Origin: Nitrososphaera sp.
Lineage (GTDB): Archaea; Thermoproteota; Nitrososphaeria; Nitrososphaerales; Nitrososphaeraceae
DNA length: 64,000 bases
Direction: 5' to 3'
NCBI GenBank assembly: GCA_029263715.1
Contig: JAJUFP010000002.1
Span: 124,001 to 188,000 of the forward strand
The translations under genes were made by a program, and so were the position numbers. Shown here one piece after another: positions 1 through 64,000 of the stretch. The notes below the pieces were generated by a model. That model saw nothing but the letters and a program-made list of their open reading frames with translations. It was not told the DNA's origin and made no database searches. Position 1 is the first letter of the stretch. Every line of letters begins with the position of its first letter.

Positions 1-537
1 AATATCGCCCGCTCTGCGCTAAAGCGGGGCGACTCGATATTCGTAATCGGCCAGACAAAGCCGGAGATGGGCGGCTCTGAATACTATGAGTACCACCACG
101 GCATCACTGGCGGCCCTGTTCCCACCGTCGACTTGAAGCAGGACCGGCAAAACGGTGAAGCCGTGCTTGTCTTGATAAAGGAAGGCCTTGTCAGCTGCGC
201 GCATGACTGCTCCAAGGGCGGCCTTGCAGTGGCGCTATCCGAGATGGCTGTGGCCGGCAACGTCGGCTTTAAAGTCGACATAAAAAAGGCCCCAAACACT
301 TGCAGCAGAATCGATGAACTGATGTTCTCTGAATCCCATTCAAGGTACATCATTGGAACAACGAAACCCGACAGGGTTTCAGAGATCCTTTCTGGCCAGA
401 ATGTGGCCTTCTCCCAGATAGGCAGGGCCGCCGGAAGTCGTGCAGAGTTTCTGGCAGGCAGAAAGCAGGTTGCAAGCCTGACCCTAGCAAGGTTGCGCTC
501 GTCCTTTGCCTCCCTTGAAAAAATAATGCAGCAATAA
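1..537 (+). CDS. purL: Phosphoribosylformylglycinamidine synthase PurL, C-terminal part
   Basis: The frame is open from base 1, so the first part of the gene lies outside the window and only the last 178 residues are visible. PurL catalyses the ATP- and glutamine-dependent conversion of FGAR to FGAM in purine synthesis. Seen here are the AIRS-type C-terminal features: a GQTKPEMGGSEYY stretch, the HDCSKGGLAVALSEMA motif near residues 69-84 of the fragment, and an end with the ELMFSESHSRYI segment. It stops 87 bases before purF, also a purine gene, so the two probably belong to one purine cluster. Confidence 0.93.
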   Translation, partial: NIARSALKRGDSIFVIGQTKPEMGGSEYYEYHHGITGGPVPTVDLKQDRQNGEAVLVLIKEGLVSCAHDCSKGGLAVALSEMAVAGNVGFKVDIKKAPNTCSRIDELMFSESHSRYIIGTTKPDRVSEILSGQNVAFSQIGRAAGSRAEFLAGRKQVASLTLARLRSSFASLEKIMQQ

Positions 538-624
538 AGATATGTTTTTTAAATCAACGCGACAGTATAAGATACGTCTTGGAGGCAATTTCTTGGCTCC
601 CGGCCTGGCAGCTAGGGGTGTGAG

Positions 625-2064
625 TTGAGTTTGGTTCATGAAAACTGTGGCGTGGTGGGGGTCTTTTCCCTTGACGGCGAAAACGTCATACCGTTTGTCA
701 TCGACATGCTCCGGGCGCTGCAGCACCGCGGCCAGGAAGCCTGGGGGATAGCGGTTCCCGGCAAGCCTCCATTCAAGAAACTGGGGCTTGTATCGGCAGC
801 AGCATCCGAGTTCCAACAAATAGTCAGAAAGTACAAGTCGCCGGCTGCAATTGGGCATGTCCGGTACTCCACTCTGGGCAAGAGCAACCTTGAAAACGCC
901 CAGCCGCTGCGGGTCAAAGACCTGTGCATCGCGCACAACGGGACCATCGCCAACGTCGAGGAATTGTCAGGGATGATGGGCGGCTGCACATTTACGCCGC
1001 AGACCATGAGCGACACGCTGGTGGCAGCGCAGCGCCTTGTCTCGCACATCGCTGAAAAGCAGGACATGACTTCTGCCATGAACATCCTGAAAAGCGAGAT
1101 GGTCGGCTCCTTTTGCTTTACATTTCTCACCGATGATGGCTCTGTCTACGCCGCAAGAGACACCCGGGGTTTTCGGCCGCTGGTGCTGGGCTTCCACAAG
1201 GATACCAACACGTACATGGTGGCCTCCGAATCCTGCGCACTTGATACGGTGGGCGCGCACCTTGTCCGGGACGTTGAGCCCGGCGAGCTGATAAAGATGG
1301 GCAAGAGCGGCATCGAGTCCAATCAGTTTGCCACGGAAAAGCCCCATGCCCACTGCGCGTTTGAATACACGTACTTTGCACACCCTGCCAGCGTGATGGA
1401 GGGGATAAGCGTTTATGCTGCAAGAAAGCGCATCGGCCAGTTCCTGGCCCGAAAATTCCCAATAGATGCCGATGTAGTGATACCAGTCCCGGATTCTGCA
1501 AGGCCTGCCGCGCTGGGCTACGCCCTTGAGGCTGGCATCAATTTTGAGGAGGGCCTGCTCAAGGACCGGTACAGCAAGAAGGGCTCGATGCGCAGCTTCA
1601 TCGAGCCGTACCAGGACACCAGGGTAGAGATAACCAAGGGCATCATCCCCATCCGCGAGGTCATCGAGGGCCGGCACGTAGTCGTTGTTGACGACAGCAT
1701 CGTTCGTGGGACCAGCTCGGCTTCCATCATAAACACGCTGAAAACGGCTGGAGCCAGAAAGATAAGCCTTGTAGTCACGTATCCGCCCATACGCTACCCT
1801 TGCTACGCCGGAATCGACTTTCCATCCCAGGAAGAGTTGATAGCATACCAGAGTGGCTCTGACTTGCGCTCAAACGACGAGATATCTGCGAAAGTGGCCC
1901 GGACCATACATGCGGATTTCGTGGGCTACAACGATACGGCCAACCTTGCCAACGCGATAGGCATGCCAGAAGAAGAGCTGTGCTTTACCTGCTCGACTGG
2001 GAACTATGCGTCCCTTGGAATCAAGCCCGTTTTCAAGACCCGCGTCCAGATGAAGGGCGAATGA
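625..2064 (+). CDS. purF: Amidophosphoribosyltransferase PurF
   Basis: PurF transfers the glutamine amide to PRPP, the first committed step of purine synthesis. The protein has 479 residues. Cys8 (ENCGVVG) is the expected N-terminal nucleophile after removal of a short propeptide, and the Ntn glutaminase domain follows. The phosphoribosyltransferase PRPP loop VVVVDDSIVRGTSS lies near residues 353-366. Cysteines in HAHCAFEY, YPCYAGID and CFTC match the positions used for the 4Fe-4S cluster in the Bacillus-type enzyme, so an iron-sulfur form is inferred. The start is TTG, chosen because it gives the normal seven-residue propeptide and follows an AGGGGTG ribosome-binding sequence. It follows purL directly. 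Confidence 0.95.
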   Translation: MSLVHENCGVVGVFSLDGENVIPFVIDMLRALQHRGQEAWGIAVPGKPPFKKLGLVSAAASEFQQIVRKYKSPAAIGHVRYSTLGKSNLENAQPLRVKDLCIAHNGTIANVEELSGMMGGCTFTPQTMSDTLVAAQRLVSHIAEKQDMTSAMNILKSEMVGSFCFTFLTDDGSVYAARDTRGFRPLVLGFHKDTNTYMVASESCALDTVGAHLVRDVEPGELIKMGKSGIESNQFATEKPHAHCAFEYTYFAHPASVMEGISVYAARKRIGQFLARKFPIDADVVIPVPDSARPAALGYALEAGINFEEGLLKDRYSKKGSMRSFIEPYQDTRVEITKGIIPIREVIEGRHVVVVDDSIVRGTSSASIINTLKTAGARKISLVVTYPPIRYPCYAGIDFPSQEELIAYQSGSDLRSNDEISAKVARTIHADFVGYNDTANLANAIGMPEEELCFTCSTGNYASLGIKPVFKTRVQMKGE

Positions 2065-2099
2065 TCGCTTAAATATCAAAACACTGCATTTTCTGTCAG

Positions 2100-2468
2100 A
2101 TGCGCACTGTCATAGCGGTGGCGGCTGGTGGCGGCATCGTGGCGGCGGTCCTGATAGCCATGTTTGCGTCCTCGGTCCCAACGCAGGACTACTCCCTTGA
2201 CGTGGACGCGCTAAAAGACGAGCAGTCGCTTTTCACCAACGCTCGAGTCGTGCTCACAAACAACGGCCGGCTTCCGGTGACAAACGTGGTAGTCGACTAC
2301 GGCGACAGGGAAGAAAAGGTAGACATGATGCGGCCGGGGCAAAAGATGTCCTTCTCGCCCCCTGAAGGCACGCGCCTTGATTTTGTGACGGTGACGGCAG
2401 ACAACGGCATCAGCATAGTCAAGGAGTACCGCGCACCCATCAAGCTTCCCGGCATGATAGGATCCTGA
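2100..2468 (+). CDS. Small membrane-anchored protein, function unknown
   Basis: A 122-residue protein with one hydrophobic segment at residues 4-25 (rich in A, G, V, I), followed by a soluble part of about 95 residues that reads as beta-rich (ARVVLTNNGRLPVTNVVV). It is probably anchored with its C-terminal domain outside the cell. No family was recognised. A CTTAAATA box ends about 25 bases before the ATG, so the mRNA is probably leaderless and separate from purF. The stop is 33 bases before the end of the convergent Fic gene. Confidence 0.75.
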   Translation: MRTVIAVAAGGGIVAAVLIAMFASSVPTQDYSLDVDALKDEQSLFTNARVVLTNNGRLPVTNVVVDYGDREEKVDMMRPGQKMSFSPPEGTRLDFVTVTADNGISIVKEYRAPIKLPGMIGS

Positions 2469-2500
2469 CATTGTCATAGCCTGGTTTGCAAACTAACACA

Positions 2501-3445
2501 TTAACCGACCTCTGCCTTTCTTCCATGCTCCTTGATGTACGTTTCAATGGTCTTCTTTGTGCTCATCCAGACCCTGCCCACCTTCACAGCGTCAAGCACC
2601 CCCTTTCTTGCCTGCAGGCTCAGGTATTCAGCCGAGTAGGGCGTCCCCCTTGCAAGCTCTGAAAGCGTGCGGAGCTTTTCCTTTGGCCTGTCCTTGTTTA
2701 TTGCATTGAGGTACAGGTCCAGCGTCTGCTCTACGCAACGGGCTATGTAAATGAGAAATGGCTCAAAATCGCCTTTGCCTGATACGGCATCCAATACATC
2801 AAGGTACTTTTTTCTGTCCACTTTTCTTATGACTGCAAAGGGGTACCTGTTTCGTAGCAGTATGAGGTTCATCAGGAGCCTGGACATCCTGCCGTTGCCG
2901 TCATCAAAGGGGTGTATCCATGCCAGGTAGTAATGGGCATGGGCCGCCATCTCTACAGGCCTCAGATCATCGGGGTTTTCATTGATGAACTCTACCAGCT
3001 GGCCCATCTCATCTTGGATCTGATAGGGTGGCGGGGGAGCAAACGACGCGCCCACTATGTGCACGTCCTGGCGCCGATATTGGCCGGCGGTGCTTATTAT
3101 GCCGGCCATTATTGCCCTGTGAATGTCCAGGATGTCCTGCTGGGTCAGCTTTTTTCTTCCAAGGGCAAGCTCTCTTACAAGCCGTATGGCCTGCGGATGG
3201 TTCTGGGCAGCAAGAAGGTCAGTGATGCTTTTTCCTCGCACCGTCATGCCTCTGATGGCCAGCTCTGTCTCGCCGCGGGAAAGCATCACCCCTTCAATGC
3301 TGTTGCTGTTGTAGACAAACTCTATCTGCATTCGCTCTTCTAAGTCTTTGATAATATCTGCGGACAGTTTTGACTGCAACAGACTGTTGCGCTTTTCCAC
3401 TATGCGCCTGTGCAATTCTTCTGGAAGTAAAGCCAGTGCCCGCAT
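2501..3445 (-). CDS. Fic family protein (probable AMP transferase)
   Basis: A 314-residue Fic/DOC protein. Fic enzymes usually attach AMP to hydroxyl groups of target proteins. The catalytic signature HPFDDGNGR is complete at residues 178-186, with His178 as the expected base. An S-x-x-x-E-G sequence at residues 47-52 fits the N-terminal inhibitory motif of class II Fic proteins, whose Glu blocks ATP binding, so autoinhibition is inferred. The C-terminal 60 residues look like a winged-helix domain (LSELARGTPYSAEYLSLQARKG), the usual arrangement in this subgroup. No antitoxin-like gene is adjacent. It is divergent from the CoA-binding gene, sharing a 120-base promoter region. The target is unknown. 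Confidence 0.9.
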   Translation of the reverse strand: MRALALLPEELHRRIVEKRNSLLQSKLSADIIKDLEERMQIEFVYNSNSIEGVMLSRGETELAIRGMTVRGKSITDLLAAQNHPQAIRLVRELALGRKKLTQQDILDIHRAIMAGIISTAGQYRRQDVHIVGASFAPPPPYQIQDEMGQLVEFINENPDDLRPVEMAAHAHYYLAWIHPFDDGNGRMSRLLMNLILLRNRYPFAVIRKVDRKKYLDVLDAVSGKGDFEPFLIYIARCVEQTLDLYLNAINKDRPKEKLRTLSELARGTPYSAEYLSLQARKGVLDAVKVGRVWMSTKKTIETYIKEHGRKAEVG

Positions 3446-3566
3446 CTGCAGTATCGGTTAGGCGTATACGATATTAATCTATATCTGATAGGCCAGCCGA
3501 TATTGACATGCTGGATGCATACGTCTGCAATCCATACAACGATTTGATTGCGTTTAAATAACAAGG

Positions 3567-4001
3567 ATGGGAAGCGTTTTTGTGCAGAAGGATTCCTTTT
3601 CCGATGCTGAAATTATAGAGTTTTACAAACTGAAAAACATTGCAGTGGTGGGCATGTCCAAGACCGAGGGCAAGCCGGCAAACTATGTCCCCAGGTACCT
3701 GATAGAGCAAGGCTACAACGTGATTCCTGTCAACCCCACCGCGCCGGAGATAATGGGCCGCAAGTCCTACCCAAATGTCTCTAGCGTGCCGGACAGCATA
3801 GACATCGTCGATGTTTTCAGACCCTCGGCAGACGTGCTTGCCGTCGTCCAGGACGCTGTCAAAAAGGACGGCATAAAACTGATCTGGATGCAGCTTGGAA
3901 TCTACAACGAGGAGGCAGAAAAGCTGGCCAGGGAAAAGGGCATCAAGGTTGTATACAACCGCTGCATGCTAGAAGAGCACCAGCGATTGTTTGGCGAGTA
4001 G
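3567..4001 (+). CDS. CoA-binding domain protein
   Basis: A 144-residue single-domain protein of the CoA_binding_2 type, a Rossmann fold with AVVGMSKTEGKPANYVPRYL early and VIPVNPTAPEIMG, the pattern of succinyl-CoA-synthetase-like binding domains. The substrate is unknown; bacterial relatives (YccU type) are probably regulatory. The ATG at the given start follows AAGG, but a TTTAAATA box centred about 11 bases upstream would place transcription start close to an in-frame GTG at 3582, so a version five residues shorter is equally possible. Confidence 0.85.
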   Translation: MGSVFVQKDSFSDAEIIEFYKLKNIAVVGMSKTEGKPANYVPRYLIEQGYNVIPVNPTAPEIMGRKSYPNVSSVPDSIDIVDVFRPSADVLAVVQDAVKKDGIKLIWMQLGIYNEEAEKLAREKGIKVVYNRCMLEEHQRLFGE

Positions 4002-4012
4002 ACTTTGCGGTC

Positions 4013-5050
4013 CTAGTCTGCAAGAACATCTCCAACTTGTCTTCGCGGCGTCGGCTTTATCTCACTTCCGTAACCCATGCGTACCAGCAACTGTGGCAGG
4101 CCGGACTTTCTTCCCAGAGCATCGCGCAGCCTTGGACGCAGGTCTGGCACCTCGATTGGCTGGTTCATAAATGAAGCCCAGACGTCCTCAGCACGGGCGC
4201 GCAAAAGTATCTCTGCAATTGCCTGTCCTGCGTTGATCCAGTCCACCGGCCTGTCGGCATCGGTACCAAGCACTGCAAGGACCGGAGAGCCGGCTGCCAG
4301 CTGCCTGTCCTTTGCTGCCTGCCCCCTGCCAATGTCAAAAGTCCTGACAAGGAAGGGGCCGATGTACGATGCGATGTCGTCGGTTATTCCATGCGCGTAG
4401 CCGGGCATCCCGTCCCGGCTCTGGCTTCGGTTTGGATGAATCCACGAGGCAAGCTCCCTTCTGAACCTCTTGTCAGACATCTGTGTTCTGTCGCCTTCTG
4501 AGATCAGGTCTGCCACGGCATTCTTTGAATCTCCTTGTACAACATCAAGCCATGCATGGTGCTTCTGGGCGATGGCCATTAGAGACGAAAGCAGTTTGCC
4601 TGACACCTCCCTTTCTTCAAAGGGCAACCTGTTTGTCCTGCGTTTTGTTATCGCGTAAAACAACGCGTCTTCTTTCTGTTCTGTTTTCCCGCTGACTGTG
4701 ACTCTGGCAAGCAGATCCCTGTCAAGCGGGTCAGGCAAAAGCTCGGTTCTGTACTCGTAGCCAAAATGATGCATCGCCAGCTGAAGGTGAAACAGGGCAG
4801 CCCCGCAGCTGATGGCCAGTTCCCTGTCATCGGGGTCGACTACCGGCAGGGCCCTTGTCCTGTCTGCATACAGCTCGACTGCATTGCCGACTATCTTAAA
4901 GATCCATGGCTGCGTGTTGTGGCTTGAAGGCGCAAGTATGGCGTAACCCAGCATGAACTGCAACTTTTCAACCAGGCTGCCTTTCTCCGGGAAATCATCT
5001 TCAGAGATATTCCAGGCTTGCAGCTGCGGTTCAGAATGTTTGGCAGTCAT
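4013..5050 (-). CDS. Acg-type nitroreductase-fold FMN protein
   Basis: A 345-residue protein of the nitroreductase fold, closest in layout to the Acg family: LAPSSHNTQPWIFKI near the N-terminus and RTNRLPFEEREV in the middle are the FMN-site patterns. Such proteins bind FMN; some appear to sequester it rather than reduce nitro compounds, so the substrate is left open. The frame stays open for 70 more residues upstream, but that part is basic, Cys-rich and unlike the family; the ATG at 5050 fits the domain start and has AT-rich DNA upstream. It runs convergent to the CoA-binding gene, ending 11 bases from its stop. Confidence 0.82.
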   Translation of the reverse strand: MTAKHSEPQLQAWNISEDDFPEKGSLVEKLQFMLGYAILAPSSHNTQPWIFKIVGNAVELYADRTRALPVVDPDDRELAISCGAALFHLQLAMHHFGYEYRTELLPDPLDRDLLARVTVSGKTEQKEDALFYAITKRRTNRLPFEEREVSGKLLSSLMAIAQKHHAWLDVVQGDSKNAVADLISEGDRTQMSDKRFRRELASWIHPNRSQSRDGMPGYAHGITDDIASYIGPFLVRTFDIGRGQAAKDRQLAAGSPVLAVLGTDADRPVDWINAGQAIAEILLRARAEDVWASFMNQPIEVPDLRPRLRDALGRKSGLPQLLVRMGYGSEIKPTPRRQVGDVLAD

Positions 5051-5397
5051 GTCTGTCTTTCGATGACAAAATAATAAAGTCTTGCCAAAACACAAATTCC
5101 AAATTTTTGTTGCAGTGGGGCAGTCCTGAAAGGGCCTGTGGGGACATTTGCTATAGGTCCGCTGAAAGTCTGTAAAGAGCATCACGCCACTGGCCTGAAG
5201 AGGCGCTTCCAGTTTTGATTCCCTTCTTCGCAGACTGTTTTTGGGATAATCTTTCTTCATTTAGAAATTAGAAATGACAAATTTCGTCATGGTGTGGTTT
5301 TCCTAAACTTTTTAGTGAAAATATCATCGTTATTGTCATCCCTACTCTCGCTAGACGACGAAGTCCAGCTTTTTCTATGGAATCATTTTAGTTGATG
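5051..5397. other. Intergenic stretch between two minus-strand genes
   Basis: No gene is recognised. The part next to 5050 holds the likely promoter of the Acg-type gene (AATAATAAAG on the plus strand). Farther left a short dyad ATGAC-N7-GTCAT lies at 5274-5290 in AT-rich DNA. An in-frame extension of the Acg gene crosses half the region but has no homologous look. Confidence 0.4.
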
Positions 5398-7434
5398 TTA
5401 TAACCATCTGCTTAGGGGTTTCCTAATTGAATAGATACTTTCAGTGGCAATGTCTAATACTTTAGCGATATCATCAGGGCTTCGATAAACATGATGTTTT
5501 TGAAGTAATTTGTAGAGTATTCCAGCCACTATTACGCTTGGTCTGCGGCCCTGTAGTGCGCCACTTGTAGTTATTTTTTTAGCGACTTCAAGCGCTTCAT
5601 TCTTTATGGATTCTGATAGGGCCAATCTTGCACACGCCAAGTGAATGTGCTTTTCCAATCTATCTTGAATGTCTAGGTTGACACCAGTCGGCACATTTAG
5701 GACATTCCGTTTTCTTGGTTGCAATAAAACGTCCTCACCTTTTCTAACCTTCCGTAGAAACTTCATTCTTTCAAGATAATCAATTCTATTACGAATCATT
5801 TTCTCTGTGATATCATCTCCCTGCAGCTCTTCGACAAGCTGTTTAAGAGTTATTTCCTTGTCTCTAATCTGTTCATTTATCTCATTAGTAAGCATGTGAC
5901 TAACTAGTCTCTTATAGAAGGGAGGACGAATACCCGTCTGATCGTAGAGATAATCCAAACTTCTAACTACAATATCTGAAAAGTTCATCTTTGTGTCATG
6001 TTCTTGCTTCACTAATTCATCAAATACCATATCCCAGTTGAATCCCTGACTTTGTGCTATTCTTGCCATATCTTGGATGTCCCCTTCTCTCAATGTTACG
6101 CTTTTGAGTAGGAAAACATCTTCATTTTCCATAATTCCCAGACTTAATTTACCATATGTTTCAGTTCTAGAGCGCTTTCTCATTCTATCAGAAAGGATTA
6201 ATTTGCGCGCGATTCGAGTCTTGAAGATATCCATTCTGCTTCTGGCAGGATGTGTCAGCACATCCGATGGGTCTATTCTAAGGTCGTCTTTGGATAGGTT
6301 ATGTTTGCTGATTGAATCATAACCCATCTTTTTTAGGGATGCGACTATGCCATTGAATGAATCTTCATCGGCAACAACTATGTCACAGTCCTTAGTAGCA
6401 GGTTTGAGGCCTTTGAGCCGCATATTTTCGCCTCCAAACAAATAAGCTTCAGCTTTTGCTTCAAGATGTTTGCCTATGTCTTTGAACAGATCAGGGTAAG
6501 CGGTAGGTAGCGTATAGTAATCTCGTGGAATATTATAGAGTCTAGCTTTTTCTTCGAATTCTTCCCTTGGAAGAAAAAGATTAGGGTGTTTTAGTTCACC
6601 ATTCCTGATGTAACCTTCTACATCAATCCAAATATCAGCTATTCCAAAATTCCTCGCCACGTTGCGTATACTCAGCAGATCCAATTTGTTCCTATTTTTG
6701 AGATAAAATAATGTTGCAATCACAATTCCATTTTTATCGTTGTTGGTTTTGGCTGCAATGATAGCGTGCATTAGGACATCTTCTAAATTTAGAGGTGCTT
6801 TCTGTTTGACATAGTAATCATGCGTCGTATGATATTCAATACCATAATCTAAGAACAATGAAAATCCCGTTAGTTCGCCATCCGCTCGCTTGCCTTTTGG
6901 AACTTTCTTCAAGGTCCTAAAGGCATCTTGGTATATTATTTCAGCATAGGTTTCAACATTCCTTCTTTCACTCTCTGTTTTGAGGTACTTTGCAAACAGG
7001 TAAAGCTGTTCAGAATCGTCTCTGTTTATGCTTAATTTACCTTCATTATACCTTCTGACAGCTCCTATTGATTCTAGTTCAGATACTGCTCTCTGAATAG
7101 TTCTTAAGGATAGTTTGGATGAACGTTGTATGCCTTCTATGTTCTCCGGTTCAGTCAGATTGATAAAGACCTGCTCATTTGAATCATGAAGTAACTTCTC
7201 AATGTCAAATTTGGCAGATATGTCTCTGAAAAGGATAGTCTTCGAATTTGACTTGAATGTTATGGCAGAGCCAATTTTTTCTATATAGTCTTGATTTGCT
7301 AATTCCTTCACCAAATTATTAAACTGCCATTTCTTAACATTGACAATCTTCATCAACTCCTGAGAATCGGTTATTCCATTTCTGACTGCTTTAAGCAGGG
7401 TTATGGCCGAGGGGTTCACTTTTTTCAGTGTCAT
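5398..7434 (-). CDS. Winged-helix / nucleotidyltransferase-like / TFIIB cyclin-fold fusion protein
   Basis: A 678-residue protein of unusual make-up. Two helix-turn-helix-like segments lie in the first 170 residues (SQELMKIVNVKKWQFNNLVKEL; RSSKLSLRTIQRAVSELESIGAV). Near residues 355-385 the GGENMRLKGLKPATKDCDIVV sequence resembles nucleotidyltransferase folds of the DUF6036/MNT kind (GG followed by D-x-D). The last ~95 residues read as a single TFIIB cyclin repeat: an LACARLALSESIKNEALEVAKK helix, a GRRPSVIVAGILYKL helix, then a DDIAKVLDIATESIYSIRKPL recognition helix. The ATG at 7434 was preferred to a longer frame because AATTTTATATAA lies about 20 bases upstream, giving a leaderless start. 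Base composition is clearly more AT-rich than the flanking genes. The fusion is seen; a role in transcription or RNA/DNA modification is inference. Confidence 0.8.
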   Translation of the reverse strand: MTLKKVNPSAITLLKAVRNGITDSQELMKIVNVKKWQFNNLVKELANQDYIEKIGSAITFKSNSKTILFRDISAKFDIEKLLHDSNEQVFINLTEPENIEGIQRSSKLSLRTIQRAVSELESIGAVRRYNEGKLSINRDDSEQLYLFAKYLKTESERRNVETYAEIIYQDAFRTLKKVPKGKRADGELTGFSLFLDYGIEYHTTHDYYVKQKAPLNLEDVLMHAIIAAKTNNDKNGIVIATLFYLKNRNKLDLLSIRNVARNFGIADIWIDVEGYIRNGELKHPNLFLPREEFEEKARLYNIPRDYYTLPTAYPDLFKDIGKHLEAKAEAYLFGGENMRLKGLKPATKDCDIVVADEDSFNGIVASLKKMGYDSISKHNLSKDDLRIDPSDVLTHPARSRMDIFKTRIARKLILSDRMRKRSRTETYGKLSLGIMENEDVFLLKSVTLREGDIQDMARIAQSQGFNWDMVFDELVKQEHDTKMNFSDIVVRSLDYLYDQTGIRPPFYKRLVSHMLTNEINEQIRDKEITLKQLVEELQGDDITEKMIRNRIDYLERMKFLRKVRKGEDVLLQPRKRNVLNVPTGVNLDIQDRLEKHIHLACARLALSESIKNEALEVAKKITTSGALQGRRPSVIVAGILYKLLQKHHVYRSPDDIAKVLDIATESIYSIRKPLSRWL

Positions 7435-7815
7435 ATAATCACAGACAGTTATATAAAATTGTGTTTTTGTGACACTGCAATAGCGTAAATCACACGTGAC
7501 TGGCGGGGACCATATTAACTGACGAAGACAGCAGAGCATGACTGGCGACAACGGGGGCGCAAGTCATGGTTCCAGCGGAATTCACGCAAGCAAATGATCC
7601 TGTCTTTATATAGTTCTAACAGGCATGCTGAGCAGTCAGTAATATGGTCTGATTTCTACGACAAGTCTCCAAGGATCGTCTTGACATCGCTAATGAATGT
7701 ATGAGTGCCTGAATCGATTTCCTACTCCTAATCTGAAACTTGTCTTGAGCGCGGCATCAGTCTCCAGACGACTTTGGCATGAAAAACTGTTATAGCATCC
7801 TACCACCAATCAGCA
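7435..7815. promoter_or_regulatory. Intergenic region with inverted repeat and TATA box
   Basis: The left part is the promoter of the cyclin-fold fusion gene (minus strand). A perfect 7-bp inverted repeat CATGACT/AGTCATG lies at 7537-7543 and 7562-7568, and the 9-mer TGACTGGCG occurs at 7497-7505 and 7539-7547. A CTTTATATAG box at about 7603-7612 points to plus-strand transcription starting near 7635, which would leave a leader of about 180 bases before the CBS gene. Confidence 0.4.
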
Positions 7816-8640
7816 GTGATGCTAAACTACGGCAAGATAACTGCAGCAGACGTCTGCAAGGCTCCCATAAAACTCGAGCCGCAAAACACGCTTCTTGATG
7901 CTCGAAACCTGATGATGAGGTACAACATAAGCCGGGTAGTCATAGCCACCGGCGACAAGGCCGTGGGCATAATCACTGAAAAGGACATTGCCCGGTTCAT
8001 CTACAACGAGGCGCCAGAAAGGCGGCCGTCAGAGATAAAACTTGAAGAGGCCATGAGCAAGAATCTGCTAACCGTCATCAAGCAGACAGACCTGCAGTCC
8101 TGCGCCAAATTGATGGTGGATGCTGGCATCAGCTCCCTGATAGTAAACGATGATTCTATGCTTTTTGGGATACTGACCAAGACCGACCTTGTGGATGCCT
8201 ACGCCCGGTTCTGCGTGGGAAGAAACATGGTATCGCAATACATGACAAGCAAGGTGGTGTCCGTTTCCCCCGATGACCTTGTGCATACCATCCTGCGGCA
8301 GATGTCGGACCATGACATCTCCCGGGTGGTGGTGGCCAGAGACGACCGGCCAGTAGGCATGATCACGTGCCGGGACCTGCTTCCCATAAGCAGCCTGGTG
8401 GGGGGCGATTTTGAAAAATACAAGCAGTCCAAGCTTTCAGGAATAAAGGCGATATTTCTTGCCCGAGACGTGATGCGGTATGATCCAATAACCATCAGAA
8501 GCGACTTTGACCTGGCAGAAGCCGCGCGGCTGATGATAAGAAACGGCATCAGCGGCCTTCCTGTAGTCGATGTAACCGGAAAGCTGGTGGGCATCGTGAC
8601 CAAGACAGACATCGTGCGCGCGCTATCAGACATGAGCTAG
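7816..8640 (+). CDS. Four-CBS-domain protein
   Basis: A 274-residue protein made only of four CBS motifs in two Bateman pairs: residues ~10-65 (GDKAVGIITEKDIARF), ~75-125 (GILTKTDLVDAY), ~140-190 (RPVGMITCRDLL) and ~215-270 (KLVGIVTKTDIVRALS). Such proteins sense adenine nucleotides or S-adenosylmethionine and often control a partner. The start is GTG directly followed by ATG; either may be used. Its stop overlaps the stop of the convergent permease by four bases. No partner gene is adjacent, so the target is unknown. Confidence 0.9.
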   Translation: MMLNYGKITAADVCKAPIKLEPQNTLLDARNLMMRYNISRVVIATGDKAVGIITEKDIARFIYNEAPERRPSEIKLEEAMSKNLLTVIKQTDLQSCAKLMVDAGISSLIVNDDSMLFGILTKTDLVDAYARFCVGRNMVSQYMTSKVVSVSPDDLVHTILRQMSDHDISRVVVARDDRPVGMITCRDLLPISSLVGGDFEKYKQSKLSGIKAIFLARDVMRYDPITIRSDFDLAEAARLMIRNGISGLPVVDVTGKLVGIVTKTDIVRALSDMS

Positions 8641-9821
8641 CTGTGCTGCATCGCATCCACCGGCTCCAGCCTTGAGGCGCGGAATGCCGGGTAAACAGCA
8701 GCCGCCGTCCCAAGCACGATGGCAAACAAGGACGATGTCAGCGTGAACATGGGGTCGTAGGTTACCTCAAGTATCAGGCCGGGGCCAAAGGAAAACTCGA
8801 TGGACTGCAGGTACAGCGCCAGGGCTGTTCCAATGGCAAAGCCGCCGGCAGCAGCAAGGCAGCCGATTATCAGGCCCTGAAACACAAAGACCAAGAGTAT
8901 GTCCTTGCTGTTGGCTCCAATGGCCTTCATTATGCCAATGTCCCTTGTCTTGCTTGAGACCATGAGCATCATTATGGTGACGATGGCAAAGGAGGCTGAA
9001 AGCATCCCAAAAAGCCCCACCAGGTTGATAAACGCAATCCCTGAACGGATGCCGGCCAGCGTCTGCTCGCCGGCTTCCTCCAGCGTCTCGACGTCGAGGT
9101 TGCTTTCCTCGTAGGCCACAAGCAGCCTTGACTTCAGGTCTTCCTGGTATGACGGGTCTGAAAGCCTCACAATGATCTGGCCAGTCTCTTGCGGTCTTCC
9201 AGTCATATCCCTTATCGCGTCTATGGTCATGATGGCAGAATCGTCAAAGGCAAGGCCGCCGGGCGACTCGGAGATTCCGACTACGACAAAACTCTTGATG
9301 ACATCGTTACCTTCCGAGTCTATCATCTTGGCGTCTATGCGGCTTCCTACGTCGGCCTTGAGGTCCCTTGCAACATGGCTTCCAAGGACAATCTCGCCGT
9401 CTGACTTTAGAAACGACCCATGCTGGACCGTCTCAAAGAGCTTTGATGAGCTTGGATCCCTTTTGGGGTCGACGCCGATGACCTGGATCTTGTCGACCTC
9501 GTTTTTGGTAAAGCCGTCCGTCGAGTTGAACCAGGCTATCGATGACAGCCTTGGGGCCGTCGACTGGACGTAGGGGTAACGCTGTATGTAGTTCATCACC
9601 TGCACCGTCTCTGTTTCAAAGTTGCCCTCGTTTTTCGAGACCACGATGTGGCCGAAGCGATAGTCGGCAAGGTCCCGCAGTATGCCCTGTGCAACGCCGT
9701 TGAATATCAGGGAGTTGAACAGTATCACCATGATGCCGATGACCAGCGCGCTCACCGCTGCGATAAAGTTGCCCTTCCTCCTTATCATGAGCTTTAGTGC
9801 AAGGCTTAGTCTAAAGTCCAC
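8637..9821 (-). CDS. FtsX/MacB-type ABC permease
   Basis: A 394-residue permease with an N-terminal membrane segment (residues ~18-40), a large extracellular MacB-like domain and three C-terminal membrane segments (~260-285, ~310-335, ~355-378), ending PAFRASRLEPVDAMQHS, the usual FtsX/MacB end. It is a paralogue of the permease at 14628-15809: both open MDFR-x-A-x-x-x-RRKG and share the DYRFGH/NYRFGH and EEAGE segments. No ATPase gene is beside it, so it may use the one at 13910-14695 or work with it as a heterodimer. The substrate is not shown by sequence; relatives move lipids or peptides or act mechanically. Confidence 0.9.
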   Translation of the reverse strand: MDFRLSLALKLMIRRKGNFIAAVSALVIGIMVILFNSLIFNGVAQGILRDLADYRFGHIVVSKNEGNFETETVQVMNYIQRYPYVQSTAPRLSSIAWFNSTDGFTKNEVDKIQVIGVDPKRDPSSSKLFETVQHGSFLKSDGEIVLGSHVARDLKADVGSRIDAKMIDSEGNDVIKSFVVVGISESPGGLAFDDSAIMTIDAIRDMTGRPQETGQIIVRLSDPSYQEDLKSRLLVAYEESNLDVETLEEAGEQTLAGIRSGIAFINLVGLFGMLSASFAIVTIMMLMVSSKTRDIGIMKAIGANSKDILLVFVFQGLIIGCLAAAGGFAIGTALALYLQSIEFSFGPGLILEVTYDPMFTLTSSLFAIVLGTAAAVYPAFRASRLEPVDAMQHS

Positions 9822-9954
9822 GCAAATGTAATAACGGCGGCTGAAAGATATAAGCTGTTAGTGTCAGCACTCAGAAATCCGGTCAGACTGACGGTTTGCA
9901 AATCCAGAGGGATGTTTGCCAAGATTGTGTAACATGCAGAAAACAAGCATGTAG

Positions 9955-9995
9955 ACATATATACAGATATTCACATATCAGAATATATGAATATC
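9955..9995 (+). promoter_or_regulatory. TATA box and dyad, probable ArsR operator
   Basis: ACATATATAC at 9955-9964 is a good TATA box for the DsrE-ArsR pair. Directly downstream GATATTCA (9966-9973) and TGAATATC (9988-9995) form a perfect 8-bp dyad, extended by inner ATAT/ATAT arms. The ATATTCA-N-TGAATAT form is typical of ArsR/SmtB operators, and an ArsR gene lies in the same transcript, so autoregulation is inferred. Confidence 0.6.
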
Positions 9996-10021
9996 TTGAC
10001 AGAGCAGGCCGGTGTAATCAA

Positions 10022-10339
10022 ATGAAGATCGGAATTATCCTCAGCAACACCGATCCAGAGCTGGTCTGGAATGCCTTGAGGTTTGCAAACACCGCGCTGC
10101 TTGAGGATCACGAAGTCAAGGTCTTCCTTCTAGGCCAGGGCGTGGAGATCGAGAGCATACAAAGTGAGAAATTCAACGTTCAGGACCAGTTGGACAAGTT
10201 CAACCAGCTAAGCGGCCACATGCTTGCCTGCGGAACGTGCATCAAGTCACGAAACATGCAGTTTGAAACGTGTCCAATATCTACGATGAAAGATATGCTC
10301 AAGCTGGTGGTAGAATCTGACAGGGTGCTCACGTTCTAG
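10022..10339 (+). CDS. DsrE/DsrF-like sulfur-relay protein
   Basis: A 105-residue protein starting MKIGIILSNTDPELVWNALRFA, the normal beginning of the DsrE fold; the frame is open upstream but adds nothing of the family. DsrE-type proteins carry persulfide sulfur on a conserved cysteine. Three cysteines occur in the loop CGTC-x10-C (GTCIKSRNMQFETCP), so a persulfide or metal role is possible. The ArsR regulator follows 26 bases downstream with its own ribosome-binding site, so the pair is probably one operon responding to sulfur species or metal. Confidence 0.85.
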   Translation: MKIGIILSNTDPELVWNALRFANTALLEDHEVKVFLLGQGVEIESIQSEKFNVQDQLDKFNQLSGHMLACGTCIKSRNMQFETCPISTMKDMLKLVVESDRVLTF

Positions 10340-10365
10340 ATGCACAAAAGCGGAGGCCAGATGGT

Positions 10366-10686
10366 GTGAAACAGGATAGGCTTTTTGAGCTCCATGCCGA
10401 GGTGTGCAAGGCCCTGTCAAACCCGGTGAGGCTTCGGGTCATAAACGAGCTGCAAGACAAGGAAATGACTGTTGGAGCCCTAGCCAAAAAGCTAGGCATA
10501 AGGCAGGCGCACCTCTCTCAACACTTGGCTGTCCTCCGGCAGAGGGGAGTTGTTTCTGCAAGAAAAGACGGTGCAAACGTCTACTACTGCATCGCAAACC
10601 CCAAGATCATAAAGGCGTGCAACCTGATGAGGGCAGTCTTGATGGAAAACCTGCAGAAAGACCAGAGCATACTATACCTAAGATGA
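10366..10686 (+). CDS. ArsR-family winged-helix regulator
   Basis: A 106-residue ArsR-type repressor: ALSNPVRLRVINEL, then recognition helix QAHLSQHLAVLRQRGVVSARKDGANVYYCI, the classic winged helix. Cysteines at CKAL, YYCI and KACN could sense metal or sulfane sulfur, but the CxC(VC) motif of arsenic sensors is absent from the DNA-binding helix. The GTG start follows GGAGG by 8 bases. It lies after a DsrE gene, and the dyad upstream of that gene is its likely operator. Relatives such as BigR/SqrR control sulfide oxidation genes, so sulfur sensing is the favoured inference. Confidence 0.88.
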   Translation: MKQDRLFELHAEVCKALSNPVRLRVINELQDKEMTVGALAKKLGIRQAHLSQHLAVLRQRGVVSARKDGANVYYCIANPKIIKACNLMRAVLMENLQKDQSILYLR

Positions 10687-10841
10687 GTGTGCTTACATCA
10701 CTTGAGCAGATTACCAAGTATTTTCGACACGAACGGGCTCGCCTATCCCATAGGCATCATACACAGAACAGCAACGGTAAGTAATAGGTTAATTATCTAG
10801 CATCATTTTTTAATACTCACAAAGCCTAACTACTGCCATAG

Positions 10842-12461
10842 TTGCCGGTCATCGCTACTACCGATATCAAATCAGGGATAACAACTGACAGGGTGTTTGA
10901 AGACGAACCCCACGGGTATCGTGTAGTTTGGATTGAATGGGATTCGGACTTTCGCAATACTGACTTGCAAATTGGCGACTTGATCACCGGCGTCGATGGA
11001 AAAAAGTATGAGCATATCAAAGATGCAAATGTTTCTGCGCTGGCTATTGGCCAGCATCTAGAAAATATTGGTTGGGAGAGGGCCGGCGCAAAAGACGGCC
11101 AAGAAATTACTCTTGATATAATCCGCAGAGGTCAGGAAAGGCTCCAGATTCGCGGCAAACTACAAAGTGAAAAAATCTACTCGCAAGATGATAACAGGCG
11201 TAGCCTATCACCCAACGGGCCTCCCACACTTTCAAATGATGGATTTCAGAATGCATGGTCAACATGGTATGAGAACTTTACAAAAAAAGCATCGTACATT
11301 TTAGATTCGGTGTGGGAACGTTGGGGCACTTTTAATAACAGACGCGAGCTGGCCGAGCAAGAAGATCTCAAACCCCGGATAGATTACCTTTTGAAGACTT
11401 ATCCCGGTCAGTTTGCCGATTCTGTATTGGCGGACTGGAACAAGGTCAAGCAATATCTGGTTGGACCAAAGATCGAACCCGATTCCGTTGACCTTCAGTA
11501 CCGCGAAATTGGCGCAAAAAGAGTCCAGGCTGCCAAGGACGCAGCGAGCAAGTCTTACCAGGCACTTATAGCAGATGTAACCAGTGAATCGATACAGCCA
11601 TTTCCAGCCAAAGAGGTGGACAACCGTAACGAAGTTGTAGGAAAAGTCGTGGAATTGCCATGGATTACGTTTAGAAACTTTATCAACGATCTTGGCAGGT
11701 CTTATGCTGTAATAGGGTCCTCCAGAGACGGGTTCTACTTTGTGGACATTGCATCTGCGGAAATGATCGCGTTCTTTGGGACATGGTTCCGCTTCAAAGC
11801 CAGCGTGAATCCCAACATCTCTGAACGTTACCGCATGGTTGGTCGCATTCTTGACGATCCCAGAATACTGACGTATCAGCAACAACCCGTCAAGGGCCTG
11901 ATGGTCAGGGTTATCGGCGTTTTGGCAGGAGACGGAGATCTATTTGTGGACCTGAGAAATGTCAAAGCAGGTGGCGATGTTGTGCCCTTTGCTGGAGAAG
12001 ACCTGCTTGCAAATACGGCCCAGATCCAGATACCTGACGATGCAAGTCCTGCCCAGGTCATTGAAACTATGATAAAGGCCATCAAGTATGCGGATGAGGC
12101 CAGTTGGAAGAATCTTTTTGCCAGCTGGAGGATTTTCACCAAAGAAGACATGATTATGGTTGATTCTTCATTTACACAGTCCTCCACCGCACTTAAAAGA
12201 GACTGGGAGCTCTCTAGAAAGCTGATAAACAATCAGGTGTATGACGCTCGTGTTAGCCGGGTGTCGCCGGTACGTGTGTTATCGCAGGGCACGCCTGATG
12301 GCAGAGTTCCAAAGATAGAGCAGGTGACGGTCTTTATTTTTCACGTAGGACTCTTTGACGGAGAATACCAAGCATTTAGCGATCTCAATGTACAAAGGTT
12401 ATGGAATCTTCAACGTATCAATGGTGGTCCCTGGAGAATTGTTGAACCCAATCATCTATGA
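10842..12461 (+). CDS. PDZ-like domain protein, function unknown
   Basis: A 539-residue protein without signal peptide or membrane segments. Residues ~35-105 look like a PDZ domain (LQIGDLITGVDGKKY, then QEITLDIIRRGQERLQIRGKL). The middle has charged helices; the C-terminal ~300 residues mix strands and helices and carry no recognised motif. The start is TTG; no better one exists near the PDZ domain. The next gene begins at the base after its stop, so the two products are almost certainly made together and may form a cytoplasmic complex. No function is proposed. Confidence 0.72.
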   Translation: MPVIATTDIKSGITTDRVFEDEPHGYRVVWIEWDSDFRNTDLQIGDLITGVDGKKYEHIKDANVSALAIGQHLENIGWERAGAKDGQEITLDIIRRGQERLQIRGKLQSEKIYSQDDNRRSLSPNGPPTLSNDGFQNAWSTWYENFTKKASYILDSVWERWGTFNNRRELAEQEDLKPRIDYLLKTYPGQFADSVLADWNKVKQYLVGPKIEPDSVDLQYREIGAKRVQAAKDAASKSYQALIADVTSESIQPFPAKEVDNRNEVVGKVVELPWITFRNFINDLGRSYAVIGSSRDGFYFVDIASAEMIAFFGTWFRFKASVNPNISERYRMVGRILDDPRILTYQQQPVKGLMVRVIGVLAGDGDLFVDLRNVKAGGDVVPFAGEDLLANTAQIQIPDDASPAQVIETMIKAIKYADEASWKNLFASWRIFTKEDMIMVDSSFTQSSTALKRDWELSRKLINNQVYDARVSRVSPVRVLSQGTPDGRVPKIEQVTVFIFHVGLFDGEYQAFSDLNVQRLWNLQRINGGPWRIVEPNHL

Positions 12462-13826
12462 ATGGTGGTGCCAATAAAAATGGGCAACTATGACCGGCGC
12501 AACAAGGAAATTGACGAGTCGCTAAAGCGTTTCATAGATACAGAGTACAAAAAGAAGATTGAGGATGAAAAAAGAGGCGGAGCGGAGGTAATTCATGCCA
12601 CTTACATTCGATATGGTGCGGGCCTGCAAGCATACCACAGCATCCGAGAGAAGGCGCTTGAAGAAGCACTAAAGCTGGTAAAGGGTGTTTCGGAATCTAC
12701 CAAGGCTGCAGAGCAGCAAGAAAAATGGCGGAGCGTCATGAGCGCTGCTGCAAAACAATCCTATGATGGATTGACAAGCACCTTCAAGGATAGGGATTTT
12801 GACGACTTTAAGACCCTGATCGAAATTGTTGCCCTTGCGGATTCGGATTTCTACAACCGCATGGGATCCATTCCTCTTGTCGAGGCGCAAGGCAAAGTAA
12901 TGGAATACCTGGTGCAACTAAAGGAAGAGCAGAAAAACCTGGAAAGGAAATGGGACGAACTTGCTGGCGACAACGCCAGCCTGCAAAAAAAGGTAAACGA
13001 GGTTACCGAGCAGTTGATGCAGGTATTTGAAAAGACGCTCAAAGAAGTGCAGCAAGAAAACAGGCTGGTTGGTGAAAGGCTGGCCGAAGGGGTAAAACGG
13101 GCAGGACTGGATCCGTCCAAGGCAAGAAGTGAATTTTCCACAGCAAAAGCAGCGCTGGACACCCTGGTTGCATCGGTGGATGGCATGGTTCCCGATGGAG
13201 AGACGTACATTCAGCGATTAAAAGATCTTTACAGGACAAACGAGACGACGGTCATCTTGTTTACCCAAACACGCAAGAGCGTCAAGGAATTCCTAGAACA
13301 AACCAACCTCGAGAAGGCCATCAAGATGGTAGATGACGCCTACAAGAAAAGCCTGGATCTGGCCAATGGATGTTATACACCGGCGCTAAAAGAAGATGCA
13401 AAATATTTTGTTGATGATGTATACAAGGAAGTCGAGTCAGCCCTCGATAAATTCGAAGACGTCTACGAGGATTTTGTAGACAAGCATAAGGGGATATTCA
13501 TAGGCCCTGTGGGCGATCGAACTGCACAAGACCTTGTGAACAGGGAGAGGTGGGACTGGGTAAACAACGAGTGGAAACGCCTCAACATCGAAGGCGAATT
13601 AAAGAAGATCTATGACGATTCGAGTGATTATTGGGACGTGTCTCTTGACGGGGTGCCAGAGCTGCTGGCCGATGAGATAAAAAAAGACCTAAAAAGTGAT
13701 CTAGATGCCCTCTCTCTGGCTGTGCGAGAGCTGACGGATTGGACGCATGCAGATGCGATAAAATTCCTCATCACAGATTATCCACGTCTAAAACTCATGG
13801 AAATTTTGAATTCTTTCAAAGGCTAG
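12462..13826 (+). CDS. Long coiled-coil protein, function unknown
   Basis: A 454-residue, highly charged, almost wholly helical protein without membrane segments. Residues ~150-215 form a strong coiled coil (VQLKEEQKNLERKWDELAGD onward), with more helical repeats to the end. Its ATG directly abuts the stop of the PDZ-like gene, so translation is probably coupled. ATG at residue 7 (MGNYDRRN) is an alternative start. No family was recognised; a structural or scaffold role with the PDZ partner is only an inference. Confidence 0.72.
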   Translation: MVVPIKMGNYDRRNKEIDESLKRFIDTEYKKKIEDEKRGGAEVIHATYIRYGAGLQAYHSIREKALEEALKLVKGVSESTKAAEQQEKWRSVMSAAAKQSYDGLTSTFKDRDFDDFKTLIEIVALADSDFYNRMGSIPLVEAQGKVMEYLVQLKEEQKNLERKWDELAGDNASLQKKVNEVTEQLMQVFEKTLKEVQQENRLVGERLAEGVKRAGLDPSKARSEFSTAKAALDTLVASVDGMVPDGETYIQRLKDLYRTNETTVILFTQTRKSVKEFLEQTNLEKAIKMVDDAYKKSLDLANGCYTPALKEDAKYFVDDVYKEVESALDKFEDVYEDFVDKHKGIFIGPVGDRTAQDLVNRERWDWVNNEWKRLNIEGELKKIYDDSSDYWDVSLDGVPELLADEIKKDLKSDLDALSLAVRELTDWTHADAIKFLITDYPRLKLMEILNSFKG

Positions 13827-13909
13827 CGGGTCAGCTGCCGATATGTGCATTTAATCTCGCAGGTCCAACGAATACCTGCAGGCATCACTGGCCGCAGATG
13901 AAGTTCATT

Positions 13910-14695
13910 TCAGCCATCCTGTCGGGCGTTTCCATGCCCGTCAAAGGACTCTATCATGTCTATGGTGCCGTCCTTCAACGTGATGACCCTGTCGACGTTG
14001 CCAAAATTCTCCCTGGCGTGGGTCACCACGGCAAAGGTCTGCCCAAGTTCCTTGTTCAGCTGCTTCATAAGTGCAATGACATCGGCCGACGACTTGGAGT
14101 CCAAGTTGCCGGTGGGCTCATCTCCCAGTATGAGGGCCGGCCGGTTGACAAGGGCGCGGGCCACGGCCACCCGCTGCATCTGGCCGCCGGAAAGCTGGTT
14201 GGCCAGCTTGTTCATCTGCGGTTCTAGGCCCACCAGCCGGAGAAATTCAGCCGACCTTTCTTTCAGCACGCCGTTTGGGCTGTTGTTTGCCATCATAAGT
14301 GGAAGCATCACGTTTTCTACCACCGTCAGGTCCGTCAGCAGGTTGAAGGACTGGAAGATGAACCCGATCTTGTTTCGCCTTATCTCCGACCGCTGCGAAT
14401 CAGACAGCGCTGAGGCCCTGACGCCGTCGATTACCACCTCGCCCCGCGTGGGCCTGTCCAGCAGGCCAATCATGTTAAGAAGCGTGGACTTGCCGGACCC
14501 TGACTGGCCAACTATGAGGACAAACTCGCCCTTTCTGATGTAAAAGTTCACCTTCTTTAGCGCCAGCGTGGATGCATCGCCGGTCCCGTACCTCTTGTAC
14601 AGGTTGACTACCTCAACTATCTTTTCGCTAATACCGAGTCGCCTCCGCCGGTTCCAGCTTTGTTGTCCGCCATGCCGGGTATATGGAAGCCGCAA
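13910..14695 (-). CDS. ABC transporter ATP-binding protein (LolD/MacB type)
   Basis: A complete ABC ATPase: Walker A GQSGSGKST, Q-loop FQSFNLL, signature LSGGQMQRVAVARAL, Walker B ALILGDEPTGNLDS, switch His in VVTHARE. It pairs with FtsX/MacB-type permeases. The frame begins with an ATG inside the 3' end of the permease gene, giving 19-20 extra residues (MRLPYTRHGGQQSW) unlike the family; conservation starts at about residue 24 (KIVEVVNLYKRYG). No ATG, GTG or TTG lies between, so either the long form or an ATT start at about 14636 is used. It overlaps the upstream permease by 68 bases. Confidence 0.9.
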   Translation of the reverse strand: MRLPYTRHGGQQSWNRRRRLGISEKIVEVVNLYKRYGTGDASTLALKKVNFYIRKGEFVLIVGQSGSGKSTLLNMIGLLDRPTRGEVVIDGVRASALSDSQRSEIRRNKIGFIFQSFNLLTDLTVVENVMLPLMMANNSPNGVLKERSAEFLRLVGLEPQMNKLANQLSGGQMQRVAVARALVNRPALILGDEPTGNLDSKSSADVIALMKQLNKELGQTFAVVTHARENFGNVDRVITLKDGTIDMIESFDGHGNARQDG

Positions 14696-15809
14696 CGCTC
14701 ATCAGAAAGCCCATCAGGCAGGTCTGCAGTATAAAGGCAGGGTTGTAGTTTACCTCCAAGGCCAGGCTGTTTCCAAACGATAGTTCCGAGTTCTCAGCGT
14801 ACAGCGTGTACGCAGAACCAAGCCCAAAGCCTGCCAGCGCTCCAATGGCGCCCACTATGGCCCCCTGCAGGATAAAGATTATCATCACGTTGGCCTTGTT
14901 GGATCCGATGGCCCGCAGCACCCCTATCTCCCTAGTTTTGCTGGCCACTATCATCATCATGATGGTCACTATGCCAAAGGCCGACGAGAGCATGCCAAAG
15001 TACCCGACAAGGTTGATAAATGCAATTCCGGAGCGGATGCCCTGAAGTATGTCCTCGCCGGCCTCCTCGATGGTCTCGACGCTGAACCGCTCGGCCGGGT
15101 ACCTGGATACAAAGGCCTGCACAAGCCTTTCCGAGTCATTCTGGTCGTAAAGCCGGACTATCATCTCGCTGCTCTCGTTGTCCCTGCCGGTCATCTCCCG
15201 CAGCGTGTCCAGGTGCACTATGGCTGAAGTGTCAAACCCAAGGCCGCCGGCTGTCCTTGATATCCCAGCCACGTAAAAGGTCCTGATGACGTCGTCTCCC
15301 CGCCGGTCAGTGACTTTTAGCTTGATAGGATCGCCTATCTGGGCCTGAAGATCCCTTGCCACGCTCTCACCAAGCACTATGGAGTTTTTGGCGGCAACAA
15401 AACTTCCATTGCTTATGGTATCGCGGATCTTGGATGCCTGGGCCTCGCCGTCTGGCAGGACGCCTATCACCGGGATGTTGTACGCCCGCACCGGTACCGG
15501 CTCTCGGGTGTTGTTCATGGAGGCAGACGATGAGAGCCGGACCGTCGCGCCCTCCACGTAGCCAAGGTTTTTCACAAACCCGACTATCTCGCTGTCCGGC
15601 TTTTCGATGTTGCCGTCCCTGTCGGTTATCAGGACATGGCCAAAGCGGTAGTTGACAAGGTCCCGTATGATGGCGTTGGCCACGCCCTCAAAGGTTGCGG
15701 CGTTGATGACTATGACAAGAATTGCAATGGCCACGGCGATGCTGGCTGAGATCAGGCTCCCCTTTCGCCGAAACAGCATTCTTGTGGCCAGCTGGACTCT
15801 GAAATCCAT
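14628..15809 (-). CDS. FtsX/MacB-type ABC permease, second copy
   Basis: A 393-residue permease with membrane segments at residues ~20-42, ~265-290, ~310-335 and ~355-378 and a large extracellular domain between the first two. It ends PAWRTTKLEPAEATRY. It is a close paralogue of the permease at 8637-9821 and is followed by, and overlaps, the ATPase gene, so the two are one operon on the minus strand. Together they should form a MacB/FtsX-like complex in the membrane; the substrate is unknown. Confidence 0.92.
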   Translation of the reverse strand: MDFRVQLATRMLFRRKGSLISASIAVAIAILVIVINAATFEGVANAIIRDLVNYRFGHVLITDRDGNIEKPDSEIVGFVKNLGYVEGATVRLSSSASMNNTREPVPVRAYNIPVIGVLPDGEAQASKIRDTISNGSFVAAKNSIVLGESVARDLQAQIGDPIKLKVTDRRGDDVIRTFYVAGISRTAGGLGFDTSAIVHLDTLREMTGRDNESSEMIVRLYDQNDSERLVQAFVSRYPAERFSVETIEEAGEDILQGIRSGIAFINLVGYFGMLSSAFGIVTIMMMIVASKTREIGVLRAIGSNKANVMIIFILQGAIVGAIGALAGFGLGSAYTLYAENSELSFGNSLALEVNYNPAFILQTCLMGFLMSVAASIYPAWRTTKLEPAEATRY

Positions 15810-15919
15810 CTGTAATTCAACTCCATTCCAGTCTGGCTTGCGGGTGGCAGATTGCGAACAAGATGCTGCAGTAAAAACTTGGCAGCGGCAGTTAATCTAA
15901 TTTTCCATCAACAATGCTG

Positions 15920-16567
15920 CTATGCCATCTCCCTTCTTATCAAATCGTACGCCCTGGCTGCGTGCTTTTCGTTCAAGATCAGCACCATCTCGGCGGGGGT
16001 AAAAAACACGCTGTGCACCGGGATCCGGTGGTTGTACAGTATGCTTGAGATGATCGAAAGCAGGTGGTACGACTCGCCCTCGTCTGGGCTCAGCGATACG
16101 GTGATCTTAGAAAGACCCTCCTCTATTCTGCCATCGAATTTTTCCAGCGCGCCGGCTACAAACTTGCGGATCTCATCAGCGTCTTCTGCCAGCAGGGTGA
16201 AATGCTTGTCTGTCTGAAAGACGTTGTACCGGCCTTCCTGCTCAAAGAACTCGTCAAAGATACTAAACAACTCGGCGAGGGGTTCTTTCTGAAAGTCAAC
16301 ATCGATGACGCTTCCTGTCAGCGACATCCTGGCCTTGCTTGACATCGAAGGACTTTGTTCCTCCTCCAGGGTGTCGGCAAACCTCTTGATGGCCACAACT
16401 ATGGTGTTGAGGTTGGCCCTGGCGCCGGTAAGTTTCTCAACGTCCGGCTTGATCCTCTGGGCCAGCGCGGTATAGTTGGCGATCCCCATCCTGAGGGACT
16501 GCATGTAGACGTTGTTGCTTGCCAGCACCTCACGCGCTGCTTCTGGCACAGATAACTGGTACAACAT
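15920..16567 (-). CDS. Conserved protein with possible C-terminal ACT-like domain
   Basis: A 215-residue soluble protein. The N-terminal ~90 residues are helical (MLYQLSVPEAAREVLASNN); the C-terminal ~75 residues (KITVSLSPDEGESYHLLSIISSILY..IPVHSVFFTPAEMVLILNEKHAARAYDLIRRE) follow the beta-alpha-beta pattern of an ACT regulatory domain, a tentative match. A TTTTTATTAC box 20-30 bases before the ATG suggests a leaderless start. That box contains one copy of the TGTAATA element also found at the divergent hsp20 promoter, so co-regulation is possible. The ligand is unknown. Confidence 0.75.
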   Translation of the reverse strand: MLYQLSVPEAAREVLASNNVYMQSLRMGIANYTALAQRIKPDVEKLTGARANLNTIVVAIKRFADTLEEEQSPSMSSKARMSLTGSVIDVDFQKEPLAELFSIFDEFFEQEGRYNVFQTDKHFTLLAEDADEIRKFVAGALEKFDGRIEEGLSKITVSLSPDEGESYHLLSIISSILYNHRIPVHSVFFTPAEMVLILNEKHAARAYDLIRREMA

Positions 16568-16585
16568 GTAATGAAACCATCACTT

Positions 16586-16660
16586 TGTAATAAAAAGGTT
16601 CTGGTATGCAAAAAAATTATATACTGTAATATCTATTACAATAGTCACGGTGATATTACA
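16586..16660. promoter_or_regulatory. Divergent promoter with TGTAATA/TATTACA operators
   Basis: TTATATA at about 16617-16623 is the hsp20 TATA box. It is followed by the perfect palindrome TGTAATA-TC-TATTACA (16625-16640). Further copies are TGTAATA at 16586-16592, inside the TATA region of the divergent gene, and TATTACA at 16654-16660. Placement at both core promoters suggests a repressor site for a heat or stress response. Confidence 0.6.
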
Positions 16661-16661
16661 A

Positions 16662-17177
16662 ATGTGGAGAGATTTTGGAAAAGTGTTTGAAGACATGGAC
16701 CGCGAGTTTGCCGAGGCAGAGGAGATGCTAAACCGCATGTTTCGGACAGTGCGGCAGATGAACGCCTCTGAACTGGCCGACACATTCCCCTACTATTACG
16801 GATACCAGATAACCGTGGGTCCGGACGGCAGACCGCGGGTCAGGGAGTTTGGCAACGTCCGGCCGTCGGCAAGGGGGCTTGTGGAAAAGAGCGGAACTAG
16901 GGAGCCGCTGGTGGACACGGCCGTAAACGAAGACACGTTGACCATAACTGCAGAGATGCCCGGCGTGACAAAGCAGGACATCAAGGTCAGCGTAGCTGAA
17001 GACTATGTTACCATACATGCCGAGAAAGGCGAGAAAAAGTACCACACCGAGATACCCGTCGATCTGGCGCTGGACGACAGGTCCGCCAAGGCCACGTACT
17101 CAAACGGCATACTGGAGCTGAAAATCAAACTGAAAGAACCTCCAAAGCCAAAGGCAACAGAGGTCAAGGTCGAGTAA
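16662..17177 (+). CDS. hsp20: Small heat-shock protein, Hsp20/alpha-crystallin family
   Basis: A 171-residue ATP-independent holdase chaperone. The alpha-crystallin domain covers residues ~80-165 (VDTAVNEDTLTITAEMPGVTKQDIKVSVAEDYVTIHAEK, then YSNGILELKIKL with the conserved G-x-L). The acidic N-terminal part has MFRTVRQM and YYYGYQI. ATG at 16662 is preferred to an in-frame GTG at 16650 because GGTGAT lies seven bases before it, as in the next gene. cdc48 starts 35 bases downstream, so holding and unfolding activities are made together. Confidence 0.93.
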   Translation: MWRDFGKVFEDMDREFAEAEEMLNRMFRTVRQMNASELADTFPYYYGYQITVGPDGRPRVREFGNVRPSARGLVEKSGTREPLVDTAVNEDTLTITAEMPGVTKQDIKVSVAEDYVTIHAEKGEKKYHTEIPVDLALDDRSAKATYSNGILELKIKLKEPPKPKATEVKVE

Positions 17178-17212
17178 ACATCGATCCCTCCAGCATTTTT
17201 TGAGGTGATAAA

Positions 17213-19345
17213 ATGAAGAATCCTGTTAACCTGAAAGTGGCAGAGACCAGCCCCAAGCTGGTGGGAAGGGGCATGGCCCTTTTGGATCCTGCCGTCATGG
17301 AAGAGATGGGCCTGTCCACCGGCGATGTCATCGAGATAACCGGCAAGAAGAAAAGCTACGCCTTGCTTTGGTCAGGCCAGTCCGAAGACCATGGCAAGCG
17401 ACTTATCAGAATAGACGGTTATACCCGCAACAACATCCGGGTGGGCATCGACGATACCGTTTCCGTGCAGAAGGTCAGCGCAAAAAAGGCCGAGCAGGTG
17501 ATCCTATCTCCCACCGAGGAGCTGAACATCGTGGGGCTTGAAGACTACCTTCCAGAGATGCTGGAAGGACGCGTGGTGACAAAAGGCGACACCATCCCCC
17601 TCAACGTTATGGGCCGCAAGATCGGCTTTGCAGTAACCGGCACCTCGCCGTCTGATTCGGCACTGCTTGTGGACAGCCGCACCGAGTTTGTCATCGGCGC
17701 TGTCCCAAAGGCTGGAGCCAAGGGCGTGCCAAGGATATCGTACGAGGACATTGGCGGGCTGAAAAACGAGGTGCAGAAGGTCCGCGAGATGATAGAACTG
17801 CCGTTGAGACATCCTGAGATATTTGAGCGCATCGGGATCGAGGCGCCAAAGGGCGTGCTGCTGTTTGGCCCGCCAGGAACGGGCAAGACGCTTCTGGCCA
17901 AGGCCGTGGCCAACGAGACCAACGCCAGCTTTTACTCCATAAGCGGGCCGGAGATAATGAGCAAGTTCTACGGCGAAAGCGAGGAGCGCCTCAGAGAGGT
18001 ATTCAAGGAAGCAGAGCAGAACGCGCCGTCCATAATATTCATCGACGAGATAGACTCTATAGCGCCAAAGAGGGAGGAAGTTTCCGGCGACGTGGAAAAG
18101 CGGGTGGTATCGCAGCTTTTGACGTTGATGGATGGCCTGCAGTCTCGGGGCAAGATTGTAGTCATCGGCGCCACCAACCGGCCCAACGCTCTGGACCCGG
18201 CACTGCGCCGGCCTGGCCGGTTTGACCGGGAAATAGAGATAGGCATACCCGACGAGCAGGGCCGACTTGAGGTACTGCAGATCCACACAAGGGGCATGCC
18301 CCTAACGGAGGACGTGGACCTTCAGTCCATCGCACGGGTCACCCACGGCTTTGTTGGCGCAGACCTTGAAGCGCTGAGCAAGGAGGCCGCCATGCGCTCC
18401 CTTAGGCGGATACTGCCGGAGATAAACTTGGAGCAGTCAAGGATCCCGGCAGAGATACTGAACAGGATCAAGGTTACCAAGTCTGACTTTGATGACGCGC
18501 TCAAAGAGGTGCAGCCCTCGGCCATGCGCGAGGTATCGATACAAAAGCCCAACGTAAGATGGGATGAGATCGGCGGCCTTGAACAGGTCAAAGACGAGCT
18601 GGCCGAGGCCATCGAGTGGCCCCTTAAGCACGCCGACCTGTTTGCCCAGGCCGATGTCCGGCCGCCAAAAGGGATTCTGCTGTACGGGCCGCCGGGGACC
18701 GGCAAGACCATGATAGCCAAGGCCGTTGCGGCCACCTCTGAGGCCAACTTTATCAGCGTCAAGGGCCCCGAACTGCTAAGCAAGTGGGTCGGCGAGTCAG
18801 AAAAGGGCGTGCGGGAGATATTCCGCAAGGCCCGGCAGGCCGCACCCTGCGTGGTGTTCTTTGACGAGCTGGACGCCATAGCGCCGAGGAGGAGCGGCTC
18901 TGAGGGAGACTCGCACGTGACTGAGCGCGTGATAAGCCAGATGCTGACAGAGATGGACGGACTTGAGGATTTGAAAGGAGTCGTGGTCATCGGCGCCACC
19001 AACCGGCCTGACATCCTCGATGAGGCGCTTTTGCGCCCCGGCCGGTTTGACAGGATCCTTGAGGTGCCAGTCCCAGACAAGGAGGCAAGAAGGCAGATAC
19101 TGCAGATACACACCAAGAAAAAGCCCCTTGATCCGTCGGTAAGCCTTGACAGACTGGTCGAGATGACAAACGGATACACCGGCGCAGACATTGCTGCATT
19201 CGTAAATGCGGCGGCCATGTCGGCCATCCGGGAGCACGTCAGCAGCAAGAGCAAGGATCCGCTAAGAATATCGATGAAGCACTTTGAGGCGGCCGCACAA
19301 AAAGTGAAAAGAAAGGCGGGCTTGGTAGACAGCAGCCTGGCCTGA
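17213..19345 (+). CDS. cdc48: CDC48/VCP-like AAA ATPase, copy 1
   Basis: A 710-residue protein with the full archaeal CDC48 plan: N-domain (residues 1-~180, double-psi barrel), D1 with Walker A GPPGTGKT near 222-229 and Walker [10 protein letters not shown]2 with GPPGTGKT near 494-501 and VVFFDELD, and second-region-of-homology arginines ([21 protein letters not shown]). It unfolds proteins and probably feeds the proteasome. The ATG follows GAGGTGAT. The gene is GC-rich like the surrounding core and is co-transcribed with hsp20. A diverged, AT-richer second copy lies at 33907-36081. The C-terminus (SSLA) has no HbYX proteasome motif. Confidence 0.96.
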
Positions 19346-19352
19346 TCTTGTA

Positions 19353-19376
19353 AAGAGGATTTTTTTAATTCCTCTT
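19353..19376 (+). terminator. Hairpin after cdc48
   Basis: AAGAGGA (19353-19359) and TCCTCTT (19370-19376) form a perfect 7-bp stem around a T-rich loop, 7 bases after the cdc48 stop. The T run fits archaeal termination. Confidence 0.55.
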
Positions 19377-19493
19377 CATTCTATCTGTTGTCGTCCTTTT
19401 CTCTTTTTTCAGATGTGCATTCTGTCAACCTACTCTGTTAGTTTTAGTATCCTTGATAATGGGCACTAGAAAAAGAAGAAGAGAGCCAGGCTC

Positions 19494-20330
19494 TCATATT
19501 GTGAACGGCTTTTGTTTCACAAAGTTTGGATTGTACTGGCCCGTCATGTAGAGCTGGGGCGTCTGATCTGGAGGCATCTGCTTTACTATTTCCCTGCGGA
19601 ACTGCCGATAACTGCCGTCAAAGGCGCCTTCCTGCCAGACTGCAAGCAGTTGCGAAGTGAAAAGCCCGTTAAACGTGCCGTCAGCGGAGAGTTGGTTGTC
19701 TTGGCATCCGGATATCAGGATAGTGGAGGCTTTTACTTTACTTTCCGATTCCCTGAGGTCCTGCCTCTTTAGGATCTGGTCGTAGAATTCCCGGTTCAGG
19801 TGGTAGGTGCGGAATGCCGTATCTGAAGGCATGAACCGGTATCTTTTCTGGTGGACGTCTACGTTTGTGGCCCTCATGTTCATTTCCTTGTGGAAATACG
19901 CCGCCTTTGTGACAGAGCCGCTGTGACAGCTGTCGGAGAAGACCAGGATTCTCACGCCCTGGGCAAACTCGCTAAACAGCGCGTTGTTTTCATCATCAAT
20001 GAGCTGGCCGTCGTAGAGGCACCAGGTCTCGTCTATCTTGTCCTTCTCGTCGCTGTTGCGGTCCGGCACCTGTCCGCCGTGGCCTGAGTAGCTCAGCATG
20101 AAAATGTCGCCTGGCTGCAACTTTTTTGCCGCATCCCTGATTGCATCAGTCACGCGTTGTCTTGTTGCATCCTTTGTAAGCAGCGTGGTTACACTGAAGC
20201 CCTGCGTCCTGGCGATATCGGCCATGTCATGTGCATCTGCTTCGCAGGCCATCAGGTCCCCGGACCATCCTCCGTAATGCTTTGGATCCACGGAATTGAG
20301 CCCTATAGTCAGCGCCAATCCTGTTGCCAT
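19494..20330 (-). CDS. Metacaspase-like cysteine peptidase (C14 family)
   Basis: A 278-residue caspase-fold protein. The catalytic pair is visible: His84 in LSYSGHGGQ and Cys135 in VFSDSCHSGS. The N-terminus ALTIGLNSVDPKHYGGWSGDL-type start is that of type I metacaspases, including the acidic DLMACEADAHDM segment. No signal peptide is seen, so it should act in the cytoplasm, cutting after Arg/Lys if it behaves like known metacaspases. There is no fused prodomain. It is convergent to cdc48, an ATPase of protein quality control; a functional link is inference. Confidence 0.92.
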   Translation of the reverse strand: MATGLALTIGLNSVDPKHYGGWSGDLMACEADAHDMADIARTQGFSVTTLLTKDATRQRVTDAIRDAAKKLQPGDIFMLSYSGHGGQVPDRNSDEKDKIDETWCLYDGQLIDDENNALFSEFAQGVRILVFSDSCHSGSVTKAAYFHKEMNMRATNVDVHQKRYRFMPSDTAFRTYHLNREFYDQILKRQDLRESESKVKASTILISGCQDNQLSADGTFNGLFTSQLLAVWQEGAFDGSYRQFRREIVKQMPPDQTPQLYMTGQYNPNFVKQKPFTI

Positions 20331-20493
20331 CTACAAGACCTCCTTGATGTGCGGGATATCGAATCTTTTCATGCTAGGGTCCAACAGGAAGTTGTATAAA
20401 AATAGTCTGTGGAACGATTCCCAAAGAAAATTGCAGGACCGCGGCGTTTGTGCAAGTCCAACAAATATTATGCGGTCCACTTGCAGTACTGGC

Positions 20494-20853
20494 ATGGCTG
20501 CGGAAAACCAGATAGATCTTTTGGCCAGCAGAGTCAGGGCCGCCCTTGACGGCATAGACGTGCCGGCCAGGGTTTCAGTTGACAGAGAATCGGGCATCAT
20601 CAAGGTGTACGGGCCGGACGCCGATGCCTTGAAAAAAGCGTCGTCAGGCCTTGAGGACGTGCTTGAACTTGCCTACACCACGGCTGAGCATCACCCCTAC
20701 TGGGGGATCCTGTACCACGCCACAGAGATCTGCAAGATGGTGCTTGAGAAATGGGACTCGAATCTGACTGCCGACCAGACCGGGGACATATTGTGGCGCT
20801 GCGACGAGATCAAGATGATGGCCGAGCGCGTGCAGCACATGCATGAGGACTGA
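20494..20853 (+). CDS. Small acidic conserved protein, function unknown
   Basis: A 119-residue soluble protein with a short beta part (ARVSVDRESGIIKVYG) and a helical C-terminus (HATEICKMVLEKWDSNLTADQTGDILWRCDEIKMMAERVQHM). The frame is open from 20296 but the upstream part overlaps the divergent peptidase start and has no protein-like character; ATG at 20494 matches the GC-rich codon use. Gene order is divergent to the metacaspase. No family recognised. Confidence 0.65.
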   Translation: MAAENQIDLLASRVRAALDGIDVPARVSVDRESGIIKVYGPDADALKKASSGLEDVLELAYTTAEHHPYWGILYHATEICKMVLEKWDSNLTADQTGDILWRCDEIKMMAERVQHMHED

Positions 20854-20885
20854 GCGTAAATCTTATCCGTTAGTTTGCCGATAAA

Positions 20886-21026
20886 ATGGTAATGGCGCAA
20901 GCAGCTTCCGTTGTCAACGTAGCCAAGAGCCGGTCGCGGCTGATGTTTGCAGTCCACCTGTCGCTTCCTTTGGCCTTTGTTGGGCTTGTCGGGTACCTGG
21001 CAGTTGCCTGCTACCACGCGCATTGA
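20886..21026 (+). CDS. Small membrane protein, 46 residues
   Basis: A short ORF 32 bases after the previous gene encodes MVMAQAASVVNVAKSRSRLM followed by a hydrophobic segment of about 23 residues (FAVHLSLPLAFVGLVGYLAV) and a short CYHAH tail. A basic stretch before the membrane segment suggests N-in topology. Codon use matches the neighbours. A single-span small protein; function unknown. Confidence 0.5.
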   Translation: MVMAQAASVVNVAKSRSRLMFAVHLSLPLAFVGLVGYLAVACYHAH

Positions 21027-21186
21027 CCGCGTCTAGCAATGCGTGCGTTTTCAGTACAGACTTGGCTGCCGTTGACGGTAGCGATGATTTTATCATATTG
21101 TCGTGATTGCTGCGCTGGTCCATGCTGGCATGCGGAACCTATCTGGCAAAGTCGGTAGACGTTATAATCAGCCTGTTACTGTAACC

Positions 21187-21447
21187 TTAGTACTTTATCA
21201 TCTCGCTGAGCTTGTTTGCCGTGCTGAGGTACTGCGAGCCTTTTGAGGTGATCTTGATCTTCTTTTTCTTGTCGATGGTGATGAGGCCGTTTTTCTCCAA
21301 AAGGTCAAGGTATTTCTTTAGCTGCGAGTATGAGATGAATGACTTGTACATAACTGCAGTTAGGTTTGTCTCTTCTTGAACTATGTCTAGAATTGCCTGT
21401 ATGATTTCAGTTCTGGATCTTTTTAATTTACGCACTAGTTTAATCAT
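21187..21447 (-). CDS. Winged-helix regulator, archaeal small type
   Basis: An 86-residue basic winged helix: RSRTEIIQAILDIVQEE, then SFISYSQLKKYLDLLEKNGLITI recognition helix and wing, then KGSQYL. This is the common small thaumarchaeal/ArnR-like wHTH type, a DNA-binding regulator with no sensor domain. Target unknown; the gene stands alone between convergent and divergent neighbours. Confidence 0.82.
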   Translation of the reverse strand: MIKLVRKLKRSRTEIIQAILDIVQEETNLTAVMYKSFISYSQLKKYLDLLEKNGLITIDKKKKIKITSKGSQYLSTANKLSEMIKY

Positions 21448-21616
21448 GCGTCAAAAATACATATAATCATTGTCTTTTTTGCCTGCAATGTTTTTGTGCG
21501 TTGCCAGGAAGCTGGAATTGTGCCATTGCTTTTCAGATAAACAAGCAAAATCCAACGACTGGGGCCAGCATACCAGATCCAAAGTCTATAAATAATAATG
21601 AAAGAGATGAAAGACC

Positions 21617-22828
21617 ATGATCAAGATCGGCCTTATTGGCAAGACTAACACCGGCAAGACAACGTTTTTCAACTCTGCCACGCTTGCTTCGGCCGAGATA
21701 TCCAACTATCCGTTTACCACCAAGCAGCCCAACATCGGAAACGCGCACGCCATAACGCTGTGCGTTCACCGGGAGTTCAACGTGCAGGACCAGCCAAGAA
21801 ACTCGCGCTGCATCGACGGCTGGCGGTTTGTGCCTATTGAATTGGTGGACCTGCCGGGGCTTATCAAGGGCGCCTGGGAGGGCAAGGGCCTTGGAAACCA
21901 GTTCCTGTCCATAGCGGCCCAGTCCGACGCACTTTTGCACATCGTCGACGTGTCTGGGAGCATCGACGCGTCTGGCAAGATAGCCGAGCCGGGCTCCGGC
22001 GATCCCGTGGCCGATGTCAGCGACATCGAGGAGGAGCTGGTGATGTGGTACCTCAAGCTGTTTGAGGCAAACCGGGACAAGATATCCCGGGTTATTGAGA
22101 GCGGCGCAGACCCCATATCGGCGATAACCGAGGTATTCCGGGGAATCGGCGTAAAAGAAGATCATGTCAAGGCTGCACTGTCTGCCAACAATCTGACCGA
22201 CGTCAAGCTGGACGACTTTGGACCGCAGCAGAGCCGGGACTTTTGCTGGACTTTGCGGGACGTGTCCAAGCCCACCCTGATAGTGGCAAACAAGGTGGAC
22301 CTGCCTTCAGCGACGGAAAACTTTCGCCGACTGCGCGAGGAGTTCAAGGACACGATAATCGTTCCATCCAGCGCCGACGCCGAGCTGACCCTCCGTCGGG
22401 CCGAGAGCAAGGGGCTGATAAAATACATACCCGGCGACGAGCGGTTTGACATCAAGGACGCGACGGCCTTAAACGAGAAGCAGAAATGGGCGCTAAGCTT
22501 CATCCGAAAGGACATACTGGGCGAGTACATGCGCACCGGCGTGCAGTTTGCCATAAACGTGGCCGTCTTTAAACTACTGAAGATGAACGCGGTCTACCCT
22601 GTTGCCGACGTGCAAAAGATGTCTGACAAGCACGGAAACGTGCTTCCGGACGTTTATTTGATGAAGAGTGGCTCCACCGTCGAGGACCTGGCAAGGGAGG
22701 TGCACAGCGAGCTGGCCAAGGGCCTGCTTTATGCCATGGACGCCCGTGACGGCCTGCGGCTTCCCACAAACTACCAGCTCAAAGACCGCGATGTCCTATC
22801 CATAGTATCGGCAAAGAAAAAGAAATGA
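21617..22828 (+). CDS. ychF: YchF/Obg-like GTPase (OLA1 family)
   Basis: A 403-residue P-loop NTPase: G1 GKTNTGKT at residues 8-15, G3-type DLPGLIKGAWEGKGLG, G4 NKVD near 229-232, and a C-terminal TGS domain (YLMKSGSTVEDLAREVHSELAKGLLYAMDARDG). YchF proteins bind ribosomes and hydrolyse ATP or GTP. A TCTATAAATA box lies about 25 bases upstream. It leads a tight operon: the next gene overlaps its stop by four bases. Confidence 0.93.
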   Translation: MIKIGLIGKTNTGKTTFFNSATLASAEISNYPFTTKQPNIGNAHAITLCVHREFNVQDQPRNSRCIDGWRFVPIELVDLPGLIKGAWEGKGLGNQFLSIAAQSDALLHIVDVSGSIDASGKIAEPGSGDPVADVSDIEEELVMWYLKLFEANRDKISRVIESGADPISAITEVFRGIGVKEDHVKAALSANNLTDVKLDDFGPQQSRDFCWTLRDVSKPTLIVANKVDLPSATENFRRLREEFKDTIIVPSSADAELTLRRAESKGLIKYIPGDERFDIKDATALNEKQKWALSFIRKDILGEYMRTGVQFAINVAVFKLLKMNAVYPVADVQKMSDKHGNVLPDVYLMKSGSTVEDLAREVHSELAKGLLYAMDARDGLRLPTNYQLKDRDVLSIVSAKKKK

Positions 22829-23061
22829 AAGACAGAATCCTTGCGCAAATTGAGGGGATATTGAAAAAGGACCCCTCCAAGATGTTTTCAAGAGAGGAGA
22901 TCATCAACCTTTTATCAAAAGACGGCGATGCTGTTGAGCATGTCCTTGCAGAGCTTGAGGTGGCCAGCTCGATGAAGGAAAGCCAGCCAGACGTGTACGC
23001 CACGTGCATGGCCGGCACGGTATACTACAAGTGGAACAGGCCGGCGAAGCAGGATGCCTGA
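22825..23061 (+). CDS. Small winged-helix-like protein
   Basis: A 78-residue protein, helical at first (ILAQIEGILKKDPSKMFSREEIINLLSKDGDAVEHVLAELEVASSM) and then a short hairpin (ATCMAGTVYYKWNR), a winged-helix pattern. It overlaps ychF by ATGA and birA by eight bases, so it is translated with both. It may be an accessory DNA-binding protein; no family recognised. Confidence 0.75.
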   Translation: MKDRILAQIEGILKKDPSKMFSREEIINLLSKDGDAVEHVLAELEVASSMKESQPDVYATCMAGTVYYKWNRPAKQDA

Positions 23062-24031
23062 CAGACTGCAGCAGCTGGCCGAGCTTTTGAGCGCTGAAGG
23101 TTTTCTTTCCGGCCAGGACATCGCCAAGAAGGCTGGGATCTCGCGCAGCGCTGTCTGGAAGTACATCGTCAGGCTGCGCCGCTACGGCTACGGAATCGAG
23201 TCAAGGCGGGGCATGGGCTACCGGCTGGCCAAAACAACAGACCTGCCAGTCCCCTGGGAGCTGGCCAAGATCCTCAAAACATCGGTGGTGGGCAAAAGCC
23301 AGATTATCTACCGCGAGAACATTGACTCGACTCAGAGCCTGGCACTGCGGCTTGCAGAGAAGGGCGGCAAGATCCACGGCCTTGTGGTGATTGCAGAGCA
23401 GCAGACCAGCGGCCGGGGCCGGATGAAAAGAAAGTGGCTCTCGCCCAAAGGAGGCGTATGGCTTTCAGTAGTTTTGAAGCCCTTGGTCTCGCTGACCATG
23501 AGCACCATGCTTCCGTTTGTTGCCGCGCTGGCAGTCTGTGACGCCATACGCCAGAGCACGAAGGCGGATGCCACGCTGAAATGGCCAAACGACGTGATGA
23601 TGGCCGGCAAGAAGGTGGCCGGGATCCTGCTGGACATGAGCGCTGAAGCCGACATGATAAACTACGTCGTCATCGGAATAGGCATAAACGCAAACGTCGA
23701 GACTTCAAAACTTAAAGTTGACCGGCAGAACAAACCCGAGATAACATCCATCCGGCAAAGCATCGGCCGGGATGTAAACAGGCTGCATCTGACTGCACTT
23801 GTGCTAGAAAAACTCGAGATGTATTATTCTGTCCTAGAAAAGTACGGATCAGAGCCGATAATCCGGGAGTGGCGGGCAAGGTCTGACATGCTTGGCAAGA
23901 AGGTTACCGTCGTCCAGCAGGACAGGACGTACAGCGGCGTGGCTGCAAACATCAACGAGGATGGCTCGCTTCTTCTGAAAACAAAGGATCAGGAGATCAG
24001 CATAGTTTCAGGCGATGTCATTATTAATTAA
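23054..24031 (+). CDS. birA: Biotin protein ligase BirA with N-terminal helix-turn-helix
   Basis: A 325-residue bifunctional BirA. Residues 1-60 are the DNA-binding helix (GQDIAKKAGISRSAVWKYIVRLR). The ligase domain has STQSLALRL, biotinyl-AMP loop GRGRMKRKWLSPKGG near residues 118-132, KWPNDVMMAGKKVAGIL, and a C-terminal SH3-like part. It biotinylates the carboxyl carrier protein of acetyl-/propionyl-CoA carboxylase, which fits the carbon-fixation cycle of this group; the helix suggests control of biotin genes. Confidence 0.94.
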   Translation: MPDRLQQLAELLSAEGFLSGQDIAKKAGISRSAVWKYIVRLRRYGYGIESRRGMGYRLAKTTDLPVPWELAKILKTSVVGKSQIIYRENIDSTQSLALRLAEKGGKIHGLVVIAEQQTSGRGRMKRKWLSPKGGVWLSVVLKPLVSLTMSTMLPFVAALAVCDAIRQSTKADATLKWPNDVMMAGKKVAGILLDMSAEADMINYVVIGIGINANVETSKLKVDRQNKPEITSIRQSIGRDVNRLHLTALVLEKLEMYYSVLEKYGSEPIIREWRARSDMLGKKVTVVQQDRTYSGVAANINEDGSLLLKTKDQEISIVSGDVIIN

Positions 24032-24068
24032 ATGGTTATTTTGTTGCATAACAAGATGCAGTCAAACT

Positions 24069-24177
24069 AGGGTTAATGGTATATGCAACAGTACGATTGA
24101 TGCTGTAAGGGTCACGAAGCCGCCCCGATGGCTTTTGCCGCTCTAGTGTTTGCACCCTTTGCGGGCTTTTTAACCCC
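24069..24177 (+). ncRNA. Candidate structured RNA between birA and tfb
   Basis: Nested pairings can be seen: GGGTTAA (24070-24076) with TTAACCC (24170-24176) as a closing stem; ACAGTA/TGCTGT (24088-24093, 24101-24106) as a hairpin; AAGGGT/ACCCTT (24107-24112, 24154-24159) enclosing AAGCC/GGCTT (24117-24121, 24130-24134). GCGGGCTTTTT at the end could stop transcription. It lacks the T-loop and D-loop of a tRNA. Orientation is uncertain because dyads read on both strands. Confidence 0.4.
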
Positions 24178-24262
24178 CTCGGATCACGGCTACACATTGG
24201 GTTTGTGCTCATTCTCAAAACCGGGTGGATTGGGATCGGAATACCTTCACAGCGCTTCCTGA

Positions 24263-25180
24263 TCAGGCATAAGCCACGGTGTATCCTATTGTCGGGGATT
24301 GTTTCAAGTCTTTCAACCTATTCCTGATGGTTACTTCTGTCACACCTGCAGCTTCTGCCAAAGTCCTTTGGTTAATGTGTTCACCGTTTATCAGGCATGT
24401 CATGTAGAGAATTGATGCTGCGAATCCCATCGGGCTCTTACCTCCCCTTTTCTCCTTATTTGCTGCACAGTCCATAACCCGTATTGCCTGCCGCTTTATC
24501 TTTTCGCTCAGCCCTGCCTTGCTTGCTATTCTGATGATGCACCTTACCGGGTCTACCATCGGCATCTTTAGATCAAGCTCTACTATGGCTATCCTGTACA
24601 TTCTGGCCAGGTCCTTTAGTTTGACATTGGTTTGCTCTGCAATGTCCTTGAGTGATAGCGAACTCCCAAGTTCCCTGCATGAAATGTATATGCACGCCCC
24701 TATGAGAGACGAAATACTTCTTCCTCTTGCTAGCCGTCTCTCATGAGCTTTTCTATAGATATACGCGGTTTTCTCCACCATCGCACTAGACAAGTTGAGT
24801 TTAGTTTTCAGCCTGTTAAGCTCGTCAAAAGCTCGCTGAAGGTTCCTATCTGAAGAGGAGTGGCTCCGCCCCCTGCTGTCCCATGTCCTCCATCTGCCGA
24901 TTGCAGAACGCACTGTTGCGCTCAGAAGTGAGCCTCTTACATCTGTGTTTTCTCTTCCGATGACTGTAGCAAGTCCCATGTCATGCCGCGCCAAGGAGGT
25001 GGGATCTCCAGCCCTGGTTCTGTGAGTCGTTTCGGCGCCAAAGTTGCGCCATTCAGCCCGCGTTTCCACAATCTTATCTGACAATACCAGACCGCAGTTG
25101 CCACAGACTGTCTCGCCAGACTCTTGGTCCGAGATCATGACTCCCTTGTCGCATATAGAACACAGTGATGAAATTTGCAT
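24263..25180 (-). CDS. tfb: Transcription initiation factor TFB
   Basis: A 305-residue archaeal TFIIB homologue. The zinc ribbon has C7-x2-C10 and C26-x2-C29; the B-reader region follows (ETRAEWRNFGAETTHRTRAGDPTS). Two cyclin repeats cover residues ~115-205 (SSLIGACIYISCREL) and ~210-300 (GFAASILYMTCLINGEHINQRTLAEAAGVTEVTIRNRLKDL) with the helix that contacts the BRE. It recruits RNA polymerase to TBP-bound promoters. Ammonia-oxidising archaea carry several TFBs. The promoter TATA box sits inside a GC-rich dyad (see separate entry). Confidence 0.95.
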   Translation of the reverse strand: MQISSLCSICDKGVMISDQESGETVCGNCGLVLSDKIVETRAEWRNFGAETTHRTRAGDPTSLARHDMGLATVIGRENTDVRGSLLSATVRSAIGRWRTWDSRGRSHSSSDRNLQRAFDELNRLKTKLNLSSAMVEKTAYIYRKAHERRLARGRSISSLIGACIYISCRELGSSLSLKDIAEQTNVKLKDLARMYRIAIVELDLKMPMVDPVRCIIRIASKAGLSEKIKRQAIRVMDCAANKEKRGGKSPMGFAASILYMTCLINGEHINQRTLAEAAGVTEVTIRNRLKDLKQSPTIGYTVAYA

Positions 25181-25212
25181 TACTATAACGGATAAACAAT
25201 GTATATTAGCGA

Positions 25213-25231
25213 GCCCCCTATATAAAGGGGC
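25213..25231 (-). promoter_or_regulatory. tfb promoter: TATA box within a dyad
   Basis: TTATATA (minus strand, 25219-25225) lies between GCCCC (25213-25217) and GGGGC (25227-25231). Transcription would start near 25197, giving a leader of about 15 bases. A protein bound to the arms would block TBP, so repression or autoregulation is plausible. Confidence 0.5.
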
Positions 25232-25342
25232 GCAATCTCGTCTCTGCTTCTACCGTCGCCTTGGCGACTTTGCATAACGTCTCTGGCATATCGGTAGCAT
25301 GATCCTACGCTGCCTTATAAGCGCGGAAGGTGTAACCACATC

Positions 25343-25597
25343 ATGAACATTGCTCAATGTGAAAATGAATCCGTCGTTGTTATTGCCAAGACATGCGGCT
25401 GCAAAAGTGCGGGAAGAAAAGTTACTTATGTCTTTGTGGATCAGACGCATGCACTCTGCCTGGACAAGAAGGATATCCTTCAAGCCGAAATAGAAGCATG
25501 TGAAAAACTATCGAAATACGCCCCGGATGAATCTGACAAGAAGGCTATTGGAAAGGAGCTCTCTGAACTTCGCATGTCTTTGGACCTGCTGACCTGA
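25343..25597 (+). CDS. Small conserved protein, function unknown
   Basis: An 84-residue soluble protein with an early CGCKSAGRKVTYVFVDQTHALCLDKKDILQAE segment and a helical end. Three cysteines (C6, C18, C20) could bind metal, but the pattern is not a known finger. The ATG is preceded by AAGGTG about 11 bases upstream. No neighbours in the same operon. Confidence 0.6.
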   Translation: MNIAQCENESVVVIAKTCGCKSAGRKVTYVFVDQTHALCLDKKDILQAEIEACEKLSKYAPDESDKKAIGKELSELRMSLDLLT

Positions 25598-25865
25598 TTA
25601 TCGTCACATTGCTCTGCCATACAGCTGATTCATGCAGAATTCGCTGTCCTGGCCGATAACATCGAAGTTGTTGACGTGCCTGTGTGTCCTGCCATCTGTA
25701 TGCGAATTTCTGGATTGTCAATCCTGTGTGGAACTCGAGTCCCTCCGTAGCCAGGATCTCATGATAGAAATGGCGCGGGTCTTCTTTGTTTCATCTTGAT
25801 AAAAGTTGCAGATGTAAAAGGATGTGTTAAAAAGGTTAAGAGCACCAAAAGACACAATCTCTGTC

Positions 25866-26075
25866 ATGGGAACAGAAAGAAACGTGGATGATCGGGAGTA
25901 CGACCAGCTAGATGCGCTTACTTCGAGCCCTAACACAGAGATCAGCAGGTTAAGCCTCATAGTCAAGGACTTGAGACAGAGACTAGAATCACTAGAGAAA
26001 AATCAGACTGATTTAATGGACGAAATCAATGAACTGCAAAAAGAAAAGGATGTTGAAGATGATAATGACGATTGA
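25866..26075 (+). CDS. Small acidic coiled-coil protein
   Basis: A 69-residue protein with a coiled coil at residues ~25-60 (SRLSLIVKDLRQRLESLEK, then DLMDEINELQKEK) and a very acidic tail. The ATG was preferred to an in-frame GTG at 25824, which would add 14 residues. The protein is convergent with the cyclase gene. Proteasome-ATPase N-terminal coils look similar, but no more can be said. Confidence 0.6.
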   Translation: MGTERNVDDREYDQLDALTSSPNTEISRLSLIVKDLRQRLESLEKNQTDLMDEINELQKEKDVEDDNDD

Positions 26076-26086
26076 TGGGAGATCCG

Positions 26087-27040
26087 TTAACTTGACGAGC
26101 GGGCATACAGGTTGTACAGATCTCCTGTCTTGCTGCTCACGTAACCCCACATTTCTGAAGGAATCGACAGCTGTGTGAAAGCACCTCTCTGTTCGCTGTC
26201 AAGTGCGTCGTACACATATTGGCCAATTACGACTTGGTTCGGTTCTGCAATACCGGTAATTTTAGACGCTACACTAACAGTGTAACCAAGAATGTCATGA
26301 TGTGCTTTTTTCGTTATTATCGGCCGGCCATCGTTTGAGGTAAAAGACTGAACGCTCCATCCATATTGCACAACTATGACTTCTCCAACGTCTATGCCAA
26401 CTCGGACGCTCAGCTCCGGATAACCCTCCTGGTTCAAGAGGGGGTTGAATCCCTCTTTTACTGCCCTGATCATGGACCTGGCGCAGTGCACTGCATTGAT
26501 GCAGGGTATGTACAGATTGGACTTGTCCGCTACGACAAAAAATGCTAGTATCGCATCTCCCAAGTACTTTAGGACATAGCCACCATATGCCGAGACAACA
26601 ATGGACATTTCATGTGTAAATGCACGAACTATTGCGGCTAACTTGTCCGCCGGTAGCGTCATTGAAAGTTTTGTTGACCCGACTATGTCGATGTACAATA
26701 TTACGAATGTAGATTTAGACCCCGCCGCCTTTGCAAGAGCATTTTGGGCATCTTCGGTAGATATGTTAAATTCCATCTCTCCTTTCAGAGACTTCCACAT
26801 TTCCAGCTGTGAGGACTTGATGATGCTGTCAATGTTAACCACTGCATCAAGATAAAACATACCTATCGATGCCTCGGAAGCCTGTTTGGTTGGCGCCCCT
26901 TTATCTTGGTCTTGCCTGATCTTATCCTTGATGATGCTGATAACTTCTTCCTTGCTAATGTCAAGCTGCATTGCAATTACTTCGGGCAAAATCCCCGCAT
27001 TGTGCAGGTTGAGTACAGTTTGCTTTTGTCTTACTTGCAC
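26087..27040 (-). CDS. Class III adenylate/guanylate cyclase with N-terminal helix-turn-helix-like segment
   Basis: A 317-residue soluble protein. The cyclase domain (residues ~110-270) has metal-binding Asp in LYIDIVGSTKLS and YLGDAILAFF, plus GIDVGEVIVVQYG. The N-terminal LHNAGILPEVIAMQLDISKEEVISIIKDK resembles a helix-turn-helix of the sigma/transposase kind. Such cyclases make cAMP or cGMP; in archaea they are rare and the signal is unclear. The YxxxK/D substrate residues were not resolved, so nucleotide choice is open. Start codon at 27040 (ATG). Confidence 0.85.
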   Translation of the reverse strand: MQVRQKQTVLNLHNAGILPEVIAMQLDISKEEVISIIKDKIRQDQDKGAPTKQASEASIGMFYLDAVVNIDSIIKSSQLEMWKSLKGEMEFNISTEDAQNALAKAAGSKSTFVILYIDIVGSTKLSMTLPADKLAAIVRAFTHEMSIVVSAYGGYVLKYLGDAILAFFVVADKSNLYIPCINAVHCARSMIRAVKEGFNPLLNQEGYPELSVRVGIDVGEVIVVQYGWSVQSFTSNDGRPIITKKAHHDILGYTVSVASKITGIAEPNQVVIGQYVYDALDSEQRGAFTQLSIPSEMWGYVSSKTGDLYNLYARSSS

Positions 27041-27108
27041 GTCAATACCACAAACATCAGTACAGGGCCATGCCTTTTAACTTGTATTCTTTCAGTTGGT
27101 TAAATAAC

Positions 27109-28074
27109 TCAATTGCCTCTAATTCCCTGAGCCACAAGTACCGAATAGCATGCAAGCCCGCAGTCCTCACACAACGGCTTCATGCTCTTGCTGTCTGCGC
27201 TGCCGATGCAGCAGGGCTGCTTTATCCTTCCCATGTGATCAAGCGACAGTATCGCCCAAGATGGGCAGTCCACCGGAGTCGTTCCAGTGCCGCCCCAGTT
27301 TCCTTTCATAAGCGATATCTGCCTGACGGGGTTGATTATAAAGTCCGGATATTCTTTCTTCATTTCAATTATCTTGTCGATCACCTTGTTGCGCACATCT
27401 CCAAATGGCAGCATCAGTGGGTCTCCCTTTACAAACGGTGTGTGGAACTGGAGGCCAATTTTGTTTACTTTGCTGTGCCATTCTTGTATCAGGTCTTCAA
27501 TAGTCATGTAATTTACCGAGTTTATGGTCATAGAGATCCAGATGTCCTTCCACGCGGGTTTTCCATTGCGGTCCGGACCTGCAATATAGTCAAGGATGTT
27601 TTTCCTCGTCTTTGCGTACGCCCCTTCACCCCTTATGCTGTCATGCACCTTCTCTGTTCCATCTAACGACACCCAGTAAAAGTACAGGCCGTCGTACCTC
27701 TTTAGAGGAAAAGTTGCATTGGTCACAACACAAACTCTACGGGGCATCATTTTGCAAAAGAGCTCTATAATATCTGGCCGCAGCGTCGGCTCGCCTCCCA
27801 CGAGAGTAGCGATAAGTATGCGTTGTCTGTTGAGCGTGCTTTCGATTATCTTTTTCCAGTCCTCTACTGTCAAATCATGCTCTTCTTTACGGTTGAGCCA
27901 CCAGTAGCAATGTGTGCAATGGAGGTTGCAGATGTTGTTGACGTCTACTGAGGCGTACATTGGCTGCTTTATGTGGAATAACCTGTATGCCGCCATCTTT
28001 TTGAACATGCTAAAGTAAAATGGCATCTCGCGCAAAAGGTCGGTGATGCCCCGGCCATAGATCAGGTCTACCAT
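27109..28074 (-). CDS. Radical SAM protein
   Basis: A 321-residue radical SAM enzyme. The cluster motif is CNLHCTHC (C-x3-C-x2-C) in VDVNNICNLHCTHCYWW, followed by VGGEPTLRPDI, the SAM-binding GGEP. The C-terminal cysteines (DCPSWAIL, PCCIGSADS, CEDCGLACY) suggest a SPASM/twitch-like second cluster. It is of the type that modifies peptides, lipids or cofactors (HpnH, MoaA-like); the substrate cannot be read from sequence. Confidence 0.88.
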   Translation of the reverse strand: MVDLIYGRGITDLLREMPFYFSMFKKMAAYRLFHIKQPMYASVDVNNICNLHCTHCYWWLNRKEEHDLTVEDWKKIIESTLNRQRILIATLVGGEPTLRPDIIELFCKMMPRRVCVVTNATFPLKRYDGLYFYWVSLDGTEKVHDSIRGEGAYAKTRKNILDYIAGPDRNGKPAWKDIWISMTINSVNYMTIEDLIQEWHSKVNKIGLQFHTPFVKGDPLMLPFGDVRNKVIDKIIEMKKEYPDFIINPVRQISLMKGNWGGTGTTPVDCPSWAILSLDHMGRIKQPCCIGSADSKSMKPLCEDCGLACYSVLVAQGIRGN

Positions 28075-28170
28075 TATAGATAATGGGGCAATCTGCTAAT
28101 TAAGCATGAGAAGGCTATATCAATGCAGCAAACTGACGCGCTCATTTAACCGAGATGTTGATATGTAAAG

Positions 28171-29241
28171 TTATTTTCTGGCTGCAAGATATCGAGTGAT
28201 TGCAGTCTTCAATTTATGAACCCCGTAGCCTGTCTCTGAAGAGACAACTATTGGATTTTCTAGCTGCAAGTCTTTTGTAATTTCATCTATCTTTTGAGCG
28301 TCTACAGTATCAGATTTACTCAGGACAACAAGAACTTTGGAATTGTCTACTTTCAGCTCTTTTAGCACATCCCAGCAGCTTGAATATTTTATTCTAATAT
28401 CTTCGAGTTCTTCAGACGAATCAACCAAAAGTAAGATTAGATCGGCGGCAAGCGACTCTTCCAATGTAGATTTGAATGCATCTATCATGTATGTAGGCAG
28501 CCTGCTGATAAATCCGATGGTATCAGTAAGCAATACCGTCGTCTTCTCATCTACTTTCACGGATCGTGTGGTTGTTGAGAGCGTTGTAAACAGGCTGGCT
28601 GATGTCTCTTTGTGTTCTGCTGTAAGCAGGTTGAAAAGAGTAGTCTTGCCTGCGCTGGTGTACCCTACCAGAGAAGCAATAGGCATTCCTGCTTTCATCC
28701 TCTGCTGATGATACAGTTCGCGCTTGCTTTTTGCTTCAGCCAACTTTTCTTTAATGAATGACATTCTGCGTTTCAGGTCGCGGAATTTCACATCAACTAC
28801 ATATTCTCCGCTTCCTCCCTTGCCTGGCCGCTCGTTGCCGGTAGACATCTTGGCGATTTCCCTTACGCGTGGCATTTCATACTTGATCTCTGCTAACTGA
28901 ATCTGCAGTTTTGCCTCGTTGGTTGTCGCCCGTGAGTAAAAGATGTCAAGTATCAATCGTTCCCTGTCTATTGCCTTGACTCCGGTGAGTTTCTCCAAAT
29001 TGAACAACTGCTTTGAAGTGAGGTGTTCGTCTACAATTACATGCTTTACATTTGGAGATTCTTTTAGAAATTCCTTGACTTCTTGAGCCTTGCCAGAACC
29101 CATGCCGTATACTGAGTGGTTGAGATATTTTTGAGTAAAAACCTTCACAACGCGCCAGCCTATCATTGATTCTGCCAGGCTTTTCGCTTCCTGAAGTCTG
29201 AAACTATCCGGATATGCCACAAGAACAATATCAGTAGGCAT
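28171..29241 (-). CDS. hflX: HflX family GTPase
   Basis: A 356-residue HflX: an N-terminal glycine-rich/helical domain (DEHLTSKQLFNLEKLTGVKAIDRERLILDIFYSRA, with GSGEYVVDVKFRDLKRR), then the G domain: G1 VGYTSAGKTTLF, G2 T, G3 DTIGFI, G4 LSKSDT. The G4 motif is SKSD rather than NKSD. HflX splits stalled ribosomes under stress. It follows the RAM-domain gene by 41 bases on the same strand. Confidence 0.93.
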   Translation of the reverse strand: MPTDIVLVAYPDSFRLQEAKSLAESMIGWRVVKVFTQKYLNHSVYGMGSGKAQEVKEFLKESPNVKHVIVDEHLTSKQLFNLEKLTGVKAIDRERLILDIFYSRATTNEAKLQIQLAEIKYEMPRVREIAKMSTGNERPGKGGSGEYVVDVKFRDLKRRMSFIKEKLAEAKSKRELYHQQRMKAGMPIASLVGYTSAGKTTLFNLLTAEHKETSASLFTTLSTTTRSVKVDEKTTVLLTDTIGFISRLPTYMIDAFKSTLEESLAADLILLLVDSSEELEDIRIKYSSCWDVLKELKVDNSKVLVVLSKSDTVDAQKIDEITKDLQLENPIVVSSETGYGVHKLKTAITRYLAARK

Positions 29242-29282
29242 AAAAACAATTCATCTCCTATTGGCAAATTTCTGCTGGAGTG

Positions 29283-29528
29283 TTATGTGTGCGCATGCGT
29301 ATCTGCGATTATCATGGTCACAGTAGAATTGACGTCTCGTACCTTGCCAATATCAGCAGAAACGAGTGCGTTTAGCCGATCTTGTGTGTCCACGGTGACT
29401 CTGACTATTAGATCATATAATCCCGATGTCCTGTAAATATTGGTCACCGATGGTATCTTGCTTATTTCATCGAGAACTCGTGCATCGAACGGAAAGCGAC
29501 AATTAACTAGTACAAAAGCGGATGTCAT
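29283..29528 (-). CDS. Stand-alone Lrp/AsnC ligand-binding (RAM) domain protein
   Basis: An 81-residue RAM domain with no DNA-binding helix: FVLVNCRFPFDARVLDEISKIPSVTNIYRTSGLYDLIVRVTVDT, then IGKVRDVNSTVTMII. It can bind small effectors and dimerise. A close paralogue is at 32731-32958. It lies just before hflX in one likely operon. It may modulate a separate Lrp regulator or another enzyme. Confidence 0.85.
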   Translation of the reverse strand: MTSAFVLVNCRFPFDARVLDEISKIPSVTNIYRTSGLYDLIVRVTVDTQDRLNALVSADIGKVRDVNSTVTMIIADTHAHT

Positions 29529-29689
29529 TTGCTATACTACAGTCTTGTACGTTAAGCAGAGTATTAAAGCTGATTGCAAGATAATCCAGTGCTACTTGCT
29601 AATCGATATGTAGCCCGCAGGACTGGTGCGAAAACAGCGAAAAAGGGTGGTTTGTGCCACTATGGCCATCTAAACAAGTTTAAAGATTG

Positions 29690-29878
29690 TTATTCTTTTA
29701 CCAATGCTGCTAAAATGATGATGTTGGCAGCCGCATCTGCCCCTCCAACTCCGGCTATGTCACGCGATGTATTGACGCCATCCCCAAATCCGAATACCAT
29801 GTCACGGATGTAGTTGCTCTCCTTTATGAGGGGTTCAACATGAAAGCTGGATGACGGTGGCAATTGGGGCGATGTCAT
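29690..29878 (-). pseudogene. Truncated CCC1/VIT1-type iron transporter fragment
   Basis: The 62-residue ORF ends at a stop just after the second hydrophobic half: SNYIRDMVFGFGDGVNTSRDIAGVGGADAAANIIILAALVKE. The RD-x-VFG-x-x-DG-V start and GVAGA-like stretch match the first helix of VIT/CCC1 proteins, which go on for about 150 more residues. Downstream no continuation is seen in any frame, so it is a remnant. The ORF may start at 30007 but the extra part is not family-like. Confidence 0.55.
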
Positions 29879-30139
29879 TTTAGGATATTTGTTAGTGCCT
29901 GATATCTGTAAAGCCATTGTAATGTGGTGGGATGCATATACCACGGCTCCTTTTGCCTCACTATTGACTACAATGGCACCACATTTATGTAAAATTCTCG
30001 TATGCACTGCTCAATAATGCTAATAACTCCAAATAGTACGCATTGTGTCGTTCAATATTCTTAAAAAGTTTTTTGCAATTTTATAAATATTACAAAGGTT
30101 CATATGCCTTGCTGACCTCATTAGCAATGAGGAGATAAA

Positions 30140-30268
30140 ATGGAAACAGTAGTTACACTGGTAATCATTGCTGTAGCTGGAATCGGTAGCGCACTTGTCT
30201 ATACGATTGCAGGTCCGAAGATACGCCAGCGAATACACAACGACACATTCCGTACACGTTCAGCATAA
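30140..30268 (+). CDS. Small single-span membrane protein, 42 residues
   Basis: A short ORF with strong signals: TTTATAAATATT about 55 bases upstream and GAGGAGAT seven bases before the ATG. It encodes METVVTLVIIAVAGIGSALVY, a membrane helix, then a basic tail (GPKIRQRIHNDTFRTRSA). A stem CACTTT/AAAGTG at 30278-30302 follows. Function unknown. Confidence 0.55.
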   Translation: METVVTLVIIAVAGIGSALVYTIAGPKIRQRIHNDTFRTRSA

Positions 30269-30376
30269 GTCATTCCCCACTTTTTGATTCAATCTCAAAG
30301 TGAAGTCGGGTCGTAAGAAATCTTTTTTTGCTGCTAGTTCAGTTCCGCATAGACGAATATTGAAAAAATAGCAGGG

Positions 30377-30832
30377 CTATGCCCTGTAGAATTGTTGTTG
30401 CGCAGACCAGTACGACGTCCATGTCTTTAGTATGTTGTTGCTGAATTCTGTGGCTGCGTCTACTGTTCTGTTGCAGATCTTTACATTCTCTCTTGCCGCG
30501 TCCAGTGCATTCACACAAAACTGATTGAAAATCCCCACAGAATGGATTATGTTGTTTGTTATCTCTGTAGATTGCTTTGCAACCTGTTCTGATAGTTGTG
30601 GGACTTGAGGGATATTCAGTGTAGACGAGATCTCTTTCTGATTGGCAAGTGCCGTTTGAATCATGCTCTTTACTGTCTGTGTGTAGTCTAGCTGGAGGTT
30701 GGATATCGACTGAGCAAATTGAGGTTGAACCCGTACTACTTCGTCAATTATGCGGACAGCGTTATCTCTTACAGTATCAATGACTTCGCTTGTTCTGGCT
30801 GTTTCGTCTCTAGTTGATCTCTTTTCTGACAT
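30377..30832 (-). CDS. Phasin-like helical protein
   Basis: A 151-residue, entirely helical, Gln-rich protein without a membrane span (VVRVQPQFAQSISNLQLDYTQTVKSMIQTALANQKEISS, then NRTVDAATEFSNNILKTWTSYWSAQQQFYRA). Length and heptad amphipathic helices resemble phasins that coat polyhydroxyalkanoate granules, which Nitrososphaera relatives make; this match is tentative and no PHA synthase gene is in the window. A TATATA box lies upstream on the minus strand at about 30858-30863. Confidence 0.6.
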   Translation of the reverse strand: MSEKRSTRDETARTSEVIDTVRDNAVRIIDEVVRVQPQFAQSISNLQLDYTQTVKSMIQTALANQKEISSTLNIPQVPQLSEQVAKQSTEITNNIIHSVGIFNQFCVNALDAARENVKICNRTVDAATEFSNNILKTWTSYWSAQQQFYRA

Positions 30833-31146
30833 GGTAACAGTATGTCCGCCGAGCTATATAACTGTTGGTAATAAACGGCAGTCATTACCATTCACTGCCA
30901 CCTATCGTCTGATTCTCGGAGTCACATCACTGGCTCAAGAAATTCATGGTTAAAGCTACAGTTGTAATGATGTTGCCTTAAATTCGGTAGAAATGAACGC
31001 ACTGGAGCGCATCATTTTTTCAAGCGTGCTATTGTAAAGATAGTAGCAAGGTTCTTATTAGTTGTGAGTAGGTAGTAATTGATGTCGGACTATAAGTCTG
31101 GATTTATTCTTTTGTCAACACGTGGTGTTCACATATTGTAACAGCC

Positions 31147-31359
31147 GTGCAGGTTGAGCCTGAAAAGATTAACGAACGCTCCAACAAACAAATGCATTTC
31201 TTATTATGTGAATCATGTTTCTGGTGTGCAACACGTCTTGATCTCAATGTGGCAGTTTCTAAATGTCTTGTCTGTGAAGGCAGAGTCGAGTGCTTGCCAA
31301 TTTCATATGATGAAATATACAAGTTTAACTATGATTCTAGACGTGGAACCAGCAGATAG
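31147..31359 (+). CDS. Small zinc-binding protein, paralogue of 51347-51532
   Basis: A 70-residue protein starting GTG. FLLCESCFWCATRL and KCLVCEGRVECLPI form two C-x2-C pairs, giving a four-Cys zinc site. The protein at 51347-51532 has FLLCQSCLWCASCL and ICPICQEELATVPI in the same order and spacing, so the two are paralogues and this frame is favoured over the overlapping 31154 frame. Function unknown. Confidence 0.7.
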   Translation: MQVEPEKINERSNKQMHFLLCESCFWCATRLDLNVAVSKCLVCEGRVECLPISYDEIYKFNYDSRRGTSR

Positions 31360-31369
31360 ATGAAAAGAC

Positions 31370-31480
31370 ATGAATGTAGTTGATACAGAAGCGCCGCAAA
31401 CTAGCAAAGACATGTGGCTGCAGGGAGAAAAAATCGGAAAGTTACTTGTGCATTTGTTGGCTCTTCACGTTGCGTCTTGA
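31370..31480 (+). CDS. Doubtful 36-residue ORF
   Basis: ATG-started ORF, MNVVDTEAPQTSKDMWLQGEKIGKLLVHLLALHVAS, close behind the zinc protein. No ribosome-binding site is clear and no motif is seen. Listed only as possible. Confidence 0.25.
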   Translation: MNVVDTEAPQTSKDMWLQGEKIGKLLVHLLALHVAS

Positions 31481-31551
31481 CAAAAAAGAGATAATATTAC
31501 CGGGCAGCCCATCTTTTAAGCGGTTCTTTGTCATATTAATATGAGATAATC

Positions 31552-31728
31552 ATGTCCGAGAACATAGTGGTCTGTGGCAAATGTGGGATTCTTTTTGATA
31601 TCCGATACCGGTCAAATAAAGACTGCCCACTCTGTCATAGCGGTCACCATATTCCTGCTTTCCCCAATCGTCAGAAGAAAGATGATGTCCGAGGCATAGT
31701 GTACATGGAGATATTGCAAATCTTCTAG
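31552..31728 (+). CDS. Small zinc-ribbon protein, 58 residues
   Basis: MSENIVVCGKCGILFDIRYRS-type start with C8-x2-C11 and C25-x2-C28 (CPLCHSGHH) makes a four-Cys zinc ribbon; His residues follow. ATG with GAGAT upstream. Likely DNA/RNA or protein binding; function unknown. Confidence 0.6.
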   Translation: MSENIVVCGKCGILFDIRYRSNKDCPLCHSGHHIPAFPNRQKKDDVRGIVYMEILQIF

Positions 31729-31942
31729 TGAATAAAAGACCTTTGTTGCGCTTCCGGTTCTGTTAAAATGCTGATACGCCGCACTTGTCTGCTAGAATTG
31801 AATTAATTGCCATCTGCCTATAATATCGCTGCTATCAAGGATTAGGGATTTAATCAGCCAAATAATAATTAACTCAAAAACTCAGCCCTTGACATGCCTG
31901 AAACAATCGTGTGGAATTTTTTCCGGACAATGTCACTTCTTA

Positions 31943-32152
31943 TCATGTCCTTGTATGGATTAGGTAGTACCTTTCTATTGCATCGTCAGTGTGCCTAAGA
32001 ACACCTTTTTCATCAAGGCTATCCAGTACCCGTGCTACAGCACCCCTATGTTTCAACCCCGTATGCTCGGCAATTTCAGAAGCGGATGAACGAGGATGAG
32101 CCTTCAAGAAGTCTATGACCAACTGCTCGTCGGGTGTAAACAGTTTCTTCAT
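31943..32152 (-). CDS. Small winged-helix protein
   Basis: A 69-residue helix-turn-helix: DEQLVIDFLKAHPRSSASEIAEHTGLKHRGAVARVLDSLDEKGVLRHTDDAIERYYLI. The recognition helix and wing are clear; no sensor domain. Likely a transcription regulator of MarR/ArsR-like fold with unknown target. Confidence 0.7.
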   Translation of the reverse strand: MKKLFTPDEQLVIDFLKAHPRSSASEIAEHTGLKHRGAVARVLDSLDEKGVLRHTDDAIERYYLIHTRT

Positions 32153-32258
32153 GCACTATTATTGGGATGCCTGCTATTATTGTGTCAGGTAATTAAAACT
32201 AACTTTGGACGTTACCAGATAAGGTTAAAGCATTGGGCCTGATAAAGATGCACGTTAT

Positions 32259-32624
32259 ATGATATACGGCCGCCTATTCCGAAAGGGAAATTTGCAAGCG
32301 GCAGCAAATGATTCTCTTGTACTCATAAATGAAGACAAAGTTGCCTACCCTGTAGACAAGGCCGATGCTGCAGTTTGGAACCAATGCACCGGCATTACCT
32401 TTGAACAACTTCGAGATGCAATTTCCTCTAAACTCGGCTGGCAAATCCCGGCAGATGTGCTTTCCCATCTCGAAAGATTTGTGAACTGGTGCATCTGGGC
32501 AAAGTTAATTGAAGTCAGAGACTTTACGCCAGACCAGTTTGCAGAGTTGATGCAGCAAGATAAGGTCAAGACGGAGACGTTCAAGAAACTGCTATCCTCT
32601 GCACAGGCCGAAATTCAACCCTGA
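32259..32624 (+). CDS. Small conserved protein, weakly PqqD-like
   Basis: A 121-residue soluble protein: SLVLINEDKVAYPVDKADAAVWNQCTGITFEQLRDAIS, similar in pattern to the PqqD/RRE fold (beta strands, then WxxxxG). The C-terminal half is helical. The match is weak; no peptide-modification genes are beside it, though a radical SAM gene lies 4 kb away. Confidence 0.55.
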   Translation: MIYGRLFRKGNLQAAANDSLVLINEDKVAYPVDKADAAVWNQCTGITFEQLRDAISSKLGWQIPADVLSHLERFVNWCIWAKLIEVRDFTPDQFAELMQQDKVKTETFKKLLSSAQAEIQP

Positions 32625-32730
32625 TCTGAACCTAGCAGAAAGACTTTTGGTCTTAATCCTTTAGCGTTCTCTGCTATTCTTGTCACATAGAATCACTAAT
32701 TTCTTGGTGGATCGTTACCATCCAGAGGTT

Positions 32731-32958
32731 CTAAGCAATAACCATGGTACAAGTAGAATCAACATCATGAATTTTACCGATTTCATTGCCTACTATTTTA
32801 TGCAGTTCAATTTCTGTATCTGCAGTCACTTTGACTATCAAGTCATAGATCCCTGAAGTTCTATAAACATTAGTGACGGCTGATACTCGGTTGAGTTTTT
32901 CTACAATCCTTGTGTCAAAAGGGAATCGACAGTTAAGTAACACGATGGCAGAGGTCAT
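32731..32958 (-). CDS. Stand-alone RAM-domain protein, second copy
   Basis: A 75-residue protein MTSAIVLLNCRFPFDTRIVEKLNRVSAVTNVYRTSGIYDLIVKVTADT, highly like the one at 29283-29528 (same NCRFPFD and YRTSG motifs). No DNA-binding domain. It stands alone. An Lrp-type effector-binding role is expected. Confidence 0.82.
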   Translation of the reverse strand: MTSAIVLLNCRFPFDTRIVEKLNRVSAVTNVYRTSGIYDLIVKVTADTEIELHKIVGNEIGKIHDVDSTCTMVIA

Positions 32959-33906
32959 ACTGTATGTACAATATGACGCGAGCTCCTATTAAGCATAAGA
33001 CAGCAATTTGTCAAGCTGATCTTCTTTGATACCCTGACTTTGACTCCGCGCTTTTCTTTGTAGAGCTTTTCTTTCTTTTCTTCACTTTTCCCATTGGTTG
33101 CCTAGCTAGCAAGCCGCTCTATTTAAGGATAAGACGAGGAAAAACAATGATGCTGCTTCCCTGCCGTGTTGTTATTTTATAGTTGAATTAAGGTAGTTTT
33201 TGCAACAAACATCTGAACAGAAGTATAAAGATCCTTTCATTGCCGTTGAATATACCACTCCTTCAATAAAGTCTTGGAATTCTTTACTGCAGTATTTGCA
33301 AGCTCGTATCATTTTTCATTATAGTGTAACTACATCTTCCATAAAAATAATCTCTTTTGGGCCAAAATCTTGCAGAGCACTTCGTTTATGATGTACATGT
33401 CGTCGGCAGTGTTTGGTCATTTGAGTCCATCAGGATCTCAAATACCTTCATTTCGTCAGCCCTGCTCTTGATGTATCGGTTTTAGATGAGACAGCCTGAA
33501 TACTGTTGTCCCAAGATAGTGAATTGTGGGTCTGATATCTGATGGATTGCTATGGTCCATACGGCATTTTCGTTAACGGCAAGGACGAATTAGAAGTAAA
33601 TTGCATGCATCAACAAAAATTCTCCATGATTTGTTGTTTTCTGAAGGTGCGGTTGAAAACCATTGCTTCATCTGTTGGTATGAACGTAATCTGTGGTCAG
33701 ATAAGCATCAGGGCTTATGGGTATTGACGAACATCTCTACTGCTCTGACAGCGGTTTGCTTCCAGTCTATAATACTTCATGAAAGCGCTCTAATCTACAG
33801 ACATTCCTTTTTGCTAGTACAGCATCAGCTAGTCGGTATTTTTGATGCAGAGGAAACAAAGGGTTAATGGTCAGTTGCGACGTATACTTGGCAAGGAAGT
33901 AGTCGT
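32959..33906. other. Poorly coding 0.95-kb stretch with decayed pieces
   Basis: No convincing gene. A 27-residue basic ORF (MGKVKKRKKSSTKKSAESKSG) is at 33011-33094 on the minus strand. On the minus strand near 33360-33500 two frames look once-coding: an ADEMKVFEILMDSNDQT piece and, in the next frame, ADDMYIINEVLCKILAQKR, suggesting a frameshifted remnant. Plus-strand ORFs at 33200-33391 and 33601-33867 have no protein character. Confidence 0.35.
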
Positions 33907-36081
33907 GTGAGCCAAAAAACTTTGTCTTTGAGGATTCTTGAAGCTTATACCCGTGATGTCGGCAGAGGTGTAGCCAGAATTGATTACGATTCATTGGATT
34001 CTTTAGGTGCATCTTCTGGTGATGTAATCGAAATCAAGGGAAAACGTAGAACAATCGCAAAATGTTTACCACTTTATCCTTCTGATGAAGGTAAAAGCAT
34101 TATTCGGATCGATGGACTGGTGAGAAACAATACGGGTGCTACAATATCTGATACCGTAGCCATCAGAAAGATAAAAGCAGTTCCTGCTGAGAAAGTGATC
34201 CTGGCTCCAATGGAGGCGATACCTCCAATAGACGAGCGTTATTTGGCAGAGTCATTAGAAGGCATGCCTATTACAAAGGGAGACAATGTTATGGTCCCTT
34301 ATTTTGGCGGCAGGCTGACATTTCAAATCGTAGGAATTACACCGGTTGCTGAAGCTACCATAGTGATCCAAAAAACTGTGTTTCACATAGCAGAAAAAAG
34401 TGAAACCGCAAGAAGCATATCGTATGTTGCATATGAGGACATTGGCGGTCTTAAAGACGAGATTCAAAAAGTTAGGGAGATGATCGAACTCCCATTAAGA
34501 CATCCAGAGATCTTTGAAAAACTGGGTATCGAAGCTCCAAAAGGTATTTTACTTTACGGCCCGCCTGGAACCGGTAAAACATTACTTGCAAAAGCGGTAG
34601 CAAACGAAAGTGATGCCCACTTCATTAGCATTCCCGGTCCAGAAATAATGAGCAAGTTCTACGGAGAGTCTGAAGCCAGATTGAGAGAAATATTCAAGGA
34701 GGCAAGAGAAAAAGCCCCTTCCATCATATTCATAGATGAGATCGATTCGATTGCTCCAAAGAGAGAAGAAGTGACGGGTGAAGTTGAAAGGAGGGTCGTC
34801 TCTCAGTTGCTGTCTTTGATGGATGGTCTTGAGGGGAGAGGGAAGGTAATCGTCATAGCGGCCACAAACCGGCCAAATGCATTAGATGCTGCTTTAAGGC
34901 GCCCCGGAAGATTTGACAGAGAGATAGAGATTAAAGTGCCTGACAAACGCGGTCGCCTTGAGATTCTTCAGATACACACACAAAACATGCCTTTGGATAC
35001 AGACGTGGATCAAGAAAAGATAGCTGGAGTGACCCATGGCTTTGTAGGTGCAGATCTTGAATATTTGTGCAAAGAAGCTGCGATGAAGTGTCTAAGGAGA
35101 TTGCTGCCTGAACTGAATCTGGAAGACGAAAAGGTGCCCCTGGAGACTCTTGATAAATTGGTGATAACCAGAAGTGACTTTGAACAAGCAATCATGGATG
35201 TAACACCTTCAGCCATGAGGGAGGTTTTCCTAGAACCGCCAGATGTAAAATGGCAAGACATTGGTGGATTGGAAGAAGTCAAACGTGAACTCCAAGAAGC
35301 AATAGAATGGCCATTGCGCTATCCGGACCTTTATTCAAAATTGGGATACTCTGTTCCAAAAGGTATCCTTCTACACGGGAAATCAGGAACCGGTAAGACA
35401 CTGCTGGCAAAAGCGGTGGCCACAGAATCTGAAGCCAATTTTATTAATGTAAAAGGTCCTGAACTGGTCTCAAAATGGGTAGGCGAATCAGAGAAGGGGA
35501 TCAGGGAGGTCTTCAGAAGGGCAAGGCAAGCAGCTCCATGTGTTGTTTTCTTTGACGAGATAGATTCCATTGCGCCACAAAGAGGAATGGAAGGGTACGG
35601 TGGTGCTTCTGGAAGCACTGAGCGAATGTTGTCTCAGCTTTTAACAGAGCTTGATGGCATTAGTGAATTGCATGGTGTAGTGGTGCTGGCAGCCACCAAT
35701 AGGCCTGATATTATTGATCCTGCTCTGCTTAGGCCCGGGCGATTTGACAGAATAATTCTGGTACCTAACCCGGATAACCAAACAAGGAAGAGAATACTAG
35801 AAATTCATGTAAAGGACATTCCAGTAGGACATGTCAGCCTACAAAAAATATCAGACATTACAGATGGATTTAGTGGGGCAGACACCAGCTCAATAGTAAA
35901 CACCGCAGTATCAATAGTTCTGCATGAATACCTTGCAAGATATCCTACACCGGAAGAAGCCGCAAAACATGTTTCAGAAGTGCAAGTAATGATGCATCAC
36001 TTTGAAGAAGCTGTGAAAAAGATCAAGATGCAAAAAGAAATGAAACCGGGACAAACTGCCCTGTTGTCGCATTATCGCTAA
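33907..36081 (+). CDS. CDC48/VCP-like AAA ATPase, copy 2
   Basis: A 724-residue CDC48 paralogue with N-domain (1-~180), D1 ([16 protein letters not shown]) and D2 ([14 protein letters not shown]). The D2 Walker A reads GKSGTGKT (residues ~495-502) instead of GPPGTGKT; the P-loop GKT is still complete. It is clearly more AT-rich than copy 1 and has its own GTG start. It has no neighbours in operon and ends LLSHYR. It probably forms a separate hexamer or mixes with copy 1; the reason for two copies is unknown, though duplicate AAA proteins are common in large Nitrososphaera genomes. Confidence 0.94.
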
Positions 36082-36551
36082 CTGCATCTCCGGTTTTCTA
36101 AAGGATGGCTGGAATATCCTGATGGATAGATTTCTGCGTACAAATGATGATTCTGGAATCCTCCTGCATCTGGGAAATATCAAAAAGTAGAGAGAATTAT
36201 TATAACAAACGTCCAATCAGAATCATAGATTGCTAGACATTATTGCATCTGCTCAAATCGAAGGGTTTACTTGAATGCGGTCTAGTCAAATTCATTAAAA
36301 AGTGGTTTAGCGGGAAAAGGATAGTTGAGACACGAATACCGGTCACGCGCTTTCACTTCCGACAGGTGAAAAATACGTTTTATGCGGTGGTTGCATTGCA
36401 TCTGCTTTCATCGTTAGGGTAAAGACAAGCATTCTGCAACAGTCTGTCTCTTGTCTCATGATATTCCCATTACGTCGCAAGTCGCCATTGATCCAAGTGC
36501 CAATTCTGCGCGTCTGGCAAGACACTTTCCGGACCACAAGCCTGAGTGGGG
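36082..36551. other. Gene-free region between convergent genes
   Basis: No gene, hairpin or repeat is convincing in these 470 bases. ORFs on both strands here are short and mutually overlapping without motifs. Confidence 0.4.
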
Positions 36552-37253
36552 TCAGAAACGGTGCAAGATTGGCCGCGGGCTAGAGTACACGCCATCGCGG
36601 AATTCCAGAAATTTGATTTCTGCTTTACCATTGGCACTAGCCTTTTGGGCTTTTGTCTCAAAGCGCAATGGATCGCAGTCGTATCCGTACGAGGATGCAT
36701 AGTACGCGCTGCGCACACTCTGATGCGCTGCGGCAATATCATCTATTGCAGCAAGGAATTTACGCAACGACGCGGCGTCTGATGCCCGCTTTTCAGTGTC
36801 GTTATTTTGTATCCCTACCGCCACCAATTCTTCAGTGCTGCGGCTATAGACACAGATATCTGGAGTATATTCGAGGTTCGACTTGCCACGAACCTTTTTG
36901 GCCATCACAAATTTGAACAAAAAGGGGGCGAATTTTGAAGAGAAGAACACCGCAAATCTGAAATTGGAAAGCGAGTCCTCGCAGTCAAGGAATATCTGCC
37001 GGAGTTGGATCAGTGATTTGTCGTTCAATCCGGCTATCAATGTGGGTGCTTTGGTTCTTCCATACGTTTCCCTTCTATCTGCGACAACTTCGCTACAATT
37101 GCATTCTTCTGCTACAAGCTGTAGGATCTGGAGAGGAATGTGGTAATTTGCTAGACGCGACATTATCTCTTGACGTTCCTTGGAAGACAACTCCTGTACA
37201 ATTTCAGACAAAACATGCATTGTTACGGCATGACGACTATTAAACCCGCACAT
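36552..37253 (-). CDS. Unknown protein with possible PD-(D/E)XK-like segment
   Basis: A 233-residue soluble protein. N-terminal helices (VLSEIVQELSSKERQEIMSRL) are followed by an alpha/beta region, and YTPDICVYSRSTEELVAVGIQ near residues 133-153 resembles the PD...E-x-Q core of nuclease folds with the Lys replaced. The match is tentative. TATTAAA on the minus strand about 25 bases before ATG gives a leaderless start at 37253; the same AT core serves the divergent gene. Confidence 0.68.
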   Translation of the reverse strand: MCGFNSRHAVTMHVLSEIVQELSSKERQEIMSRLANYHIPLQILQLVAEECNCSEVVADRRETYGRTKAPTLIAGLNDKSLIQLRQIFLDCEDSLSNFRFAVFFSSKFAPFLFKFVMAKKVRGKSNLEYTPDICVYSRSTEELVAVGIQNNDTEKRASDAASLRKFLAAIDDIAAAHQSVRSAYYASSYGYDCDPLRFETKAQKASANGKAEIKFLEFRDGVYSSPRPILHRF

Positions 37254-37274
37254 TTAGAGGCCCAATTTCGCATG

Positions 37275-37282
37275 TTTAATAG
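37275..37282. promoter_or_regulatory. Shared AT-box between two divergent leaderless genes
   Basis: TTTAATAG lies about 25 bases from both divergent start codons (37253 on the minus strand, 37304 on the plus strand). One TATA-like core may drive both directions. Confidence 0.5.
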
Positions 37283-37303
37283 GCATGTAATACATACCAC
37301 ATC

Positions 37304-37624
37304 ATGTCACAAAGCAAAAATTCTGCCCTGGCGAAGGTTAATGCAGGCATCAACCAACTATGCAACGAGCTGAAGCTGTCGTCTTTTATCAGAACGAAAT
37401 GCCTGGAGATGTCCAGCAGTATGGAAAAGGAAGGAGGCGCGGGTCTTACAGGTTCTGAGGCAAACGCTGTTGCCTGTAGCGTCCTATCCATAGTCCACGA
37501 AGACGCACGGCGACGGGGTCGAGTGGAAAAACATCTTCCAGACAGGATGATAGGAGAAGTGTTTGGAATGGATAGTGGAACCATAGTCAAAAGCAAGCGC
37601 ATAATGAATTCACGGAAGAAATGA
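37304..37624 (+). CDS. Single-repeat TFIIB cyclin-like protein
   Basis: A 106-residue protein that matches one TFB cyclin repeat: GINQLCNELKLSSFIRTKCLEM, then SEANAVACSVLSIVHEDARRR and DRMIGEVFGMDSGTIVKSKRIM, which lines up with the second helix pair and the BRE-contacting helix of the TFB at 24263. There is no zinc ribbon, no reader and no second repeat, so it cannot recruit polymerase like TFB. It may bind TBP or DNA as an antagonist or a specific regulator. Function is inference. Confidence 0.65.
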   Translation: MSQSKNSALAKVNAGINQLCNELKLSSFIRTKCLEMSSSMEKEGGAGLTGSEANAVACSVLSIVHEDARRRGRVEKHLPDRMIGEVFGMDSGTIVKSKRIMNSRKK

Positions 37625-37975
37625 AGATGAGCGCCGCAAGAAGTGAAACCCCACAAAAGAATGGCAAATGATTGTCTTTTGACATTAGGCTGCAACTGCC
37701 AGTATGCATGAATTTTGATGCACCTGGCGGCAGATTGATGGGAAATATGTAACATCCTTAATGCAGGTTGCCTGACTTGCAGGGCAGCCATACTAAGCTT
37801 GTACAAGACTAGAATTTTGTAAAAAGGATCGAAGTACAGAAAAGATGGTGGCTCATGGGTTCTGTTAGTTTAATTCCCTTTATACTCCGGTCATGGAATT
37901 TGATTTATCCGGTGGCAAAATCTATGCGGGGGAAAACTTCGCCAAGATATATAGCTGTACAGCGTATCAAAGTCA
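37625..37975. promoter_or_regulatory. Region upstream of thermosome gene
   Basis: No gene is seen. GATATATA at 37946-37953 is a clear TATA box about 26 bases before the GTG of the chaperonin gene, implying a leaderless message. Confidence 0.45.
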
Positions 37976-39622
37976 GTGTCATTATCTCTAGTAGGAACTA
38001 CGAGGGAGGGAGTTCCGGTAATGCTGTTGAAAGAAGGGTCTTCCCAGACAAGGGGCAGAGATGCTCTAAAGAACAACATCGAGGCTGCAAAGATTATTGC
38101 ATCAATGCTCAGATCAGTGCTAGGACCGCGCGGAATGGACAAGATGCTGGTAGACTCTATGGGTGACGTGACGATTACAAACGATGGTGCCACCATACTT
38201 AAGGAAATGGATGTCCAGCATCCTGCAGCCAAGATCATGGTTGAGATAGCCAAGGCCGTTGACAACGAGGTCGGCGACGGAACCACATCCTCTGTCATTA
38301 TTGCAGGTGCCATGCTGGAAAAAGCTGAGGACCTTATCAAAAAGGGCATCCATCCAACTCTGATAGTGGACGGATATCGCATGGCAATGAGACAAGCTCT
38401 TGAAATCTTGAATAGGATTGCAGAAGAGGTCAAGGCAGACGATTCTGCCATCCTAAAGAGCATTGCCAGAACGAGTATGGAATCAAAAGTTGTCTCTATC
38501 GACAGTGATGTTCTTGCAGACCTTGCCGTAAAAGCAATACTTGCCGTGGCCAGCAAGACGACCCATGCCGATACGCCAGGCAACGGCCATTTCATGGAAG
38601 TAGATCTTGAAAACGTCAAGGTACAAAAGAAGCCGGGAGGTTCTATGAGAGATTCGAGCCTTGTAGAGGGCATAGTCATTGACAAGGAAATTTCTCACCC
38701 CGGAATGCCGCGGACAATAAAGGATGCAAAGATTCTTCTCCTAAATTCACCATTAGAGATCGAGAAGACAGAATTTGATGCAAAAATCTCCATAGAAAGA
38801 CCGGAGCAGATGAAGACCTTCCTTGACCAGGAGACACAGATGATAAAGGCAATGGTAGACAAGATAACGCGGACTGGAGCAAACATTGTAATTTGCCAGA
38901 AAGGAATAGACGATCTGGCCCTTTACTACCTGGCAAAGGCAAACATTTCCGCGGTAAAGAGGGTCAAGGATTCTGACATCCAGGCACTTGCAAAGGCAAC
39001 GGGTGCAAGAGCCGTTACAAATCTTGACGATATGTCATCAAAAGACCTGGGGTTCGCCCAGAATGTCGAGGAAAGAAAGGTAGAGACAGACAAGTGGGTC
39101 TTTGTTGAGAAATGCAAGAATCCAAAGGCACTTTCGATATTGATCCGGGGCGGATCCCAGAGAATAGTCGACGAAGCAGAAAGGTCCATGCATGACGCAC
39201 TCATGGTCGTAAAGGATGTTGTCGTAAAACCGGCGATTGTTGCTGGTGGAGGTTCTCCAGAGGCGTTTGTATCCCTGAACCTGAGGAAATGGGCAGCAGG
39301 TGTTTCAGGAAGGGAGCACTATGCAATCCTGGCGTTTGCAGACGCCCTTGATTCAATCCCGGTCGCTCTGGCAGAAAACGCAGGCATGGATGTAATTGAC
39401 ACCATTACAGGCATACGATCAAAGCAATCAGCGGAAAACAATCCGTGGATAGGGGTGGATGTAAAGGAATTAAGGGTTGCAGACATGCGCAAGAAAAACA
39501 TCGTAGAGCCGCTTGTAGTCAAAGAGCAGATACTCAAGTCTGCCACCGAGACTACTGCAATGATGTTACGTATAGACAACGTACTTGCGGCAGCACGGGG
39601 TGCCCCCGCAGGTAGGCAGTAG
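37976..39622 (+). CDS. thsA: Thermosome subunit (group II chaperonin)
   Basis: A 548-residue ATP-dependent folding chaperonin. Marker motifs: VLGPRGMDKMLVD (residues ~43-55), GDVTITNDGATIL, VGDGTTSSVI, the apical domain with EIEKTEFDAKISIERPEQ, and GGGSPEAFVSLNLR. The C-terminus ends GAPAGRQ without a GGM tail. The GTG start is supported by a TATA box 26 bases upstream and by the usual residues before PVMLLKEG. Eight- or nine-fold double rings are expected. Single gene here; other subunits may lie elsewhere. Confidence 0.96.
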   Translation: MSLSLVGTTREGVPVMLLKEGSSQTRGRDALKNNIEAAKIIASMLRSVLGPRGMDKMLVDSMGDVTITNDGATILKEMDVQHPAAKIMVEIAKAVDNEVGDGTTSSVIIAGAMLEKAEDLIKKGIHPTLIVDGYRMAMRQALEILNRIAEEVKADDSAILKSIARTSMESKVVSIDSDVLADLAVKAILAVASKTTHADTPGNGHFMEVDLENVKVQKKPGGSMRDSSLVEGIVIDKEISHPGMPRTIKDAKILLLNSPLEIEKTEFDAKISIERPEQMKTFLDQETQMIKAMVDKITRTGANIVICQKGIDDLALYYLAKANISAVKRVKDSDIQALAKATGARAVTNLDDMSSKDLGFAQNVEERKVETDKWVFVEKCKNPKALSILIRGGSQRIVDEAERSMHDALMVVKDVVVKPAIVAGGGSPEAFVSLNLRKWAAGVSGREHYAILAFADALDSIPVALAENAGMDVIDTITGIRSKQSAENNPWIGVDVKELRVADMRKKNIVEPLVVKEQILKSATETTAMMLRIDNVLAAARGAPAGRQ

Positions 39623-39693
39623 GAAAATTGTATCACACACCGTGACACTGGACGGTTCAAGATTCTTAAAAAGACAAGGTGTACCAAATACGC

Positions 39694-39897
39694 TCATTCA
39701 ATTTCCTTGAATGACGGCGAGGCCCCGACGAATTTGGCAGTCTTGTACTTTAGAAAAACCTCGTGCTCTTTACCACAGTCATTGCAGCGAAGTCGAACAC
39801 GTCCGGAGATACTCCTGTATCTTGGCTTTGTTACTTCATCTTCCTCTATACATTCCATTACGTTGCCGCATTCGCAAGAAAATAGTTGTTTTGTCAT
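39694..39897 (-). CDS. Small zinc-ribbon protein
   Basis: A 67-residue protein with CECGNVMECIEEDE and VRLRCNDCGKEHEVFL; the Cys pairs (C-x-C and C-x2-C) suggest a zinc ribbon resembling RNA polymerase- or ribosome-associated ribbons. A TTTTTATCC box before 39897 supports the second ATG as the start; an ATG seven residues earlier is possible. Confidence 0.65.
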   Translation of the reverse strand: MTKQLFSCECGNVMECIEEDEVTKPRYRSISGRVRLRCNDCGKEHEVFLKYKTAKFVGASPSFKEIE

Positions 39898-39918
39898 TGC
39901 ATACGATAGGTAATGCAT

Positions 39919-40323
39919 CCAAAGGATAAAAACCTGAAAACCATGATGTTGCAGGTCTGCATCTCCCTCGATACGCTAGCATTTTACAGTGGATGTTAAC
40001 ACAGGTCCGCGCAATTTCATTGGCAAAAGATTGCAGGTTCAGTTGTCCCTGCATCTCTGCCCCGTACGTCTAGATTAGTTCTGCCTTGATGGTCTTTTTC
40101 CGCTTTTCTTCCTTTGCTAGCTACATATTCAAAATACCTGATGCACCAGGTGTGGGAACAAAACCTAATGCCGTCCAGGAGATGATTTCATAGATTTCCA
40201 TGTCTATCCTACGTCAAAGATATACCAGAAGCGATTGTATTGGTTGCTGATAGCTGTTCTCCATTTTTTGACGGTTTTTAGAGTGCAGTTGTTAGATCAT
40301 CCTGCGTCGTTGTTGATAAAGCT
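39919..40323. other. Gene-free region
   Basis: About 400 bases without a convincing gene. A minus-strand frame ending LAKEEKRKKTIKAELI near 40074-40125 is interrupted by a stop directly upstream and has no start codon, so it is at most a relic. Confidence 0.35.
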
Positions 40324-40773
40324 TCATCTTACAACCAGCACTGGACATGGCGCGTAGGCCAATACAGCCGCTGCAACACTACCAAGGAACAATTTTTCAA
40401 GCTCTGACTTGCCTCTTGAGCCAACAACAATAAGCTCAGTTTTGTCCTCCTTTGCATACCTTGCTATTTCTGCAGGAATTGATTCAGTTGTTTCTTTCAT
40501 CTTCGATTCGATCTCTACTCCGTTTTCTTTTCCTCTCTTCCGAATATCCTCAAACCATACATGAGTCTCTTTATTGATGTCGTCAATGAATTCCTTGTAC
40601 CATACATGACGCGGATAGAGATTCTCGCCAAAAGGGATATGAACGACGTAAAGAGCTGTTACTAAAGAACCAAATTTGCTTGCTATCAAGATTGCAGCAT
40701 CTAATGCCCTCATCGATTCCTCTGAACCATCGACCGCGACTAGGATTTTTTTGAACGCACCAGTTCCGACCAA
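40324..40773 (-). CDS. Universal stress protein UspA family
   Basis: A 149-residue Usp with the ILVAVDGSEESMRALD start and the ATP-binding VGSRGKSELEKLFLGSVAAAVLAYAPCPVLVV end (G-x2-G-x9-G-S). It binds ATP and probably dimerises under stress. The start is TTG at 40773; the ATG pair a few bases upstream is in another frame. Stands alone. Confidence 0.92.
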   Translation of the reverse strand: MVGTGAFKKILVAVDGSEESMRALDAAILIASKFGSLVTALYVVHIPFGENLYPRHVWYKEFIDDINKETHVWFEDIRKRGKENGVEIESKMKETTESIPAEIARYAKEDKTELIVVGSRGKSELEKLFLGSVAAAVLAYAPCPVLVVR

Positions 40774-40978
40774 TTCTTAACATCATAAATGGAATCTCGC
40801 CAACATAATAACAATATCTCTCCTTTGTTTTGTACCGCCATGATTATTAAAAGAAGTGATTTCTGAGATCTATTTCAAAAGCTGGAATTCGTGATCACTG
40901 CTTCAATTTGAGAATTATCACCCCAAATCACGAGGTGACAGTCCTACATGGCAGTCATGGCGTCTGCCATAATCCCTT

Positions 40979-41854
40979 CTAGACTATTGATGTGAGATGC
41001 TTGTGTTGAAAGCTAGCCGCCTCTTTTATTCCCAAAATTCGCTCCACTACCTGTGCAGCATCGAGAACTTGGACGCCTCTTTTCTCAAAGAATCTGTTTA
41101 TGTTCACGATATCACGTACCAAAAATTCCTCCGAATGAGGATGTTGGATATCCACGGCAGAACCAAAATCAAACAACATTATTTTTCCGTCCTCTGTCTT
41201 GAAAATATTGTACTCTGAGAGGTCTGCATGAACAAGTCTGGCTTTCTGGTAGAGTACTGTCATCTGCTTGATCACTTCATCATAGTCAGATGCAGAGATA
41301 TCCTTTGAATTTGCTAGAATATTTGCCGGATTGCCTTCTTTGTCTCCTATGTACTTCATGATGAGAATATTTCTCTTGACTGTTATTGGGGCTGGAACCC
41401 TGACTCCATTTTTGTAGGCAGTCCTCAAGTTCTGGAACTCTTTCTTTGCCCATATGGAGATAAGGTTTCGCAATCCCTTTTTTGTTTCAGAAAAACGCCG
41501 GTCACCGGCTATGTACTGCAAACGTTTTTTGAATTCTGCACTCACTGTCAGATAGATCTTTAGCGCCAGAAGCGAGCCATCACGCGCTTCTGCAATATAG
41601 ACTTTGGACTCTTTGCCAGAACCAAAATGACTTTTAACTGATTTTATTGTGCCATTATTTATCATCTTGGTGATCGTCATGATTGTGGGCATGTCAAAAA
41701 CATCGTTAAAAACCTGATAATCTTCAGATTTTTTCAAAAGAAATCGATTCTCGTGTTCATGTCTGGCAAACCGTCGGTCGGCCTTATCCATTTCCTTCCG
41801 CCCCTCATTATGTTCGTCTTTTAGTTCTTCAGATTCCTTAGATAATATTGTCAT
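40979..41854 (-). CDS. rio1: RIO1-type serine kinase
   Basis: A 291-residue RIO1 kinase/ATPase that works in small ribosomal subunit maturation. Visible: STGKE-like loop GSGKESKVYIAEARDG, the kinase Lys in LALKIYL, the catalytic loop VHADLSEYNIF, and DFG-type metal loop LFDFGSAVD. The N-terminal 60 residues are charged. ATG start with an AT-rich box about 25 bases upstream. Confidence 0.93.
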   Translation of the reverse strand: MTILSKESEELKDEHNEGRKEMDKADRRFARHEHENRFLLKKSEDYQVFNDVFDMPTIMTITKMINNGTIKSVKSHFGSGKESKVYIAEARDGSLLALKIYLTVSAEFKKRLQYIAGDRRFSETKKGLRNLISIWAKKEFQNLRTAYKNGVRVPAPITVKRNILIMKYIGDKEGNPANILANSKDISASDYDEVIKQMTVLYQKARLVHADLSEYNIFKTEDGKIMLFDFGSAVDIQHPHSEEFLVRDIVNINRFFEKRGVQVLDAAQVVERILGIKEAASFQHKHLTSIV

Positions 41855-42038
41855 CTGTACAATACGCTAATCAATCTAATTAAGCATTGGTTGTGCTTTT
41901 CCTCAAATACATCTATTTGCAGCAAATCAACAATGTCATAGCACTTACGATACAAACAAGGCGTATCTTTTGGAAACTACTTGATGAACGCCGGCTGCAA
42001 GTATAGCAATGTCTGCATGACAAAAAAGAGAGGAAGGC

Positions 42039-42599
42039 TTACGAACCTGTGTACGGGAAGATGTGCACGTGCATGCTTTGATGGTCGAATACCGTTCCGT
42101 TCCCTTCCAGGTTCAGTTGGACCGTGTTGGTGCCCTTCCAGCCGGCGTCTACTATGACTGCTCCTGCCAGGTTGCCGCTGCCGCCTACCACGACTACTCT
42201 TTTTGTGACTCCTTCGGACATGGCGTATGTCTCACGCAGCGTTACCATTACAGACTTTTCGCCGGTGGGCTCAACGTCGCCTACCTTGACTTCCCTGACC
42301 GATGTCATAACGTGGTACATTGGTTCACAGTACTGCGACATGTCGCCTCCCCACTGGCACATGTCATGAACCATGCCCGGCATGTACTGCATACCCTGCA
42401 TGCCTGCACCCATGCTGCCTGTACCACCCATCATCGTGCCGTGGTCCATTGCACCCATGCTTCCTGTTCCCATGTCATGGCCCATCATCTGGGCCGTGGC
42501 GTTCTGACTGTTGTACGCTACTGCAGCGATCACCGAGGTAAGCACCCCGGCCGCGATTCCTGCCAATATGAGTTTGTACCTTGAAGATATCACGCTCAT
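42039..42599 (-). CDS. Membrane-anchored Met/His-rich protein, possible copper binder
   Basis: A 186-residue protein with an N-terminal membrane segment (residues ~8-30, LILAGIAAGVLTSVIAAVAY), then a Met/Gly/His-rich stretch (MMGHDMGTGSMGAMDHGTMMGG, about 50 residues) and a beta-rich domain with VVVVGGSGNLAGAVIV. The Met/His pattern resembles copper-binding segments of CopC/PcoE/Cu chaperone proteins; copper binding is inference. Its start overlaps the glycerate kinase stop by ATGA, so translation is coupled. A multicopper oxidase lies 4 kb away. Confidence 0.75.
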   Translation of the reverse strand: MSVISSRYKLILAGIAAGVLTSVIAAVAYNSQNATAQMMGHDMGTGSMGAMDHGTMMGGTGSMGAGMQGMQYMPGMVHDMCQWGGDMSQYCEPMYHVMTSVREVKVGDVEPTGEKSVMVTLRETYAMSEGVTKRVVVVGGSGNLAGAVIVDAGWKGTNTVQLNLEGNGTVFDHQSMHVHIFPYTGS

Positions 42600-43975
42600 T
42601 GCGTATCCTTGGAGGCTGCAGAGTTAAGCAGGCGGTGTACAGTCCTGTTCAGTGCAAGACTCTGCAATGCTGGCCTGCAGACGATGGTGATGTCGTTTAC
42701 GTTGGTGCCAGTAAGGCCGGTGAATACCCGCGAGTTTTTCAGAGCATTGTAGCTGTCGTGGCTTTCAAGATACTGCTCCATGCCCTTTGTCTCTGTCCTG
42801 GAAGAGATCAGCGCGCCGGCAGCATCAGAGTTGCCGTCGATGCCGTCGGTGCCCACAAAGGCTGCAACAACGTCGCTGTTCTGCAGATCCAACGCAAAGG
42901 CAAGGGCCGCCTCCTGGTTCCTGCCGCCCTTGCCGGATTTGCCGCCCAGTCTCACGACAGTCTCGCCTCCAGCCACGATCGCATGGAGAGGCTCAAGGTC
43001 CCTTGCCATCCTGGCCATGAGCCGGCCAAAATCCGCAGCCGGCCCACCAAAGTCAGATCCAAGATATTTTACCGTAAAGCCACTGCTTCCCAGGCTGCTG
43101 GCTGCTGCCTTGCAGGCTACCGAGTTGTTGCCCACAAGAAAGTTGTGCACCCTGTCAAACACCGGATCGCCGGGCTTGGGAGTCTCGGCAATCTTTCCTG
43201 CCGCGCCGTCCATCAGGTGCCGGACTGCCGGATCGGAATCGCTGGCTATATCGTATTTTCTGATTATGCCCAGCGCGTCGGAAAAGGTTGACGAGTCTGG
43301 AAAAGTGGGGCCAGACGCTATGGAGCCAAGGTCGTCTCCAATCACGTCTGATATCACCAGGCTGACGGCGATGCCGGCAACATTCCTTGCCAGCTGGCCG
43401 CCCTTGACTGCCGACAGGTGCTTTCTTACGACGTTTATCTCGCCGATGGTGGCTCCAGACGCAAGCAGACCTGCCGTGATCCTTTGCTTGTCGGCAAGCT
43501 CAAGTGCGCCGGCAGGAAGCGGCATCAAGGCCGACCCGCCGCCGGAGACAAGAACGAAGACCAGGTCGTTTTTCTGGGCCTTTTTAAAGGTCTGCAGGAT
43601 CCTTTTGGTCCCCACGATCCCGTTTTCGTCGGGGATGGGATGCGATGCCTGCGTGCAATGGATCCTGCTGTCTTGCGGCCTGATGCCGTATGGGACCGTG
43701 ATGGCCGCCTCTGTCACTTTGAGGATGGAGCACAGCTCGTCGGCCATGGCCGCGGCGGCCTTGCCGGCGCCAACGACGTACACGTTGTTAAAGTTGCTAA
43801 AAGTCTGATTTTTTCCGTGTATGTCCTGCACCGTCACGGATCCATGGCTGTACTTGACGGCCTTTCTCACAAGGCCTGCCGGCTCTACACTTTTTATGGC
43901 TGCCTCTACTGCATCAAGTATTGGCCTGGCGTCGGGACCATGGAAATCCTCAAGCTGGGCGCGGTTTTTAATCAA
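42596..43975 (-). CDS. gck: Glycerate 2-kinase (GckA/MOFRL family)
   Basis: A 459-residue kinase of the GckA type: N-terminal VVGAGKAAAAMADELCS, GGGSALMPLPAGALELADKQR (nucleotide/substrate site), IGDDLGSIASGPTFPDSS, and the C-terminal MOFRL domain with GGRNQEAALAF and DGIDGNSDAAGALIS. It makes 2-phosphoglycerate from glycerate. The start is TTG at 43975. It overlaps the Met-rich gene in one minus-strand operon. Confidence 0.94.
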   Translation of the reverse strand: MIKNRAQLEDFHGPDARPILDAVEAAIKSVEPAGLVRKAVKYSHGSVTVQDIHGKNQTFSNFNNVYVVGAGKAAAAMADELCSILKVTEAAITVPYGIRPQDSRIHCTQASHPIPDENGIVGTKRILQTFKKAQKNDLVFVLVSGGGSALMPLPAGALELADKQRITAGLLASGATIGEINVVRKHLSAVKGGQLARNVAGIAVSLVISDVIGDDLGSIASGPTFPDSSTFSDALGIIRKYDIASDSDPAVRHLMDGAAGKIAETPKPGDPVFDRVHNFLVGNNSVACKAAASSLGSSGFTVKYLGSDFGGPAADFGRLMARMARDLEPLHAIVAGGETVVRLGGKSGKGGRNQEAALAFALDLQNSDVVAAFVGTDGIDGNSDAAGALISSRTETKGMEQYLESHDSYNALKNSRVFTGLTGTNVNDITIVCRPALQSLALNRTVHRLLNSAASKDTQ

Positions 43976-44003
43976 ACACGAATCTGTTGCCGCCCCTTGC
44001 TAT

Positions 44004-44342
44004 TTAGTTTCTTGCAGAATTTTTCGCTTTCTGGGCGTACTTTAGGCCCAGTTCAATCAACTCTGCAAGGATTTCATCGGACTCTATGCCTGCCTGGCCG
44101 ACAAACACAAAACCCTTCATGGGCCGGCCGGTGAAATCCATCGGCCGGGCGTGGGGCCTTGCCAGCACTTCTTCATATCTGTCTGGGCCGACGCGGACAA
44201 TCATCTCGTCTTTAACTATGCCGCAGCACATCTTGCCGTCCAGCAAAAAAGCAAGGCCGCCAAACATATTTTTCTCTGTGATGCCTTTTCTCTGGCCAAG
44301 AGCCTTTCTCATCCTGCCAGCCAGCCTTTCATCAAAAACCAT
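44004..44342 (-). CDS. TfoX N-terminal domain protein
   Basis: A 112-residue TfoX/Sxy N-terminal fold: KALGQRKGITEKNMFGGLAFLLDGKMCCGIVKDEMIVRVGPD. In archaea the competence role is not established and this single-domain form is of unknown use. 28 bases separate it from the kinase gene on the same strand, so it may be in the same operon. Confidence 0.85.
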   Translation of the reverse strand: MVFDERLAGRMRKALGQRKGITEKNMFGGLAFLLDGKMCCGIVKDEMIVRVGPDRYEEVLARPHARPMDFTGRPMKGFVFVGQAGIESDEILAELIELGLKYAQKAKNSARN

Positions 44343-44436
44343 CGAGTTCTGTTGCCGCCTGATGCTTATTTCCTTATTGCCGGCTACGTGATCTATCTTA
44401 CAAGCATATTTCTCAAATGTAACTGTGTGTTGACCG

Positions 44437-45486
44437 TTAGAGCCTTTGCGGCGTGGTCACTATCTTGCCAAACAGCTGCGAGTCAGCCATCCTGACATGG
44501 CCCTCGACCATCTTGCTGAAGGGAAGAACTGTGTCAATTACTGCCTTTATCTTGCCCTTGCTGACCCACTTGATAACCTCTTCAAGTCCAGCTTTGGTCC
44601 CCTGCGTGGCTCCAAGGAGATTGATGCCCCGGAAGAATAGGTACCGGAGGTCTATGGTTGAATCGTAGCCGGTAGTGGCTCCCGTAGAAACAAGGGTTCC
44701 GCCCATCTTCAACAGCCCTACCTCTTGAGGAAATACTGTCTTGCCGATATGCTCGTAAACTATATCGACGCCCTGCTTGTTGGTGATATCGCGCACCTTC
44801 TTGTACCAATCCTGCTCGCGGTGGTTCACGACATGGTCGGCGCCCAGCTCAAGGCACTTGTCCATCTTGTCTTTGCTTCCTGCCGTCGCTATTACATCGC
44901 AGTTGAACAGCTTTGCTATCTGTATGCCTGCAATACCCATGCCGCTTCCACCGCCCATTATCAGGACCGTCTGGCCAGGCCTTATGTTGGCCCTTGTAAC
45001 TAGCATGTGCCAGGCAGTCATGCCCACCATGGTGATGGCTGCGGCATCGATGAACGAGACGTTGTCGGGCAGCTTTACAACGTTTACCTCTGGCATGTGC
45101 GTGTATTGGGCAAACCCGCCCCACAGGGGGCCGGTCTGAAATCCCCAGACCTTTCTGTCCTTGCAATCGTACTCGCGGCCAGAAGTGCATTCGTAACATA
45201 CCCTGCATGTAAGGTTGGGGTGCAAAGTCACCCTGTCGCCCACCTTTACGTGGGAGACATCCTCGCCGGTTTCAACAACCGTGCCGGCAACATCGCTTCC
45301 AGAGATGTGAGGCATGGGAATCTTGATAGGCTCGCCCCAGATCCCCCACAGGTCATTGTAGTTGTACGCCGCCGCTTCGACCTTTACCATGACTTCGTTT
45401 GGCTTTATCTTCGGCATGTCAATGTCCTCTATTTTCACAACCTTCCTTGGATCTTTGTTGTGTTCCCTGTAAACAGCAGCTTTCAA
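44437..45486 (-). CDS. Zinc-type medium-chain alcohol dehydrogenase
   Basis: A 349-residue MDR alcohol dehydrogenase. Zn/substrate region GSDVAGTVVETGEDV, structural zinc C-x2-C-x2-C style CRVCYECTSGREYDC, and the Rossmann motif VLIMGGGSGMGIAGIQIAKL. Catalytic zinc ligands are not clear: no Cys at the usual GH-E/C position is seen, so it may belong to the quinone-oxidoreductase side of the family. TTG start at 45486. Confidence 0.88.
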   Translation of the reverse strand: MKAAVYREHNKDPRKVVKIEDIDMPKIKPNEVMVKVEAAAYNYNDLWGIWGEPIKIPMPHISGSDVAGTVVETGEDVSHVKVGDRVTLHPNLTCRVCYECTSGREYDCKDRKVWGFQTGPLWGGFAQYTHMPEVNVVKLPDNVSFIDAAAITMVGMTAWHMLVTRANIRPGQTVLIMGGGSGMGIAGIQIAKLFNCDVIATAGSKDKMDKCLELGADHVVNHREQDWYKKVRDITNKQGVDIVYEHIGKTVFPQEVGLLKMGGTLVSTGATTGYDSTIDLRYLFFRGINLLGATQGTKAGLEEVIKWVSKGKIKAVIDTVLPFSKMVEGHVRMADSQLFGKIVTTPQRL

Positions 45487-45497
45487 TCTAATCCATT

Positions 45498-45692
45498 ATG
45501 GCGCTACCGGAGATAAAATCAAGGTTTGCAAAGTATGGCATTGCAAACCGCGTTCATAAAAGAGGTCTGTGTGTTGTTCCTGTTGATATGAATAAACACA
45601 CACAACATTTTCCGTCGGGATTTGTGAAAGATAAACACATAGGCACGACCCGTTGCAGATCAAGACTTGAAGGCTACCTGCGTCGATGGTGA
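45498..45692 (+). CDS. Small basic protein, doubtful
   Basis: A 64-residue basic ORF (MALPEIKSRFAKYGIANRVHKRG, then HIGTTRCRSRLEGYLRRW), starting 11 bases from the divergent dehydrogenase start. No motif. The next plus-strand gene begins six bases after its stop. May be real or spurious. Confidence 0.35.
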   Translation: MALPEIKSRFAKYGIANRVHKRGLCVVPVDMNKHTQHFPSGFVKDKHIGTTRCRSRLEGYLRRW

Positions 45693-45697
45693 TTACC

Positions 45698-46015
45698 ATG
45701 ACAGAAAGGCTTTTTGGAGTTTTCGCAACCCATAGTCCAGAATCATGTCCAATGAACAACAAAACCAGCAAAGAAATCTTCATGAATATCGATAGCAAGT
45801 TAAAGTCATCCCTTGCCACGTTCAAAGTGAAAAGGGTTGTTGGTTTTTACATGTCCGTTCTTGAGCATCAATGGATAATTATCTTGGAAGCAGAAAATGC
45901 CCATGACATTGAAAGTCTTTGTATTGAGAGTGGGATTTCTTCATACAATACCGTCAAGATAGTTCCGCTAAACGATATCTCTGTGGTGATGAAAAGGATC
46001 GAGGATGCCAGGTAG
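45698..46015 (+). CDS. Small alpha/beta protein, function unknown
   Basis: A 105-residue protein MTERLFGVFATHSPESCPMNN with a beta-alpha end (EHQWIIILEAENAHDIESLCIESGISSYNTVKIVPLNDI), ferredoxin-like in pattern and similar to DUF3303-type proteins. The second ATG was chosen because GGTGAT precedes it by four bases. Function unknown. Confidence 0.65.
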   Translation: MTERLFGVFATHSPESCPMNNKTSKEIFMNIDSKLKSSLATFKVKRVVGFYMSVLEHQWIIILEAENAHDIESLCIESGISSYNTVKIVPLNDISVVMKRIEDAR

Positions 46016-46023
46016 TTGTTGAT

Positions 46024-46089
46024 GTGAAAAAGCGATGCCAGATTTGTGAGATGTTCTTTAGACCAGATTATGCCCCGGCTGCGAACTAA
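46024..46089 (+). pseudogene. Cut-off zinc-ribbon ORF at edge of inverted repeat
   Basis: GTG-started frame, MKKRCQICEMFFRPDYAPAAN, shows a C-x2-C half-finger like those that open many larger zinc-ribbon proteins, then stops three bases before the left inverted repeat. It looks like the 5' end of a gene disrupted at that junction. Very short, so uncertain. Confidence 0.3.
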
Positions 46090-46092
46090 GAA

Positions 46093-46208
46093 AGAGCCCA
46101 TCCCAAAATTATTGGCACAGTAGTCGTAATTGCTTGTCAGGTACGAGAAGAGAACTGCCCTGGGCTGGTTCAGTTGGCCTGCTGCATCATTGTGTACAGG
46201 AGGTTAAT
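46093..46208 (+). repeat. Left arm of perfect 116-bp inverted repeat
   Basis: Bases 46093-46208 are identical to the reverse complement of 48747-48862 over all 116 positions. It begins AGAGCCCATCCCAAAA, resembling ends of IS5-like insertion sequences. It contains no ORF of note. Confidence 0.92.
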
Positions 46209-46252
46209 GTCGGGATTACTCAGTAGTGAGAACACAAAGGAGTAACAAACCT

Positions 46253-46465
46253 TCAAGTATAGGTCTTCAACGCTTTGATTGCTTCTATGGCATGGTGTAT
46301 CATGTGTTCAGCAGTCTCAGGCGCAATCTTCTTGGGCGTCAGTTCCTGTATCTGATTGATAAAATCTTTCAAGACTGATACAGCTTCTTCAATGTCGCCA
46401 TTGCCGCGCGCTTGAATCGCGGCATTGGCTTTGAGATCAGCGCCGTGTATGTTCCCTTGCTGCAA
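46253..46465 (-). pseudogene. FIMAH-like helical fragment
   Basis: A 70-residue frame: LKANAAIQARGNGDIEEAVSVLKDFINQIQELTPKK, then AEHMIHHAIEAIKAL. This is the pattern of the C-terminal FIMAH helical domain of extracellular proteins. The frame is blocked upstream by a stop, and only a TTG start is available, so it seems to be the tail of a broken gene. Confidence 0.45.
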
Positions 46466-46764
46466 ATTTCGCCATTTTCATAATGGTGTGTGATGCAATG
46501 TGGCAGGGTATCCAGCACAGGAACACACCTCTCTTCATGAGCAGAGGCGCTTATGTTATTGGCAGGCATGATGGCGACGACTGCAACAGCAAAAAAAGAT
46601 GCGGCTACTATTACGGTACATACTGGATCTTTACGCGGAGATTATTCATCAGAGGGGGTACGCGTGACCACGAGCAACTATTTCTTTCAGAACGCACTGC
46701 ATGACACAGAAGTCAGATAGCATATATTCCACGGAAAGCCAATATGTGACAGGTCGTCGAGGAA

Positions 46765-48702
46765 TTGCTTCCTAAAGCCAAGAGCACAGACTCGAAGCTG
46801 ATAGTGATCGTATTGATATTCTCTGTTTTACTCTTGGTGGGGACCTTCGTTACACCAGTTAACGCGCGTCACTCTATGCGACCGCAACCAACTACTACAC
46901 TGGATCCTAATACCATACCCAAATTTGTCAATCAGCTTGCTGTCCCTCCTGTTTTTGCTCCGACGGTGGTGACAGACCCGTCCACAGGTGACGTGGTTCG
47001 TCATGAATATACAGTAGACGTGACAGAGTTCTACCAACAGATACTACCAGAGGGATTTCCAGAGACGAAGGTATGGGGTTACGGAGGCACGGTCAACGAT
47101 CCATTAACGGGGAGTCCCATCAGATTTCAAAGTGTTCCTGGACCAACCTTTGAGGCTGTCAGAGGCATCCCTATACAGGTGACCTGGCAGAACAAGATTG
47201 ACGGACAACACATCTTCCCAGTGGATCCTACTCTGCATTGGGCCGATCCAAATGGTATGGGAATGCCAACCGCCCCCTTTCCGCCCTACCCACCGGGCTT
47301 TGAGGATGCGCAGAGTCCTGTTCCAATCGTTACTCACCTCCATGGCGGAGAAGTTCAATCAACCTCAGATGGTCATCCCGATGCCTGGTTCACGTCCACG
47401 GGAGTCCAGGGTGCAGCATACAATACTGAAACACCCACCACTTCCGACTCGGCTGTCTTTTATTATCCAAACGAACAACCACCAACGACGCTTTGGTATC
47501 ATGATCATGCCTTGGGCATCACGCGCATCAACGTGTTGTCAGGTCTGGCTGGATTTTACATTCTGAAAGATCCGGATGACTCTCTTGCTTCAGATTTGCC
47601 AAGCGGCAAGTACGATATCCCCCTAGCCATTCAAGATCGATCCTTCAATACCGATGGTTCATTCTACTTCCCAAGTGTAGGTAACAACCCCGATGTACAT
47701 CCTTACTGGAACCCTGAATCCTTCGGTAACACCATCATGGTCAATGGCAAAGTCTGGCCAAACCTTGATGTCGAACCCCACCAGTACCGCTTCAGGCTGT
47801 TGGATGGCTCTAATGCTCGGTTCTACACTTTAAGCCTCTCAAACAACCAGCAGTTCATACAGATCGCAGGCGATGGCGGCTACCTTCCCAAGCCGGTACG
47901 GTTATCTTCGTTGACACTGGCACCCGGCGAGAGAGCTGAAATCTTGATAGACTTTTCAAATTTGGCGCCTGGAACCAAGATCACACTGACGAACAGCGCA
48001 GGCGAGCAGCACTGCCCTATGTGCAGACGGGGAGATCCAGGAAACGTTGGGCAGGTCATGCAGTTCACTGTTGTAGATGCGCCGGTAGTGCATCCCAAAC
48101 CCCTTCCAACAAAACTTAATGAAATACCTGCCTTGAAACCGGACAAACCTAGCAGAATATTTACACTGGTTCAAGTGCAGGGAAGGCATGGAGTCGAGAT
48201 GATGCTGCTTGACGGCCAGAGATGGGGCAGTGCAGTTTCCGAAACGCCGCAAGTTGGATCAACCGAGGACTGGATATTTGTCAACCTTACACCAAGCACG
48301 CATCCGATACACTTGCATCTGGCACAGTTCCAACTCGTTAGTCGACAGGAGTTCATGGTGGGTGCGTACAGAAACGACTGGATCGCTATCAACGGTGAAC
48401 CACCCCTAGATCATCCTACCGAGGTGCTGCCACTTGATTCATACCTGAGAGGCAAGCCCCATGCGCCAGCTGCCAATGAAAGAGGCTGGAAGGATACGAT
48501 TCAAGCCATGCCTGGAGAGGTTACCACCATCAGGGTTCGATGGGCCCCCTTGGATGCCCCCGTTACTGGACCATCTGCTCCTGCTCCCGGAGTTAACTTG
48601 TATCCATTTGACCCTGCGGACGGTCCCGGTTATGTCTGGCATTGCCACATCCTTGATCATGAGGACAATGAAATGATGCGCCCATACTATGTGACTCCAT
48701 GA
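46765..48702 (+). CDS. Secreted multicopper oxidase (CotA/bilirubin oxidase-like)
   Basis: A 645-residue three-domain oxidase that oxidises a substrate and reduces O2 to water. Signal/anchor at residues 11-33 (LIVIVLIFSVLLLVGTFVTPVNA). All four copper motifs are present: HLHGGE, WYHDHALG, HPIHLHLAQF and HCHILDHEDNEMM (with the type 1 Cys-His pair). The size and spacing fit the CotA group rather than nitrite reductases. The start is TTG. Lies alone between the inverted repeats; substrate (phenol, Mn, Cu(I) or nitrogen species) unknown. GC content is close to that of the core. Confidence 0.93.
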   Translation: MLPKAKSTDSKLIVIVLIFSVLLLVGTFVTPVNARHSMRPQPTTTLDPNTIPKFVNQLAVPPVFAPTVVTDPSTGDVVRHEYTVDVTEFYQQILPEGFPETKVWGYGGTVNDPLTGSPIRFQSVPGPTFEAVRGIPIQVTWQNKIDGQHIFPVDPTLHWADPNGMGMPTAPFPPYPPGFEDAQSPVPIVTHLHGGEVQSTSDGHPDAWFTSTGVQGAAYNTETPTTSDSAVFYYPNEQPPTTLWYHDHALGITRINVLSGLAGFYILKDPDDSLASDLPSGKYDIPLAIQDRSFNTDGSFYFPSVGNNPDVHPYWNPESFGNTIMVNGKVWPNLDVEPHQYRFRLLDGSNARFYTLSLSNNQQFIQIAGDGGYLPKPVRLSSLTLAPGERAEILIDFSNLAPGTKITLTNSAGEQHCPMCRRGDPGNVGQVMQFTVVDAPVVHPKPLPTKLNEIPALKPDKPSRIFTLVQVQGRHGVEMMLLDGQRWGSAVSETPQVGSTEDWIFVNLTPSTHPIHLHLAQFQLVSRQEFMVGAYRNDWIAINGEPPLDHPTEVLPLDSYLRGKPHAPAANERGWKDTIQAMPGEVTTIRVRWAPLDAPVTGPSAPAPGVNLYPFDPADGPGYVWHCHILDHEDNEMMRPYYVTP

Positions 48703-49095
48703 TGACACCATACCAGATTTTGGAACTATCTAAGAGTCACTCCAAAATTAACCTCCTGTACACAATGATGCAGCAGGCCAACTGAACCAGCCCAGGGCAG
48801 TTCTCTTCTCGTACCTGACAAGCAATTACGACTACTGTGCCAATAATTTTGGGATGGGCTCTGAACCAAGGAACTTAAAATACAAAGCAAGATTCCGAAA
48901 AAGAGTTCGCCATTTTTTCAGGCCTCATTTGGATCTTTGCGGCCTTGTGGCGTCATCCTGAAACATGTCTATATTGAAATCGATTCATGCAAAATTCGAT
49001 ACTCTCAACCTGAACGCCCGCAATAGATTTGCAATGCTTTTGTCAGTGTCGTCTTATACGTCCATAGAAAAAGAAAATTGGATTATTCTTGGTTT
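48703..49095. other. Intergenic region holding the right repeat arm
   Basis: Besides the repeat arm at 48747-48862 no gene is visible. Plus-strand short ORFs in the last part are AT-rich and without motif. Confidence 0.4.
48747..48862 (-). repeat. Right arm of perfect 116-bp inverted repeat
   Basis: The reverse complement equals 46093-46208 exactly. The outer end is GGGATGGGCTCT on the plus strand. Confidence 0.92.
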
Positions 49096-49257
49096 CTATT
49101 CTTCCTTCTCTGTGTCTTCGTCTTCTTCTTCGACTTCCAGCTCAAGCTCCTTGATGGAAAAACCTAGTTCTTTGGCTTTCTTTGCAAGGTCCAAAGCCTT
49201 CTGCATCACTTGAATCTCGTCCTTTTCGTTTGTCACAAGTTCCAATTCTACTTCCAT
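49096..49257 (-). CDS. Small very acidic protein
   Basis: A 53-residue protein: MEVELELVTNEKDEIQVMQKALDLAKKAKELGFSIKELELE followed by a run of Glu/Asp. The ATG was preferred to longer frames that are not acidic. A helix plus acidic tail; small Glu-rich proteins of this kind occur in many thaumarchaea, role unknown. Confidence 0.55.
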   Translation of the reverse strand: MEVELELVTNEKDEIQVMQKALDLAKKAKELGFSIKELELEVEEEDEDTEKEE

Positions 49258-49430
49258 TTCACATAATGGAGCATGACTGAAAACTATAAGGTGTATGTTT
49301 GCAATGTATAACAAGGCAAACGCCCTGCTTATTTTATTGCGACTACAATATCGTTCATGATGACAGAACTGGAGAGCATCAGCTGGGTAGTAGTTGGATT
49401 TACGACGACCCTTGCCGCACTTGACATAGG

Positions 49431-50030
49431 ATGGGGCAGGCCCCCTATACAGAACCAAAAGGAGGGAATGGTACCCTGAGATCGAGCAAATTTTTTAACA
49501 AAAATGTCGTGGCGTTGGATGCATATCATATCGGTCATGTAGTTCGGGAGACAGACGACAAGATTGTTGTCTTTGGTGAAGGGGACGAGCGGTACGACAT
49601 ACTAAAGAGCGAGGTACAGGCAGTCAACAGAAATGTCCTGATCGGTCTTCCATTTTACGAGATTGTCAAACGATACAAGAAAAGCCGGAAAGAACCGCTG
49701 CCTACAAGTAAACCGGTAGCAAAATGGGTCTACACCCATGATGTGGACTTGGCGACGTACGAGAAAAAGTACCCCAAGTCGCTCTTTAACAAGGGTGTGC
49801 GGACCCGAGATGAAGAGCATGTGGGCCATGTCATGAAGGAAACCGATGGGGAGATAGTGATATTTGGGCACTACAACTACAGGTTTGATGTCCCAAAGTC
49901 AAAGATACTGGCAGTCGGCCGTAATGTTATTCTGGACATGGGATACCCTGTCGTCTTCAAGTACCTCGTGGATAGAAACGACCCGCTTCCGACGGGCGAA
50001 CCGTTCACCAAGCTGGCCGACGAGAGTTAG
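49431..50030 (+). CDS. PRC-barrel-like protein with two tandem repeats
   Basis: A 199-residue protein built of two ~65-residue copies: NKNVVALDAYHIGHVVRETDDKIVVFGEGDERYDILKSEVQAV (residues ~24-66) and NKGVRTRDEEHVGHVMKETDGEIVIFGHYNYRFDVPKSKILAV (~119-161), each ending with a FYEIVKRY- or VVFKYL-like piece. Pattern resembles PRC-barrel/DUF2171 strand folds. Internal duplication is clear; function unknown. Confidence 0.72.
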   Translation: MGQAPYTEPKGGNGTLRSSKFFNKNVVALDAYHIGHVVRETDDKIVVFGEGDERYDILKSEVQAVNRNVLIGLPFYEIVKRYKKSRKEPLPTSKPVAKWVYTHDVDLATYEKKYPKSLFNKGVRTRDEEHVGHVMKETDGEIVIFGHYNYRFDVPKSKILAVGRNVILDMGYPVVFKYLVDRNDPLPTGEPFTKLADES

Positions 50031-50285
50031 CATTCTGGTAAAGGGGACACCACACTTTTTTATAGTGATGATCTATTACAGAACCGATCGCCATAAAGCG
50101 CGTAGTAGTGATTCATGCACATCCGTTGCATTGTTTCAGTGATGTTTTGCAGGAAGCCTAAAACTGTTCTTTCTAAACAGTGATTAGTTCTTGGAATGCC
50201 ATTTTTCAAAATCTTGTCAATAGTATACTATGCAATACTTTGCAAACTTGTTGCAAATATACACATCCAGACCAATGTCTCTTAG

Positions 50286-51350
50286 TTGGAAGCAATATCA
50301 TTTCCTGGCAACGGCATCACTTTATGGGTCGTTTTCAGCCTCATGATCGGCATCGCCATTGCCATCGACCTTGGATTAATAGGTGCATTAAAGAAGATGT
50401 TGAAAAAAAGGTCAGTTACAGCAGAATCGGCCATAGATGAAACTAGTCTTGGCAGCCGTGATTCCACACGCAGTGCACAGCAACACCCCTTCAAGCAGGC
50501 GCTGATGTGGACGATAGTCTGGATAGGCCTTGCAGGGATCTTTGCGGCGTTGATATTTGTTCAGATGGGCCAAGAAAAAATGCTCGAGTTCGTCACTGGC
50601 TATACTCTAGAAAAGTCGCTTAGCGTGGACAACATGTTTGTCTTCCTGCTGATATTCTCTACCCTTGCAATACCGCATGCATACCAGCACAAGGTGCTGA
50701 TGGTCGGCATTCTAAGTGCAATTGCCATGAGGATTCCCCTAATACTCGTCGGCGTATCGCTGCTTGAAAGCTTCCATTGGATGATCTATATCTTTGGTGG
50801 CCTCCTGCTCCTCACGGCAGCCAGGATGATTCTGCAAAAGAAGGAAAAGAAGGTAGACGTGGAGAAGAATATTGCCGTCAGACTCTTGCGAAAGGTAATA
50901 CCAATAGCAACCGAGCTAAAAGATGACAGGTTCTTTACAAAAAAGAACGGCATACTGTTTGCAACGCCGATGCTCGTTGCCTTGGTGATAGTTGAAATGA
51001 CAGACCTGGTTTTTGCCATCGATTCGATACCGGCAGTCCTGGCGCTAACTTCAGACCCGTTCATAGTCATTACCTCGAACATATTTGCAATCCTTGGCCT
51101 GAGAAGCTTGTACTTCCTGCTTGCCGGCATGATGGAAAAGTTCTACTACCTCAAGCCTGCGCTTGTGGCGTTGCTGCTCTTCGTTGGCTTCAAGATGATG
51201 GCCGTGGACTTTGTCAAGCTGCCCATCAGTATATCGCTGTTGGTCATAGGAGGCATACTGGCAACGGCGTTGGCGCTCTCTTACGTCAAGACAAGGCAGC
51301 AGAAGGAAAGAATCGGCGTGACTGAAAAGGCAGGAAAAGAACCAAAATGA
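50286..51350 (+). CDS. terC: TerC family membrane protein
   Basis: A 354-residue integral membrane protein with about eight spans, first at residues 10-35 (LWVVFSLMIGIAIAIDLGLIGAL). TerC/Alx signatures: EKSLSVDNMFVFLLIF and DLVFAIDSIPAVLALTSDPFIVITSNIFAILGLRSLYF. TerC proteins export Mn2+ or support membrane-protein maturation. TTG start. It shares four bases with the next zinc-protein gene. Confidence 0.92.
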   Translation: MEAISFPGNGITLWVVFSLMIGIAIAIDLGLIGALKKMLKKRSVTAESAIDETSLGSRDSTRSAQQHPFKQALMWTIVWIGLAGIFAALIFVQMGQEKMLEFVTGYTLEKSLSVDNMFVFLLIFSTLAIPHAYQHKVLMVGILSAIAMRIPLILVGVSLLESFHWMIYIFGGLLLLTAARMILQKKEKKVDVEKNIAVRLLRKVIPIATELKDDRFFTKKNGILFATPMLVALVIVEMTDLVFAIDSIPAVLALTSDPFIVITSNIFAILGLRSLYFLLAGMMEKFYYLKPALVALLLFVGFKMMAVDFVKLPISISLLVIGGILATALALSYVKTRQQKERIGVTEKAGKEPK

Positions 51351-51532
51351 TTCAGCAACTACAAGATGATAAGCCGCAGCAGCAAGCGGCCCCGGAGCGC
51401 GGTCCGCGCTTCTTGCTATGCCAGTCTTGTCTTTGGTGCGCATCTTGTCTTGAATCGATCCATCGGTCAAGGATCTGCCCCATCTGCCAGGAAGAACTGG
51501 CAACCGTTCCCATCGACAAAAAAGATCTTTAG
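51347..51532 (+). CDS. Small zinc-binding protein, paralogue of 31147-31359
   Basis: A 61-residue protein with FLLCQSCLWCASCLESIH and RICPICQEELATVPI, giving two C-x2-C pairs plus extra Cys. The ATGA overlap with terC couples its translation, suggesting a link to metal or envelope stress. Function unknown. Confidence 0.75.
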   Translation: MIQQLQDDKPQQQAAPERGPRFLLCQSCLWCASCLESIHRSRICPICQEELATVPIDKKDL

Positions 51533-51535
51533 AAT

Positions 51536-52084
51536 CTAGGCAATATCTTCGGTGTCAACAGCAAAGGAGAGCATAGTGTCGGTCATGGTAAAGTCAACTC
51601 GTTTGAGGCCGAAATCCTCAAACAAAGATTCGTACTGTTCTTTGAGGTAGACAGACCATTTTTTCCCCATGTCGTGATGGATTGCATAGGAGTGCTTTGT
51701 GTAGTTGACATCATGCCTGTACGGGTAACCAGCTATCCTGATCCATGTCTCTATTACATCAAGTGCAGACGTGATGTTGTACTCGTTACGGAGCATCAAG
51801 ACAAAGTCTCTGGTTCCTTTTTTGGCAACATGCTCCGCAATTTCAGCAAGCTGCTCCTCTGAAACCAGTTTGAGCAGCTCTGTTATCAGACTTTTCCGGA
51901 CGGTGAGGAATCCAGCTTTGGCCGCATTTGAGTGCCAGTCTATGTGTTGCTTAAAAATGTGGGAGACAAGTGTATTTAGGCTGATGTCTTTATGCTCTGC
52001 CTCGTTCCTGAGTTTTTCAATCATGACGCCATCCAGTCTGAAGGCGATGGTTTCAGTCCTACGCTTCTTTTCTACCGGTCTCAA
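51536..52084 (-). CDS. Ribbon-helix-helix regulator with sensor-like C-terminal domain
   Basis: A 182-residue protein. Residues ~5-52 form a ribbon-helix-helix motif (RTETIAFRLDGVMIEKLRNEAEHKDISLNTLVSHIFKQH). The rest, with HDVNYTKHSYAIHHDMGKKWSVYLKEQYESLFEDFG, is a distinct alpha/beta domain rich in His, probably a sensor. Dimeric DNA-binding is expected. Target unknown. Confidence 0.75.
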   Translation of the reverse strand: MRPVEKKRRTETIAFRLDGVMIEKLRNEAEHKDISLNTLVSHIFKQHIDWHSNAAKAGFLTVRKSLITELLKLVSEEQLAEIAEHVAKKGTRDFVLMLRNEYNITSALDVIETWIRIAGYPYRHDVNYTKHSYAIHHDMGKKWSVYLKEQYESLFEDFGLKRVDFTMTDTMLSFAVDTEDIA

Positions 52085-52166
52085 AAGCTGTTACCAATGC
52101 TCTTTGTCTGTCTGTATTGATAAATCTATTCTGCGGCTTCTACCTGCTATTTATGCAAAAAGATGG

Positions 52167-52415
52167 TCACTTTTTAATCGTGTACAGGCAGAAATCGCAT
52201 TCTTCGCAGAGGTAGTACATGCAGTCAAAGTCCGAGCACAGCGTCATTTCATCGTGGCACCGGGGGCATTCGATCTCCTGCTCAATCTCCACGACTGCCT
52301 CGGTGTTTTCAGAATCCGCGGCAACGCTTTGGGTGACGACTTCCATGGATACGGTGTCCTGCCGGATGCTTTTAAGCAGTGGAATACCGTAGTGGGAGGG
52401 GGTCTCCCGGATCAT
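52167..52415 (-). CDS. Small zinc-ribbon protein linked to TrkH
   Basis: An 82-residue protein with ECPRCHDEM and LCEECDFCLYTIKK plus Cys in TLCSDFDCMYYLC, a zinc ribbon. The start overlaps the stop of the CBS-TrkH gene by ATGA, so the two are cotranslated. An accessory or regulatory role in potassium uptake is inference. Confidence 0.75.
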   Translation of the reverse strand: MIRETPSHYGIPLLKSIRQDTVSMEVVTQSVAADSENTEAVVEIEQEIECPRCHDEMTLCSDFDCMYYLCEECDFCLYTIKK

Positions 52416-54202
52416 TTTTTGTGCAGCCGGCCGGAAAAGATGTACAGGATTGCAATGATCTCAAACCTGCCAGCAACCATCTCTGACATCAGGATGACCT
52501 TTGTGGCGATGCTGGATTCAGCACCTATCATCCCTGTCCCGAGGCCGGTGGTAGTCAGAGCAGATATGGACTCAAATATTGCAAACTCGAGCCGCGATCC
52601 TTCGTTTAGCAGGTGGATGGCAATGCCGCCGGCCACTGCAACAACAACAAAAAGCCCAAGAACGGTCTTGGCTTCCTTGAACTGCTTTGCAAGCTGCTTG
52701 TCGGCCGGCCCCCTCGCAAACCTCCTGAAGATGGAAAGAAACCTTCCTACCTTGATGCCGCCGGCTGTAGAAAACGCGGTGCCACCAATCATCATGAGCA
52801 CCATGAGCATGACAAGGCTTGCAGCCGGTATCTTGGTGATATCTATGTACTGAAAGCCGGTGTTGGTCGACGCGCTGACCGTGTGGAAAGCCGAGGAAAG
52901 CGGATCAAGGCCGGCCAGAGCGGAGAAGGCCGGCACCGACAGCGCCAGCAGCAGGCCGTAAATGAGCACCTCGGTTCCAAGCAGCCTTTTGCGAAACTCC
53001 CTTTTGAAAAGCGAGTAGTGGAAAGCAAAGGGCAGCGCAGAGATTATCATGGCCGCGCCGGCTATGAATTGATCGGCCACCTTGTCATGGGTAAAGGCCT
53101 GCGACGAGGGCACAAAACCACCGCCGGTTATCGCGCTAAAGATCGTGGACACGTCGTCTAAAACGATAGTCTGGCCAGACACGTAGAGCAGCGCAACAAG
53201 GATCAGCGTGTAGGCGATGAATATGGTGCTTATGGCCACCAGCATCTGCCGCAGCCTGATGATGTTGCCGGCAAGAACATCCTTTAGCAGCTTGAGTTTT
53301 TCTTCCGGGTAAAACAGGCTCATTATCAGGTAGATGAAGCTCAGTCCGCCGACCCACTGGGTGTACGATCTGTACAGGTTGAAGCTCTGGGGCAGGCCCT
53401 CCGGCGCGCTTATGGTAGACATGCCGGTTGTAGTAAAGCCGGATATGCTCTCAAAGTAGCTGTTTACAAACAGCGCAGTCGAGTCGGCCTGCGGGAAGGG
53501 GTTAACGTACATGTACGGTATGCTTCCAAACAGGCCCAAAAGCAAAAAGCTGGAAAGCAGCAGTATGGCCGACTGTTTGACATCCATGGGGCTTTTCTGG
53601 CCGTACGTGTTGAGGGCAAAGCCGGTGACAAAAAGCCCCACCACTGCAAGGTAGATGCCAGCCGCAGTCGATGACTCACCAAGAAACGTTCCCACCAAGG
53701 CCGGCATTATTAGCAGGACACCGGCAAACTGCAGCACCAGGCCCAGGTTTCCCAGGATGGGGCTAAACATCTCTGCCGCTGTCCTTGCCTTGCGGAAGGT
53801 CTTTTGCAGCATAAAGTTCCTGACAGCCTCAGCCAGGATCTTTTGGGTTGTCAGGCCGATTATCCGGCCGCCCTCGATGACTGGAAGCTGCTTTATCTTG
53901 TTCAGCTTCATGGACTGGATGGCCTCTTTTACCGTTGTGGCCGCATCAACGGTGATGACCGGCGAGGACATTATGGACCGAAGCGTGACGTCGTCAGAGT
54001 CCTCGCCTTTGACGACCACCTTTTCTAGCACGTCGCCTTCGGTGACTATGCCAGCCGGCTCCTGGCCCTGCATGACGATTACGACTTCTGCATGCCGCGA
54101 CTGCATCTCCCTGACGGCCGTGGCGATGCTCATGTTGCCATCAGCCGTGACAAACTGCTGAACAACATAGGGCCGTACAGATCTGTCAAGCACGTTTTGC
54201 AT
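52412..54202 (-). CDS. trkH: TrkH/KtrB-type potassium transporter with N-terminal CBS pair
   Basis: A 596-residue protein. Residues 1-~125 are two CBS motifs (AEVVIVMQGQEPAGIVTEGDVLE; KQLPVIEGGRIIGLTTQKIL), then four membrane-pore-membrane units of TrkH with filters SGFTTTGMS, ITGGGFVPSS, STNTGFQY and LTTTGLGTG. CBS domains fused to the channel itself are unusual; normally separate TrkA-type proteins gate it, and none is beside it. ATG at 54202 was preferred over TTG at 54229, given a TTAAAAG box ~30 bases upstream. Confidence 0.9.
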   Translation of the reverse strand: MQNVLDRSVRPYVVQQFVTADGNMSIATAVREMQSRHAEVVIVMQGQEPAGIVTEGDVLEKVVVKGEDSDDVTLRSIMSSPVITVDAATTVKEAIQSMKLNKIKQLPVIEGGRIIGLTTQKILAEAVRNFMLQKTFRKARTAAEMFSPILGNLGLVLQFAGVLLIMPALVGTFLGESSTAAGIYLAVVGLFVTGFALNTYGQKSPMDVKQSAILLLSSFLLLGLFGSIPYMYVNPFPQADSTALFVNSYFESISGFTTTGMSTISAPEGLPQSFNLYRSYTQWVGGLSFIYLIMSLFYPEEKLKLLKDVLAGNIIRLRQMLVAISTIFIAYTLILVALLYVSGQTIVLDDVSTIFSAITGGGFVPSSQAFTHDKVADQFIAGAAMIISALPFAFHYSLFKREFRKRLLGTEVLIYGLLLALSVPAFSALAGLDPLSSAFHTVSASTNTGFQYIDITKIPAASLVMLMVLMMIGGTAFSTAGGIKVGRFLSIFRRFARGPADKQLAKQFKEAKTVLGLFVVVAVAGGIAIHLLNEGSRLEFAIFESISALTTTGLGTGMIGAESSIATKVILMSEMVAGRFEIIAILYIFSGRLHKK

Positions 54203-54304
54203 GTAAGGCCGCTCACTCTTACTTGGCAAGAGTGCTTTTAACCTTTTTTCCTGGCGGCAGGAATCGCCCCAAAAGATAAATTATTCCCGGCCCGCTTCAG
54301 GATT

Positions 54305-54706
54305 GTGTTTACATACTATACGCCGCAGACTGCCAACAAGGCCCTGCCGGAAGTCAAGAGGATGTTCTCTGCCATCGTCGGCTACAAGAGGCAGGTGGTC
54401 ATCCTGCAGCAAGAGCTGTCAGCCATGGTGGACTCTGGAAGCGGGTTTGACATTTTTATGAAAAAAAAGCAGGAGCTTAACACCGCCGTTACAAACCTGT
54501 ACAAGGCCATTGAAGAGCTGGAAAGCACAGGCGTCATGATAAAAAGCGTGGATGAGGGCCTGCTGGACTTTCCATCCAAGCGCTTTGAGGAGGAGGTCTG
54601 GCTCTGCTGGAAGTCCGGCGAGGACGAGATCAAGTTCTGGCACGGCAAGGACGAGGGCTTTATGGGCCGCAAGCCCCTTGAGACCACTGGCATAATAGAG
54701 CCATGA
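54305..54706 (+). CDS. DUF2203 family protein
   Basis: A 133-residue helical protein: FTYYTPQTANKALPEVKRMFSAIVGYKRQV, then GVMIKSVDEGLLDFPSKRFEEEVWLCWKSGEDEIKFWHGKDEGFMGRKPL, the defining end of DUF2203. GTG start with an AGATAAATTA box about 26 bases upstream, so leaderless. Function unknown. Confidence 0.88.
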   Translation: MFTYYTPQTANKALPEVKRMFSAIVGYKRQVVILQQELSAMVDSGSGFDIFMKKKQELNTAVTNLYKAIEELESTGVMIKSVDEGLLDFPSKRFEEEVWLCWKSGEDEIKFWHGKDEGFMGRKPLETTGIIEP

Positions 54707-54838
54707 AAATGTGTGTCGGCAGGAAATTGACTTCTAATTTCTGTTTCTGAAGATACAACTATACTTTTTGACTATCGACTTGAAAACCGCGTTTCTTTAA
54801 TACTGTTAAAACATCGCGCCAACTGTGATTTCTGAGGC

Positions 54839-55057
54839 TCAATTTGCTGGAATGTCTATGATCATCTTCTTGTCTTTCTTGGACTTTGCCTCGTTGACTT
54901 CAAGCACCAGTTCTATGGCCTCTGTTATGTTTGCCTTCAGCTCGTCCAGCGTTTTTCCCTGACTGATGGCTGCAGGTAATTCGATGCACTGGCCGCCATA
55001 GCCGCCCTCATCTTCATTCCAGTATCTTATGGTGAACTGTCTGACTTTGAGCGCCAT
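54839..55057 (-). CDS. Orphan HicB-like antitoxin domain protein
   Basis: A 72-residue HicB fold: RQFTIRYWNEDEGGYGGQCIELPAAISQGKTLDELKANITEAIELVLE. HicB normally neutralises HicA, but no HicA-like (dsRNA-binding, ~60 residue) ORF lies on either side, and HicB's C-terminal DNA-binding part is absent. It may be solitary, as in many archaea. Confidence 0.82.
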   Translation of the reverse strand: MALKVRQFTIRYWNEDEGGYGGQCIELPAAISQGKTLDELKANITEAIELVLEVNEAKSKKDKKMIIDIPAN

Positions 55058-55578
55058 CGAATTATGATTGGTTACTTTGGATTATAAACGATTTTACCTT
55101 TCACCGGCACTATTGAACTCGGGACATTATTGGGATATCAATACAGCGTACCAAGATGATGATTAAATGCGCTAAGATCGTAGTAAGTCTATCGGTCTGT
55201 AACCCATATAGCCACAAAAGTAGGTTTCCAAGTTATTTTGGAACAGCGAGATCTACGGCCTTTTTTGTTTTGGAAGACTTAGAGGTTCTATTTCCAGATT
55301 TGATACAGACACAAATAGGGCAAAAACCATTCCGGGCGACTTTAGCTCCGCAAAATTCCTATATCAAAAACTTATTGGTCATCGAGGCGTCAAAGCTCAT
55401 CTGGTAATTTTTGAAGCTCAAACTCGGTCACTATGCCAGTAACCATCATGCATTGTACGATTCTTAAAAGGAATGATCAGAAGGAATATAATCCATTCAA
55501 GTCAAACAATGGCTGAAAAAATGGGGGCGCGGGGTGGCCGCGTTCCAAACAGCACACCTCACCCCCGTTTGGAGTTTG
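55058..55578. other. AT-rich gap with GC-rich structured element
   Basis: The ORF at 55156-55407 (plus) has no motif and low coding character. At 55523-55573, in contrast to AT-rich surroundings, GGGGG (55523-55527) can pair with CCCCC (55562-55566), CGCGG/CCGCG (55528-55532, 55538-55542) forms a small hairpin, and TCCAAAC/GTTTGGA (55544-55550, 55567-55573) pair. It lies just after the stop of the minus-strand gene and may be a terminator or small RNA. Confidence 0.4.
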
Positions 55579-56172
55579 TTACCTTGACAGCTTCTTTCCC
55601 AGTTTGCTGAGCCAGTATCTAGCTGCTTTTCTTCTAAAGCAGATCCGCATGTAGTCGTACGTCTCGTCATACAACCTTCTGTCTTTTAGTGCTGAAAACA
55701 CTTTATCGTATAGGTCGATTTGGTGCTGGACCGTTCCTATTTCCATAGCTTTCTTTATGGATAGGACGCTACTGCCTTCCGGAAGCTTTAGGACTTGTGC
55801 TGCTGTTGTGGCTGCCGGTGCACTGTGTAGGAGGTGTTTGTATAGCCCCTCACGTTCGAGTTGAAGTGCGCGGGCGGTCTCGATAGATGTCTTTGGTCTG
55901 GAGCCTCTCTCCACTATCAGGAATCTAAACTTCGATACTTTTGTCCTTTCCAAGACAACAAGTTTTGCGCCAAGTGCAACAACGTAAGGCTTTACACCTT
56001 TAGCTTGAAACTCGGCTCTTGTTATGCCATTGTCTTGGGAAACTGCGTCTAGCTCGACCGCCGTTGCAATCAGGTCTACGATATTTTCTGGTTTTGTCAG
56101 TGATGGGAATTCTTTAACGACATTTTCACGGATCTTGTCTTTGTTGATGTTTATGGATGCCATCTTTGTCAC
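55579..56172 (-). CDS. Unknown soluble protein divergent from TrmB-ATPase
   Basis: A 197-residue basic, mostly helical protein (DKIRENVVKEFPSLTKPENIVDLIATAVELDAVSQDNGITRAEFQAKG). No family was recognised. The GTG start is leaderless with a TTTTACTAATA box ~25 bases upstream; a second ATG is three residues in. It shares an operator-rich promoter with the divergent gene, so the pair is likely one functional unit. Confidence 0.65.
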   Translation of the reverse strand: MTKMASININKDKIRENVVKEFPSLTKPENIVDLIATAVELDAVSQDNGITRAEFQAKGVKPYVVALGAKLVVLERTKVSKFRFLIVERGSRPKTSIETARALQLEREGLYKHLLHSAPAATTAAQVLKLPEGSSVLSIKKAMEIGTVQHQIDLYDKVFSALKDRRLYDETYDYMRICFRRKAARYWLSKLGKKLSR

Positions 56173-56195
56173 TGGGTACTTCAGTGTACCCTATT

Positions 56196-56273
56196 AGTAA
56201 AACCAGCAAGTACTATTTAAATGTACTATAGAGTTTTACTTGTAAGTAGTTTTAAATACCCTTGAGGTACTAT
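56196..56273. promoter_or_regulatory. Divergent promoter with GTACTAT repeats and 8-bp dyad
   Basis: AGTAAAAC (56196-56203) and GTTTTACT (56233-56240) form a perfect dyad flanking two direct GTACTAT copies (56210-56216, 56223-56229); a third copy is at 56267-56273, next to the TTTTAAATA box of the ATPase gene. Likely operator for its own TrmB helix. Confidence 0.55.
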
Positions 56274-56280
56274 CTTCCAT

Positions 56281-58431
56281 GTGTCCGAATCAACAGACCG
56301 CATTCTCATAGACCTGTTAAAGACTCAGCTCGGATTGACAGAATATGAAACACTAGCATTTGTAAGTATTATCTATGGAAAAGGTCAGCCCGGAACAGTT
56401 GCAGAGGCATCGGGAATCCCTCGTCCAAAGGTGTACGGGGCATTAGAGTCTCTTGAGAAGCAGGAATTCATAGTAAAGACTACGGAGGGGACATACGAGC
56501 CCAATATGGCGAAATTATCTGCGATAAGAGAAGATACAGCAAAGATTACGAAAAAGTATGCTGAATTCATTGAGACACTTCATTCCTATTCAATGGCTCC
56601 CAACCGTGTTCTTTCTAACGCAAAAAAAGAGATAATCACTTTGCTAAATAGACTTGAGTATTCTCTCGAGAATGACGAAACCATAATCGAAAAGATCGAT
56701 AAGAGTTCTGCTAGGCACGCCATTATGCGGTATCAACACATGTTTGGTGTTTTTCTTCGTGAGTCCACGCGTGAACGCTATCGTATTCTCGATAACTATA
56801 TCAATAAATCAATTGATTACAATGTAAAGTCACCGGATATCATTGCTCGTTCACCTACATCTGCAATGCGTATAGGGATCGTATTGGATTCTCAGAAGGA
56901 AAGCATTATTCCGAGATTGCCTGCACTATACGCTGCTTTCGATTTGGCGGGATGCAACATGGGAATCGTAATTACAATGCAATCTGTCGATTCCAAACAG
57001 GCCGAATGGTTCAGAGAGTTTTCCCATCGAATAGATGATGAAATGAATTTTCGAGTTATTTCCATACAAGCGGGCTACGTTTCAGAGATTGAACAAATAT
57101 TACAGGAAACTGATTTCAAATGGATTGAACTCAAAAGAAAACTAGCAGATCTAGAGGACCTTTTGAATAATGCCAAAGTTGAAAGTAGGAGACTTATGTA
57201 TAAAGTAGAAAGCATTCGTAAGGATAAAGAGCTCTATCCTATTGAATACAGATCAATTTTTGCGGACATTCTTGCTAGAATTAGGAATGACCTAGAAACA
57301 ATAGAACAATTATTATCGCAACTGGATGACGTTATTTCTAGGCGTTATGGATTACTAGATAGAAAAGTTCTTTTCTCTATTTCTGACTTGACCGAAATTG
57401 AAAAACGGATTAAATATGCTGAAAACAACTTAATGGAAAAGAACAAGGAATTACAGAACTTTGAGGAAGAACTCTACTCTATTCCATCCCAAAAGAATCC
57501 GTATATCCGGTACGGTCTGAAGCTGAACCCTTTTTCTCTTTCTGTTCCTTTAGAGAAGCCCACGACTATCGTAAATCAGAAGAATGCAACAGCCTCCGCT
57601 CATGAATTTCTGAGCTCCGTAGTCCATGGTTCTGATGATAATCTCATGTTGATAATTGGTAGTCAAGGAGCAGGAAAGTCCCATTTTCTGCACTACTATG
57701 CTAATCAGATTAATACAGGGAAATTCGGTAAGGCACTTGCAATAAAAATTCAGTGTAAGAACAACAGAGACATCGTTGACTTATATCCACAGATAACTGA
57801 AGGACTGAAGTACGTCCTTCAGGAGAAGAATGAAACACAATTAATTGAAATAATCTCTAACATTCTGGCCGAGGCAGGGACACCAAGACTAGTTCAAGAT
57901 CTTATGAAGATTTTGAAGGAAATTGAATTAAAACTCGTCGCAGAGGGATATAATGGCATATTCATCTTGATTGATGAGTTTGAGAATTCGCTCCCAACGC
58001 TACACGATCAATCGGAATATCTCGGATACAGTGCTAGACGTACAGTCACGCCTCAGGCAATATCACAGCTGGATTCACTGACAAAACTTTCTGGTACTGG
58101 CTTTATTATTGCCTTCAGAAAAGAAGATTGGGAGGTATGGAAAGGCGGAATGAAGAGACAGGTTGGAAAAATTGCAAAGAAATACCTAGTCAATATGGAG
58201 CCCTTAACTGTAGAAGATTCGAAAATTTTTCTTAGCCATAGATTGGAGGCTGATGAATTTAGGTCCTCAGCAATACCCATAGAGAAACCAAAGTTTGCGG
58301 ATGAGGCAGTTAAGGTGATTTGCGAAAAAGGTCGGGGGAATCCTAGACAGATGCTACGTTATGCAAGTGCTGCCTTTAGAAAGGCCATAAAAAGTGATAA
58401 TAACACAATTCTTGCATCCCTCATCGATTAG
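56281..58431 (+). CDS. TrmB-type winged helix fused to P-loop ATPase
   Basis: A 716-residue AT-rich gene. Residues ~15-90 are a TrmB winged helix (GTVAEASGIPRPKVYGALESLEKQEFIVKTTEGTYEPN). The middle has a sugar-sensor-like/coiled part (~100-430, with a long coil at ~280-400). The C-terminal ~270 residues form an Orc/STAND-like ATPase: Walker A IIGSQGAGKSHF near 458-469 and Walker B IFILIDEFENS near 560-570, then KLSGTGFIIAFRKEDW. GTG start, leaderless. Function unknown; a DNA-binding ATPase switch is inferred. Confidence 0.8.
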   Translation: MSESTDRILIDLLKTQLGLTEYETLAFVSIIYGKGQPGTVAEASGIPRPKVYGALESLEKQEFIVKTTEGTYEPNMAKLSAIREDTAKITKKYAEFIETLHSYSMAPNRVLSNAKKEIITLLNRLEYSLENDETIIEKIDKSSARHAIMRYQHMFGVFLRESTRERYRILDNYINKSIDYNVKSPDIIARSPTSAMRIGIVLDSQKESIIPRLPALYAAFDLAGCNMGIVITMQSVDSKQAEWFREFSHRIDDEMNFRVISIQAGYVSEIEQILQETDFKWIELKRKLADLEDLLNNAKVESRRLMYKVESIRKDKELYPIEYRSIFADILARIRNDLETIEQLLSQLDDVISRRYGLLDRKVLFSISDLTEIEKRIKYAENNLMEKNKELQNFEEELYSIPSQKNPYIRYGLKLNPFSLSVPLEKPTTIVNQKNATASAHEFLSSVVHGSDDNLMLIIGSQGAGKSHFLHYYANQINTGKFGKALAIKIQCKNNRDIVDLYPQITEGLKYVLQEKNETQLIEIISNILAEAGTPRLVQDLMKILKEIELKLVAEGYNGIFILIDEFENSLPTLHDQSEYLGYSARRTVTPQAISQLDSLTKLSGTGFIIAFRKEDWEVWKGGMKRQVGKIAKKYLVNMEPLTVEDSKIFLSHRLEADEFRSSAIPIEKPKFADEAVKVICEKGRGNPRQMLRYASAAFRKAIKSDNNTILASLID

Positions 58432-58589
58432 GAGTATTGAGGAACTTCAGTGCGTGAGGCGTAGGACACACAAGTGGGAAAAACGTGCGTACCTAGATTA
58501 GTGCTTAAATAGGTGTCAATGAAAATGCGTTTGTTGTATAACGCATACAAAAAATACTGGTTTACCATATAATCGCAGGGTAGTAGTCT

Positions 58590-60380
58590 CTGAAATACCA
58601 TGTCGGCTGCTATGGATGGAGAAACGTGCCTTGGAAAGGTGAGTTCTATCCTGCAACCCTGAACCCAAAGGACTACCTTTCATACTATTCCCGAGTCTTT
58701 AATTTCGTCGAGGTCAACCTGGGTGACGGCATGGACCGGCTCAACTCCCTTGGGTCTTTGGCAGCCAACTGGCACAAACAAACCCCTGAAGATTTTCGTT
58801 TCAGTGTACGGGTCCCCTGGCCGGTGGCATATCAGAACGACGGTGCAAGCAGCCTTGGTGATTTTCTTGAAAAACTTGCACCTGTTGAAGAAAAGGTAAT
58901 TTCTGTGCTAATAGAAGTCCCTTCATCGCTAACCCTTGGCGAGGGCAGGAGCTGGCTTGATGAAACCCTCAAGCGCTGCACGTACCACGGCTACTCTGCA
59001 GCATTTCAGTTCCACCATTCATCATGGTTTCAGGACTTGACTTATAACACGTTGAAAAAGCATGGCGCCGCCCTTGTCTGGTCTGATGCCCAGCCTTACC
59101 CCGTGGTAACGTCTGAATTGCTGTATCTGAGGCTCAGTGCCAGCAACGAACCGGTCTGGATCGAAAAGATAAAGAAGGCAGGACAGGAATCGGCAGTAAT
59201 AGTCCTGGACTCGCCGGCAAAGGCCAATGCCTTTCTAAAACTGTCCGGCTTGCCAGAAAGTCTGCAGCCATCTACCAAACAGGTGTGGTCTGGCCGAGCC
59301 ATAGTGTGCGTGGACCTAAACGCCTTCTACCCTTCATGCGAGGAGTTGCGGGACCCGACTTTGAAAGGAAAGCCCCACGCCGTGATAATGACAGACCAGC
59401 AAGACAGCATCACAAAAGGCGTGGTTTCCTCATGTTCATACGAGGCAAGGAAGTACGGCGTTCGGTCTGCCATGTCGCTTTCAAAAGCCAAGTCATTGTG
59501 CCCGGATTTGATCTTGCGGCCCGTGGACATGCAGTACTACAGCAGGATCTCTGGTCAGGTTATGACAATACTTGAAGAGTTTGCAGAAGTCCTAGAGCAG
59601 GCAAGCATCGACGAGGCCTTTTTGGACTCAAAAGTTGGTACAAGCCCAGAAGAGTACGGCAGAAAGATAAAGCAGGCCATCAAGGACCGGTGCGGCCTTT
59701 TGTGCTCCATTGGGATAGCAACGACAAAGTCTGCCGCCAAGATTGCTTCTGATTTTAAAAAGCCTGACGGCCTGACGGTTGTTTACCCTGATGACCTGAA
59801 AAAGTTTCTAGAGCCCCTTGACGTTGGCAAGGTCTCAGGCATAGGACCCAAGACGCAGCAGGCGCTAAAGGAGATGGGCATCGAGACCCTTGGTCAGCTG
59901 GCAAACACAGACGTGCAAAAGCTGACCGGCAGGTTTGGAAAGAACGGCTACTGGATGTGGAATGTTGCCAACGGTACCGATGATGAGCCGGTTGTTCCAA
60001 GGGAGGACCATGTTTCGCTGAGCACCGAATACACGCTGGATGTCTTTGCAAAGGACCGGCAAGCCATTCTTGGTTTTCTAGACGAGCTGGTCGATGAAAT
60101 CCATCAAAGGGCCAAACGGCGGGGCTATTGGTTCAAGACCGTGGGTGTGAAACTTGTCAGGACGGACTTTGGCACAGAAACCCGCGAGATATCTTTTGAC
60201 GAGTTCCGAAACGATCGCCAGAGCATATCGTCTACCATAGAACCCCTTTTGGACAGATTTTCACTGGCCGACGATAGGCCTGCAGTAAGAAAGGTGGGCC
60301 TGAAGATAAGCCACCTGATCAGAGACGAAGAGGTTCAGAAAAAGAAAGACTTGCAAAAAACTTTGCTAGATTATTACTAA
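58590..60380 (+). CDS. DUF72 domain fused to Y-family DNA polymerase (Dpo4/DinB)
   Basis: A 596-residue fusion. Residues 1-~220 are DUF72 (YHVGCYGWRNVPWKGEFYPATL), a TIM-barrel of unknown activity. Residues ~230-590 are a Y-family polymerase: DLNAFYPSCEE with the first catalytic Asp, ASIDEAFLD with catalytic Asp-Glu, HhH VSGIGPKTQQAL, and little finger. The final QKTLLDYY is a PCNA-interacting peptide. CTG at 58590 is proposed as start because the DUF72 beginning lies upstream of the first GTG (58626) and a TAG stop is just before; a CATATAAT box fits. The fusion with translesion synthesis is remarkable. Confidence 0.85.
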   Translation: MKYHVGCYGWRNVPWKGEFYPATLNPKDYLSYYSRVFNFVEVNLGDGMDRLNSLGSLAANWHKQTPEDFRFSVRVPWPVAYQNDGASSLGDFLEKLAPVEEKVISVLIEVPSSLTLGEGRSWLDETLKRCTYHGYSAAFQFHHSSWFQDLTYNTLKKHGAALVWSDAQPYPVVTSELLYLRLSASNEPVWIEKIKKAGQESAVIVLDSPAKANAFLKLSGLPESLQPSTKQVWSGRAIVCVDLNAFYPSCEELRDPTLKGKPHAVIMTDQQDSITKGVVSSCSYEARKYGVRSAMSLSKAKSLCPDLILRPVDMQYYSRISGQVMTILEEFAEVLEQASIDEAFLDSKVGTSPEEYGRKIKQAIKDRCGLLCSIGIATTKSAAKIASDFKKPDGLTVVYPDDLKKFLEPLDVGKVSGIGPKTQQALKEMGIETLGQLANTDVQKLTGRFGKNGYWMWNVANGTDDEPVVPREDHVSLSTEYTLDVFAKDRQAILGFLDELVDEIHQRAKRRGYWFKTVGVKLVRTDFGTETREISFDEFRNDRQSISSTIEPLLDRFSLADDRPAVRKVGLKISHLIRDEEVQKKKDLQKTLLDYY

Positions 60381-60502
60381 GAGATTGTTCAAAATTATCA
60401 ATCTGTAAACAGTACAGCAGGACAGCTGTGCTGGTCAAAAGAAGGATCACAAAAATACACAGCTCATTTTTATGTGCCATGTACCAAATGATAATAAGCA
60501 CA

Positions 60503-60664
60503 ATGGCTACGGCTGGCAAATCCAAGGCAAGAGCCAAAGAGAAAATACCCAGATTAACTGAAGAATCAATCAAACAATCCATCGCTGAATATAAAGCTGG
60601 CAATTACAAGGAGTTCAAAACTGTAAAGGATCTTCTGCATGACATCGATTCATACAAAGACTGA
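60503..60664 (+). CDS. RelB-like antitoxin
   Basis: A 53-residue small protein with a typical archaeal RelB C-terminus: SIKQSIAEYKAGNYKEFKTVKDLLHDID. ATG at 60503 was chosen; an earlier ATG at 60488 would add five residues. It overlaps the next ORF by 26 bases. Confidence 0.6.
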   Translation: MATAGKSKARAKEKIPRLTEESIKQSIAEYKAGNYKEFKTVKDLLHDIDSYKD

Positions 60665-60830
60665 CCTTGTTCTTCACGGAACTCCCACTTTTCAAAAAGG
60701 CATTCAAACTACGAAAAACTCGAGATATTCCGGCGCGTTGGAAGAAGCAATTAACAATCTAGCGAATTCAGACAATCCTGCATTGCTGGGAAAGAAATGT
60801 TATCTGCCTCGTTTCAGGTTTGATCTGTAG
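60639..60830 (+). pseudogene. Truncated RelE-type toxin
   Basis: A 63-residue frame TPTFQKGIQTTKNSRYSGALEEAINNLANSDNPALLGKKC that ends RFRFDL and a stop, where RelE proteins continue with a catalytic strand pair (GxYRIxY). The active part is missing, so the toxin is probably dead. Follows the antitoxin with overlap. Confidence 0.5.
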
Positions 60831-60861
60831 ATATCACATTTAAGTACCAAGCATCATTTCA

Positions 60862-61002
60862 TCAAGATTGTTTACTGCCACGCGTCGAAGATTTCTTTCT
60901 GTCATCAAAGACCCATTTTGTAACTATGATGATGCCAGCGATGGGAAAGCTTGCTATGAAGGCGTACGGGAAAATTGCAAGGAATGCCGATGGTTCAAAC
61001 AT
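60862..61002 (-). CDS. Small membrane protein, 46 residues
   Basis: MFEPSAFLAIFPYAFIASFPIAGIIIVTKWVFDDRKKSS is one long hydrophobic segment followed by a basic tail. The frame is open to 61155 but the upstream part is not protein-like and ATG at 61002 gives a clean one-span protein. Function unknown. Confidence 0.45.
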   Translation of the reverse strand: MFEPSAFLAIFPYAFIASFPIAGIIIVTKWVFDDRKKSSTRGSKQS

Positions 61003-61144
61003 GGCCACGCAACTCTGGATGGCTAAATCCAGATACCAATAAAGGCTTTTCTCTGCCGGCAATCGTGGGGCCAGCGTCGTTAGACCAAAAGTACATGCAT
61101 CAGTATTTATTCCCGAATGTCGTGCATATATCAAAAGGAGAAAC

Positions 61145-62074
61145 ATCACGGCCAATTTTTTAAACGCTGAACTTCATTGTCATAACACCTTTTCGAACCA
61201 CCAGAACGGTTCAGTCCGCATGCCCTTTGACTGCGGCGTAGAGATGGCCCAGCAGCTGCAGAAGGCTCTGGAAAAGCAAGTCGACGTCTTGTTCATAACC
61301 AATCACAACACCTTGGAAGGTTACCGGCAGATCCTTGATTATCAGGATAACCACGCCAAGTTTGCAGGAATCAAGATCTACCCTGCCGAGGAAATTACAA
61401 TAAACAACGGAGGCCATGTCCTTGCCTACGGCATCCACAGGACCATCAAGCCTGGGATGACCCTTGAAGAGACTCTAGATGAGATCCGCCGCCAGGATGC
61501 AGTTTCCTGCGCTGCCCACCCCTTTGCTGTCACAAACGGCATAAGGGAGCGGGCCGTTATGTGCGACATTATAGAGTCCTTCAATAGCAACAACGTGGAC
61601 CGTTACTCTAACATCGTTGCAAGCCGGTTTGCCAAGGAAAACAGGATGCCGGAAATTGCAGGAAGCGATTCTCATGTACTGACGACCATTGGCCGGTGCA
61701 TGAACACCGTCGAGGCAGAAAACAACCTGGATGCCGTCCTGCAGACCCTGAGAAAAAAGGGCACCACCGTTGCCAGCAGGGGCTACGCGTCCCAAAGCGA
61801 GATCTACGAGCATGCCCACTACATCATCACCAGCTCTCGGGAGCAACTGCTTGATTACGCCATGCAGCACCATCCGCGCTACTACCGTGTGGTAAAATGG
61901 GCCTTGGACTCGTACGCTGGCGACCCCACCAGCACGCTTTGGCGGTCCCTGGGCGGATTTGCCCTTTACCTGGCAAAGCGGGTCTCAAAGAAGGTCAACA
62001 TGGACGGCCATAACCCCCGTGTGTTTGAGAAGAGGCCCTGGGCCGAACTTATTGGCATGGGAATCCTGCCGTAG
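61145..62074 (+). CDS. PHP-domain phosphoesterase
   Basis: A PHP family phosphoesterase. Metal motif ELHCHNTFSNH is in frame at 61169-61201; then TNHNTLEG, EITINNGGHVLAYG, AHPFAVTNG, and EIAGSDSH. The product is about 309 residues. No ATG/GTG/TTG precedes the ELHCH motif; the first ATG (61220) would remove it. ATC at 61145, four bases after AAGGAG, is the best start, so 61145 is provisional. Substrate probably a nucleotide or sugar phosphate. Confidence 0.8.
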   Translation: MTANFLNAELHCHNTFSNHQNGSVRMPFDCGVEMAQQLQKALEKQVDVLFITNHNTLEGYRQILDYQDNHAKFAGIKIYPAEEITINNGGHVLAYGIHRTIKPGMTLEETLDEIRRQDAVSCAAHPFAVTNGIRERAVMCDIIESFNSNNVDRYSNIVASRFAKENRMPEIAGSDSHVLTTIGRCMNTVEAENNLDAVLQTLRKKGTTVASRGYASQSEIYEHAHYIITSSREQLLDYAMQHHPRYYRVVKWALDSYAGDPTSTLWRSLGGFALYLAKRVSKKVNMDGHNPRVFEKRPWAELIGMGILP

Positions 62075-62110
62075 CTATATATTGAGTCATTGCCTAGTCA
62101 AGGGTGACTA

Positions 62111-62347
62111 ATGTCATACGAAAGACGTGGATATGGCGGCGGCCGCTTCGGCAGCTCCGGTCCAAAGCCTGTAGAGACAGGCAAAGAATACGAAGTGCAG
62201 ATTACGGAAAAAAGCAGACAGGGTGACGGTATCGCCAGGGTTCAGGGATTTGTCATTTTCGTCAAGAACGGACAAGTTGGACAGAATACCAAGGTACGAG
62301 TTACCAACGTTGGCGCGAGATTCGCAACCGCGGAAATCGTACAGTAA
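62111..62347 (+). CDS. TRAM-domain RNA-binding protein
   Basis: A 78-residue TRAM protein with a Gly/Arg-rich head (SYERRGYGGGRFGSSGP) and the TRAM fold GKEYEVQITEKSRQGDGIARVQGFVIFVKNGQVGQNTKVRVTNV. These act as RNA chaperones in archaea. Short AGGGTGACTA before ATG. Confidence 0.92.
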   Translation: MSYERRGYGGGRFGSSGPKPVETGKEYEVQITEKSRQGDGIARVQGFVIFVKNGQVGQNTKVRVTNVGARFATAEIVQ

Positions 62348-62386
62348 GCGCACTAAAGCATGCATGCCCGATGAGGGGTGCCACTC

Positions 62387-62704
62387 TTATTTTTCATTCA
62401 ACTTTGCTTCAAGATCCGCCAGTGCGGTCGGATGCTGTTGAAGGTAACCCTTGACGTAAAGGACACCAAGCTTGTCAAGGTACAGGACAGCCATACTCTT
62501 GCCGTCATCTGATAGATATCTCTGCTTGACCAGCTTGCGGGCTATCTTGTCAAAACTATCCTTGATCCCAAAGGCTGACTGGATATCCTGCCACTTGAGC
62601 TTGCTTCTTACCATTTCAAGGCTAGTGTAACCTGCTTTGCCGATAATCCCCCTGTCATACATCAATAACAAGACGGCAATTTCATAAGGTTCTAAATCGG
62701 ACAA
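62387..62704 (-). CDS. Winged-helix-like protein
   Basis: A 105-residue protein: PYEIAVLLLMYDRGIIGKAGYTSLEMVRSKLKWQDIQ, then DSFDKIARKLVKQRYLSDDGKSMAVLYLDKLGVLYVKGYL. The second half is a winged helix. ATG is leaderless, with an ATAAATATAAG box about 25 bases upstream. No family recognised. Confidence 0.7.
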   Translation of the reverse strand: MSDLEPYEIAVLLLMYDRGIIGKAGYTSLEMVRSKLKWQDIQSAFGIKDSFDKIARKLVKQRYLSDDGKSMAVLYLDKLGVLYVKGYLQQHPTALADLEAKLNEK

Positions 62705-62709
62705 CGCAC

Positions 62710-62749
62710 AGTTATACAGTGCACTTATATTTATGTATAGTTATGCAGT
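62710..62749. promoter_or_regulatory. Two direct 11-mers between divergent wHTH genes
   Basis: AGTTATACAGT (62710-62720) and AGTTATGCAGT (62739-62749) differ at one base. One copy lies in the minus-strand promoter, the other in front of the plus-strand TATA box (AATTATATAG). Likely shared operator. Confidence 0.45.
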
Positions 62750-62783
62750 AATAATTATATAGATATACATGATAACTGCATGC

Positions 62784-63302
62784 ATGGAAAAAGTAGCGGG
62801 CCGCCCGAGAACCGACTTCCCAAGGGCCGTGCAGCAAGTCCTCAAGGTACTGTCTGACGGCAGGCCGTATACGATAAACCGGCTCGCACAGGAGGCGAAT
62901 TTGAACTTTAGGACTGTCAAAAAGGTAATAGATCTTATAGAACAGACGCAGCGGTCGCTACAGTCAAGAAGGGTCGATGTCTCTGCCACGTCGGACAACC
63001 ACACGGTAGTGCAGGCCCGGGAAAAGTCCGGCCTTGCGTCACTTCCAGAGCATATCCAGAACATGGTCATAAAGTCGATCTACCCGGAAATCACAGAGGA
63101 GGAAAAGGTGTTGACGCACCTGCTAAAGAGGGGAGCAGTGAGCGAGAAAACAGCCGTCTGGATGGCCAAATCGGAAGCCCTGAACAGGCTGATAGAGGCA
63201 GAACATGTAATAAAAACCGGTGAAAAGTTCTACCTGACAAAAGACGCGCAGGTGATAGCCAAGGGCGCGCTATCACTATATCCTGAGCTGCAAGAACTCT
63301 GA
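62784..63302 (+). CDS. Helix-turn-helix protein, DNA-binding
   Basis: A 172-residue protein. The N-terminal PRAVQQVLKVLSDGRPYTINRLAQEANLNFRTVKKVIDLIEQTQ is a clear helix-turn-helix; the C-terminal half (TEEEKVLTHLLKRGAVSEKTAVWMAKSEALNRLIEAEHV) is a second helical domain. ATG at 62784 fits the TATA box at 62752-62762 and is leaderless; an ATG five codons earlier is possible. Confidence 0.72.
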   Translation: MEKVAGRPRTDFPRAVQQVLKVLSDGRPYTINRLAQEANLNFRTVKKVIDLIEQTQRSLQSRRVDVSATSDNHTVVQAREKSGLASLPEHIQNMVIKSIYPEITEEEKVLTHLLKRGAVSEKTAVWMAKSEALNRLIEAEHVIKTGEKFYLTKDAQVIAKGALSLYPELQEL

Positions 63303-63305
63303 CAG

Positions 63306-63330
63306 AGGATCGCAGTCAACTGCGAGTCCT
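63306..63330 (+). terminator. Hairpin after helix-turn-helix gene
   Basis: CGCAGT-CA-ACTGCG (63311-63324) is a perfect 6-bp dyad with a two-base loop, extended outward by AGGA/TCCT with a G-T pair and one bulge. It lies a few bases after the stop of the plus-strand gene. Confidence 0.45.
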
Positions 63331-63861
63331 TTCAAGAAACCGCAGAAGGAAATAACAGTAACGAAAGAAGGTAAACAAAAGTTGTGGCGGATTTCTTTTC
63401 CCTCTTCAAGCGTGGACCTTCTTACCAGCCAACTTGCACATGAGCAGTCTGCGGTAAATACTGATAATAATGTTGCAGTAAAGACGATATTGACGACGCC
63501 ATCGGTTTTAAGATCGGCCTTGGCACACTTTTACAGATCTAGCTACCTTCTAGACCATTACCAAAAGATAGTAAGATTGACAATATGAAGGTCTTGAGAA
63601 GATACTTCTTTGTATATTCAAGAACCATCAATGAAAAGGTGGCCAGAAATATTGTAGAGATTAAGGCCTCGTACAGCAAAGTGGGAGAAATCTACTCAAA
63701 ACTCCATGAACTAACCAAGGGCGTTCTAAAAAACAAAACGCGTTTGTCATCTGCAATATGCACATTTAGATAGCCTTTTAACTGGGCATCGTTAAGTGTA
63801 GTCGGTTTTTAACTTAGGCAAAAGAAAAGTTCTAAGCGAATCTCAGTTAAAGGAGATGGTG
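63331..63861. other. Region before aIF1A with doubtful ORFs
   Basis: ORFs at 63382-63588 and 63585-63773 (plus) have no motif. A third frame near 63384 begins VADFFSLFKRGPSYQP and stops after 19 codons. No gene is convincing. Close to the right end, AAAGGAG is the ribosome-binding site of aIF1A. Confidence 0.35.
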
Positions 63862-64000
63862 ATGCCAGGCCAAGGTCAGCTTTTTGGAAGGGTCATAAAA
63901 TTGGTCGGAGGCGACAACATCATAGTCAAGTGCACCGACGGCAAGGTAAGGACCTGCCGCATTAGAGGGAAGATAAAGCGCAGGATGTGGATAAGGGACA
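63862..64000 (+). CDS. eif1a: Translation initiation factor aIF1A, N-terminal part
   Basis: The window ends after 46 codons: MPGQGQLFGRVIKLVGGDNIIVKCTDGKVRTCRIRGKIKRRMWIRD. The OB-fold start GRVIKLVGGDNIIVKCTDG and CRIRGKIKRRMWI are typical of aIF1A. It binds the small ribosomal subunit at the A-site. ATG at 63862 is the third of ATG-GTG-ATG and lies six bases after AAAGGAG. Confidence 0.93.
   Translation, partial: MPGQGQLFGRVIKLVGGDNIIVKCTDGKVRTCRIRGKIKRRMWIRD

Follow-up and report, generated by a model that had tools for sequence, protein, structure and literature searches.

What does a DUF72 domain do at the front of a DNA polymerase? DUF72 is widespread, and the published sources, as far as they were available, either propose its function from modelling or leave it unassigned; in solved relatives the domain is a TIM barrel. 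The question is raised by a single gene in a 64,000-nucleotide stretch of a Nitrososphaera sp. contig (JAJUFP010000002.1, positions 124,001 to 188,000), referred to here as the window, whose numbering is used throughout.

A stop-free frame on the forward strand (58587-60380) spans the whole DUF72-DinB fusion. The gene within it (58590-60380, +) encodes a protein of 596 aa counted from a CTG codon and consists of a DUF72 domain, a DinB-type Y-family polymerase and a C-terminal PIP box. Translation and Pfam agree with the preliminary description in placing both parts in one frame: DUF72, IMS, IMS_HHH and IMS_C follow one another in this order, with scores above their cut-offs. The DUF72 domain (PF01904, 58599-59234), degenerate in its polar residues, scores 92.5 bits against a family cut-off of 25.3; in a control, DUF72 was matched in 9 of 14 named genomes. 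A short linker, delimited by alignments (59235-59309), leads to the IMS palm and fingers (PF00817, 152.8 bits, 59310-59753), the helix-hairpin-helix IMS_HHH (PF11798, 59787-59882) and the IMS_C domain (PF11799, 60015-60338), and the PIP box lies at 60354-60377, all on the forward strand.

The probable start codon is the CTG at 58590-58592 (+). No in-frame ATG, GTG or TTG precedes 58626 in the window gene, and the GTG at 58626 was rejected as a standard start. Position 58590 is the likely start because initiation at 58626 would leave out the first conserved strand of DUF72, and because the relatives start at the equivalent codon: among 25 fused genes this spot holds TTG in 18, ATG in six and CTG in the window, so that 23 of the 24 relatives have TTG or ATG at the codon matching 58590, and the TTG start of L007 lies one codon earlier. 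The prevalence of TTG could reflect a weak start codon that has been conserved. An internal start for a separate DinB was rejected as well, Shine-Dalgarno-like sites being present in 4 of 25 fused genes at inconsistent positions.

The polymerase half is of the Y-family DinB type, with its three IMS domains present in order. It scores 279.8 against the NCBIfam DinB model PRK02406 (cut-off 256), and the solved structures that it matches best are entries named DNA polymerase IV. Residues D242, D341 and E342, numbered from the CTG codon and located in the IMS domain, are invariant across 11 aligned full-length fusions; we take them to be the catalytic carboxylates of a Y-family polymerase. With DinB / DNA polymerase IV (Dpo4, E. 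coli Pol IV) the protein shares the IMS domains, these carboxylates and a C-terminal clamp motif, whereas the N-terminal DUF72 domain is its own; moreover, Asn replaces the second Asp in its first motif (DLN), a substitution invariant in 11 fusions. PIP boxes bind PCNA. The last eight residues of the protein are QKTLLDYY, the terminal motif already noted, and by eye count a Q..[LIM]..[YF] motif lies near the C-terminus of all 38 polymerases of the fusion clade (25 fused and 13 without DUF72). The motif predicts that the fused polymerase is a PCNA client.

The fusion recurs in related genomes, which had been proposed as a check. Searching the window's genome and 40 relatives by tblastn returned the same architecture in several genomes, and a profile search covering 70 family genomes found full-length fusions in 25, spread over seven genera; the full-length relatives are 48-62% identical to the window protein. 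An assembly artefact or a frameshift between the domains was therefore rejected, the fusion being stop-free in these 25 genomes and in several of them lying on a single contig. A further 13 genomes encode the same polymerase with a PIP box and no DUF72 (G008, G010, G507 and two genera of five genomes each), although in some of them (G522, G524, G531) only ~0.3-0.4 kb of contig lies upstream, so that a separate DUF72 gene is possible in these. The fusion is partial, split at a contig end or broken in six genomes (G001, G009, G019, G499, G503, G508); ten have a paralogue-level match only (G005 and nine of genus g6), and 16 have no match at E 1e-60. In 26 of the 70 genomes neither the fusion nor its polymerase was found at the threshold used, meaning that it is missing or undetected. 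Twelve genomes of genus g6 are in this state, nine with a paralogue-level DinB match and three with none.

On the DinB tree the 38 family polymerases, 25 fused and 13 without DUF72, form one clade (100/100). Four changes of state between fused and unfused are needed on it, and, given one fusion event, this reads as about four losses of the DUF72 half. That half is dispensable: several relatives keep the polymerase and its PIP box without it. A virus or plasmid origin of the fusion was rejected, since none of nine pattern matches in viral contigs is a relative and none of the 5000 best-scoring plasmid records covers 80% of the fused protein. Two genomes that carry the fusion also hold broken remnants of unfused DUF72 (L208, L209).

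DUF72 and dinB also occur together as separate genes. An alignment built from five dinB-linked DUF72 proteins served to scan GTDB genomes, and the best 80 of 100 loci were analysed. In 38 of these a dinB frame lies on the same strand at most 30 bases after DUF72 or overlapping it, most commonly at a gap of 8 or 4 bases, although near-copies make the pair counts non-independent (among 43 dinB-linked pairs, three duplicate others exactly). The DUF72 stop of L023 is followed, after seven bases, by the ATG of dinB. The paired loci come from MAGs titled Thaumarchaeota/Nitrososphaerota, from ten labelled just 'archaeon' or 'bacterium', and from one euryarchaeal MAG (L086). The other 42 loci have no such adjoining dinB within their stored flanks, and in a broader phylum scan (300 genomes, 98 matching) dinB was found in none of the 30 best-row loci within ~1.5 kb of flank. 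With 42 of 80 and all 30 of the latter loci lacking such a dinB in their flanks, the pair is a feature of particular lineages. The proposed search for separate DUF72 genes beside dinB thus succeeded with a dinB-linked query and came back empty in the broader scan.

The gene pair of the sister lineages and the fusion may be two unrelated events, a reading compatible with the others considered below and one to which we give somewhat less than an even chance. The fused domains come out as a single clade of the DUF72 tree (99), at the end of a long branch (1.04), and this clade groups with unfused DUF72 of the same family (L114, L120) and of the related family f9 (97, with long-branch warnings), not with the gene-pair DUF72. 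When outgroups are included in the DinB tree, the fused polymerases are placed, with weak support (87/79), next to paralogues without DUF72 and apart from the gene-pair DinBs. Both placements favour separate events; however, an AU test does not reject fused and gene-pair DinB as one clade (p 0.156), and even two separate joinings of these families, both in that order, would point to a functional link.

Unfused DUF72 proteins carry clamp-type motifs of their own, with near-copies again making the counts non-independent. An archaeal PIP pattern devised after viewing the tails of dinB-linked DUF72 proteins (Q..[LIM]..[FWY], at most 16 residues from the end) is present in 22 of 43 dinB-linked and 44 of 74 other unfused DUF72 rows, against a background of 1 in 1551 other frames of the same loci. 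The strict PIP motif occurs in none of eight Thermoplasmata rows, and strict motifs are absent from the Chloroflexota and Myxococcota members. In bacteria, QLSLF-type peptides bind the beta clamp. A beta-clamp-like pentapeptide was found in the last 60 residues of 9 of 23 bacterial NNH-type DUF72 proteins (5 of 19 without L098, L099, L100 and L103, after which the pattern was devised), against 0 of 25 other DUF72 proteins and a background of 1 in 566. A fresh bacterial sample, the 30 best-row loci from the phylum of the gemmatimonadete G336 (87 of 121 genomes matching), has the motif in 28, at the very C-terminus in 26 (QMSLF, QLSLF and similar), with a background of 0 in 337. At one archaeal locus (L064:4077-4916), from a MAG titled Bathyarchaeota, the frame of a KaiC-type ATPase ends a few bases before a PIP-bearing DUF72 frame.

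The DUF72 domain of the fusion had been called intact, a statement that holds for its core but not for its polar residues. The 25 fused domains were aligned with 112 unfused ones (38 beside dinB, 74 not), and the 49 positions conserved in at least 85% of the unfused domains served as the reference set. At these near-invariant positions the fusions keep 371 of 475 hydrophobic or aromatic cells and 226 of 350 G/P/A/C cells, but only 150 of 400 polar cells. None of the 25 keeps S53, Y56, H87, H237 or G240; R150 is kept in one, N235 in two, Q118 in seven, K80 and N236 in ten each, E50 and E148 in 11 each, and R192 in 13.

These losses are captured by a 12-slot polar signature, ESYKHQERRNNH (E50, S53, Y56, K80, H87, Q118, E148, R150, R192, N235, N236 and H237 in L023 numbering); its slots were chosen after the residue counts had been seen and omit three polar positions retained by the fusions (T71, K111 and T185), so that the count of polar cells given above is the unselected figure. 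The window fusion keeps 2 of the 12 slots (it reads ELRRYEQHRDS-) and lacks the near-invariant polar, pocket-type residues of DUF72; across the 25 fusions 0-6 slots are kept. Of eight unfused rows compared, seven have all 12 (L023, L086, L100 from Acidobacteriota, L114, L115, L120 and L001) and L110 (Myxococcota) has 11. Three of the complete rows, namely L114, L120 and L001, the unfused DUF72 of the window's own genome, belong to the same family as the fusion. Some counts depend on the alignment: between the 11-fusion and 25-fusion alignments, Y56 changes from 2/11 to 0/25, P59 from 1/11 to 13/25 and N235 from 0/11 to 2/25. The Q-bearing C-terminal tail of unfused DUF72 is also mostly missing in the fusions, with Q267 kept in 6 of 25 and a gap in the window.

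Published modelling of Tm1631 gives these slots a possible meaning. Konc et al. propose, in the part of their paper available, modelled DNA contacts at Ser10, Tyr48, Gln50, Trp53, Arg54, His79 and Gln114 (PMC3828134), and the available part of a follow-up, likewise a proposal, takes Lys73 as the base (PMC4939058). As we read the alignment, Tyr48 corresponds to slot 56, His79 to slot 87, Gln114 to slot 118 and the conserved Tm1631 lysine (72 by our count) to slot 80. With this modelling as a guide, the lost polar residues probably form the DUF72 pocket. Compared with DUF72 proper (PF01904; Tm1631, 1VPQ; EF0366, 1VPY/1ZTV), the fused domain shares the Pfam match and the Trp/Phe/Tyr/Gly core, whereas it has lost the polar signature and the FNNH motif and is joined to a polymerase. 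The DUF72 fold lies near the TIM barrels of endonuclease IV and UV-damage endonuclease in the published comparisons, as far as these were available, but the nuclease role of Tm1631 is a computational proposal, and the slots of Tyr48, His79 and Gln114 are lost in most fusions.

The proposal that the fused DUF72 acts on modified nucleotides or bases before bypass therefore loses ground. Because the polar residues are mostly lost while the barrel core persists, action on damaged bases by the fused domain is unlikely, and 13 genomes encode the polymerase without the domain. Residual chemistry is possible, since two fusions, L005 and L249, retain 5 and 6 slots of the signature.

The explanation we prefer, and consider rather probable, is that the gene product is a PCNA-tethered DinB-type translesion polymerase with an N-terminal DUF72 barrel that has kept its core and lost its catalytic pocket. 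Unfused DUF72 would be an enzyme that works together with DinB on the sliding clamp; in the Nitrososphaeraceae-type family of the window a diverged copy would have been fused to DinB and lost its chemistry, and it may have been kept as a non-catalytic domain for DNA binding, positioning or docking, with a single PIP box serving both halves. Eukaryotic replicative polymerases offer a precedent, which a non-catalytic DUF72 on a polymerase would resemble: their B-subunits contain a dead phosphoesterase domain. Several points weigh against this explanation, among them that the repeated loss of DUF72 and the 26 genomes in which the gene was not found also fit a part of little importance, and that the branch leading to the fused DUF72 is long and some slots are alignment-dependent.

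An alternative is that the fused DUF72 is still an enzyme, whose altered active site handles lesions or nucleotides beside the polymerase. Purifying selection on the DUF72 half is compatible with this, as is the partial retention of E50, E148 and R192; furthermore, sixteen positions, such as E94, W122, Y132 and Q148, are near-invariant in 11 fusions and not in unfused DUF72. However, slots 53, 56, 87 and 237 are empty of their original residue in every fusion and slot 150 in all but one, the replacements at lost polar slots differ between fusion sub-clades, unlike a conserved new catalytic set, and the domain appears to have been lost about four times. We regard an altered enzyme as unlikely.

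Selection was estimated by simple Nei-Gojobori counts in eight pairs, three of which were saturated and gave no value in one or both halves. The other five gave dN/dS values for the DUF72 and DinB halves of 0.19/0.10, 0.11/0.10, 0.12/0.13, 0.11/0.12 and 0.26/0.20 (0.11-0.26 for DUF72, 0.10-0.20 for DinB), and both halves look to be under purifying selection. That the fusion is an evolutionary leftover, its DUF72 half having no function beyond tolerable folding, is slightly less credible still: the 13 genomes with the bare polymerase, a G507 gene (L276) in which the polymerase retains a DUF72 C-terminal remnant, and a broken copy with stops (G503/L275) speak for it, but dN/dS of the DUF72 half is well below 1, this half has fusion-specific conserved residues, and the fusion is retained in 25 genomes of seven genera.

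Known systems support the wider connection between DUF72 and bypass. In the portion available, Timinskas et al. 2025 report DUF72 genes as enriched to some degree beside polB2 and the DUF72 fold as related to UV-damage endonuclease (PMC11791011). Their PolB2 mutasome, with DUF72 and SRAP neighbours, has in common with the present case a DUF72 tied by gene neighbourhood to a translesion polymerase, and its dead homologue iRadA as a polymerase partner parallels the putatively dead DUF72 described here; in contrast, it involves a B-family polymerase and separate genes, and the same portion mentions no DUF72 fusion, dinB pair or clamp motif (PMC11791011). Two ammonia-oxidiser genome papers list a Y-family polymerase and, in the parts available, mention no fusion (PMC5797428, PMC10811736), and the available main text of a 2026 survey of bacterial polymerases contains no word beginning with 'DUF' (PMC12926913). 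In the open literature, covered mainly by titles and the starts of abstracts and with few subscription papers, nothing was found that describes DUF72 fused to DinB, paired with dinB as a neighbouring gene, or carrying a clamp motif.

A link of DUF72 to damage bypass, as first suggested, thus finds support outside the fused gene in the gene pair, the clamp motifs and, in the portion available, the polB2 enrichment (PMC11791011), whereas the specific lesion-processing mechanism is not supported for the fused protein. The wider DUF72 link to clamps and bypass is stronger than a description made from the letters of one stretch could know. We lean, by a little more than an even chance, towards a broader reading in which the FNNHFAG-type clade of DUF72 proteins is a clamp-bound damage-tolerance enzyme of bacteria and archaea that would dock by a QLSLF-type or PIP motif and work beside translesion polymerases, and that in one archaeal family has become a dead domain joined to DinB. 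If this is true, a 'domain of unknown function' gains a location, a partner and a pathway that can be tested. The clamp motifs and the dinB pair make DUF72 function directly testable, through clamp binding and lesion processing by the intact pair, and the fusion would be a case of an enzyme beside a polymerase seemingly turned into its non-catalytic part.

The surroundings of these genes are varied. Five window neighbours of the fused gene have no match in 12 loci compared (~1.5 kb of flank or less). Just upstream of it, 56281-58431 encodes a 716-residue protein with an N-terminal TrmB-type domain and a weaker C-terminal AAA match; nothing matching this protein lies next to the fused gene in those 12 loci. 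Elsewhere in the window, a 717-residue frame (5398-7551, -) has a C-terminal TFIIB repeat as its sole Pfam match. Among 20 proteins scanned as neighbours of dinB-less DUF72 genes, one is a DNA ligase D (L142) and one the KaiC-type ATPase of L064, and the other 18 have no repair link or no match; at this locus (L142:2229-3701) the DUF72 gene follows the ligase, which includes a 3'-phosphoesterase domain. Other Thermoproteota DUF72 proteins (L227-L237, e.g. L233:953-2179) are extended at the C-terminus by ~150 residues that include a conserved HxCxDW...CKH motif, zinc-binding in look, for which no fitting Pfam domain was found in three scanned. In L227, L232, L233 and L234 a second, divergent DUF72 paralogue of the G[CA]GGWxYF type adjoins the first, and in three of the four the two genes are divergently oriented.
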